A stretch of 38,040 bases of DNA, from NCBI GenBank assembly GCA_018830325.1, contig JAHJSQ010000058.1, positions 1-38,040 of the forward strand, given 5' to 3'. The stretch comes from Gammaproteobacteria bacterium. GTDB taxonomy: Bacteria > Pseudomonadota > Gammaproteobacteria > Methylococcales > Methylomonadaceae. Under the pieces are notes generated by a model. The model was not told the origin of the DNA and searched no databases. It worked only from the letters and a program-made list of their open reading frames with translations. Position numbers and translations under genes: made by a program. Positions 1 through 38,040 of the stretch are shown here, piece by piece (position 1 is the stretch's first letter; every line of letters begins with the position of its first letter).

Positions 1-122
1 CCTTGCAATGCGCAAAATCCACGCTGCGCGCACTGGACTGCCCAAAAGACCACAATTAAATCTGGTCTGCACAATTTCTATTTTTAGACGCTAAAAACCT
101 GTCAAGCTTTTTTATTTATTTT

Positions 123-410
123 ATGGGGCGAGTAGTTACGAAAAAACTTACAATGGCTCAAAAGCGGGCGAAAAAAGCGCGTCAGCAACAATATGAGACG
201 GTTTTTATAAACGGCAAGCAACTCAGAATCAAGCGTCCGCCGATGGTGGAGGGCATGACGGTAGATGAATTCATCATGACCAATGCCGATCCACTTTGGC
301 TCCATCAGAATGAAATGTGGGAGCTGATTCCGGTCGAAGAATCGAGTGAGAATATGACTGCTTCAGTTCGATCGCCTGCGGAATCGTTTGATGACGATAT
401 ACCGTTTTGA
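123..410 (+). CDS. Small basic protein with an SSB-like C-terminal acidic tip
   Basis: A 95-aa ORF of unknown family. The N-terminus is strongly basic (KKLTMAQKRAKKARQQQ), the middle (about residues 28-70) looks like a small folded domain, and the last seven residues are FDDDIPF. Those seven match the C-terminal tip of bacterial single-stranded DNA-binding protein (E. coli SSB ends in DFDDDIPF), the peptide that docks PriA, RecQ, ExoI, RecO and others. The protein is too short for, and does not resemble, an SSB OB fold. Neither candidate start (123, or the internal ATG at 153, giving MAQKRAKK) has a good Shine-Dalgarno, so the start is uncertain. No clear operon partner. Function is unknown; involvement in replication or repair is an inference from the tail only. 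Confidence 0.6.
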   Translation: MGRVVTKKLTMAQKRAKKARQQQYETVFINGKQLRIKRPPMVEGMTVDEFIMTNADPLWLHQNEMWELIPVEESSENMTASVRSPAESFDDDIPF

Positions 411-783
411 GCAATATGAGCAACTCCCATAGACACACCTCTGGAAAGCATCGGGCCAGATATGGGCCACCCCTCCTCATAAGCGCCAACTTAGTGCCTA
501 TTCTATGGTGCGTTTATGGTTTTATTCGTCATATCGGTATGTGTTGTCGATATCCAGATTACATGGATGTGGTGCTACGCATTGCCATCCGTGGTCCTGG
601 ATTCCGCCAATCCCTGGCGGAATGACGCGTTCCTTTCTTAAGTTGGCGCTTATGCGACTCTTCCCTACTCAGGTTACGACTTGTGAAGATACTCATGCCC
701 CAAGGTTGAGAGTAAATGTTTTGTTAATCTCTTGATATACTTGATGAGCTTAATGGTCAAACCGCTGTACTTAGGATAAAGCT
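411..783. other. Intergenic stretch upstream of gspA
   Basis: No convincing gene. Short overlapping ORFs here lack ribosome sites and recognisable protein sequence. A perfect inverted repeat at about 600-625 (ATTCCGCC, short loop, GGCGGAAT) resembles the dispersed ATTCCG-type palindromes common in proteobacterial intergenic DNA. Confidence 0.5.
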
Positions 784-2457
784 TTGTATACCCATTATTT
801 CAACTTCACGGAATTGCCGTTTTCGATCGCGCCCGATCCTCACTTTATATACATGAGCGCCCGTCATAAAGAAGGCCTTGCTCATCTTTTGTATGGCATC
901 ACCGACGGCGGGGGCTTTGTGGCTTTGACCGGAGAGGTCGGGACGGGAAAGACCACGTTGTGTCATTGTCTGTTGCAGGAACTACCGGACAATATCGAGA
1001 TTGCATTGATCTTGAATCCCAAACTCAACGCGACCGAATTATTGGCAAATATCTGTGACGAATTGGCTATTTCCTACGACAAAGAACGGCAATCGCTCAA
1101 GAACTTGGTCGATGCATTGAATCGGCATTTACTCAGCGCACATGCTGCCGGGAGGCGAACCGTTTTATTGATCGACGAGGCGCAGAATCTGAGTCGGGAA
1201 GTGTTGGAACAGATTCGGCTGTTGACCAATCTCGAGACCAGTAAGACCAAGTTGCTGCAAATCATACTGGTAGGACAGCCAGAACTGCAGCAGCTCTTAT
1301 CGAGCCGGGATTTGCGTCAGCTCAATCAGCGCATCACCGCACGCTATCATTTGTTGCCGTTATCGCTCGCGGAAACGCGCGCCTATATTCGCCACCGCCT
1401 GTTCGTTTGCAATGGCAATCCGAATTTATTCAAAGAAAGCGCGATCAAGAGAATCTTCAAATTATCGTCGGGTATCCCGAGAGTCATCAACATCATCTGC
1501 GATCGTGCGTTGCTTGGCGCATACGCGGAAGATTCAAAAATGATCAATTCTGCTATCGTCGATAAGGCAGCCAGCGAGACGCTTGCACAACCCGTTCAGA
1601 GTCGGGTGCGCTTTACGGTCTTATCGAGTCTGTTAGTGCTTAGCATAACGCTTTGGTTTTTTTATTATTTTGGCGATAGGTTGGTTGGTGCGGAGGGGCA
1701 GGAAGACCCAGCAAGAGTATTGGTACATCCAATTACAGACCTTCCTCAGGCGGTTGAGGGCTTGCTGCAATCGATTTCAGTACAATCGGCAACACAAGAG
1801 ATCATGAAGAATTCCGAATCGGAAAACTTGGTCGATCCGGTCATGCTATTCGACCAATGGTTGGAAAATCCTGAATTGACGCTGGAGCGAGGTATTCTTA
1901 ATGCGCTCGATCTGTTCGGTAAAGTCTATCAGGGAACGGATCCCATCGACTGTTCGGCGGTGCGGGCCCTCGGTCTGAACTGTTTGCACGGTAAAGCCAG
2001 CTGGAAAGACATTTTGGAAATGGACAGACCCGTGGTTCTCGAGTTTTTGTTGGATTCAGATAGTAGACGTCACGCATTACTGGCGAGTCTTCGTAAAGGC
2101 CAACCGGTCATGCGAGTCGACGAGGAATCGACATTCACCTTGAGTGATGTGCTCAGATATTGGAATGGTTATTACTTGATTCTATGGGAATCCCCGGTTT
2201 CAGACTTGCGCGTGATTCGTCCGGGAACCCAGTCCGAGGCCGTGCTTTGGTTGCGGCAACAGTTAGCATTATTCGATGGCGTGACCGACGAAGAAACGAT
2301 GCCGCAGTTTTTTGATAGCGTTTTGACCGCGCGCGTAAAAAAATTCCAGCATCATTACAACCTGACCGAAGACGGAATTGCGGGACCTCAGACCCTTATT
2401 TATCTCGATAATTTGAATGAGGCGGGTCGATCGATGCGCCTGCAAACCAACGAATAA
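784..2457 (+). CDS. gspA: GspA/ExeA-like AAA ATPase with peptidoglycan-binding domain
   Basis: A 557-aa inner-membrane ATPase of the ExeA/GspA family, which with GspB helps the type II secretion secretin pass and assemble through peptidoglycan. The N-terminus has the family signature (MYTHYFNF...LPFSIAPDP). Walker A is GEVGTGKTT at residues 50-58 and Walker B is VLLIDEAQ around D131/E132. One transmembrane segment lies at about 277-296, followed by a periplasmic part ending in a PG_binding_1-like repeat (about 482-545, KKFQHHYNLTEDGIAGPQT). The start is TTG: an in-frame stop lies at 772-774, an AGGA-type ribosome site precedes 784, and the family N-terminus begins there. gspB follows 4 nt downstream. 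No other gsp genes are in the window, so the secretin it serves must lie elsewhere. MshM-type ATPases are the main alternative. Confidence 0.9.
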   Translation: MYTHYFNFTELPFSIAPDPHFIYMSARHKEGLAHLLYGITDGGGFVALTGEVGTGKTTLCHCLLQELPDNIEIALILNPKLNATELLANICDELAISYDKERQSLKNLVDALNRHLLSAHAAGRRTVLLIDEAQNLSREVLEQIRLLTNLETSKTKLLQIILVGQPELQQLLSSRDLRQLNQRITARYHLLPLSLAETRAYIRHRLFVCNGNPNLFKESAIKRIFKLSSGIPRVINIICDRALLGAYAEDSKMINSAIVDKAASETLAQPVQSRVRFTVLSSLLVLSITLWFFYYFGDRLVGAEGQEDPARVLVHPITDLPQAVEGLLQSISVQSATQEIMKNSESENLVDPVMLFDQWLENPELTLERGILNALDLFGKVYQGTDPIDCSAVRALGLNCLHGKASWKDILEMDRPVVLEFLLDSDSRRHALLASLRKGQPVMRVDEESTFTLSDVLRYWNGYYLILWESPVSDLRVIRPGTQSEAVLWLRQQLALFDGVTDEETMPQFFDSVLTARVKKFQHHYNLTEDGIAGPQTLIYLDNLNEAGRSMRLQTNE

Positions 2458-2461
2458 CGTT

Positions 2462-3238
2462 ATGTCCTATATCCTTAATGCATTACGCAAGTCAGACAGG
2501 GAACGACAAGCCTCGCAGCAGGTCACGAACAGAATATTAGAGCAGGAACCGGAGCGGCGGCAAAGCATGTTTCGATGGATAGGCGTCATCGTGATTGTTA
2601 ATTTGATCGCTATCGCCTGTCTGTTCTGGTATGTAACCAAATCGATCGAAAATACGGAAACAACGGAGATTCCGAAACGACCTCCGGCCTCGATCGTTTC
2701 CGAACAGCGATCGTCCGACTCGCTTACGCGTGTTGAAGAACCTAAACCGAAATTATCGCTCGAGCGAAAAACGACTCCAATTGCCGAATTGACCAATTCG
2801 AATGTCTCGCCGAAACGCCAAGCTCCTTCGAAGTACAAGCTGGAAATAAAACCGAACGATGCATCACGGCCAGTTCGTCCTGTTAAGGAACAAAAGCCGC
2901 TAACGGCCGCCAAGGCGCCGCTTGTGACAACGCCCGTTCCCGAACCGGTCGTGGTGCCGCAGCCGTTTGCTATTGCGCCTCCCGAGCCTAAGCCGGAGCG
3001 GGCAAACGATATCCCATGGCTGCGGGAAATGCCATTCGAATTCCGCCAGACCGTTCCTAAGATGAACATCAATGTTTTTGTCTATGCCAGTGATCCGTCC
3101 GAGCGTTTTGTCTTGATCGATATGGTCAAATACAAACCGGGGCAGGATACTAAAGATGGAGTCGGCATCGTCGAAATTAAACAGGACGGTCTAGTCGTGC
3201 GCTACGACGGCCGGATTTTCATGCTCGAACGTCCTTGA
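2462..3238 (+). CDS. gspB: GspB/ExeB-like general secretion protein
   Basis: A 258-aa single-pass inner-membrane protein, partner of GspA. It opens with the typical GspB N-terminus (MSYILNALRKSDRERQ), has one transmembrane helix at about 37-59, a long Pro/Lys/Glu-rich periplasmic linker (about 65-180), and a compact C-terminal domain (about 190-258, VFVYASDPSERFVLIDMVKYKPGQ) of the T2SSB type, which normally contacts the secretin. The ORF can be extended upstream to 2417 inside gspA, but the conserved N-terminus fixes the start at 2462, four bases after the gspA stop. This suggests translational coupling, since the ribosome site is weak. The GspA-GspB pair is expected to act as one complex. 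Confidence 0.88.
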   Translation: MSYILNALRKSDRERQASQQVTNRILEQEPERRQSMFRWIGVIVIVNLIAIACLFWYVTKSIENTETTEIPKRPPASIVSEQRSSDSLTRVEEPKPKLSLERKTTPIAELTNSNVSPKRQAPSKYKLEIKPNDASRPVRPVKEQKPLTAAKAPLVTTPVPEPVVVPQPFAIAPPEPKPERANDIPWLREMPFEFRQTVPKMNINVFVYASDPSERFVLIDMVKYKPGQDTKDGVGIVEIKQDGLVVRYDGRIFMLERP

Positions 3239-3541
3239 TGGTGAATAAAGACACCTGTATACAGAGGCTTTTAGCCGGATCAACTTAAACTGCGCTCGTC
3301 GTTCCGGGCGCTATTGCCGTTATCCGGCCGGCCGTGAGAGTGTATTATCAACGAGAGACCCGAGCTTTAGGATAATGAGAAACTTACCTTCCTGTTAATG
3401 ACAAATGTAAGGATTGATCGCGATCGTCATGATTAAGAGGATTAATTGACTAAACGTGTCTATTGAATTAAGTTGGCTACTCGGCCCCGGTGCTGAGGCA
3501 AATTCAAAAATATCAATCATCCAAGCAGGTATTTTTCCACC
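3239..3541. other. Intergenic stretch between gspB and the TA pair
   Basis: About 300 bases without a supportable gene. It marks the junction from core genes into the accessory region. No clear terminator hairpin with a T-tract was found after gspB; the promoter of the TA pair presumably lies in the AT-rich part after 3400, but I could not assign -35/-10 boxes. Confidence 0.4.
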
Positions 3542-3757
3542 ATGAGCATAACCGAACTTCACAAATTACCCGCCATTGAGAAACTGAAGATAATTGAAGC
3601 ACTTTGGAGCGATTTGGTAAATGACGAAGCCAGCCTTCCAAATCTGTCTTGGCATGAAAGTGAACTCAAAGAAACCGAAGAAAGGTTTCAAGCTGATAGC
3701 ATCGAAATACTGGATTGGCGACAAGCCAAGAAAGAATTACGATCCCGCTTTGAATGA
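3542..3757 (+). CDS. Addiction-module antitoxin (Unstab_antitox family)
   Basis: A 71-aa acidic protein with the hallmarks of the putative addiction-module component family (TIGR02574/PF09720): an N-terminal helix MSITELHKLPAIEKLKIIEALW followed by W-H-E-S-E-L and a C-terminal DWRQAKKELRSRF. These are labile antitoxins paired with RelE/ParE toxins. The stop codon overlaps the start of the toxin reading frame by 4 bp (ATGA at 3754-3757), the usual translational coupling of such pairs. Because the toxin frame is broken (next entry), this antitoxin may now be an orphan. Confidence 0.85.
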   Translation: MSITELHKLPAIEKLKIIEALWSDLVNDEASLPNLSWHESELKETEERFQADSIEILDWRQAKKELRSRFE

Positions 3758-4173
3758 AAATCCGAATTCTTCGTTCCGCTGTCGAAGACCTCGCTGCGGC
3801 TCGTGAATTTTATGATCGCCAAGAAGCGGGTGTAGGAGACTACTTCTTCGATAGTCTTTTTGCCGAAATAGATTCTCTGACGATATACGGTGGAATTTAT
3901 TCAGTGCATTTCGGGTTTCATCGATTGTTGGCAAAGCGTTTTCCATAGGCTGTTTACTACAGGATTATTGATGACAACGCCCACGTATTTCGAGTTCTTG
4001 ATTGCAGACGCGATCCAAAAAAGCTTCATAAAGCCTTTGAAGGCATCGATAAACTAATAGAGCTCAATGAAACAGAGCGATTGATTTATTGGTTTCTTGT
4101 CGTTTTGAATCTGGAGAAAACGAGGTGTAGCCCAGGGCGATTTTTAATGGCCTATCTACGCGGAAAGCAATGA
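3754..4173 (+). pseudogene. ParE/RelE-family toxin interrupted by an in-frame TAG
   Basis: Translation gives MKIRILRSAVEDLAAAREFYDRQ...HRLLAKRFP, then TAG at 3946-3948, then continues in the same frame as AVYYRIIDDNAHVFRVLDCRRDP and on to a TGA at 4171-4173. The joined sequence has the standard ParE order, where family members usually read RFPYAVYYRI...VLDCRRDP, so the stop most simply replaces a Tyr codon (TAY to TAG). No frameshift is present. The extra tail after RRDPKKLHKAF is longer than usual, and its end runs into a repeat shared with about 8409. The truncated 64-aa product lacks the C-terminal strands that carry ParE function and is probably inactive. Readthrough or suppression is possible but unsupported. 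Confidence 0.8.
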
Positions 4174-4262
4174 GATAATGCAAAATCAAAACTTCTACAG
4201 TGATCCGCGCAGTGTAATGGGTAAAAATGGGGAAAGGCAAATGTCAATTGTAAGGCTTGACC
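4161..4262 (+). repeat. Diverged repeat, copy 1 (partner at 8409-8505)
   Basis: Shares CGGAAANCAAYGARATAATGCAAAATC-type sequence, then GTGATCCGC, then AAGGCAAATGTCAATTGTAAGGCTTGACC-like sequence with the copy at 8409-8505. It spans the apparent 5' edge of the group II intron, so it includes both flank and the first intron bases. Confidence 0.6.
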
Positions 4263-4813
4263 GTTCGCAGTAACAGCAGTAAATCTAGCGGGTTAAAGTC
4301 CCGTCCAAGGAATTGTCCGTACGCCTTGGTAGCATGAGGAAGCGGCATCGTGGTAACACGGTGTCGTGAGTTTTCAAACAGCAAAAGAGCAGGCCGTAAC
4401 GCAAGTGAACCCACATGTAGCCTCGTAAACGAATTGGAGGAGCCGACCCTGTGGTCAGAAGGGGAAGGCCGTTGGATGGATGCTGAAATAACGGAAGTGG
4501 CATCCGTCGACTTCCGGGGTAGCAAGGTCGGCATGTTCTTGAAGATTTATTGCCCAGCCGGTCGTTTCCCAAGCCAGCAGTTATATGCGAAATATGGGCT
4601 ATACAAGGTTCCGACAAAGGCGGGCTGGAAAACAGCGCATGCCTTGGTGTGAAGAACATCGGAAAGCCGTGTGCGTTAATAGCGCATGCACGGTTTGATG
4701 AGGGAGGACAGGAGACACTAACTAGGATAGGGCTAATGAGGCACCGCCAGACGAAAGGAGCGGAAACAGATAGGCCATGTCTACGGAAAGTAAAATCCTG
4801 TTCTCTACTCTAC
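4200..4813 (+). ncRNA. ORF-less group II intron (ribozyme)
   Basis: Domain V is readable at about 4664-4697: an 8-bp stem AAGCCGTG/CACGGTTT containing the catalytic AGC, a two-base bulge (TG), an upper stem TGCG/CGCA and a small loop. Domain VI follows, with a 9-bp stem AGGACAGGA (about 4704-4712) against TCCTGTTCT (about 4796-4804), ending in TCTACTCTAC near 4813. Upstream sequence (GGCTTGACCGTTCGCAG, GGGTTAAAGTCCCGTCC, CGCAAGTGAACCCAC) looks like domain I. No maturase/reverse transcriptase ORF exists; the likely domain IV is only about 75 nt (CCCAGCC at about 4551 against GGCTGG at about 4623). The 5' edge is uncertain: GTGAT at 4200 differs from the usual GUGYG. Without its own protein it would need a maturase in trans. 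Domain VI is about 110 nt, larger than usual. Confidence 0.75.
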
Positions 4814-4991
4814 CCGATTTTTTAAGGCCTGACCCCGATTTTTCAACCTTCGGCAGGCCGGTTTGCGATAACACGCGGTCAACAACGGAATGATGGATAC
4901 CCAACTGTGAGGCAATCGTGCCGACTCGCCACTGTTCCACAAAATGATAACGCAGTATTTTCGCTTCAATGTCTTTATTGATGGTCATCAT
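4814..4991 (-). pseudogene. Truncated IS transposase, N-terminal HTH only
   Basis: The reverse-strand frame begins MMTINKDIEAKILRYHFVEQ and contains a helix-turn-helix (WRVGTIASQLGIHHSVVDRVL), typical of the N-terminus of integrase-type (IS21/IS481-like) transposases. After GLPKVEKSGSGLKK the similarity stops and the frame runs into the end of the group II intron, so no catalytic DDE region remains. A GAGGGG ribosome site precedes the ATGATG start, which overlaps the stop of the zinc-ribbon gene. Family assignment within the rve transposases is tentative. Confidence 0.7.
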
Positions 4992-5425
4992 CCCCCCTCA
5001 CCAGCATATCGATTCCGGAATAACGGTAAATTCCGGCCGGCATGGACAAAATCCCGGCGTAAAAATGGCCCGCAAACGGCACCGCAATGGTGACAACGCA
5101 AATCACCGCCCATGAATTCGATGGTTTCGGTTTTTTCGAGTCCGGAGTGCTTACGTTTCAGTACATCATGAGCGGTCACCTGTAAGGAACCCTGATGCGT
5201 TACTTTTTGTTTCTGTCGTTCTTGAAACCGTTGTTGACGGTCGGCATTATGAAAGCGACCTGAGTGGGTGGACTGATATTTTTTCCCGGCACGCCTGCGA
5301 GACTCTAAACGAGCGGACACGGCGCATTCGCGGCTGCAATAACGCTGGCCGCGATCACAACTTGAGCAGATGATGACCTGTGCATGACAACGGTGACAAT
5401 GATAAAGGCGGGCGGTGCGGCACAT
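4988..5425 (-). CDS. Cysteine-rich zinc-ribbon protein linked to IS remnant
   Basis: A 145-aa protein starting MCRTARLYHCHRCHAQ. It has an N-terminal Cys cluster (HCHRC, CSSC, YCSREC) and a second pair near the C-terminus (LRCHHCGAVCG), consistent with two zinc-binding ribbons, and a central basic segment (about residues 40-90, many K/R/Q). The 3' end overlaps the start of the truncated transposase by 4 bp (ATGA at 4988-4991), so both belong to one transposon-type transcription unit. An upstream TTG at 5431 is possible; the ATG at 5425 is preferred. It is probably an accessory DNA-binding protein of the IS, an inference from context. It looks intact although its partner is truncated. Confidence 0.6.
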   Translation of the reverse strand: MCRTARLYHCHRCHAQVIICSSCDRGQRYCSRECAVSARLESRRRAGKKYQSTHSGRFHNADRQQRFQERQKQKVTHQGSLQVTAHDVLKRKHSGLEKTETIEFMGGDLRCHHCGAVCGPFLRRDFVHAGRNLPLFRNRYAGEGG

Positions 5426-5431
5426 CGACAA

Positions 5432-6183
5432 AGAGGCCGATGAGGGCTGGATTTATTCCTCAGATGTGTCATACTGAGAATCGTGCTTCGGCACGGTTTT
5501 GCGGGGTATGGCGTCAGCCTTGACCGTCAAATCTTGGTGGCGTCATACCTTCTCTCAACGACACCGCTCTTTATACCGCTGACCGTGATGTTTTGCTTGA
5601 TTAGTAATGAATTACGTTCGGAAAAAAACCTCCATCACGATTTTTTCAGCAGGCTATTTGAGGCTGGGGGATAACGTGCGGGGATTTTACTATTCGGCAA
5701 ATGACTGCGGATTTGGGCTGGTTTTTACAACAATAAGAAAATGGGGTCAGACACTGAGGTATCCCCACGAAATAGCCAAATAAAACAATTTTTTGGCTGT
5801 AAACTGGTTGATAGATATATAAATTTTTTCATCGTTCCTACGCTCTGCGTGGGAATGCATCCCGGGACGCTCTGCGTCCTCAGAGGTCGATAATCCCGAC
5901 AAGAGCTACGCTACACTCTCTAGATTTCTCAATCCAATTGCCCGCCGCAGTCGACGCAGAGCGTCTAAAGCGGCATTCCCATGCAGAGCATGGTAACGAG
6001 CGTTTTGAGGGGATACATCAGGGTCAGACACGATATTTTTGAGCGACATTTCCATAATCTAATTTGTTGCAAGCTGAGCAATCTGCGTTACCGTACAGAA
6101 CTCACCCATTTTTTAAGCGTAAAATTTGAAGCTGATGAGACAAAATAGTTTATTCATTAAACACAAACCTGTTAGGGGGACTT
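5432..6183. other. Gene-free repeat-bearing stretch
   Basis: No supportable gene. It contains GGGGTCAGACACTGAGGT at about 5744 and GGGTCAGACACGAT at about 6024, the ubiquitous GGGGTCAGAC motif. The complementary form CCTGACCCCGATTTTT lies at about 4828, on the far side of the IS remnant. The large diverged palindrome at 5831-6002 is listed separately. The 63-aa ORF at 5483 has no ribosome site and no recognisable sequence. Confidence 0.5.
5831..6002. repeat. Diverged copy of the GCTCTGCGTGGGAATGC palindromic repeat
   Basis: Left arm ATCGTTCCTACGCTCTGCG...GGGAATGC and right arm GCATTCCCATGCAGAGCATGGTAACGA are inverted relative to each other, with internal GACGCTCTGCGTC / GACGCAGAGCGTC arms. 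This is the same family as the two well-conserved copies near 19.87 and 36.16 kb but with a longer, different centre. Confidence 0.7.
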
Positions 6184-6366
6184 ATGGATATTGAAGTCGG
6201 CGGTTTTCTGGGTTTTATAGTGCTTGTCCTGAATATCTGGGCCATTATTAGCATTATAAAAAGTGGTGCTTCAACTGGATCGCAAGTTTTATGGGTGATT
6301 TTGATATTACTGCTGCCCGTTGTCGGTCTGATAATCTGGTGGTTTGCGGGGCCGAAAGGGGGTTAG
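6184..6366 (+). CDS. PLDc_N-domain small membrane protein
   Basis: A 60-aa protein with two hydrophobic helices (about residues 8-26 and 34-54) and the C-terminal W-W-F-A-G-P-K-G signature of the phospholipase D nuclease N-terminal (PLDc_N) family, which occurs as stand-alone two-helix membrane proteins. Helix 2 (WVILILLLPVVGLIIWWF) is the typical conserved helix. A strong ribosome site (TAGGGGGACTT) sits just upstream of the ATG. It stands alone, separated from neighbours by repeats. No catalytic HKD domain is attached, so a structural or regulatory envelope role is likely; the actual role is not known. Confidence 0.85.
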   Translation: MDIEVGGFLGFIVLVLNIWAIISIIKSGASTGSQVLWVILILLLPVVGLIIWWFAGPKGG

Positions 6367-6410
6367 AGGACTTGTTCGAAATTGCAAGACGCGGACGGGG
6401 TCAAGTCTTC

Positions 6411-6522
6411 CAATCATGCAATGCATGATTGGAGATCAGGGCCGTAGGAGCGATTAGCATAGCGTAATCGCTCGAAGGTAGCCTTCATTCCTCCGATTAC
6501 GCGTTCGCTAATCGGAGCTACG
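6411..6522. repeat. Palindrome plus REP-like inverted repeat
   Basis: A perfect palindrome TCCAATCATGC-A-ATGCATGATTGGA-type hairpin at about 6410-6434 is followed by a REP-like element at 6443-6522 with arms CGTAGGAGCGATTAGC... and ...GCTAATCGGAGCTACG. The first hairpin follows the PLDc_N gene by about 45 bases but has no T-tract. No gene lies between 6367 and 6653. Confidence 0.6.
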
Positions 6523-6653
6523 CGAGCTGGAAGCTGCCCGTCGGCAGCGGCTAATCGATCAGCTCAAATGGCGGTTGGTGACACGAGTGTTGAGCATACC
6601 CCATCCTGTTTGCAACGCGCTTGCGCCAAATGTCCTGCCGATAAATTGTTGTT

Positions 6654-7409
6654 TTACTGGGTTCTGCCTCTCTTGCTTGGCTTATATTCCGTTTTTACAT
6701 ACACGTCTGAAAAATCAGAACCATCCCAAACATAACAGTAATGTTTACCTTGGCGTACGGGTGACAAAACCTTAGGTCTGAATATTGCGATACACTCTCC
6801 ACCCTGGCGCCTGACGCTATCGTAAACGATACCGTTTGAGCCATTTTTGCGAAGTTCACGCGCAAGTGTCTGAGCATAAGAATATTGGTCCGGACTGGAA
6901 GTATAAATATCCTGCATGTCGCTCTGTTTGCCACGGATATCGTTAAACTCTGTGTTTATGTCTGACGCATAGCTGCGCATGTTTATTTCTATTGGCGGCT
7001 GATTGGTTGCCTCAAGAAATCGTTTCCTATGAAACTTGGTTTCCTCAATAGCGGTATCAATATCCTTTGCCGCGTAATATACGCCATATGAGCCATCGGT
7101 AAAGCGGCTGCCTTCCGGATTTAAATGCGTGAATGCGGCCATGATTGGCGTTGTTCCCGGGCCTGAAATTCGTTCGTCCTGCGGAACAAGAGAAATCTCT
7201 CCAGCCTCTTCGCGTAAACGATCATTGGTTAGGCTTTCAATAAAGAAAACCACTTCCAAATCCTCAGGGTCTGCAACTCGATCAAATAGACCAACAGGCG
7301 GAAACCTGCTTGGAACGAGTCGCCAACAGGGTTTCCAGTTGATTAAAGAGGCCTCCAATAACTCACTAAGACCAACCACGTTGGCTATCCAAATATTGGC
7401 GGACGACAT
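6654..7409 (-). CDS. RES-domain toxin of a RES/Xre toxin-antitoxin pair
   Basis: A 251-aa protein with the RES-domain layout: CWRLVPSRFPP (Arg at 30/35), SYGVYYAAKD (Tyr111) and AIEETKFHRKRF (Glu122/123), then NGIVYDSVRRQGG (Ser198), fitting the R-E-S residues that name the family. Characterised RES toxins deplete NAD+ or transfer ADP-ribose; which applies here is not visible. The start at 7409 lies inside the antitoxin gene (44-nt overlap) and has no clear ribosome site of its own, which fits antitoxin-first translational coupling. A long C-terminal extension (after FRPKVLSPVRQG) is somewhat basic. Confidence 0.88.
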   Translation of the reverse strand: MSSANIWIANVVGLSELLEASLINWKPCWRLVPSRFPPVGLFDRVADPEDLEVVFFIESLTNDRLREEAGEISLVPQDERISGPGTTPIMAAFTHLNPEGSRFTDGSYGVYYAAKDIDTAIEETKFHRKRFLEATNQPPIEINMRSYASDINTEFNDIRGKQSDMQDIYTSSPDQYSYAQTLARELRKNGSNGIVYDSVRRQGGECIAIFRPKVLSPVRQGKHYCYVWDGSDFSDVYVKTEYKPSKRGRTQ

Positions 7410-7770
7410 ATAGATCAGCTACATGTCCTGATAACATTCTGTCCAAAGCAGACTGCCCGTTAAACGGACACGCTGAATTTGGTCGACTCAACCAAGTATC
7501 GGCGGCCTCAGGTTTAGGTAAAAGAATTTGCAGCGCCTTGTAGATCCCAAAAATATAGGAAAGCCGCTCAAGCTTATCTTGAGTCAAGTTAGCTTCCTCG
7601 GGCTTCTTTTTCCATTTAAAGAAAGTACTTTTTGAGTCTAATCCCAATAGCTTCATGGCCTGCTCCGTATTAAGCCGCCATGCGTCGGTTATATTGAAGA
7701 ATGTGTTTAAAGCGCCTTTTGCGATAGAAGATTTATCAAGTGATAAATTATGTTTAGCACTCTTGCTCAT
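7366..7770 (-). CDS. Xre/MbcA/ParS-type antitoxin
   Basis: A 134-aa antitoxin. The N-terminal half carries a Xre-like helix-turn-helix (NTEQAMKLLGLDSKSTFFKWK, about residues 32-52) and the C-terminal half the MbcA/ParS/Xre toxin-binding domain (LSYIFGIYKALQILLP, WLSRPN...FNGQSALDRMLSG). The frame extends to 7806, but AACAGGAAGAAAC lies just before the ATG at 7770, so MSKSAKHN is the likely start. The RES toxin gene overlaps its 3' end. A consensus-like promoter and an inverted repeat over the -10 box lie directly upstream and suggest autorepression. Confidence 0.88.
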   Translation of the reverse strand: MSKSAKHNLSLDKSSIAKGALNTFFNITDAWRLNTEQAMKLLGLDSKSTFFKWKKKPEEANLTQDKLERLSYIFGIYKALQILLPKPEAADTWLSRPNSACPFNGQSALDRMLSGHVADLYVVRQYLDSQRGWS

Positions 7771-7786
7771 GTTTCTTCCTGTTAAT

Positions 7787-7835
7787 CTATTAATAGACAT
7801 AATCATAAAATACGTCTATATATGCGCTTTGTCAA
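7787..7835 (-). promoter_or_regulatory. RES/Xre promoter and candidate operator
   Basis: On the reverse strand TTGACA (7830-7835), a 17-base spacer and TATTTT (7807-7812) form a good sigma70-type promoter for the antitoxin gene. An inverted repeat TAGACATA...TACGTCTA (7794-7818, one mismatch between arms) covers the -10 box, and a second perfect palindrome CTATTAATAG lies at 7787-7796. The position fits binding by the Xre antitoxin; binding itself is inferred. Confidence 0.6.
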
Positions 7836-7860
7836 TCATATCCGACTGCACAAAAAATAA

Positions 7861-8220
7861 CCTGATTAGCAAGTTTCTTCAGCTAAAGCCCAAAGATCAG
7901 CATATCCTTAGTAGGACGGGGTTCGCAAACCATGCGCGTCAAGCTAAAAACGGCCAACCCACATCACGCTCTTTCCCAAGCTCCAGCTTGGGAAAGACAC
8001 CTCGGAAGCTCCAGCTTCCTGTGACCGACACAACCTCCGCACACTCTCAGTCAACCCCAACTTGCTCGTTCAATCTTTCTTGATTGCCGGGAAGCTAGAG
8101 CTTCCTGAACAGGTTACCCAAGCTGGAGCTTGGGTAACAGCATATTTTAGTTTTTGCGACTACGACTAGCCCCTGCTCGGACACTTGGCTTCGGTAAGCT
8201 GAAGCATCTTGCTAATCAGG
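7861..8220 (+). mobile_element. 360-bp MITE, copy 1, with 8-bp target duplication
   Basis: Both ends begin with CCTGATTAGCAAG followed by CTTCAGCT-like sequence in inverted orientation (about 24-bp terminal inverted repeats). The element is flanked by perfect 8-bp direct repeats AAAAATAA (7853-7860 and 8221-8228). Inside are nested hairpins: TTTCCCAAGCTCCAGC.../GCTTGGGAAA, GGAAGCTCCAGCTTCC and TTACCCAAGCTGG.../CTTGGGTAA. It has no transposase gene, so it is non-autonomous. An inverted full-length copy of exactly the same length lies at 27931-28290 and an internal fragment at 13893-14075. Confidence 0.9.
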
Positions 8221-8741
8221 AAAAATAATGAGAGACCGCCCTGAGTCATCGGGGCACTAGAGGCCGGTTTTTATGGGTGTAGGCCGGACGAAGAAAGGCT
8301 GTGGGCCAGACCTTACATTTGACATCCAGACCTTGCACTTCAATTTTTAGTGTTCAGCGACAACTATCTTGATACAAGGGGGCTGTTCTAGTCGAAACCC
8401 CGGTTTCTCGGAAACCAACGAAATAATGCAAAATCAAAGCCCTTGCTGTGATCCGCTTAGTCAAATAAGTGAAACTGTGAAGGGCGAGTGCCATAAGGAT
8501 TGACCTCAATTTACCGAGTTATTGACGTCGTTTGTTGAATGGGCTATTAATTAGATTATGTTCGCGTTAAAAGTTGGCGCCATCCCGGCTTGGGCCGCCG
8601 GGGCCGCGTCAATTCCTGTCGGGATGACGATTTGATGTTTTTAAGCTATTACCGCATACATCGCTATAAATGAAACATTTTTATCGCTATTCTGGATGAG
8701 TCGTTTTCTTAATTATAACGCTAGAAAAAAGAGGGTTTACC
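8221..8741. other. Gene-free stretch with repeat remnants
   Basis: No supportable gene. It holds the second copy of the 4161-type repeat (8409-8505) and, at 8556-8576, TTATGTTCGCGTTAAAAGTTG, which matches one terminal repeat of the 24.47-24.79 kb element but without a partner end. An imperfect inverted repeat GCCATCCCGGC...GTCGGGATG follows immediately. Confidence 0.5.
8409..8505 (+). repeat. Diverged repeat, copy 2 (partner at 4161-4262)
   Basis: Matches the flank and first bases of the group II intron at 4161-4262: CGGAAACCAACGAAATAATG, GTGATCCGC at 8448, then AAGGGCGAGTGCC and AAGGATTGACC. Similarity stops after TTGACC. It may be the 5' remnant of a second, mostly lost intron. Confidence 0.55.
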
Positions 8742-9182
8742 ATGCAGCTTCTTGGTCAAAACTATTGGGGTGGTGTTTGCGGGTTCGTCTCCGTAATTCA
8801 TGGAATACTACTATCGAAAAATGACGGCGATGCTCTGAATGGACTGAGTCAGGACGAACTGGAATATAACCTGGGGCTGTCTATATTGGCTTTTCTAAAA
8901 TATGTTAAGTTGAGTAAACCGGAGATTGCGGATGAACTGGTTAGGTTCACTCGGGCGTTCGGAGGCGTTCATGCCAACAAGACCATTGACACTCTGATCC
9001 TAGAGTGCCAAAAATCAGTCAATGCGATCAAGTTGAGTGGCGGTACTAAAGGAGCAAAGGCAACCGAAGCCGGCTACATGTATAACTGGGGGGCCAAGAC
9101 CCAAATGACGATAAGCCCCGACCGCCCCTATGAAGGCATGCCCAACCACAACTATTTAGTTCATGTGCTGAAACTAGGCTGA
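8742..9182 (+). CDS. Orphan protein, possible papain-fold cysteine protease
   Basis: A 146-aa protein of no family I can name, with a good ribosome site (AGAGGGTTTACC) before the ATG. The N-terminus LGQNYWGGVCGFVSVIHGIL places Gln6 seven residues before Cys13 in a small-residue turn leading into a hydrophobic helix, as in papain-like proteases (Q...C at the helix start). The C-terminus reads MPNHNYLVHVLKLG, with His136 before a hydrophobic strand as in the catalytic His motif (NHAV-type). An Asn/Asp third residue cannot be assigned. There is no signal peptide or transmembrane segment. It sits alone in the accessory region. The protease reading is an inference from motif order. Confidence 0.55.
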   Translation: MQLLGQNYWGGVCGFVSVIHGILLSKNDGDALNGLSQDELEYNLGLSILAFLKYVKLSKPEIADELVRFTRAFGGVHANKTIDTLILECQKSVNAIKLSGGTKGAKATEAGYMYNWGAKTQMTISPDRPYEGMPNHNYLVHVLKLG

Positions 9183-9277
9183 TAACATGGGCTAAACTAT
9201 TGCGAAAGGAGGCGGCAGATTTTGAAATTTGCATATTATTGACTATGACAAGTTAATGGGTGTTCCCTAATTCGACC

Positions 9278-10066
9278 CTATGCTGCCAAGGTATGACTGG
9301 AACCTTCCTGACGCGATTTAAGTGCTGTTTTCCAGAAGAAAATGAGCCCCAATGTCAACATTAAGATAGTCGACGGTTCCGGTACGCTTTGCGTGTTGCC
9401 CGTTGACGGCGGCGTTGTACCCTTTAAATTGACGACTTTAAAATAATCGTTACCCATACCGAGATAACCGCCCGGACTATTGCTCGAAGGGGCGCTACCT
9501 AACGCACTGTTGTAGGCACTGATCAGCCAATAGCTGGAAGAAACGGCCGCCTCGTTGATTGCTTTGGCGGTATTCGTGACTAAGTCGGCGTAATGACCTA
9601 TCAGCGTCCATCCGGAAGACAATAAACCCCCTGCAGAATTACCAAGCAAACTGGATGGAGCTCCGGCTCCGGTATAGGCCAATACCGAGATATCGGCATC
9701 GTAGTATTTCCAGCCGATAGAAATGGATTGTAGCGTTACGTTTTCGCTGAACGAAAACAGTGCGATGTCGACGCCATTATTATTATCGACCGAATGATTA
9801 GGCGATCCGCTGTCTTTTGTACTGATTACGCCTAAACCGCTACCGTTCCAGTAAGCCGTTGTTGCGTCTCGGAAAGTGGTATTTGAATTCCCTGTCGATG
9901 AAAAAGCCGTAACGCCCGCCGAGACACCGTCCCCGTTGAACGTGCAACCGCCGCTGCCGCATTGGCTCTGCGACGACGTTATGGTAAAAGAAGCCGTAGC
10001 TTGTGCCGTTACCGGCAAGGCTGTCGCTACGGACAGAAAAAGTGCCGCAGAATAAATTTTCAACAT
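9278..10066 (-). CDS. PEP-CTERM surface/exported protein
   Basis: A 262-aa exported protein with a signal peptide (MLKIYSAALFLSVATALPVTAQA) and a C-terminal PEP-CTERM sorting signal: VPEPST at about 228-233, a hydrophobic helix (ILMLTLGLIFFW), then basic KTALKSR. Exosortase recognises such signals; no exosortase is in the window. The body is rich in Ser, Gly, Asn and Thr. The ribosome site AAGGGG before the ATG at 10066 selects this start over the longer frame to 10108. Ten residues (QEGSSHTLAA) follow the basic cluster, longer than the usual short tail. It lies downstream of the TPR gene of the same system on the same strand, about 110 nt away. Confidence 0.88.
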   Translation of the reverse strand: MLKIYSAALFLSVATALPVTAQATASFTITSSQSQCGSGGCTFNGDGVSAGVTAFSSTGNSNTTFRDATTAYWNGSGLGVISTKDSGSPNHSVDNNNGVDIALFSFSENVTLQSISIGWKYYDADISVLAYTGAGAPSSLLGNSAGGLLSSGWTLIGHYADLVTNTAKAINEAAVSSSYWLISAYNSALGSAPSSNSPGGYLGMGNDYFKVVNLKGTTPPSTGNTQSVPEPSTILMLTLGLIFFWKTALKSRQEGSSHTLAA

Positions 10067-10177
10067 ATATTTTTCCCCTTGATTGGCTGAATGATTGAAT
10101 TTGGACACTTTTTATCACGAACCGGATATCACTGCTATTGTACGATGGTACGAAATTTGTTTAATCCGCTTAATGTA

Positions 10178-12976
10178 TCATCGGCCGATCTTATCCCTTA
10201 ATGCTTTCGCGTCTTCGATGCCGTTGAATGTTTGCCCCGCGTTTATTGCAGTTTCAAACTCCGCTTTTGCCTCGTCGAGCCGGCCCAGACGATAAAGCGC
10301 TACGCCGATGTGATAGCGAATTTCCGGATCTTCGGATGCCCTGGAGTGGGCGTTGCGCAAATAATTCAAGCCCTTTTCGATTTGTCCTTCGTGGACCAAG
10401 ATCCATCCCAGTGTATCGTTGACGCTGGCAAGCTCGGGCGCCAATTCGCGCGCGCGCTCGGCAACGCGTAAAGCATTTCTGTCGTTTTGCTGAAAATAAA
10501 TGTAAGCCAGATTGTTCATTAAGGACGCGTCGTTCGGGTAAATCGTCGACAATCGTTCAAAATGCTGTTGTGCTTCGTGCCATTTGTTTCTATGTAAAAA
10601 CTCTTCGGCCAAGGCGGCAATCGCCGCATGGTCGTCCGGCCGGTCGCCTGTCCAAGATTTCAACAATTCGAATGCGTCGTTATTTTGTCCTGCCTGTTTG
10701 TAAGCAAAGTACAGCTTCATCAAATGATCGATATTCTTTTCTTTGCCGAAAGCCGTTCGATAGTGCTGCAAAGCACCGGTATAATTTTGTTCGCGCCTTT
10801 GGATATCGCCCATTAACCGGTATCCGTGGGCTTTTTCGGGATATTTTTCAACCAATTCCTGTGCCAAATTTAGAGCCAAAAGCGGATTACCGTAATTCAA
10901 TTGCAATTCGGCTAGTCTAATTCGTGAGGGTACATGGGCTTCATCACTCAAAACGGCATTTTTAAGGGATTCGATGGCGTTTAGATAATCTTCGGCGGCA
11001 ATCTGGAGGTTTGCGATGTCATAGAGCCGTTCCGCATGAAATCCGGCGTTCCTGGCCATCCGTTCGAAAATCACGGCCGCCTGTTTATTATTGCCCGACG
11101 ACAGGTATGCTTGTCCAAGCGCACCGAGTATGCCTGCGTCCTCAGGTGCTAAAGCTAAAGCTCCCCTGGCAACTTGTACCGCCTCGGAATACTTCTGCTG
11201 TTTTAATTTTAAATCGATTTGCGCTAAAAAAACCGGCACCGATTTGGCGTTGATTTTTTTGGCTTCCGTCAACACACGTTCCGCTTCATCATAATTCGAG
11301 GTATTACCGAGTACTCTGGCCAATTCAATCATGACGGCTTGATTTTGCGGGTATTTGCTGTGCAATTCAGACAATCGGCGTTCAGCTTTGTCGAATTTTT
11401 TTTCAGCCGAATCCAATTTGCCTAGGTTGAATTGTGCGGGAAGGAATTGGGAGTTAATCTCCGCCGCCTTTTCAAAACTGTTCCGGGCTTCGGTCAATTG
11501 TCCCGCAGCCGCCTGAACGATGCCAAGCATGTTCAATATCGTGAGATTTTCAGGTTCTTTGAGATGCAACTGTCGTGCGAGAGCCATTCCTTTGCCGGTT
11601 TCGCCCCTTTTGACGTAGAGAATTAGCAGAGGCAAACCGGCTGTACCGGACACGGGGTTAGCCGCGAAATCGCGTTCCAGTTCTTCAATACCCTGGTTTT
11701 CTTGACCCAAAGCAAGCCATGCCAGCCCCAAATCAGTCCGTCCGCCCTCAACGTGCGAGGTGTTTTCGGACGCTAGGTTGAGCATCTCTGTTGCTTTGTC
11801 GTAACGGCCCAATTTCATATAGGCTTCGGCAAGGATCAACGATAGCCGGAAATCTTTGTGCGCGTGCGGTATCACCGGATTCAGCAGTTCGATGACTTTG
11901 TCCGGAGCGTTTTTCGACAGGAGCATCGTTCCGAGCAATTTGTAGACGCCGGGATGATCCGGAAAACGATCGATATAGTTTTTTGCGAAAACGGACGCTT
12001 GTTCGAACCGGTTTAGGCTGTAATTGACCAAGGCTGAAAGTAGTAAGCTTTGCGAGTGTTGTAGTAAAAATTCCTGTTTGATCTGACTCAAAATGTCGTC
12101 GGCTTCCTCCAGAGACTTAGCTGCTTCATCTACTTTACCGTTACGCGCCAATACAACGGAAAGTAAATAGGCCGCTTTGGGTTCGAAAGGATACGTTTTC
12201 CTAACGAATAGAAGATCGGACTCGGCTTGTCCGTCTTTTTTCTGGTCCATGAAAATTCCGATACGGGCCAGACGGGCGTCGAGATGTTCGGGATCAATGC
12301 TCAACGCTTTGTCGTAATCGGCGACCGCAGCATTCAATTCGCCTTTGGCATGTTTGATGGATGCTTTGATATACCAAGTACCGGCATTACCGGGTTCCAT
12401 CAAGGTAGCCTGATCGGCAAACAATGATGCTTCTTGAAAATCGTTTTTGCGGAGCAGGGCATTGGCTCTACCTATTGATGGGGCAACCGATGCAGGGTTT
12501 TTTCGAGCTGCCGTATTATATTCTTCAATTGCATTGTCGATCAGGCCGAGTTGCAAATAGGCGTCGCCGCGGAATACGTAAAGTTCGGATTGAACCGATT
12601 GACTGTAATGCTCGGGATCGATTTCATTGATTAGTTGACTGTATTTGATTTGGTAAAGATACAATTGCGCCAGATGCCGGACAAGCAGCGATTTGTCGGC
12701 CCCAAGCTTCATTGCTCGAGATAAAGCGACTTCGGCGCCGGCAAGATCTTTTTCCCGCAAATAAGCTTCGCCCAATAAAATATGTGCCGATACGTAATCA
12801 GGATGATGCTGAAGAGCATTTTTTAAATGAATGATGGCTGTCTTGACTTCACCATTACGATACGCAACAACCGCCTTTTCATAATCTTGACCGGCTTGAT
12901 CAGAAATCGCCAAGGCTCCGGCCGAGTATAACAATACCGGCAAGACGATCAGACTCGATGCGAATTTTTTCATCAT
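10178..12976 (-). CDS. prsT: PrsT-like TPR protein of the PEP-CTERM/exosortase system
   Basis: About 932 aa made almost entirely of tetratricopeptide repeats (many A...Y/L...G/A...A...P-spaced units, e.g. LGQAYLSSGNNKQAAVIFER), after a signal peptide (MKKFASSLIVLPVLLYSAGALA). Length, composition and repeat layout match the PEP-CTERM-system TPR protein PrsT (TIGR02917). Many PrsT proteins are lipoproteins; here no lipobox Cys is visible and cleavage after ALA by signal peptidase I looks likely. The frame is open to 13117; MNTLSN at 13027 is another candidate start, but MMKKFASS at 12976 gives a normal signal peptide. The PEP-CTERM gene directly downstream supports the assignment. Confidence 0.82.
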   Translation of the reverse strand: MMKKFASSLIVLPVLLYSAGALAISDQAGQDYEKAVVAYRNGEVKTAIIHLKNALQHHPDYVSAHILLGEAYLREKDLAGAEVALSRAMKLGADKSLLVRHLAQLYLYQIKYSQLINEIDPEHYSQSVQSELYVFRGDAYLQLGLIDNAIEEYNTAARKNPASVAPSIGRANALLRKNDFQEASLFADQATLMEPGNAGTWYIKASIKHAKGELNAAVADYDKALSIDPEHLDARLARIGIFMDQKKDGQAESDLLFVRKTYPFEPKAAYLLSVVLARNGKVDEAAKSLEEADDILSQIKQEFLLQHSQSLLLSALVNYSLNRFEQASVFAKNYIDRFPDHPGVYKLLGTMLLSKNAPDKVIELLNPVIPHAHKDFRLSLILAEAYMKLGRYDKATEMLNLASENTSHVEGGRTDLGLAWLALGQENQGIEELERDFAANPVSGTAGLPLLILYVKRGETGKGMALARQLHLKEPENLTILNMLGIVQAAAGQLTEARNSFEKAAEINSQFLPAQFNLGKLDSAEKKFDKAERRLSELHSKYPQNQAVMIELARVLGNTSNYDEAERVLTEAKKINAKSVPVFLAQIDLKLKQQKYSEAVQVARGALALAPEDAGILGALGQAYLSSGNNKQAAVIFERMARNAGFHAERLYDIANLQIAAEDYLNAIESLKNAVLSDEAHVPSRIRLAELQLNYGNPLLALNLAQELVEKYPEKAHGYRLMGDIQRREQNYTGALQHYRTAFGKEKNIDHLMKLYFAYKQAGQNNDAFELLKSWTGDRPDDHAAIAALAEEFLHRNKWHEAQQHFERLSTIYPNDASLMNNLAYIYFQQNDRNALRVAERARELAPELASVNDTLGWILVHEGQIEKGLNYLRNAHSRASEDPEIRYHIGVALYRLGRLDEAKAEFETAINAGQTFNGIEDAKALRDKIGR

Positions 12977-13117
12977 AATTGCTGTTAGACGGCAGGTTCT
13001 GATAAATAAATTGCTTAATGTATTCATTGTTTTGTATTCCGACGATAGAAAAAAGAAATCGTTTAACTCGCTAAGCTTATAGGAACATAGCGAATCCATG
13101 CCGCTTGGCAGTGCCAT

Positions 13118-13892
13118 ATTTCCGCCGCGCCGGTTTCATTCAAAGATCGCGCGAACCCGACTACCATGTGATAATTAAGCATAAGAATCCATAGTGTATC
13201 GCAAATAGCGGAAATTCAACTTTCCTGAAGCCCGTGGCTTTCGAATGGGCAATGGATATTCCCGATGTACCGAGTGAAATCAATATGCTGTAGGTTCGGT
13301 GTGAATGTTTTAATTCAACGTTTGCGACTTTCACTCCCCAAGGGATAACGATTGTTTGGCATGTCGTCCACACGGCTTCATACACGATTGCCGTACCGGA
13401 AGCGGACGTACATTAGGCGCGCGTCTGCCGCCTGCGAAATCGTCGAGTATCGCGGCCTCCGCTCCGTGTCGAGATGGCCGATATAGCGGTATCAACTGTT
13501 GCTGTCCGGCTCTATGATGAGATGCTGAGGAATTATCCGGGTATCGATTTCTCTCTTGAACAATATACGATTGAAAGGCAATCCGTCTCTACCTGCCCAC
13601 GCCCGCGCATCCTCTGGGTATGAAAGGATCGTGAGTACTCGTCAAGACTGTAAAAACTTCAAATTCTTGTCCGGCGATAGAAGCGAAGCGGATGACTTGT
13701 TTGCATATTACGAAGGTTTTTCCGAATATGACCTTGGATCGCTTGGGCAGGGTGCCGTTAATAAAGTCTGCTTGCTCAATCAGAAATTCATCTTCATGCA
13801 TTTGATGGGTCTGGCTACTGACAGGTATGCCAACAAAGTCATCAAAGGACAGGGTGTCTTTGAATACTGATATAGGTCGTTGCTTGCTTTGT
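13118..13892. other. Intergenic stretch with no firm gene
   Basis: Only weak ORFs. The best is a 104-aa frame at 13556-13870 (TTG start, no ribosome site), whose sequence I do not recognise; the reverse 74-aa frame at 13161-13385 is no better. The region may hold gene debris, since the following segment is a MITE fragment fused to a gene fragment. Confidence 0.4.
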
Positions 13893-14075
13893 TATGCAGT
13901 TACCCAAGCTCCAGCTTGGGTAACCTGTTCAGAAAGCTCTAGCTTCCCGACTATCAAGGACGATTGAACGAGCAAGCCGGGGTTGATTTAGAATTGCGGG
14001 GGTTGTGTCGGTCTCAGGAAGCCTGAGCTTCCGGAGTGTCTTTCCCAAGCTGGAGCTTGGGAAAGAGCGTGATGT
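13893..14075 (-). mobile_element. Internal fragment of the 360-bp MITE (copy 3)
   Basis: Matches the central part of the 27931-28290 copy in the same orientation: TTACCCAAGCTCCAGCTTGG, AACCTGTTCAG, GTTGTGTCGGTCTCAGGAAG and TTTCCCAAGCTGGAGCTTGG through GAGCGTGATGT. Neither CCTGATTAGCAAG end is present, so both termini are lost. It abuts the methyltransferase fragment. Confidence 0.8.
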
Positions 14076-14266
14076 ATATTTCAGTTATGCTGATTCTTCT
14101 GGGAGGGGTGTTGTGTTTTAGTGCACCCGGGCAGTTCGTTTATACCGTTATCCTGGCTGTCGGTTTTCATCTTAGGGTCGTATTCGGCGAGGAGCCGTTA
14201 TTGGCGCGAAAGTATGGAAAGGAATGGGAGCATTATTCAAGCCCCGTTCCTCGCTGGTTTTACTGA
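14072..14266 (+). pseudogene. C-terminal fragment of an isoprenylcysteine methyltransferase-like protein
   Basis: The frame from 14072 reads MYISVMLILLGGVLCF, then a hydrophobic segment and FGEEPLLARKYGKEWEHYSS..VPRWFY. The last part matches the conserved C-terminus of the small ICMT/PEMT-type membrane methyltransferases (E-E-P-x-L-x-x-x-Y/F-G-x-x-W-x-x-Y...VPRW). Only about 65 residues remain of a family normally around 150-200, and the upstream side is MITE-derived DNA; the frame can be extended into the MITE (to 14036) but that part is not protein-like. Most likely a gene truncated by the repeat insertion or a linked deletion. Confidence 0.7.
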
Positions 14267-14284
14267 AAACCGAGCTTTAACCTA

Positions 14285-14455
14285 GAACATGCATTTCACC
14301 ATGAAGACCATGAAGAATAAGAAGTTAATTCAATAGCTTGTTGAGCGTTCGTATAAAGCTTTCGCTCACCCGATAGCTTGTCGGTGATACTCAGGCATCC
14401 TCTTGAGTTACATAATGAACCATGATTAAACTGCCGATTTTAGGTTTAATGGTGG
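14285..14455. repeat. Dispersed repeat pair with 20.08-20.48 kb
   Basis: Two blocks, CATTTCACCATGAAGACCAT...AAGTTAATTCAATAGCTTG (from about 14290) and CATGATTAAACTGCCGATTT (from about 14419), recur in the same order at about 20080 and 20448. In the other copy they are separated by an inserted element. The rest of 14267-14634 shows no gene. Confidence 0.6.
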
Positions 14456-14634
14456 CGGCCGTCTTGGCAAAGTACACATTTCAGCATCGAATACCAAGTC
14501 ATGGCCTCAGCGACAGGAACGTCAGTTGATATTCAAAACCTATAGCCGTATTTTTGGGAAGAGCGCGGTTATTTTAGTCGAATGATTTTTGTCGCTAGCA
14601 ATATTCCGTGATAATTCGTACCGAGATTTTCGGG

Positions 14635-16059
14635 TTATTGAATGCGTATCGTAGTCATCATCCCGGCTTCTGCGTGTTCGAGAATATGGCAGTGTAGCGC
14701 CCAGAGCCCTTTGTCGATCGGCACCAAGCCGATATCGACCGATTGCTTGGGACCAATCAATACCGTGTCGCGCCAAAAACCTTCCCGTACCGGCCGGTCG
14801 TCGACCGCGATGACTTGGAAGAATTGTCCGTGCAGATGCATCGGATGCAAGCGATAAGAACGATTGGTGAAGCGCAGGCGGTAAAAGCGTTGGGTTTGCA
14901 GTTCTTGCGCGATAGTGTCGTGACCGCTGTGGCCGTCGATGGTCCAGGTAATGCCGTGCTCGCCTCCGCGCATTGCGTTCAGCATGAACTCGTGCGTGAC
15001 CGGGGCGTCGATTGCCGATCGCCAGTCCGGAAAATGCTTGGCCTGGATGGGCTTGAAGGTCGGCGTAGTTACCGCTGCCGTGTCTTCCACTTGTAATATG
15101 GCCAAGTTATTGGCTTTGTTGCCGAAGCTATCCAAAACAGCGAATGTTTTTCCGGCGGCGTTTTTAGGAATGGTCAGGTCCAGATCGATGCGATTGCCGG
15201 GAGCCAAATAAAAATTTTGTAACGTTATGGGGCTTTGGGCCGGCAGACCGTCAACGGCGATAATTTGGGTTTCGATGCCTTCCACGGTGGGCGCGAACAC
15301 GCGACCGTTGGCGGAATTAACCATTCTGATCCGAATGCGTTCGCCGGGTTTTACCGGAATAGACGGTCGGTAATGGCCGTTGATCGTCACAACGTTGCCC
15401 CAGCGCCCATCATGCATCAAGTCATGACCGGTGACGAAGCGGTCGTGAATTTTCGCGCCTTTTTCCAATAGCCAGTCATCCAAGATCCAGGCGAGATCTT
15501 GCGAATATTTCGGCTCGTCCGGGTTTTCGACGATCAATAGTCCTTGCAAGCCGCGTTCGATTTGTTCGGGAGAATTGGCATGTGGATGAAACCAGAACGT
15601 GCCGGCGTCTTTCGGGGTAAATTCATAGGTGAAGCTTGCGCCGGGTTCGATGGCCGGCTGGGTGACGCCCGGCACGCCGTCCATGGCATTCGGCAGTCTT
15701 ATTCCGTGCCAATGAATCGAGGTCGCTTGCGGTAACTTGTTGTGCAACGTCAGCTTGAGCGTTTCGCCCAGGTTGATGCGGATAACGGGGGCAATTTTGC
15801 CGTTATAAGCCCAAACCGTAGTCTGGTAAGGCGGTAGGATTCCCCATTCGGCTTCGGCGGCAATCAGTTCTTGGCTATGGACTTTATTCGAAGGCGAGGC
15901 GGTTTCCGGATAAGAACCGTGAAATTCTTGTTGCAATTGTTCGGTCACCGCTTCGTTATCGACGGATAAAGTCTCTTCGGCATGCGGCAACTCTGCGGTC
16001 AATAGGCTTAGGATGCAACATAACGATAATCGTAGCGAAAACAATAAAGATGATTTCAT
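14635..16059 (-). CDS. Periplasmic multicopper oxidase
   Basis: A 474-aa secreted multicopper oxidase (CueO/CopA/laccase type), which couples oxidation of Cu(I) or phenolic substrates to reduction of O2 to water. A signal peptide covers about residues 1-27. All four copper-binding segments are present: HWHG (116-119), HPHA (158-161), HPMHLHG in the C-terminal cupredoxin, and HCHILEHAEAGM (from 456), with the type 1 Cys457 and a Met axial ligand. There is no Met-rich insert like that of E. coli CueO in the C-terminal domain, so metal versus organic substrate is undecided. It lies 148 nt downstream of the ligase gene of the light-sensing cluster on the same strand; whether it is co-transcribed is not known. 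Confidence 0.9.
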   Translation of the reverse strand: MKSSLLFSLRLSLCCILSLLTAELPHAEETLSVDNEAVTEQLQQEFHGSYPETASPSNKVHSQELIAAEAEWGILPPYQTTVWAYNGKIAPVIRINLGETLKLTLHNKLPQATSIHWHGIRLPNAMDGVPGVTQPAIEPGASFTYEFTPKDAGTFWFHPHANSPEQIERGLQGLLIVENPDEPKYSQDLAWILDDWLLEKGAKIHDRFVTGHDLMHDGRWGNVVTINGHYRPSIPVKPGERIRIRMVNSANGRVFAPTVEGIETQIIAVDGLPAQSPITLQNFYLAPGNRIDLDLTIPKNAAGKTFAVLDSFGNKANNLAILQVEDTAAVTTPTFKPIQAKHFPDWRSAIDAPVTHEFMLNAMRGGEHGITWTIDGHSGHDTIAQELQTQRFYRLRFTNRSYRLHPMHLHGQFFQVIAVDDRPVREGFWRDTVLIGPKQSVDIGLVPIDKGLWALHCHILEHAEAGMMTTIRIQ

Positions 16060-16207
16060 AGTTTTTATTTAGCGGATTTCAGAACGGGACGTTTATCGAG
16101 AGCATTTTACCGCATAAAATCAAGGAAAAAGCGTGGAAAAAGTGGGGCGGGCATTTTTTACACTCATCTCCGATAGGTATATTAAGGAAGTAGGATTAAA
16201 AGAGTAA

Positions 16208-17389
16208 TTAATCCCAATCACATAGTTTACCCATCCCATTTCGCGGCAATTTTGAACCTACCGTGAAATGTTTGGGTATCTGTGTACTAGGCAGTCGAGT
16301 CGATAACCATGAAGACAGTTCATCGATCAACATAGACGAGTTTAGTTGGCTGTCTTTATTAGGTACGATGTATGCTTTCAGCCGGTTTCCGTCGAACCTA
16401 ACCACCGATTCATGAATGGCAGCATGCTGTTTGATCTCTGAAGCAATCGCTTCGAGATTAACATTGGTTCCGGCGATTTGGATTTTTCCGTCTTTACGTC
16501 CTCGAATAATAAAGTGTTTTTTATCTACCCAGTGTAGTTTGTCTGGAAAGTTAGCGCTATGAAGATGGTTGCGAATCGAATCGTTAACGATTTGCCAATA
16601 AGGGAACAAAGAAAACGGTTCATCAGGTTTTTTTCGATAGCCAATGCCTCCGGTTTCGGTTGCTCCGTAAATTTCAATGGTATCTGCGTTTTGCGCTAAT
16701 AAAGCAGCGAGTATTTTTGGTGCGCAAGGTGCGCCGGCCATAACAACCGTAACCGGACGCGGCAATCTAAGCCCCGAATTTATCCAATGTTGCCAAAAGT
16801 CAGGTATTGAGACGATGATGTCTCCATCCTGTAAGCTTTTTTCTAATGAAATCGGTAAGCGTTGGCGTCCATCTATCACTTCCGGCCGATTGACCAATCT
16901 GCTCGGCAATGCCATTGTAAAAATAAAGCCGTAGATATGTTGAGCCGGAATCAAAGCCCAAATCCGACGAACAGCGCTATTGCCGGGTAACAAATGCTGA
17001 GCGATAAAATCGACTTCTTGTTGAATATGAGCGAGGGGTATTGTCGTAACGACAGGAGAAGATGTCGATCCTGAGCTGGAAAAGCTGATGAATTGATGAA
17101 AATTTTCAAGACTCGCCGTCGCGATCTCCTTCCAGCCGTTGACCGAAGGTTTTGCAAGTAAAAAATCTTCCAGCCCGGAGTCCGCAATATGCAACATTCG
17201 TGCGAATGCTGTTGCGCAATCCACCAATTCCAATGAGTCAATGTTGAGCGGCGAAGCCGACCAGTTTACTGAAAGCATGACTGCTTGCGGAGACGGCATG
17301 TGAGCGCCAGGGCGTAATCGACTTATATGCCCAAGTACGAAATCGACAATCAATCGGCGCATATTAGCGCCGTTTTGCCACCACATCAT
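16208..17389 (-). CDS. AMP-forming acyl-CoA ligase, candidate p-coumaroyl-CoA ligase for PYP
   Basis: A 393-aa ANL-superfamily adenylating enzyme, shorter than the usual 500-550 aa. Motifs: P-loop SSSGSTSSP (104-112), YGATETGG (241-248), [14 protein letters not shown] (294-307) and PRNGMGK with catalytic Lys388. The N-terminal about 80 residues contain [10 protein letters not shown], resembling a carrier-protein D-S-L motif. Its start overlaps the stop of the PYP-chemoreceptor gene by 4 bp (ATGA, 17386-17389), so the two are translationally coupled. PYP needs p-coumarate activated as the CoA thioester before attachment to its cysteine, and 4-coumarate-CoA ligase genes are known beside pyp. 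The role here is inferred from this linkage; other aryl or acyl acids remain possible. No tyrosine ammonia-lyase gene is in the window. Confidence 0.78.
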
Positions 17390-18993
17390 ACACGTTTAAC
17401 AAAAATCCAATAGGTATCGCCACTCAGTGATTTTTTCATATGTACTTTAACTTTGGTCGGGCGCATGTTGTAATCAAAAGTGTATTCGAATTTTTTGTTG
17501 AGAAAGCCCATACGAGCCCCTTTGTCGAACTCGCCTTTGAATAGGGGAGTGTCTGTACAGGGGGCGACTTCGGTGAAAAAGTTTCGACCGAGGACTTCTT
17601 TCGGATTGCGTCCGGTTATATCGCCTTCCGCGGAGTTATATCGCAAAATGCGGCCGTTTTTATCCAATTCGATTGCACCGAATGCAATGCTATCCAGCTC
17701 TTCGCTGCTCATTTTACGCATAGCGCTTTCGATATCGTCGCGTCCGAATTCCACGATGCTGGATGATAGTGTGTTGGTTTTAAAGTTGGAAACCAATTTT
17801 TCCAGTTTTTGCGCGCGCTGTGACAGGGCTTGACTCACTTCTTGATTTTGATTCATCGCCTGAGCGTTTGCCTCGGCGAGTTCATTAATACGAAGCATGC
17901 TTTGGCTAATATCGGTTGCTACGCTATTTTGATCGCGAGCGGCTAAAGCGATTTGTTTTCCCATGTCGTAAACCGAATCCACTCGATGATCGATTGTATG
18001 CAGAGATTCTCCTGCCTTATTGGCTTGTTCTACACAGTTATGCGCTTGTGTCGTACCTTGTTCAATCGCACCGGTTACTGCTTGTGCTGATTCTTGCAGG
18101 TCGGCGATGATGGCATGTATTTGTTGAGTGGCTTCTTGCGTATCAAAAGCGAGTTTTCGAACTTCATCGGCAACAACGGCAAAACCGCGACCGTGCTCGC
18201 CGGCTCGAGCGGCCTCGATAGCCGCGTTCAATGCTAAAAGATTCGTTTGATCGGCAATTTTAGCGATAGTGTCGATTACGTCTCCGATGTTGTGACTGCC
18301 CTGGTCGAGTCGACTGACCGCCGATTGCATGGATTCCATTTGATTTGCCAACATACTGATTGAGGACATCGTTTCATTGACTACTTGTAATCCCATTTTG
18401 GTTTGTTCTTTAGCGTCGGAGGCGACTTTTTGAGTCGCATCGGCATGCTCGGCCGTTTCATTTGATGAAACGGTCATCTGAGCACTCGCCTTGACGACTT
18501 GATCGGTCTCTTGTTGTTGTGAATGTGCAAGATCGATACTTTGGTGAGTATTCCCGGCAAATTGCTCGACAGCAACGTTAAGGTCGTCCGAGGTTCTTGC
18601 GACTTCTTCTATGATTTGATGCAATTGGCTCGAATAACCGTTGAAAGCGGAAAATAAACTTCCCAGTTCATCGTCATTTGAATATTCCAAACGAATATTC
18701 AAATCCTTTTGCATGTTTTCCAGCCGCGAAATGCCTTCGTTAATCGGAACGGTGAGGTTTTTCTCTAGTAGTATATTGAGCATAATAACGACAAGCGCTG
18801 TAAATGCTACCAGTATGCCGAGAAAAATATAAGCGATTTGCAAAACCTGAGATCGTATTTCTACTGATAATGTATTAAAAACGTCATGGTTTTGCAGGGA
18901 AAAAGTAAAGATTAAGCTCGCTATAAAGAAAAAAACACCGTATGAAAGGAAATGGACAGTTAATCGAGACTTCAATGTGACAGATTTTGGCAT
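17386..18993 (-). CDS. Chemoreceptor (MCP) with C-terminal photoactive yellow protein domain
   Basis: A 535-aa fusion. Two transmembrane helices (about 13-33 and 50-75) enclose a periplasmic loop of only about 16 residues, so there is no external ligand domain. A HAMP-like region follows (about 76-130), then a long coiled coil with the MCP signalling tip ([19 protein letters not shown], 248-266), which couples to CheA/CheW. Residues 411-535 are a complete PYP domain: [35 protein letters not shown] and WIFVKRV align without gaps to 125-residue PYP. Conserved are Tyr42 (here 452), Glu46 (456), Thr50 (460), Arg52 (462), chromophore Cys69 (479) and Met100 (510). It should sense blue light through a p-coumaroyl thioester and steer motility. 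It lies between a BLUF gene (70 nt upstream) and the overlapping ligase gene. Confidence 0.93.
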
Positions 18994-19063
18994 AGTAGCG
19001 GATTAAGGTAAGTTGCTTAGAAAGGTCAAGCCGGGGTTTGGATTCAAGATATTCTGGTGGTTT

Positions 19064-19477
19064 CTATGGAAGCGTCTCGCTTAATTCACACAACATTGCA
19101 TGAGCAGTGGCGCCACTCATCTTGAAGGGGTCAAATTCCAAATTATTTGAAAAACGCAACAATAATGCTTGATTTTCTTTGGTCAACCCTAGATATCCCA
19201 TATGCCAATTATCAAAATCGCGGGCTATTATCTCGTGATATTCCAACAAGGTTGTATCGAAATGGCGTTTATCTTCAAGAATATGACGGTACAATTCATT
19301 GACAGCTGTACGCGAGCCTTCCAATGATTGCAAAAAATTATAACCATTGAAACACAACATGCCAGTTATGCCTTTTTGGGCATTGGTTTTGCGGGCAACT
19401 CCTAAAATTTGCTCGACATCGGTCGGTCCGAAGCCTTCTCTTGCTCTGCTGGCGTATATCAGCCTGACTAAATACAT
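19064..19477 (-). CDS. Stand-alone BLUF blue-light sensor (FAD)
   Basis: A 137-aa BLUF protein. Residues 1-95 contain the flavin-binding set at the canonical spacing: Tyr8 (VRLIYASR), Asn32 (KTNAQKGITGML), Gln50 (NFLQSLEG), Trp91 and Met93 (DNWHMGY). In AppA the equivalents are Y21, N45, Q63, W104 and M106, with identical intervals. The remaining about 40 residues are a short helical cap typical of single-domain BLUF proteins; there is no output domain. The frame extends to 19684, but GAGGTG precedes the ATG at 19477 and the BLUF fold begins there. It is the first gene of the probable operon BLUF, MCP-PYP, ligase, with a 70-nt gap to the receptor. Confidence 0.92.
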   Translation of the reverse strand: MYLVRLIYASRAREGFGPTDVEQILGVARKTNAQKGITGMLCFNGYNFLQSLEGSRTAVNELYRHILEDKRHFDTTLLEYHEIIARDFDNWHMGYLGLTKENQALLLRFSNNLEFDPFKMSGATAHAMLCELSETLP

Positions 19478-19856
19478 TGCACACCTCGAATTCATTGCTG
19501 GAGAAATCAACTGAATCGGTTCATATAATAATTGATTACACAGTAAAAGTAATCTGATCAACAAGAAGCTTCGGCTTGTCGAAGCGAATATCCTGACGGA
19601 GTCAAATAGAAGCAGCCGCATCTCTAAGATATATATCAGCGAGAAGCTATATATCAATGGCATCGAGTTGGAAACTTCTATCAAAAGGGATATCGCTTGG
19701 CTGTTTGCCGGACTGTCGCCAAGCTTTACTGAAAAACCATCGAGACTGAAATGGAAGAGGGTTATTTGGATGGCGTGGTGTGGGGCAATCAGGGTTATGT
19801 CGACCTGCGCTTGAAGGATTTTGGAGCCATCCGCGATTTTACCGAGTGTGAGTATT

Positions 19857-19992
19857 CAGACCCCCGGCCATTCTCGTTCCCATGCTCTGCGTGGGAATGC
19901 TTGAGTACCGCTCCAGCGGTACGAGACGCTAGAGCGTCTCGGTCTTCATTCCCACGCTGGAGCGTGGGAACGATAGGGGGGTGAATAATTAC
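19857..19992. repeat. 137-bp palindromic repeat, copy A
   Basis: The outer arms TATTCAGACCCCCGG... and ...AGGGGGGTGAATA are inverted. Inside are TCGTTCCCATGCTCTGCG/GTGGGAATGC and ATTCCCACGCTGGAGCGTGG, a central CCGCTCCAGCGG and a GAGACGCTAGAGCGTCTC palindrome. It is nearly identical to 36141-36278, so the two copies have moved or been converted recently. Confidence 0.85.
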
Positions 19993-20079
19993 TACCGAGT
20001 GGTTCGCGAGTTGGTGGGGGCAGGAAGGTTTTTGATCCGGCAAAAAAATTGGCACGAAGTCGTTATTATAAAAAAACAT

Positions 20080-20480
20080 TTCACCATTAAGATCATGAAT
20101 AATAAGTTAATTCAATAACTTGCTAAGCCTTAACAAATGAAGCACCCATGACCTAAAGACCGAAAAATGTTAAAGCTGGGCCTTTGTCTAGGGTTCGGAT
20201 ATTCGTTTGACAGGACGCCGTGAACCCAGCACTTAAATTACCCAGGATAGTCAATGATGGCCAATGGGTTATGGAATTTAGGTGCTGGGTGAATACGTCC
20301 TTGTAGGCTTGATGGCGGCTCCCTGCCGCCGAATCGGTCAATCGAGCAACCGAACCCACATAAAATAAGGACGTTATCTATGACCTAATCATTAGCTGGA
20401 ATATTGAGATAATCTTTTGGAATACTTCATTAACTTCATGTGCTTCATGGTCAAACTGCCGAATTTAGGTTCAAGAGCTT
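20080..20480. repeat. Dispersed repeat interrupted by a flanked insert
   Basis: Starts with CATTTCACCATTAAGATCAT...AAGTTAATTCAATAACTTG and ends with CATGGTCAAACTGCCGAATT, the same two blocks as at 14285-14455. Between them 20157-20379 is bounded by the 9-bp direct repeat ATGACCTAA (20148-20156 and 20380-20388). The insert carries GGGTTCGG...TTGACAGGACGCCG (20191) and its inverted counterpart ending CCGAACCC (20357), plus an inner hairpin CCCAGCACTTAAATT / AATTTAGGTGCTGGG (20225-20289). The same insert family occurs near 24.6 and 27.85 kb. Confidence 0.65.
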
Positions 20481-20521
20481 GATGTAGCTCTATGATGATT
20501 TTCGTGGACTCATTGCCGAAT

Positions 20522-21790
20522 TTAGGGAAAACGATCTTCCGTTTGTCCGCACAAAACCTGATCCAGGATTTCGATCCAATGCCGCACCGGCAGTTGGGTT
20601 CCGCTTTGCAAATGCATCTGACAGCCGATATTCGCGGTGACGACGATAGCTGGGTCGTCCCGGGTCAAGGCGGCGATTTTGTTGTCGCGTAGCTGCCGGG
20701 CGATGTGCGGCTGTACTATCGAATAGGCGCCGGCTGAGCCGCAACACAAATGAGTATCGCCGACGCGGGTCAATCGAAAGCCGGCCGTTTGCAGAATGCT
20801 TTCGATGACGCCGTCGAGTCGCTGTCCGTGTTGCAGCGTGCAAGGCGCATGAAACGCGATGGCTTCGGCCTCGGGCGCTGGGCAGTTTTCCAGTAGGCGA
20901 GTCAGTTCGGGCCGTTCCGCGGCGACGATTTCGCCGATGTCTTTGGCCAGTTCCGAAACGCGGGCCGCCTTTTCAGCGTAAGCCGAGTCGTGTTTCAGCA
21001 GACGGCCGTAATCCTTGACCATAACGCCGCAGCCGCTCGCCGTGACGACGATCGCCTCAATCAGCTTATCGGGATTTGCAATGTAGGGCCACCAGGCATC
21101 GATCAGACGGCGCATCGCATCCAGTCCTTCGGGTTGTGCGTCGAGATGATAGGCGAGAGCGCCGCAGCAACCGGCCTGTTGCGCGTCTACGAGCGCTATA
21201 CCGAGCTTGTCCAGCACGCGTTCTGCAGCGTGGTTGATGTCGGGATTTAACGCGGGTTGCACGCAGCCTTGCAGTACCAGCATTCTACGTGGATGATTGG
21301 CCTGCGGCGGGTTTTGCCGAATCTTCGGTTGGGCTGGCACCATTCTTTGCAATCGCTCAGGCAGCAAGGGTCGGCTCAGCCTAGCCGATTTCAAAACAAA
21401 CGCAAACAAACTCCGATTCGGCAGCACCTTGCGCAACGCAAAACGAAGCATCCGGTCGATAGGAGATCGCTTTATCGTTTGTTCGACTTCATTGCGGCCG
21501 ATATCGAGCAAGCGCGCGTACTCCACGCCTGAAGGACAGGTGCTTTCGCAGGCGCGGCAAGTTAGGCAGCGGTCCAAGTGTAATTGCGTCTTCCTCGTGA
21601 CTTCCTGGCCTTCGAGCAGTTGTTTGATCAGATAAATCCGGCCGCGCGGGCTGTCGAGTTCATTTCCCGAAAGCTGGTAGGTCGGGCAGGTAGCAAGACA
21701 GAAGCCGCAATGGACGCAGCTACGCAGTATCGTTTCGGCTTCGCGGCCTTGCGGGGTATTTTGAAATTGTTCGTCGAGTCGGGTCTGCAT
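20522..21790 (-). CDS. glcF: Glycolate oxidase iron-sulfur subunit GlcF
   Basis: A 422-aa subunit that passes electrons from the flavin subunits of glycolate oxidase toward the respiratory chain. Two 4Fe-4S motifs are complete: CVHCGFCLATCP (Cys25/28/31/35) and CLTCRACESTCP (Cys75/78/81/85). The C-terminal half has the two cysteine-rich CCG-type segments (GCCGALAYH and LCCGSAGAYS). It starts 3 nt after glcE stops and closes the operon glcD-glcE-glcF on the reverse strand. Glycolate arises from photorespiration-like RuBisCO activity or is taken up; which applies here is not visible. Confidence 0.95.
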   Translation of the reverse strand: MQTRLDEQFQNTPQGREAETILRSCVHCGFCLATCPTYQLSGNELDSPRGRIYLIKQLLEGQEVTRKTQLHLDRCLTCRACESTCPSGVEYARLLDIGRNEVEQTIKRSPIDRMLRFALRKVLPNRSLFAFVLKSARLSRPLLPERLQRMVPAQPKIRQNPPQANHPRRMLVLQGCVQPALNPDINHAAERVLDKLGIALVDAQQAGCCGALAYHLDAQPEGLDAMRRLIDAWWPYIANPDKLIEAIVVTASGCGVMVKDYGRLLKHDSAYAEKAARVSELAKDIGEIVAAERPELTRLLENCPAPEAEAIAFHAPCTLQHGQRLDGVIESILQTAGFRLTRVGDTHLCCGSAGAYSIVQPHIARQLRDNKIAALTRDDPAIVVTANIGCQMHLQSGTQLPVRHWIEILDQVLCGQTEDRFP

Positions 21791-21793
21791 CGT

Positions 21794-22864
21794 TCAAAAC
21801 TCTGGAAACAGACGCTGCGGATTGAAGATGCCGGCCGGGTCGAATTGACGTTTCAGGCGCTGATGAATTTTCAACAAGTCCGGCGGTAGCGGATGAAAGA
21901 CCGGTATGTTAGGGTCCTTGCCGCGGAACAATGTCGCATGTCCGCCGGCCTTTTCGGTTTGGGCGCGAACCGCTGTTGCATCATAGTCTTTGGCCGCCGC
22001 AAACCAGCGTAGCGCGCCGCCCCATTCGATCGCTTGTTCGCCGGTGATCGAAAAGGGCGGGGCAGTGGGCTTGAGCGATAAACGCCAGAGCCTTTTGTTG
22101 CCGCGAAAAAAGGGATGCGTCTGATTTTTGATCGATTCCCAAAAGCTCAGACTGTCGCCGAATTCGTCGCCGCCCAGCTTGACGTGCGCGGCATCAATGG
22201 CGGACTCGATGCCGGAGAGACGGATATAAAGACGCCGGTCGATATGACAGCTCGCCGAGACCGGCAGCGTTTTGCCGGCGCAGCGCCGCATCGTTTCCAG
22301 TGCCTGCTCGACCGGCAGTTCGAAACAGAGCGTACGTTCGGATTCCGGTTTCGGCAGTACTTTGAGCGAGACTTCGAGCAGCACGCCCAACGTGCCCATC
22401 GCGCCGGTCATCAGGCGCGAGACGTCGTAGCCGGCGACGTTTTTCATGACCCGTCCGCCGAAATTCAAAATTCGGCCCTGGCCGTCGAGCAGTTTGATGC
22501 CGAGCACGAAATCTCTGGCCGCTCCGGTATAGGCGCGCCTCGGTCCCGAAAGCCCGGAAGCGATACAGCCGCCCAGAGTCGCCGTTCCGTTGAAATCAGG
22601 CGGTTCGAAGGCCAGCATCTGGCCGTGTTCGCTCAATAGGCTTTCCAGTTCGTTCAACGGCGTTCCGGCTCGTGCACTGACGACCAGTTCCGTCGGATCG
22701 TAATCGACGATGCCGCGATACGGTCCGGTTTCCAGCTTCGAATCGTGCAGTCCTTTAGGATTGCCGTAAAAGTCTTTGCTGCCGCCGCCGCGAATACAAA
22801 GCGCCTGTTTGTTCTCGTTCGCTTTGACGACGTATTTAGTGAGTTGTTCGACTATCGTTTCCAT
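21794..22864 (-). CDS. glcE: Glycolate oxidase FAD-binding subunit GlcE
   Basis: A 356-aa FAD_binding_4 protein, smaller flavin subunit of glycolate oxidase. The FAD-binding segment includes IRGGGSKDFYG (about residues 24-34), VVSARAGTPLNELE and ATLGGCIASGLSGPRR. The C-terminus reads FDPAGIFNPQRLF, typical of the family. The reverse frame is open upstream to 23110 through glcD, but METIVEQL at 22864 is the family start, only 2 nt after the glcD stop. Such tight spacing supports co-translation of glcD, glcE and glcF. Confidence 0.93.
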   Translation of the reverse strand: METIVEQLTKYVVKANENKQALCIRGGGSKDFYGNPKGLHDSKLETGPYRGIVDYDPTELVVSARAGTPLNELESLLSEHGQMLAFEPPDFNGTATLGGCIASGLSGPRRAYTGAARDFVLGIKLLDGQGRILNFGGRVMKNVAGYDVSRLMTGAMGTLGVLLEVSLKVLPKPESERTLCFELPVEQALETMRRCAGKTLPVSASCHIDRRLYIRLSGIESAIDAAHVKLGGDEFGDSLSFWESIKNQTHPFFRGNKRLWRLSLKPTAPPFSITGEQAIEWGGALRWFAAAKDYDATAVRAQTEKAGGHATLFRGKDPNIPVFHPLPPDLLKIHQRLKRQFDPAGIFNPQRLFPEF

Positions 22865-22866
22865 GT

Positions 22867-24321
22867 TCAGAATCTCGGTAAATCCGGAAACTTTTCTTCG
22901 CCGCGATGGACATGCATCGCGCCGAATTCGGCGCAGCGGCGCAGCGACGGAATCGCCTTGCCTGGATTCAGCTGCGAATCCGGATCGAATGCGGCCTTGA
23001 CGGCATGAAACAGGTCGCGCTCGGCGTCGCCGAATTGCAGGCACATTTGATTTAATTTTTCGATGCCGACGCCGTGTTCGCCGGTCAAGGAACCGCCGGC
23101 CTCGATGCATATTTCGAGGATTCGCGCGCCGAAGGCTTCAGCCTTTTCGAGCTCGCCGCTCCGGTTTGCGTCGTATAGAATCAACGGGTGCAAATTGCCG
23201 TCGCCGGCATGAAACACATTCATGCAGCGTAGTCCGAATTCTAAAGACAAGTCTTCGATTCGGCGCAGAACCTCGGCGAGATGCTTGCGCGGAATCGTGC
23301 CGTCCATGCAGTAATAATCGGGCGAGACCCGGCCGGCCGCCGGAAAGGCGGCTTTGCGCCCGGCCCAAAAACGCTGGCGTTCGGCATCGGAGTGCGCGGT
23401 ATCGATGCGGACCGCGCCGCTTTCGTGCATGATGTCCCGTATCTTCTCGATTTCGTTGGCGACTACTTCGTTCGAGCCGTCGGATTCGCACAACAGTATC
23501 GCTTCGGCGTCGGGATCGTAGCCCGCGTGAATAAATTCTTCGACGGCCGCTATCGTCATTTTGTCCATCATTTCCAGACCGGCCGGCACGATGCCGGCAC
23601 GGATGATGTTCGCGACCGCCGCACCGGCCTTTTCGATGTCGTCGAATGCGGCCATCACCAATCGGGCCGTTTCGGGTTTCGGCAGCAATTTCACGGTGAT
23701 TTCGCTGATAATGCCGAGCATGCCTTCGCTGCCGGTCATCAGAGCGAGCAGATCGAAGCCGGAGCTATCGAGCGCTTCCGAGCCGATTTCGAGCACATCA
23801 CCCTCGATAGTCAACACTCGCAGTTTCAGGATATTGTGTACGGTCAGTCCGTATTTCAGGCAATGGACGCCGCCGGAATTTTCGGCAACGTTGCCGCCGA
23901 TTGTGCAGGCAATTTGCGATGATGGGTCGGGTGCGTAATACAGTCCGTAGGTTTCGGCCGCTTCGCTGATTGCAAGATTCCGCACGCCGGGTTGCACGCG
24001 CGCGGTACAGGCCACGGGGTCGATTTCGAGAATCTCGTTCAGTTTGGCGAGGGACAGCAATACGCCGTCGGCATGCGGCAACGCGCCGCCGGAAAGCCCT
24101 GTGCCGGCACCACGCGCGACGACCGGAATTTTTTCCGCTTCGCAGATTTTTAGGATTTCGATGACCTCGGCTTCATTGCCCGGCAAAACCGCGATCATTG
24201 GTAGTTGCCGGTACGCCGAGAGTCCATCGCATTCGTAAGGTCTGAGATCCTCGGGCTCGAATAGCACCGATTCGGACGGCAGGATGTTTTGGAAGGCTTC
24301 GACTAAATTGGCGTGGCGCAT
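22867..24321 (-). CDS. glcD: Glycolate oxidase catalytic flavin subunit GlcD
   Basis: A 484-aa FAD-linked oxidase that oxidises glycolate (and often lactate) to the 2-oxo acid. FAD-binding PCMH motifs are VVARGAGTGLSGGA (about 67-80), PDPSSQIACTIGGNVAENSGG (131-151) and TGSEGMLGIISEITVKLLP. The C-terminal cap includes FHAGDGNLHPLI and GEHGVGIEKLNQM, the conserved substrate- and metal-binding stretches of the GlcD/D-lactate dehydrogenase family. It is the first gene of glcDEF. No strong ribosome site is visible, but the ATG at 24321 gives the standard N-terminus. Presence of glcE and glcF separates it from single-gene D-lactate dehydrogenases. Confidence 0.95.
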   Translation of the reverse strand: MRHANLVEAFQNILPSESVLFEPEDLRPYECDGLSAYRQLPMIAVLPGNEAEVIEILKICEAEKIPVVARGAGTGLSGGALPHADGVLLSLAKLNEILEIDPVACTARVQPGVRNLAISEAAETYGLYYAPDPSSQIACTIGGNVAENSGGVHCLKYGLTVHNILKLRVLTIEGDVLEIGSEALDSSGFDLLALMTGSEGMLGIISEITVKLLPKPETARLVMAAFDDIEKAGAAVANIIRAGIVPAGLEMMDKMTIAAVEEFIHAGYDPDAEAILLCESDGSNEVVANEIEKIRDIMHESGAVRIDTAHSDAERQRFWAGRKAAFPAAGRVSPDYYCMDGTIPRKHLAEVLRRIEDLSLEFGLRCMNVFHAGDGNLHPLILYDANRSGELEKAEAFGARILEICIEAGGSLTGEHGVGIEKLNQMCLQFGDAERDLFHAVKAAFDPDSQLNPGKAIPSLRRCAEFGAMHVHRGEEKFPDLPRF

Positions 24322-24897
24322 CGTGAATTATTTGAAAGTGAATATTTGAGGGATATTTCTTAACATAACAGAAATCTCGTTTTTCCCGAACATGTGTTAT
24401 ATAAACAGAAAAGCTGCCAACCGTTTTTTAGTTTCCAGTATGTGAATAGTCAGTACCCCTTTTTTAAGGTTATGTTCGCGTTAATAGTTGATACTTTTGA
24501 GCTTAAAGCCAACATGAACCCCAAGGATTCAACCCTGAATAACTTTCCTTTTTTCAATATCGCGTCAATGATTGAAAGGAGGGTACGGTTGCTCGATTGA
24601 CAGGTGTCTGCGGCAGGGCAGATTTTTGCTCCTGCAAAATCTGCATTCATGCCATCCATGGCAATCAGTCGCCGTCGTCAAGCCTACATGGACGTATTTA
24701 CGGCGTCCTGTCAAGCGAGTAATCGTACCCTCTTCCACGCTCAGAGTATCGGAAAGAGAACTGTTTCAACTGCTAACGCGAACATAGCCTTTTTTAAGGA
24801 AGAAACCATGTTACCAAATGGTATAAAAAACTGAGAGCTGAATAATTCCCTTGTCCTTGAGCCGTTCGATTAAATCTGAAAAAGCCTGGAAAAATCA
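24322..24897. other. Intergenic region between glcD and the cupin gene
   Basis: Divergent promoter region for glcDEF and the cupin gene, mostly occupied by the repeat element at 24470-24787. The small ORFs here lie within repeats and are not credible genes. Confidence 0.5.
24458..24799. mobile_element. 318-bp MITE-like element bounded by 12-bp direct repeats
   Basis: CCTTTTTTAAGG occurs at 24458-24469 and again, in direct orientation, at 24788-24799. Just inside, TTATGTTCGCGTTAATAGTTG (24470-24490) and the inverted CAACTGCTAACGCGAACATAG (24767-24787) form 21-bp terminal inverted repeats with three mismatches. A second inner inverted pair is GAGGGTACGGTTGCTCG (about 24581) and CGAGTAATCGTACCCTC (about 24716). 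There is no transposase frame. A solo end of the same type lies at 8556-8576. Confidence 0.75.
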
Positions 24898-25284
24898 ATG
24901 CAAGCATCGATCAAAAAACTAAATCTCGACGATGAATTTTACACTCCGGAACAGTGTTTCATTATCGAGCAGTCCAATAGCTTCGACGATCCGGATTTGT
25001 CCATTGCAAGAGCCCGCGTCGAGCCGGGCGTTACGACACGCTGGCATCGTCTTGTCGGAACCGTTGAGCGTTATGTCATCATACAAGGCTTGGGACGGGT
25101 TGAAGTTGGAAGTTTACCGCCGCAAGAAGTCGAGCCAGGCGACATCGTGTTGATCCCTCCGACGTACCGTCAACGGATTGCCAATATCGGATCGGAAGAT
25201 TTGATTTTTCTTGCGATCTGCACTCCTCGTTTTTTAGATGCTAATTACCAAGATATCGAAGATAATCCGATTGGATTAACATAG
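24898..25284 (+). CDS. Single-domain cupin protein
   Basis: A 128-aa small beta-barrel protein. The first cupin motif is visible as GVTTRWHRLVGTVERYVIIQG (His then Glu in the usual places) and the second as PGDIVLIPPTYRQRIANIG. In the second motif the normal metal-binding His is replaced (YRQRIAN), and only one His of the first H-x-H pair is present, so metal binding may be weakened or altered. Substrate is unknown. The gene is monocistronic or leads to the BLUF-PsiE gene 238 nt downstream, which has its own promoter-like sequence. Confidence 0.85.
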   Translation: MQASIKKLNLDDEFYTPEQCFIIEQSNSFDDPDLSIARARVEPGVTTRWHRLVGTVERYVIIQGLGRVEVGSLPPQEVEPGDIVLIPPTYRQRIANIGSEDLIFLAICTPRFLDANYQDIEDNPIGLT

Positions 25285-25453
25285 ATTTTAGTCACTTCCT
25301 GCCAGGTGATTTTGGATTCTATCTTAAGCACCTCCAGTCTATTCGGAAACGGCACTCGCATTACCTTTGCTTGTCAGCGCTAAAGTTCGGCTAGTCACAA
25401 TGCGCAAGGAATGATTCAATTTCATTGTCGAAAGTAAATATCGAGGTATCCTA

Positions 25454-25488
25454 TTTTCAGAGATTCATTGGGGTTTATAATGAATCGC
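25454..25488 (+). promoter_or_regulatory. Promoter candidate for the BLUF-PsiE gene
   Basis: A perfect -10 box TATAAT at 25476-25481 is preceded at 16 bases by TTTTCA (25454-25459, 4 of 6 matches to TTGACA). The start codon at 25523 follows an AAGGGG ribosome site, giving a leader of about 35 nt. Confidence 0.5.
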
Positions 25489-25522
25489 TCAATAATAATT
25501 ATAAATTTTAGAAGGGGTAAAC

Positions 25523-26407
25523 ATGTTAATCCGTATGCTTTATATCAGTTCGGCGACTAGTCCGATGAGTGATGAAGATATGTTGAATATGCTTGAGAAG
25601 TGCCGAGTTAATAACGCGGCTCGGAATATTACCGGCATGTTGTTGTATTGCCAGGATACCTTCGTTCAAGTTTTGGAAGGCGAAGATAAGGACGTGGATG
25701 CTCTTTATAACTGTATTAAAAAAGATCCGCGTCATAGTGGGATCAACATCCTTGAGCGTAAGGTTGTCGATAAAAGACAGTTTCCCGACTGGAGCATGGG
25801 ATTTAAAAAAATTACCGATGCCGATTTATCGAACGTGGAAGGACTTAATTCATTTTTTGAGCATGATGCCGGGTCGGATTATTTCATACACGAGCAAAAC
25901 ATCGTGTCGTTGCTGATGCAGCATTTTAGAAAAAAATATCAAGCCCAAATGGCGCACGCCGAATTACCCACGGAAGATGTGAATCCTCTGATTGGAAGTT
26001 TGCATAAAACAATTATCAAAGCCGTCAACGTTTTAGCCGTTTTGATGGTAGCAGTGATCATATTCGGGGTTTGGGATGTCGTTGTTGTTATTTTCGATAA
26101 GCTATTTACTCCGCCTTATCTAATGCTGACAGTCAGCGATATTTTGGCGACTTTCGGATCGTTTATGATGGTTTTGATTGCCATCGAAATTTTTATCAAT
26201 ATTACGCTGTATTTACGTACTGATGTCATTCCGATCCGGTTAGTGCTTGCAACCGCAGTCATGGCGGTTGCTCGGAAAATTATTATTTTCGATTATAAAG
26301 CGATCGATCCGCAGTATGTCTATGCATCAGGCGTTGTTTTGCTGGCTTTAGGTGTAACTTATTGGATCGTTGGGAAGTATCACGCAGAAGAAGATAAAAC
26401 GATATAG
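25523..26407 (+). CDS. BLUF photoreceptor fused to a PsiE-type membrane domain
   Basis: A 294-aa fusion. Residues 1-95 are a BLUF domain with Tyr7 (RMLYISS), Asn31 (VNNAARNITGML), Gln49 (FVQVLEG), Trp90 and Met92 (PDWSMGF) at exactly the canonical spacing. A linker (about 96-160) leads to a four-helix membrane domain (about 165-192, 203-230, 237-256, 264-284) with the look of PsiE (phosphate-starvation-inducible E family, PF06146), including LTVSDILATFGSFMMVLIAIE and the R-K-I-I-I/F motif before the last helix. The N-terminal BLUF would sit in the cytoplasm. PsiE function is unknown, so the light-controlled output is unknown. The ribosome site is AAGGGGTAAAC. Confidence 0.88.
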   Translation: MLIRMLYISSATSPMSDEDMLNMLEKCRVNNAARNITGMLLYCQDTFVQVLEGEDKDVDALYNCIKKDPRHSGINILERKVVDKRQFPDWSMGFKKITDADLSNVEGLNSFFEHDAGSDYFIHEQNIVSLLMQHFRKKYQAQMAHAELPTEDVNPLIGSLHKTIIKAVNVLAVLMVAVIIFGVWDVVVVIFDKLFTPPYLMLTVSDILATFGSFMMVLIAIEIFINITLYLRTDVIPIRLVLATAVMAVARKIIIFDYKAIDPQYVYASGVVLLALGVTYWIVGKYHAEEDKTI

Positions 26408-26465
26408 GGTTTTGTCGTAAATAATTGCCCTATTTTTGGAAAGTCAGTTGCTCGATTGACCGGTT

Positions 26466-26509
26466 CTTTGACAGTCCTTAACTAAACGCTAGGTGAAGGA
26501 CTGTCAAAG
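26466..26509. repeat. Perfect 14-bp-arm hairpin downstream of BLUF-PsiE
   Basis: CTTTGACAGTCCTT (26466-26479) and AAGGACTGTCAAAG (26496-26509) are perfect inverted repeats around a 16-base loop. No T-tract follows, so it is not a textbook intrinsic terminator. Just upstream, TTGCTCGATTGACCGG (about 26448) matches an end of the repeat family near 20.2 and 24.6 kb. Confidence 0.7.
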
Positions 26510-26681
26510 CCTTTGGCGACCACCTCCCGCGCCTTGCTTACGCTATTGCCAAAATTTTATGCGATGATAGAGGTATCTCAAAAATCATGTAGCTGAAGCT
26601 TATTCAGCTCAGCTTTAATTTAGTGTTTTAATCTGTAGCAATATAAAATTCTTAATAGCTTCAAATTTACCGTGAGAATCT

Positions 26682-27557
26682 ATGTTTATGAAAAATAAAT
26701 GTTTAATACTGGCTGTTAGCTCCGTACTTTTATCGGCTTGTGTGACCGATCCTTACTCCGGGCAATCCCGGATGAGCAAGACTGCAATGGGCACCGGCAT
26801 AGGTGCGGCGGTAGGTGCCGGCGCCGGCACTTTATTCGGCGGTAACGACTGGAAAAATGCGGGTCTAGGAGCACTGGCAGGAGGCGCTGTCGGTGCTGCG
26901 GTCGGCCTGTATATGGATAATCAAGAACAAGAGATGCGCGAATCCTTGCAGGGTACCGGTATCGAAATACAAAGAAGTTCGGAAAATACACTTAACTTGA
27001 CGATGCCGAGTAGCATTACGTTCGGTTTCGATTCCGCGCAATTGACGCCTCAGGCGATGACCGCATTGGACTCCGTTGCTAATGTTTTGAATCAGTATCC
27101 CGAATCTAACATTACCGTCACCGGACATACCGACGATATCGGCAGCGAAAGTTATAATCTCAAACTGTCCGATCAACGGGCTGGCAGTGTTTCGAATTAT
27201 TTGATTCAGCGCGGAGTGAATTATGCTCGGATTTCACAGCAAGGGATGGGTAAATCGATGCCGAAAGTCCCTAATACCAGCGAAGAAAATCGAGCTCAAA
27301 ATCGACGCGTTGAGTTGGCTATCGTTGCTAACCAAACTCCTGTCAATCAGGGTACCAATCCTCAGCAACCTCAAGGAGTCCCTCAACAACAAAATTACCC
27401 GCAGCAACAGAACTATCCCATGCAACCGCAAGGAGGTTACCCGCAACAAGGCTATCCTCAACAACAAAGCTATCCTCCGCAACCGCAGGGCGGTTATCCT
27501 CAACAAAATCCTCAACAGCCCGGTTATCCTCAGCAACAATATAATTATCCAAGATAA
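26682..27557 (+). CDS. OmpA-family lipoprotein with glycine zipper and Gln/Pro/Tyr-rich tail
   Basis: A 291-aa outer-membrane lipoprotein with lipobox LLSAC (Cys20). A glycine-zipper segment (about 35-80, GTGIGAAVGAGAGTLFGG) is followed by an OmpA-like peptidoglycan-binding domain (about 105-215), with TGHTDDIGSESYN and NRAQNRRVEL carrying the conserved Asp and Arg that hold diaminopimelate. The last about 65 residues are low-complexity repeats of PQQ, NYPQQ and GGYPQQ. MFMKNK at 26682 and MKNK at 26688 are both possible starts. It resembles YiaD-type lipoproteins except for the tail. Confidence 0.9.
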   Translation: MFMKNKCLILAVSSVLLSACVTDPYSGQSRMSKTAMGTGIGAAVGAGAGTLFGGNDWKNAGLGALAGGAVGAAVGLYMDNQEQEMRESLQGTGIEIQRSSENTLNLTMPSSITFGFDSAQLTPQAMTALDSVANVLNQYPESNITVTGHTDDIGSESYNLKLSDQRAGSVSNYLIQRGVNYARISQQGMGKSMPKVPNTSEENRAQNRRVELAIVANQTPVNQGTNPQQPQGVPQQQNYPQQQNYPMQPQGGYPQQGYPQQQSYPPQPQGGYPQQNPQQPGYPQQQYNYPR

Positions 27558-27875
27558 AATCTGCGTCGATGCATAGGATATACCTTTCACATTTCAAATT
27601 TCGGCAGTGCTTAAGGAGGCGCAGAGGGGATCGATTCCTCACCTAACGATCCTCCCTTTTGATTGAAAAACCGTCTAAGAAGAAAAGGTATGGTATGTGT
27701 CTATCGAGGACCGCCGTAAACCCTTCCATGGGGCTTGACGGCAGCGCTCCCTGCTGCCGACATCATCGCTAGCCACATCCCATACCTTCATAAAGTTAGG
27801 AATATGCACAAATTTACTTCTACAAGTTTTAGGCACTGTGGAGGTTCGGCGACTCGCTTGACAGGACGCCGTGAA

Positions 27876-28323
27876 CCCAGCACCTAAATTATCCAAGATA
27901 GTTAACCATAGCCCATTCGCCATGGTTAATCCTGATTAGCAAGATGCTTCAGCTTGCCGAAGCCAAGTTTCCGAGCAGGGGCTAGTCGTAGTCGCAAAAA
28001 CTAAAATATGCTGTTACCCAAGCTCCAGCTTGGGTAACCTGTTCAGGATGCTCTAGCTTCCCGACAATCAAGAAAGATTGAACGAGCGAGTCGGGGTTGA
28101 TTGAGAATGTGCGGAGGTTGTGTCGGTCTCAGGAAGCTGGAGCTTCCGGGGTGTCTTTCCCAAGCTGGAGCTTGGGAAAGAGCGTGATGTGGGTTGGCCG
28201 TTTTTAGCTTGACGCGCATGGCTTGCGAACCCCGTCCTGCTAAGGATATGCTGATCTTTGGGTTTTAGTTGAAGAAACTTGCTAATCAGGTGGTTAATTG
28301 TCTTAGATAATTTAGGTGCTGGG
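27876..28323. repeat. Hairpin repeat split by the MITE insertion
   Basis: The left arm CCCAGCACCTAAATTATCCA...TAGTTAACCAT (27876-27910) is complementary to the right arm TTAATTG...AGATAATTTAGGTGCTGGG (28294-28323). The MITE and its 8-bp duplication lie between them. An uninterrupted relative is at 20225-20289. Confidence 0.75.
27931..28290 (-). mobile_element. 360-bp MITE, copy 2, with 8-bp target duplication
   Basis: Same element as 7861-8220 in inverted orientation and of identical length. It is flanked by perfect 8-bp direct repeats TGGTTAAT (27923-27930 and 28291-28298). Ends are CCTGATTAGCAAG in inverted orientation. Internal palindromes TTACCCAAGCTCCAGCTTGG and TTTCCCAAGCTGGAGCTTGG are preserved. 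Confidence 0.92.
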
Positions 28324-28421
28324 CCTTTGACGGTCACTCCAGTGCCGAACTTTGATCTACGAGGGTATATACCTTGTTCCCGGAATTGAGAACAAGGCAA
28401 ATGAGCTGCTTGGTTTTCTAA

Positions 28422-30350
28422 CTACTGCAAAATACTAAATGACGCATCCAATAACACGGGACGTTCGATTTGCTTGCTGATGTAATCGCGAAGCGCGGCG
28501 ACATCTTCCGATAACAGCGGGTCGGAACTGTGCAGCTTTACCGATAAGCGCACTTTTTCGCCAATCGACACAACCTCGACATCGTCGACTTCTATCGTCT
28601 TGTCGTTCACCTTATAGGTTTTCGCATTGATCGCGTTGGTAATGCGGCTGTGTATCGCGGTGTTGGCGAAAGAATGATAGAGCGGAACGCTGACTAAGAA
28701 AAGCAGCAACAGAGATAAACCGAGGCCTCGATTGACTCGAAACATCGTCGAATAACCTAAAAATAGAAAGGTAACCGCGGCGGCTAGCGCAATGCCGGCA
28801 AAGTTAGTCAAAAATAACAAGCCGGTGCCACTGACGATATTCCAGTCCCACCAGGCAATGCCGATGCCCATCGAACACAGCGGCGGCACTAAGGCGACCG
28901 CGATAGCGACGCCCGGCAGCGTTCTGAGCAGGGTCGCCTTGGCATGCGTATAGGCGGCAGCGCTGCCCGAGATGATCGCAACGCCTAAATCCAGAAGGCT
29001 CGGTTGCGAGCGGGAGCGGATTTCGGCGGTTAATTGTTCGTAAGGAATCAGTAGCGCGGTAATGACCGACACGAACAGACCCAAGGCGATGCCGATGCCG
29101 AACACCGTCATGCCGCTTCTGAGTAATTTGCTGTCGTTGCGTAAAATGCCCATCGATAGCGACACGATCGGACCCATAAGCGGTGCCAACACCATCGCGC
29201 CGACGACGATCGGGCTACTATTAAGATACAGGCCGAAGGTCGCCAGCATGCTGCTCAAGACCATCAAGCTGATATAAGGCCCGGATAGCTTGGCGTTGTC
29301 GCGCAGCATCAAAAACAAATCCTTGAAATCGGACTCGACCGCAGTCGAGAAGAAAGGCATTCTCTTTTTTAAACGGTTCATATGCTTCGCGCTATGTCTG
29401 AGCGGTTTAATTTTGGCCGTGTCCTTCGCGTCGTCATGAATGACTTTATGCGCGGCTTTGTAGCGTTCGCCGACATTGATCGCAATACCTTGAGGAATGG
29501 TTTTTAACGAGATACGTTCGGCCTTGCGTTGCCGGCTGTCAATCGCATACGAAAGAGTATTAGGACTCGATAATTCTAACGTGGCGCTTTTGATATACCC
29601 GACCGCTTTCGGTAAGTGACTGACCGTGCGAAGCTTGCAATAAATCGCGATTATCAAGAAATTGAGAAACTCCATGACCGATGAAGGCGCCAAAAAAATT
29701 GCTGATAATTTGCCGTCTTGTGACGAAATGGATTCGTTAATCAGGTTCGCGGCAAGCGTTTCGATATCATTTTCTATGATCAAAACACCGGTGACAGCGG
29801 TTTCGATACGCTGACCTTTTTCAGTTGAGACTGACAGCTCGAAAGGTTTGAGTTTGGTTAGATTGGGAATACTGGCAAGAAATTCGTTTACCTGTTCCCG
29901 TAGCGGATTTTTTTCGTAGGCATGCTGGCGCATCGTGATGAAAGGCGCTTCACCAATCAAAACCGTCCAGATGACTGCTTCATCGTTACACAGCAGCAAA
30001 TCCACAGGGTATGCCTTATCGGGGTCGAGCGCGCGCGGCACCGCATCTTCGACTTGTTCGGCAATGTTGAACAATCGGCAGATAATCGACTTATCCTTGG
30101 CCGGCAGTAAGCCGACACTGAATTGATACCGATGTGCTTCGCGTAATAATCGGGATAATTCGCTGTTGGTCAAGAGACTCACGACATGTTTTCGGCCTCC
30201 CAAGAAGGCTGAAGGATCATTCATAAACTCGTCGAGCATTACCGGTTCCAATTCTCCGCCGTAATGAATCGCGGCTTCCAAGGCGCTGCGGAGCCGAACC
30301 GAGTTTTCGGGCTGCTGATGAATCAATAAGGTTTTTTCCGTCGGCGTCAT
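28422..30350 (-). CDS. DUF389-family multi-pass membrane protein
   Basis: About 642 aa. The C-terminal half (from about residue 325) has the DUF389/TIGR00341 layout: LFLMLRDNAKLSGPYISLMVL, then about six hydrophobic helices with conserved small-residue motifs (NSSPIVVGAMVLAPLMGPI; PGVAIAVALVPPLCSMGIG), ending in a soluble tail. The N-terminal about 300 residues are cytoplasmic and of unknown role. GGGAGGCATC before the ATG at 30350 selects this start over an upstream TTG. It is the last of three same-strand genes with MscS (116 nt upstream) and an unknown protein, suggesting a membrane-stress operon. Transport activity has not been shown for this family, to my knowledge. Confidence 0.88.
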   Translation of the reverse strand: MTPTEKTLLIHQQPENSVRLRSALEAAIHYGGELEPVMLDEFMNDPSAFLGGRKHVVSLLTNSELSRLLREAHRYQFSVGLLPAKDKSIICRLFNIAEQVEDAVPRALDPDKAYPVDLLLCNDEAVIWTVLIGEAPFITMRQHAYEKNPLREQVNEFLASIPNLTKLKPFELSVSTEKGQRIETAVTGVLIIENDIETLAANLINESISSQDGKLSAIFLAPSSVMEFLNFLIIAIYCKLRTVSHLPKAVGYIKSATLELSSPNTLSYAIDSRQRKAERISLKTIPQGIAINVGERYKAAHKVIHDDAKDTAKIKPLRHSAKHMNRLKKRMPFFSTAVESDFKDLFLMLRDNAKLSGPYISLMVLSSMLATFGLYLNSSPIVVGAMVLAPLMGPIVSLSMGILRNDSKLLRSGMTVFGIGIALGLFVSVITALLIPYEQLTAEIRSRSQPSLLDLGVAIISGSAAAYTHAKATLLRTLPGVAIAVALVPPLCSMGIGIAWWDWNIVSGTGLLFLTNFAGIALAAAVTFLFLGYSTMFRVNRGLGLSLLLLFLVSVPLYHSFANTAIHSRITNAINAKTYKVNDKTIEVDDVEVVSIGEKVRLSVKLHSSDPLLSEDVAALRDYISKQIERPVLLDASFSILQ

Positions 30351-30466
30351 GATGCCTCCCAATTGTTATTATGTGTGTCCGGATGATTCTAACATGGAGA
30401 AAAAAAAGACAGTCAATTCGTTTTCCGTTGCGCGGCACGTTGAAGCTTCCTAGCAAATCCTTCAAG

Positions 30467-31282
30467 CTAATGGATTTCTTTATTCTTCGGAAACGCAGGC
30501 ACCAACGCAAAAATAATACCAAGGTTTGTTAAACCGGCCTTGGCTCTAATAGTTAGGTCGCTAACGAAACGAAACTGCTGGTAGGGTTCGATAGGATAGG
30601 CCCGGATTCGGTAATGCGTGCCCCAGGGCTGATCTTGAACGACCACGGCAATGGGTTCATCGAAATTCAAATAAGGGCTGGTCAATGCGACATCGTGCAG
30701 TAATTGTTTTACCCGAGAGGCATCATGATCCGGGTGCAAATAAAAATTGGCTACGCATTGCAACGCAGGTGTCCCGTTGTTGGCGTTAAGAATTGGCTCG
30801 TTCCAAATTTTGGTATGCGGGATGTAAGCGGCGGTATCGTCCGGCGTGACGATTTGTACGGCGCGCATGCCGATATGTTTGACTTCGCCATAGATGCCGT
30901 TGATTTCGATCCAATCTCCGTTACGGTAGGGTCTCTCGCCGACCGCAACGATACCGGCAATTAGACCGCTGGCGTAATCCTTCAAGGCGAAACCCAGAAC
31001 GATGCCGATAGAGCCCAACAACGCCAACATGTTTTGCATGGACGGTTCTATGATGCGGGGTACGATCAATATAAATGCCGCCAGAATCAAAATCAGCCGC
31101 AGCAACGGAATCATCGCTAAAATGAAAAGCCGTGAAGCACCGTGAAGATAATCGGCGATCCAAGGAAAAAGCTTTTGCATCGCCTGAATCACGAAAACGG
31201 TGCCCAAAATGACGAGTACTACGTGTTGTAAGGTTCCTAAATCAGGCTTGATGAAAATGTTGGCGATGTTATTGTTGTCCAT
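30467..31282 (-). CDS. MscS-family mechanosensitive channel
   Basis: A 271-aa small-conductance mechanosensitive channel homologue. N-terminal helices (about 19-38, 50-75) precede the pore helix and signature (LGSIGIVLGFALKDYASGLIAGI, about 88-110), then the beta domain (GDWIEINGIYGEVKHIGMRAVQI) and an alpha/beta C-terminal domain. The ribosome site AGGAGAAGAC is directly before the ATG at 31282. It lies 9 nt downstream of the unknown 399-aa gene and upstream of the DUF389 gene on the same strand. Expected function is release of solutes on hypo-osmotic shock. Confidence 0.92.
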   Translation of the reverse strand: MDNNNIANIFIKPDLGTLQHVVLVILGTVFVIQAMQKLFPWIADYLHGASRLFILAMIPLLRLILILAAFILIVPRIIEPSMQNMLALLGSIGIVLGFALKDYASGLIAGIVAVGERPYRNGDWIEINGIYGEVKHIGMRAVQIVTPDDTAAYIPHTKIWNEPILNANNGTPALQCVANFYLHPDHDASRVKQLLHDVALTSPYLNFDEPIAVVVQDQPWGTHYRIRAYPIEPYQQFRFVSDLTIRAKAGLTNLGIIFALVPAFPKNKEIH

Positions 31283-31291
31283 TGTCTTCTC

Positions 31292-32491
31292 CTAAAAATC
31301 GTCCAACAGAAAGTTTTGCGCGCTTAAATAATGCCGGCTACTGAGATAGCCCATTGGCGCGACGTGCCAGTTGTCATACTGCAAATGAACGACGCCCAAG
31401 GACTTCAAATTGAATAATAAGTCCATGATTTGATAGTCGGAAAAAGGTAAGACTCGGGTTAAGACCTTAGCCGGCAATCCGTTGTGTATCAGTAGGGCGT
31501 GCAGGATCAATGCGACGTTTTCATCATGAGAGCCGGGTATAACGGCACCTTCAGTGAAAGGACCGACCCAAACTGTGGTAGTTGGCGTCGAATCTTCAAG
31601 CGTTGCTTCCTCAGGCTCATTTCTCAAGCTATCGCGCCAAAAAAGTCTGGCGATTTCGGCATTGCCGCGGCAGCGCATGGCTAATTTGTTCAAGTCTTTG
31701 CTGACCTCTAGATTTTCTTCCCGAGAATCGGATAAAACAGTTTTGCCTGTATTGGCGTTTAGGAATTGCAAACCGGTCGGTTGGGTGGAGCTTGCCAGTT
31801 GCGAGAATAGAGCGGAGAGTCGCTTGCCGTCGAATGCTTGTAGCGTCAATGCATTGCCGTTCGATAAGGAGCAGACCCGCCGCAGGTAGGTCCAAGACCA
31901 GTCGGCGCAACCGATAATTCCGGGTCCTAAATCGCCGTTTAAAGCCAAGGCTAAAAATCGCCGAATCAATGATAATCCTTCCGCATGACGTAAAAAACAT
32001 TTGTCCAAATTCGGCAAGACCCAAAGACTTTGGGAGTCTGTCGGAACATTGGGCCAAGTCGAATCGTTTTCGAGTATTTGTTCTACAGTGGGTTTGGTTA
32101 TTAGACGAGCGTTATGCCGAGCGGTCCAACGGGCGAGAGCTTCCTCATTAGCCGAAAATGCTTGACCTATGATGAATTTAACCGGGGAGCCGTTCGGTCG
32201 AGTTTGCAACCAGTCTTCCAATGCCCGATCGAGCGCATCGACGGCCGCATGCCGGTCGATCGGAGGCGCGAGCTGATCCAAGCGCGCCTCGGACAAAGTT
32301 TGTAAGGCATCTTCCGGTTTTATCGGTGTCGAGGATTCGTCGGCACGGGTAAAAAGGCGCTTGAACAAACGCCATTTTTGTCGGGCCGCATCCGTGCTCA
32401 AAACGATAGGGCGTTCAAAATCGCTGATTGATACGAATTCCCATAATGTAAAGGTTTCAGACGTTTCATGATTTTCATTGGGCGGACGATT
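31292..32491 (-). CDS. Unknown 399-aa soluble protein in an MscS operon
   Basis: I do not recognise a family. The sequence has no signal peptide or transmembrane helix. The centre (PNLDKCFLRHAEGLSLIRRFLALALNGDLG, then GIIGCADWSWTYLRRV) reads like a P-loop-lacking AAA/STAND-type helical region, and the C-terminus (ALLIHNGLPAKVLTRVLPFSDYQIMDLLFNLKSLGVVHLQ) looks like a winged helix. No Walker A motif is present. It starts at MNRPPNEN (32491) or at an upstream TTG (32524). It is the first gene of the apparent operon with MscS and DUF389, 9 nt before MscS, so a regulatory or gating-related role is plausible but unproven. Confidence 0.75.
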   Translation of the reverse strand, partial: NRPPNENHETSETFTLWEFVSISDFERPIVLSTDAARQKWRLFKRLFTRADESSTPIKPEDALQTLSEARLDQLAPPIDRHAAVDALDRALEDWLQTRPNGSPVKFIIGQAFSANEEALARWTARHNARLITKPTVEQILENDSTWPNVPTDSQSLWVLPNLDKCFLRHAEGLSLIRRFLALALNGDLGPGIIGCADWSWTYLRRVCSLSNGNALTLQAFDGKRLSALFSQLASSTQPTGLQFLNANTGKTVLSDSREENLEVSKDLNKLAMRCRGNAEIARLFWRDSLRNEPEEATLEDSTPTTTVWVGPFTEGAVIPGSHDENVALILHALLIHNGLPAKVLTRVLPFSDYQIMDLLFNLKSLGVVHLQYDNWHVAPMGYLSSRHYLSAQNFLLDDF

Positions 32492-32682
32492 CATGATGAT
32501 TAGACCAGTTTTATGTCGTGGCAAATAGCTTTTTAGGCGTTATAGTAGCCTAAGATCTATAAAATTGCGTCAAATTGAAGAGTTGCGTATATTGCAAAAA
32601 GGTTTCGGTAAATTTTTTACCCGGAGCCGTGACCCGAAAACTATTTTGTTCGATATTTTAATTAATAATTAAGGAGTCGGTC

Positions 32683-32970
32683 ATGAGCGAAAAAGATGCG
32701 TATGTAGAAAAAATGAAAGCTAAACTCGACGAATGGAATGCCGAGATTGACAAGCTCCAGGCTAAGGCAAAGCAGGCCGAAGCCGATGCCGAGGTTCAAT
32801 ACAAGGAAGAAATTAGCGATTTAAAAAAGAAGCGCGATGAAGCTTCTGCAAAACTCGATGAGATCAAAGCAGCTAGTGAGAGTGCCTGGCAAGAGCTCAA
32901 AGGTGGTTTGGATAGCGCGTGGGATTCGATGAGTCAATCATTTAAATCGGCTGCTTCAAAATTCAAATAA
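32683..32970 (+). CDS. Small coiled-coil stress protein (sll1863-like)
   Basis: A 95-aa, highly charged, almost fully helical protein. Residues 5-65 are a continuous Lys/Glu/Ala coiled coil (KMKAKLDEWNAEIDKLQAKA, YKEEISDLKKKRDEASAKL) and the tail is amphipathic (WQELKGGLDSAWDSMSQSF). This matches the small coiled-coil proteins annotated as sll1863-family stress proteins. A strong ribosome site TAAGGAGTCGG precedes the ATG. It is divergent from the unknown/MscS/DUF389 operon, with about 190 bases of shared upstream DNA, and is followed by a hairpin terminator. Confidence 0.85.
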   Translation: MSEKDAYVEKMKAKLDEWNAEIDKLQAKAKQAEADAEVQYKEEISDLKKKRDEASAKLDEIKAASESAWQELKGGLDSAWDSMSQSFKSAASKFK

Positions 32971-33011
32971 AAATTTCAAATCCATAAAAAGTCTCAATTA
33001 CAAGCATGCCG

Positions 33012-33051
33012 GCCGGACTGAATTTGAAAATTTAAATCCAGTCCGGCTCAT
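33012..33051 (+). terminator. Hairpin downstream of the coiled-coil gene
   Basis: GCCGGACTG (33012-33020) and CAGTCCGGC (33039-33047) form a perfect 9-bp stem with an AT-rich loop that can extend the pairing (AATTT/AAAT), followed by a weak TCATTT tail. It lies 41 bases after the stop codon. Confidence 0.6.
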
Positions 33052-33204
33052 TTCAAGATATTCTTCCTTATTTTCGTATTATCTCGGCTATCTGATTTTC
33101 ATCGAACGCTTGTCGTATTGGCGATTGCTTGCCAGTTGGTTTAACATCCATGGAATTGAAATAGCGATAGAATATTTAAACCGAAAGCAAGAAGGCCAAA
33201 GCGC

Positions 33205-35337
33205 GTGAAAACAATTTTTCAAAGCGAAAACTGCTGGCGAATTGAAAAAGCGCATCGGGCCGCTTTTGTCATAGACGGCGAAAATTACTTCCGAGCCTTG
33301 CACGAAGCATTGCAGAAAGCACGACGGTCAATCATGATCGTCGGTTGGGATTTGCATAGCGAATTGCGCTTGATTCGAAACGGTGAAACCGCCGAATGCC
33401 CCGAAGAGTTGGGAAAATTGCTCGATTTTTTGGCTAAACGGAATCCGGGGCTGCAAATTTATGTGTTGAGTTGGGATTTTGCGATGATCTATGCGATGGA
33501 GCGCGAGTTTTTTCCTCGTTACAAATTGCTATGGAGTACTCATAAGCAAGTTCGATTTTGCCTGGACGGGGAACATCCGGTCGGCGCGTCCCAGCATATG
33601 AAAATGGTCGTTATCGACGACGCCGTCGCCTTTGCGGGCGGTTTGGACTTGAGCAAATGGCGTTGGGATACCTCTAATCATTTACCGGACGATAAACGCC
33701 GGGTCGACCCTGACGGCGAAGCCTATCCGCCGTTTCACGACATGCAGATGCTAGTCGACGGTCCGGCGGCGCAAGCACTCGGCGAATTGGCCAGCGAACG
33801 CTGGCAAAGAGCTTACGGAGAAGCTCCGTTGATCGACGAGCGGATCGAGATCGGCGATCCCTGGCCGGAAAGCGTTACGGCCGACTTCAACGATGTTGAG
33901 GTCGCGATTGCGCGCACCTGGCCTAGACATCGCGATTACGCCGAAGTGCGCGAGGTCGAACGGCTCTATCTGGATACGATTGCCGCGGCGCGCAAATTCA
34001 TCTATATCGAAAACCAGTATTTGAGTTCCTTTCGAATCGGCGAGGCATTGACGGCGCGTTTACAAGAAACGGACGGGCCCGAAGTGATCATCGTGCAGCC
34101 GAAAAAAACCGGCGGTTGGCTCGAACAGCATACGATGGACGTGTTGCGCGGTCGGATCTTGTTGAAATTACGCGAGGTCGACCGCCATCGGCGCCTGCAA
34201 GTGTATTATCCGAGAATTTCCGTCGATCCGGAGGTGGATTTGATGGTGCATGCGAAAGTGATGGTGATCGACGATTGTTTTGTTCGCGTCGGTTCGTCGA
34301 ACCTGAGTAATCGCTCGCTCGGTTTCGATTCGGAATGCGATTTGGCGATCGCGGCGGAGGAGGGCTCTCCGGAGTCCAAAGCGATATCGGCATTTCGTAA
34401 TGGTTTGCTGGCCGAGCATCTGGGTACGGAAATCGAGCAGGTAGCGAAAGCGTATCATGAAACAGGAACATTGGCCGGTGCGATCGAATCGTTGAACAAG
34501 GGTGAGCGTAGGCTCGTGACGTTAGACGGTGCAATTCCCGATGAAGTCGATCAATGGGTTCCCGAGTCCGAATTATTGGATCCTGAGCAACCGTTAGAGC
34601 CGGAGGAATTGTTCCAATATCTTATCGGCCCGAAACAACAACTCCCCGTTTTCAAACATATGTTGAACAACGTCTTGTTGATCGCTATTTTTCTGGTGGT
34701 CGGGGCATTGTGGCGCTGGGCCGACTTGGGTGAATACTCGGTTTTCGATACGGTCGAAGCGGCCGCTTTGTGGGTGCAACAACAGCATTACACATTTCTT
34801 TTGATTCCATTTCTTTATATCGCGGGCGGCTTGTGTTTTTTTCCGGTTACAGTGCTACTGATAGCCACAGTGCTGTTATTCGGGCCCTGGCAAGGCTTCT
34901 TGTATGCACTGATCGGCGCCGAATTAAGCGCAGTGAGCTTGTTCTTGATTGGACGAAGGCTGGGGCGCGATAAAGTGAGCCGATTGAGCGGCGATGTATT
35001 GAACAGTCTGACTCGGAAATTCTCCGAATCCGGGCTGAAATCGGTCATATTCTTTCGTATTTTCCCTGTGGCTTCGTTTTCAATCGTCAATTTGACCGCC
35101 GGAGTTTCCAAAATTCGCCTTTACGATTTTGCGCTTGGAACGATGATCGGTTTGCTGCCTGCCTTATCCGTTTTGGTCATTATGGCTTACGGCATTTCCG
35201 TGGCGATGCGAGATTCAGGATCGAGTTATTTCGTCGGATTAATGATTGTCATCGCTTTATTCGGTGTTGCCTTGTTCTTTTTTCTGGGGCATCTGCGAAA
35301 AAAATACGGCAAAGGCGTGAGCAGCGGGAGCGTATGA
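33205..35337 (+). CDS. Phospholipase D-like enzyme fused to a VTT/DedA membrane domain
   Basis: A 710-aa fusion. The N-terminal part (about 1-420) is a two-domain PLD/cardiolipin-synthase-like phosphatidyltransferase with both HKD motifs: HMKMVVIDD (His131, Lys133, Asp138) and HAKVMVIDD (His349, Lys351, Asp356), each followed by the usual GGLDLS/GSSNLSNRS. The C-terminal part (about 490-705) is membrane-embedded and of the VTT/SNARE-associated (DedA) type, with FLYALIGAELSAVSLFLIGRRLGR and FFRIFPVASFSIVNLTAGVSKI. The start is GTG at 33205, after GAAGG. Its stop overlaps the start of the EEP gene by 4 bp (ATGA). A role in membrane phospholipid remodelling is likely. Confidence 0.92.
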   Translation: MKTIFQSENCWRIEKAHRAAFVIDGENYFRALHEALQKARRSIMIVGWDLHSELRLIRNGETAECPEELGKLLDFLAKRNPGLQIYVLSWDFAMIYAMEREFFPRYKLLWSTHKQVRFCLDGEHPVGASQHMKMVVIDDAVAFAGGLDLSKWRWDTSNHLPDDKRRVDPDGEAYPPFHDMQMLVDGPAAQALGELASERWQRAYGEAPLIDERIEIGDPWPESVTADFNDVEVAIARTWPRHRDYAEVREVERLYLDTIAAARKFIYIENQYLSSFRIGEALTARLQETDGPEVIIVQPKKTGGWLEQHTMDVLRGRILLKLREVDRHRRLQVYYPRISVDPEVDLMVHAKVMVIDDCFVRVGSSNLSNRSLGFDSECDLAIAAEEGSPESKAISAFRNGLLAEHLGTEIEQVAKAYHETGTLAGAIESLNKGERRLVTLDGAIPDEVDQWVPESELLDPEQPLEPEELFQYLIGPKQQLPVFKHMLNNVLLIAIFLVVGALWRWADLGEYSVFDTVEAAALWVQQQHYTFLLIPFLYIAGGLCFFPVTVLLIATVLLFGPWQGFLYALIGAELSAVSLFLIGRRLGRDKVSRLSGDVLNSLTRKFSESGLKSVIFFRIFPVASFSIVNLTAGVSKIRLYDFALGTMIGLLPALSVLVIMAYGISVAMRDSGSSYFVGLMIVIALFGVALFFFLGHLRKKYGKGVSSGSV

Positions 35338-36020
35338 AACTTAGGGTCGCGACTTACAATATTCACAGTTGTATCGGACGTGACGGCGCCAGAAATACGA
35401 CCCGTATCGCTCAAGTGTTGAAAGAAATCGATGCCGACTTGATTGCGTTGCAGGAAGTGGAGACATTGATCGCTCATCCCGAAAGTGTTCTGGCCGAGCT
35501 CGAACAAGCCGCCGTGGCAAATGCGATCAGCGGATTCACTTATTTGGCGAAGCAGGGACACTTCGGTAACGTCTTGCTGTCTCGCATTCCTGTTCGCGCC
35601 GTGGAACATATCGATATCAGCGTACCCGGCAGAGAACCGCGCGGCTTGATCGATGCAAAGTTGACGTTCGACAACACGAACCTGACGATACTGGCGACTC
35701 ATCTTGGTTTGTCTCCGGGAGAACGGAGACGGCAAGTTCGAGGTGTGTTGTCGGCTTTGGCAAGCAGTACCGCCGATGTCAATATCGTGCTAGGTGACTT
35801 TAATGAATGGCTGCTATGGGGGCGTTCGATGCGCTGGTTGAAGCGCCGCTTCAACAAAATGCCGGCATTAGCGACATTTCCGGCTCATCGTCCTCTGCTG
35901 AGTCTGGATAGAATTTGGGTAGACCCGGCGGAACGCATGATTTCGCTTACAGTTCATCGATCGGAACTAAGTGCGGTCGCTTCCGATCATTTACCATTGA
36001 TTGCCGAGATTGAACTCTAA
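35334..36020 (+). CDS. Endonuclease/exonuclease/phosphatase-family hydrolase
   Basis: A 228-aa EEP-fold enzyme. Catalytic signatures are ATYNIHSCIG (about 6-15), DLIALQEVE with the metal-binding Glu (about 36-44), ATHLGLSPGERRRQ, VLGDFNEW and the terminal SDHLPLIAE (His near 221). The fold covers nucleases, phosphodiesterases and lipid phosphatases. It overlaps the PLD-VTT gene by 4 bp, and the same PLD plus EEP pairing is common in bacteria, so a phosphodiester on a lipid head group is a plausible substrate, though unproven here. Confidence 0.9.
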   Translation: MKLRVATYNIHSCIGRDGARNTTRIAQVLKEIDADLIALQEVETLIAHPESVLAELEQAAVANAISGFTYLAKQGHFGNVLLSRIPVRAVEHIDISVPGREPRGLIDAKLTFDNTNLTILATHLGLSPGERRRQVRGVLSALASSTADVNIVLGDFNEWLLWGRSMRWLKRRFNKMPALATFPAHRPLLSLDRIWVDPAERMISLTVHRSELSAVASDHLPLIAEIEL

Positions 36021-36140
36021 ATTCCCGGCAATTTTGGGCTTAATAAGTAGTCGTGAAAGTCTGACTCAACATGAAGAGAGTCATTTAAAGTCTCCATGAG
36101 CTTGTTTGGAATTAAAAAACAACAACGATCGAGTAACTTT

Positions 36141-36278
36141 CAGTCCCCCGGAAATTATCGTTCCCACGCTCTGCGTGGGAATGCCTGAGTACCGCTCCAG
36201 CGGTACGAGACGCTAGAGCGTCTCGGTCTTCATTCCCACGCCGGAGCGTGGGAACGATAGGGGGTGTGAATAATTACA
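36141..36278. repeat. 137-bp palindromic repeat, copy B
   Basis: Nearly identical to 19857-19992 in the same orientation: ATCGTTCCCACGCTCTGCG, GAGTACCGCTCCAGCGGTAC, GAGACGCTAGAGCGTCTC and ATTCCCACGCCGGAGCGTGG, with TTTCAGTCCCCCGG and AGGGGGTGTGAATAATT at the outer edges. It occupies most of the 365-base gap between the EEP gene and the channel gene; nothing else was seen there. Confidence 0.85.
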
Positions 36279-36385
36279 CGATCGATCGTTGAAGCAATAA
36301 TGGGGGGAATTTAGGGCCAACTTACATCGCTAACGAACTAAAACAATGAAACACAAGACAGAGATAGAGGCGAAAAGTAAATAAG

Positions 36386-37789
36386 ATGAAAACAGTAATG
36401 AAACAGTTGCTCCTAACTATCGTTTGGCTACTCTGCTTTCTATCCGAAGTTCATATCGCTCAAGCCCAGGATTTATCGAAATTATTGACCGGTAATGAGA
36501 CTAATGGAAGTGCTCCTGCACCGGATAAAGTCATTACGGTAACGCACTTAAAACAAAACGATAAAAAAATAGAAAAACGTTTGCAGGAGATTTTCTCGGA
36601 ACTGGATAATTTAAAAAACATAAAAGTATCCGTTAGTAATGGTGTTGTGACCTTAGAAGGAGAAATTGTTTCAAAAGCAGCGGAAACAAGAGCTATTCAA
36701 TTTGCCCAACAAATCGAAAGCGTTGTCGAAGTTGAGAGCCGGTTAATTTTTGATCAAAGTATCACAAAGCGTTTTCCGGAGACGATCAATAAAATATTGA
36801 CGTTCGGCAAGCAGTTGATCGCCGGGCTTCCCTTGATTCTAATGGCGTTGCTAATTTTTTTGATATTCTGGACATTGGGCGGTTGGCTTTCTCAACGTAG
36901 ATCACTTTTTCGTCGTATTAGCGTTAACAATTTCATTGCCGAATTATTGGGTAAGATCACCCACTTTGTTTTTATACTGACAGGCATTGTCCTGGCGCTA
37001 AACCTATTGGATTCAGTCGCACTATTGAGCACAATACTCGGTGCTGCCGGTATTTTCGGCTTGGCCGTCGGCTTTGCGATACGAGATACAGTCGAAAATT
37101 TTATTGCAAGCACCTTGTTGAGTATTCGAAATCCCTTTGAGATCAATGATTTTATTGATATTGAAGGCAAACAAGGCAATGTCGCTCGTCTGACATCACG
37201 AGCTACTATATTAATTTCACCGGATGGCAATCATATCCGTATCCCAAACTCGACGGTATACAAAGCCACGATAACCAACTTTACTCGAAACCCTGAGAGA
37301 CGGTTCCAATTCGATATCGGTGTCGGTACCACCGATGATTTGTCAAGAGCTCAGGCTGTAGCTTTGGCCATGCTCAAAACGATACCCGGTATTTTAAAGG
37401 AGCCAAAACCTTTAGCCATTATTCATGAGTTAGGTGATTCCAATGTTGTGATGCGTATTTTCGGTTGGGTAAACCAAACACAACATGATTTTTTAAAAGT
37501 GCGTAGCGAGGCGATTAAATCCGTGAAGCAGGTTTTTGACGAATCATTAATCACGATGCCGAATCCGATTTATGATCTTAGAATGACTCATGACCAAGAG
37601 CCGTCCCCCGAAAAAAACCAACAGTCGGTTAAGAAAGCTTTAAAAATAAATCTGCAAAACATCGATAATCAAGCTGAAGAAGTGCATGATATGACAATCG
37701 ATCGCACTGTCGAAAATCAGATTTCAAAGGAAAATATAGAAGACAAAGGTGAAAATCTTTTGGATCCTAATACACCTTCAGAATTATAA
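36386..37789 (+). CDS. BON-domain mechanosensitive channel (MscS family)
   Basis: A 467-aa MscS-family channel. A signal peptide (about 1-28) is followed by a periplasmic BON domain (about 55-125, with VSNGVVTLEGEIVS and VVEVESRL). Transmembrane helices lie at about 145-170, 190-210 and the pore region (ILGAAGIFGLAVGFAIRDTVENFIAS, about 217-242), then the MscS beta domain (FEINDFIDIEGKQGNVARLTSRAT). The C-terminal about 65 residues are charged and unrelated to MscS. BON domains bind phospholipids, which may tether the channel to envelope lipid. No clear operon partners in the window. Confidence 0.92.
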   Translation: MKTVMKQLLLTIVWLLCFLSEVHIAQAQDLSKLLTGNETNGSAPAPDKVITVTHLKQNDKKIEKRLQEIFSELDNLKNIKVSVSNGVVTLEGEIVSKAAETRAIQFAQQIESVVEVESRLIFDQSITKRFPETINKILTFGKQLIAGLPLILMALLIFLIFWTLGGWLSQRRSLFRRISVNNFIAELLGKITHFVFILTGIVLALNLLDSVALLSTILGAAGIFGLAVGFAIRDTVENFIASTLLSIRNPFEINDFIDIEGKQGNVARLTSRATILISPDGNHIRIPNSTVYKATITNFTRNPERRFQFDIGVGTTDDLSRAQAVALAMLKTIPGILKEPKPLAIIHELGDSNVVMRIFGWVNQTQHDFLKVRSEAIKSVKQVFDESLITMPNPIYDLRMTHDQEPSPEKNQQSVKKALKINLQNIDNQAEEVHDMTIDRTVENQISKENIEDKGENLLDPNTPSEL

Positions 37790-38040
37790 ATCTGCAAAAG
37801 CGCAGTGTAAACAGGGTAAACGCATTAAAATAATCAACATATCAATATGTTATCCTGTTGCTTAGAACGCTTAGTCAATTTGGTTTAACTTATGGTATCC
37901 CTCCGGGTGTCTGCTGACTCGCGCCATCCGGGCGCTCGCACTTCGTGCGCCTTTGGCGTCCCAATCCGCTCCCGGCGGATTGGTCTTTTGGATACTTTTC
38001 TTTGGACAAGCAAAGACAAAATCGCCTGGAGCGATTTTGA
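37790..38040. other. Window-end stretch with no supportable gene
   Basis: About 250 bases up to the window edge. The last 150 bases contain CGCC- and GCGATT-rich short inverted segments (CCAATCCGC/GCGGATTGG at about 37961-37983) and may belong to a repeat or the edge of a gene that continues outside the window. Confidence 0.4.

What the first reader, a model, noticed from the sequence alone, without database searches (positions are those of the whole stretch)
17386..18993. Chemoreceptor with a complete, chromophore-competent PYP domain at its C-terminus
Residues 411-535 align gaplessly, from memory, with the classical 125-residue photoactive yellow protein and retain Cys69, Tyr42, Glu46, Thr50, Arg52 and Met100 equivalents. 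The fusion puts the light sensor after the MCP signalling hairpin, in the cytoplasm, and the receptor has almost no periplasmic domain. Light would therefore be the main input and chemotaxis the output. PYP fusions to phytochrome and diguanylate cyclase are known; I cannot verify how often a chemoreceptor fusion has been described.
Basis: partly seen in the sequence, partly recalled or inferred. Interest (0 to 1): 0.93.

Follow-up and report, generated by a model that had tools for sequence, protein, structure and literature searches.

The report
Methanotroph chemoreceptor with blue-light sensor
A methane-eating bacterium carries a swimming-control receptor fused to a complete blue-light sensor (photoactive yellow protein) next to a gene for a likely chromophore-activating enzyme; such fusions are already in print, first from the same genus, so this is a good further example rather than a new kind.

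Summary
ORF 17386-18993 (-) is a 535-residue chemoreceptor: two predicted membrane helices with a loop of about 18 residues, HAMP, MCP signalling hairpin, and a C-terminal photoactive yellow protein (PYP) that passes NCBI's curated PYP cut-off and is 66% identical, without gaps, to a solved PYP. All six named pocket residues are present. The next gene overlaps it by 4 bp and is 4-coumarate:CoA-ligase-like. The genome also has one aromatic amino-acid lyase, CheW/CheA-type genes and flagellins. Light-to-chemotaxis signalling is the best reading, inferred and untested.

The kind is not new. A 2025 paper (PMC12826048) lists 12 MCP-PYP fusions, all C-terminal, credits the first to Methylomicrobium (now Methylotuvimicrobium) alcaliphilum, the window's genus, and shows one such PYP domain absorbing at 447 nm with a 0.5 s photocycle; no phototaxis was detected.

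What my calls add: ten fusions in sampled genomes, each followed by a ligase-like gene; two of the ten in the order of a Helicobacteraceae record; two MCP backbones (one origin of the MCP part rejected, p 0.0002; not rejected for the PYP part) with PYP at the same end; and a BLUF receptor gene just upstream in the window and two close relatives.

The parts
17386..18993 (-). MCP-PYP fusion gene, 535 aa plus stop
18895..18954 (-). predicted membrane helix 1 (residues about 14-33)
   Evidence: hydropathy; inside a helix of the model
18772..18840 (-). predicted membrane helix 2 (residues about 52-74); loop of about 18 residues between the two
   Evidence: hydropathy; inside a helix of the model
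18616..18759 (-). HAMP domain, residues 79-126
   Evidence: PF00672 25.6 bits, cut-off 25
17878..18426 (-). MCP signalling domain, residues 190-372
   Evidence: PF00015 145.2 bits
17389..17763 (-). PYP domain, residues 411-535; Cys479 (expected chromophore site) codon at 17557-17559
   Evidence: TIGR02373 181.8 bits; 66% identity to a solved PYP; pocket residues
16208..17389 (-). 4-coumarate:CoA-ligase-like gene, 393 aa, start overlapping the MCP-PYP stop by 4 bp
   Evidence: TIGR02372 263.9 bits, nearly full length but under the curated cut-off of 334.7; overlap
19064..19477 (-). short BLUF protein gene (alternative in-frame start at 19495), ending 70 bp before the MCP-PYP start; possibly same transcript
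   Evidence: PF04940 101.2 bits; next to MCP-PYP in L033 and L034 too; translation

Best explanation
It is a blue-light chemoreceptor. Shown from sequence: a membrane-anchored MCP with HAMP and signalling hairpin, almost no outside domain, and a complete PYP at the C-terminus. Inferred: p-coumarate, made from tyrosine or taken up, is activated by the neighbouring ligase as a CoA thioester and attached to Cys479. Blue light isomerises it; the long-lived signalling state loosens the PYP N-cap, which is joined through a short, probably flexible linker to the end of the C-terminal hairpin helix, at the membrane-proximal base beside HAMP. This shifts the packing of the helix bundle and so CheA activity, and the cells change swimming. 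The sign of the response cannot be read from sequence; avoidance of harmful blue light is my guess.
For: PYP family model over its cut-off and full pocket. Ligase-like gene directly downstream in 10 of 10 fusion loci found. PF00221 aromatic lyase in 9 of 9 fusion-bearing genomes tested (G637 not among them), next to the fusion and divergent in two, G571 and, as a fragment at a contig end, G349. PF01584 (CheW/CheA) matches in 9 of 9, nine of them in the window's genome; Flagellin_N in 10 of 10. Model: helix 265-407, low confidence 404-412, then the PYP fold. A homologous fusion's PYP domain is photoactive: 447 nm, 0.5 s (PMC12826048, abstract and passages).
Against: No experiment on this protein. 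The paper's authors could not detect phototaxis in N. alkalilacustris. The window's aromatic lyase is not next to the fusion; it lies on another contig among glycosyltransferase, acyltransferase, AMP-ligase and FAD-oxidoreductase genes. Its best NCBIfam model is a histidine ammonia-lyase one, it passes no specific cut-off, tyrosine or other, and 49 of 195 PYP-less genomes of the order draw also have a PF00221 match, so its role in making this chromophore is open. The ligase is under its curated cut-off. The whole-protein model has pTM 0.34, so domain placement is unsure.
Confidence: 0.8

Rival explanations
1. The PYP domain is light-active but the receptor's output is not, or not only, flagellar steering: it feeds another CheA system of the genome (for example pilus motility, c-di-GMP or gene expression). 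This can hold alongside the best explanation, so the two confidences are not exclusive.
For: Nine PF01584 matches on four contigs suggest more than one CheA/CheW set; no phototaxis was seen in N. alkalilacustris.
Against: Flagellin_N matches are present in all 10 genomes examined; that chemoreceptors usually couple to flagellar CheA is recalled, not tested here.
Confidence: 0.3
2. The domain has lost chromophore binding and works as an ordinary PAS or redox module.
For: PYP relatives without Cys69 exist and redox sensing was proposed for some (PMC9664959, passages read).
Against: All six pocket residues kept in 10 of 10 fusions, Cys included, and a ligase-like gene kept beside each.
Confidence: 0.05
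3. The fusion is a frame or assembly error joining two separate genes.
For: 76 of 80 named PYP loci hold a stand-alone pyp ORF and only four an MCP fusion.
Against: Unbroken frame in four genomes of the window's genus, two of another genus of the family, Nitrincola and three others.
Confidence: 0.01

Closest known systems
MCP-PYP fusion of Methylomicrobium (Methylotuvimicrobium) alcaliphilum, G4T070 (Meyer 2012, known to me only through PMC12826048)
   Same: Genus and domain set as described; a genus relative, G002, carries a 96% identical protein. That G002 is this species is a guess from its genome size.
   Different: Unknown: the named record itself was not compared.
MCP-PYP of Nitrincola alkalilacustris (L088; PMC12826048)
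   Same: Same domain order, same MCP clade (100/100), same six pocket residues, ligase-like gene downstream; PYP domain of this species' fusion shown photoactive in print.
   Different: 57% identical to the window protein in alignment A2; HAMP match under the cut-off; its upstream neighbour is a nitronate monooxygenase-like gene on the other strand.
MCP-PYP type B: L038 (G349), L151 (G571, Helicobacteraceae CG2_30_36_10), L152 (G637)
   Same: PYP at the C-terminus, full pocket, ligase-like gene downstream.
   Different: No HAMP match, MCP part of another lineage, shorter distance from hairpin tip to PYP: 112-118 against 148-151 residues.
Ppr (PYP-phytochrome-histidine kinase, Rhodospirillum centenum)
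   Same: PYP as input of a multidomain sensor.
   Different: PYP at the N-terminus; histidine kinase output (PMC12826048, passages).

Membership tests
Photoactive yellow protein | PYP family model over curated cut-off | tested here: met
   TIGR02373 181.8 bits against 143.05
Photoactive yellow protein | Cys69, Tyr42, Glu46 (named in PMC9664959 as key to p-coumarate binding) | tested here: met
Photoactive yellow protein | Covalent p-coumarate, absorption near 447 nm and photocycle | not testable with these tools
   among MCP fusions shown in print for the N. alkalilacustris homologue only, as far as I read
Methyl-accepting chemotaxis protein | MCP signalling domain with HAMP and membrane helices | tested here: met
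   PF00015, PF00672; hydropathy
Methyl-accepting chemotaxis protein | Methylation, CheA coupling | not testable with these tools
   -
MCP-PYP fusion (PMC12826048) | PYP C-terminal to an MCP | tested here: met
pyp-ligase gene pair | Ligase-like gene directly next to pyp on the same strand | tested here: met
   4 bp overlap
4-coumarate:CoA ligase TIGR02372 | Score over curated cut-off | tested here: not met
   263.9 against 334.7 bits; best family by far, so ligase-like, not filed as a member
Tyrosine ammonia-lyase | Over a tyrosine-specific cut-off | tested here: not met
   L150:10303-11832 is PF00221 but under every specific cut-off; the best model is a histidine ammonia-lyase one

The most novel reading that the evidence does not exclude
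PYP was fused to the C-terminus of chemoreceptors at least twice, on unrelated MCP backbones (one with HAMP in methanotrophs and Nitrincola, one without a HAMP match in two genomes of a Helicobacteraceae record's order and one genome of the window's class), each time with its ligase behind it. The base of the C-terminal hairpin helix would then be a general port through which a light sensor can drive an MCP. In the window's lineage a BLUF receptor gene sits just upstream of the fusion gene, so two blue-light sensors of different chemistry may act together.
Probability: 0.5. Interest if true: 0.45.

Novelty: new member of a known kind. Interest (0 to 1): 0.32.

Why it matters
The signalling chain after PYP is an open question (PMC12826048, abstract, calls it an important gap). 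A fusion joins sensor and receptor in one chain, and members of this genus include cultivated, genetically used methanotrophs (recalled), so a deletion and swimming test is feasible. The same end-to-end order on two MCP backbones speaks to a point which that paper leaves open: whether the C-terminal position was inherited once or is favoured by mechanism (passage read).

Tried and rejected
Viral contigs: 75 stretches matched a pattern, none encodes a relative. Plasmids: 2749 records match, none covers 80% of the query; the five rows listed match the MCP part only, and 2744 were not shown. PADLOC for the RES/Xre pair: nothing. Promoter and terminator scans gave numbers near the shuffled mean and decide nothing.

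A shared origin of all ten fusions: the MCP part rejects it (p 0.000236), the PYP part does not (p 0.295), nor does the ligase (p 0.286, quick tree). So one fusion with a later exchange of the MCP part is not excluded. Type B as one clade is not rejected (p 0.235), though the free MCP tree puts G637 elsewhere, on a long branch. In the PYP tree Nitrincola does not join the methanotrophs, with weak support; one clade is not rejected (p 0.456), and the ligase tree does unite them. The background MCPs of the tree are mainly the best hits of two searches, not an even sample. Types A and B were named after I had seen the sequences.

A co-occurrence argument for the lyase (6 of 6 PYP genomes against 49 of 195 others in the order draw) was not pressed: the six are close relatives. 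The BLUF count over the 80 named loci is void because my query was read in a wrong frame; BLUF neighbours were compared properly only in the nine loci.

Rows dropped: 20 loci that repeat other loci, PYP stretches under 100 and MCP stretches under 150 residues (not counted), two more duplicate rows, 3 of 89 loci without a ligase ORF of 280-480 residues, and L121 as a repeat of L151. One search shows the best 80 of 147 relatives, so weaker MCP fusions may be missed. Genomes were drawn samples (201, 369, 149, 398), not all held.

Full report
Check. The reported ORF is there and open on the minus strand, 535 residues. Pfam gives HAMP 79-126, MCPsignal 190-372 and a PAS fold at the end; NCBIfam gives photo_yellow at 413-535 with 181.8 bits, over its cut-off of 143.05. 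Against a solved PYP the match is 80/122 identical with no gap. Of 87 other PYP rows in the same alignment, some of them remote, 85 have the Cys, 85 Tyr42, 85 Glu46, 79 Thr50, 81 Arg52 and 82 Met100; all ten fusions have all six. Hydropathy suggests two membrane helices and a loop of about 18 residues.

Surroundings. The gene behind it starts at the fusion's stop codon (4 bp overlap) and best matches the 4-coumarate:CoA ligase model TIGR02372, 263.9 bits over nearly the whole model, but under the curated cut-off of 334.7. The gene before it is a short BLUF protein that ends 70 bp upstream of the fusion's start. Further out are a multicopper oxidase and glycolate oxidase genes glcD, glcE, glcF, which I take as unrelated. 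A second BLUF, joined to a PsiE domain, lies at 25523-26407.

Genome. It has one PYP over the cut-off and one weak match under it, one PF00221 aromatic lyase, nine PF01584 matches and three Flagellin_N matches. The lyase lies on another contig among glycosyltransferase, acyltransferase, AMP-ligase and FAD-oxidoreductase genes; I read that as an aryl-polyene-like pigment cluster, from memory of such clusters and not by a test. Its best NCBIfam model is a histidine ammonia-lyase one, and no specific cut-off is passed, so its substrate is open.

Which organism. G005, in the window's genus by the tool, has a contig of the same length (4,984,547) as the Methylotuvimicrobium buryatense 5G record L042, so the window is from Methylotuvimicrobium or its GTDB equivalent. 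The fusion is 99, 96 and 74% identical in G003, G002 and G005; G001 (79% complete) and G004 showed only MCP matches.

Distribution. In the order, 6 of 201 genomes drawn have a PYP at E up to 1e-15, all six in open frames of 538-565 codons and confirmed as MCP fusions. In the class draw 7 of 369, of which three sit in long frames, the window, G005 and G349. In the order of G571 (a Helicobacteraceae record; Campylobacterales is my reading), 2 of 149, both fusions. In the phylum draw 5 of 398, the window and four under the cut-off. Among 80 named loci (best 80 of 147 relatives), four are MCP fusions: M. buryatense 5G, Methylomonas sp. SURF-1, N. alkalilacustris and Helicobacteraceae CG2_30_36_10; 80 of 80 have a ligase-like ORF downstream on the same strand of a PYP, within 250 bases in 79. 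In all I have ten distinct fusions: window, G002, G003, G005, G126, G135, N. alkalilacustris, G349, G571, G637. All have PYP at the C-terminus and a ligase-like gene directly behind; two of these ligase-like ORFs are short (302 residues in L038, 354 in L151).

Two backbones. Seven fusions share a HAMP-type MCP (clade at 100/100 in a tree of 61 rows; of the three scanned with Pfam, the HAMP match of Nitrincola is under the cut-off) and three have an MCP without a HAMP match that falls among receptors of G571's order. Holding all ten together is rejected on the MCP part (p 0.000236), and not rejected on the PYP part (p 0.295) or the ligase (p 0.286). Either two fusions or one fusion with an exchanged MCP part fits. 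The distance from the hairpin tip to PYP is 148-151 residues in the first type and 112-118 in the second.

How it may work. The model shows one long helix 265-407, a poorly predicted stretch 404-412 and then the PYP fold (pTM 0.34, so relative placement is not shown). The C-terminal helix of an MCP hairpin runs back from the tip, so PYP would hang at the membrane-proximal base. Loosening of the PYP N-cap in light (established for Halorhodospira PYP, recalled) would act on that end. This last step is inference.

Literature. PMC12826048 (abstract, sections 4 and 8, and searched passages read) lists 12 MCP-PYP fusions, all with PYP C-terminal, credits the first to M. alcaliphilum (its reference 11, not read), reports the Nitrincola domain at 447 nm with 0.5 s recovery, and states that phototaxis was not detected. 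It found BLUF in two pyp operons, both in Caballeronia sp. SBC2 and downstream. Here BLUF is upstream, in the window and the loci of G002 and G003, and not found by the same comparison in the loci of G005, G126 and G135. The paper puts Campylobacterota at under 1% of PYP homologues, and in the parts that I read does not say whether the 12 fusions include any; the supplement was not open to me. Other searches that join PYP with chemoreceptor, lyase or BLUF terms, or the genus with PYP or phototaxis, listed no other description of such a fusion in the titles and abstract beginnings shown. PMC5812497 (passages) names only the phytochrome fusion Ppr; PMC9664959 (passages) describes separate PYP and chemoreceptor genes side by side in Leptospira. 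The library lacks most subscription journals.

Verdict. A sound observation and a sound interpretation of a system already described in the same genus. The extra value lies in the two MCP backbones, the members in G571's order and the BLUF neighbour.

Noticed in passing
window 19064-19477 (-): Short BLUF protein gene 70 bp upstream of the fusion, kept in two close relatives (L033, L034) and not found next to the fusion in L035-L037.
   Followed up: partly
window 25523-26407 (+): BLUF domain joined to a PsiE (phosphate-starvation-inducible E) domain in one protein; kept at 98% identity in L033.
   Followed up: no
L150:5740-13767 (G000 contig C11): The genome's only PF00221 aromatic lyase lies near AMP-ligase, glycosyltransferase, acyltransferase and carotenoid-desaturase-like genes, resembling aryl-polyene pigment clusters (from memory).
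   Followed up: partly
window 6654-7806 (-): RES-domain and Xre-like antitoxin pair, a probable toxin-antitoxin module; no PADLOC match.
   Followed up: partly
L045:574-945 and nearby: Skermanella aerolata locus with two PYP ORFs, one cut by the end of the stretch held, and an MCP-like ORF 87 bp downstream of one of them: an unfused pyp-mcp neighbour pair.
   Followed up: no
L049:3494-5497 (-): Skermanella stibiiresistens 667-residue protein with a remote PYP-like domain that keeps its Cys, C-terminal to what looks by motif (from memory) like a histidine kinase, beside a normal pyp-ligase pair.
   Followed up: no
window 9278-13117 (-): XDP1 exosortase-dependent surface protein and PEP-CTERM-system TPR protein PrsT side by side.
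   Followed up: no
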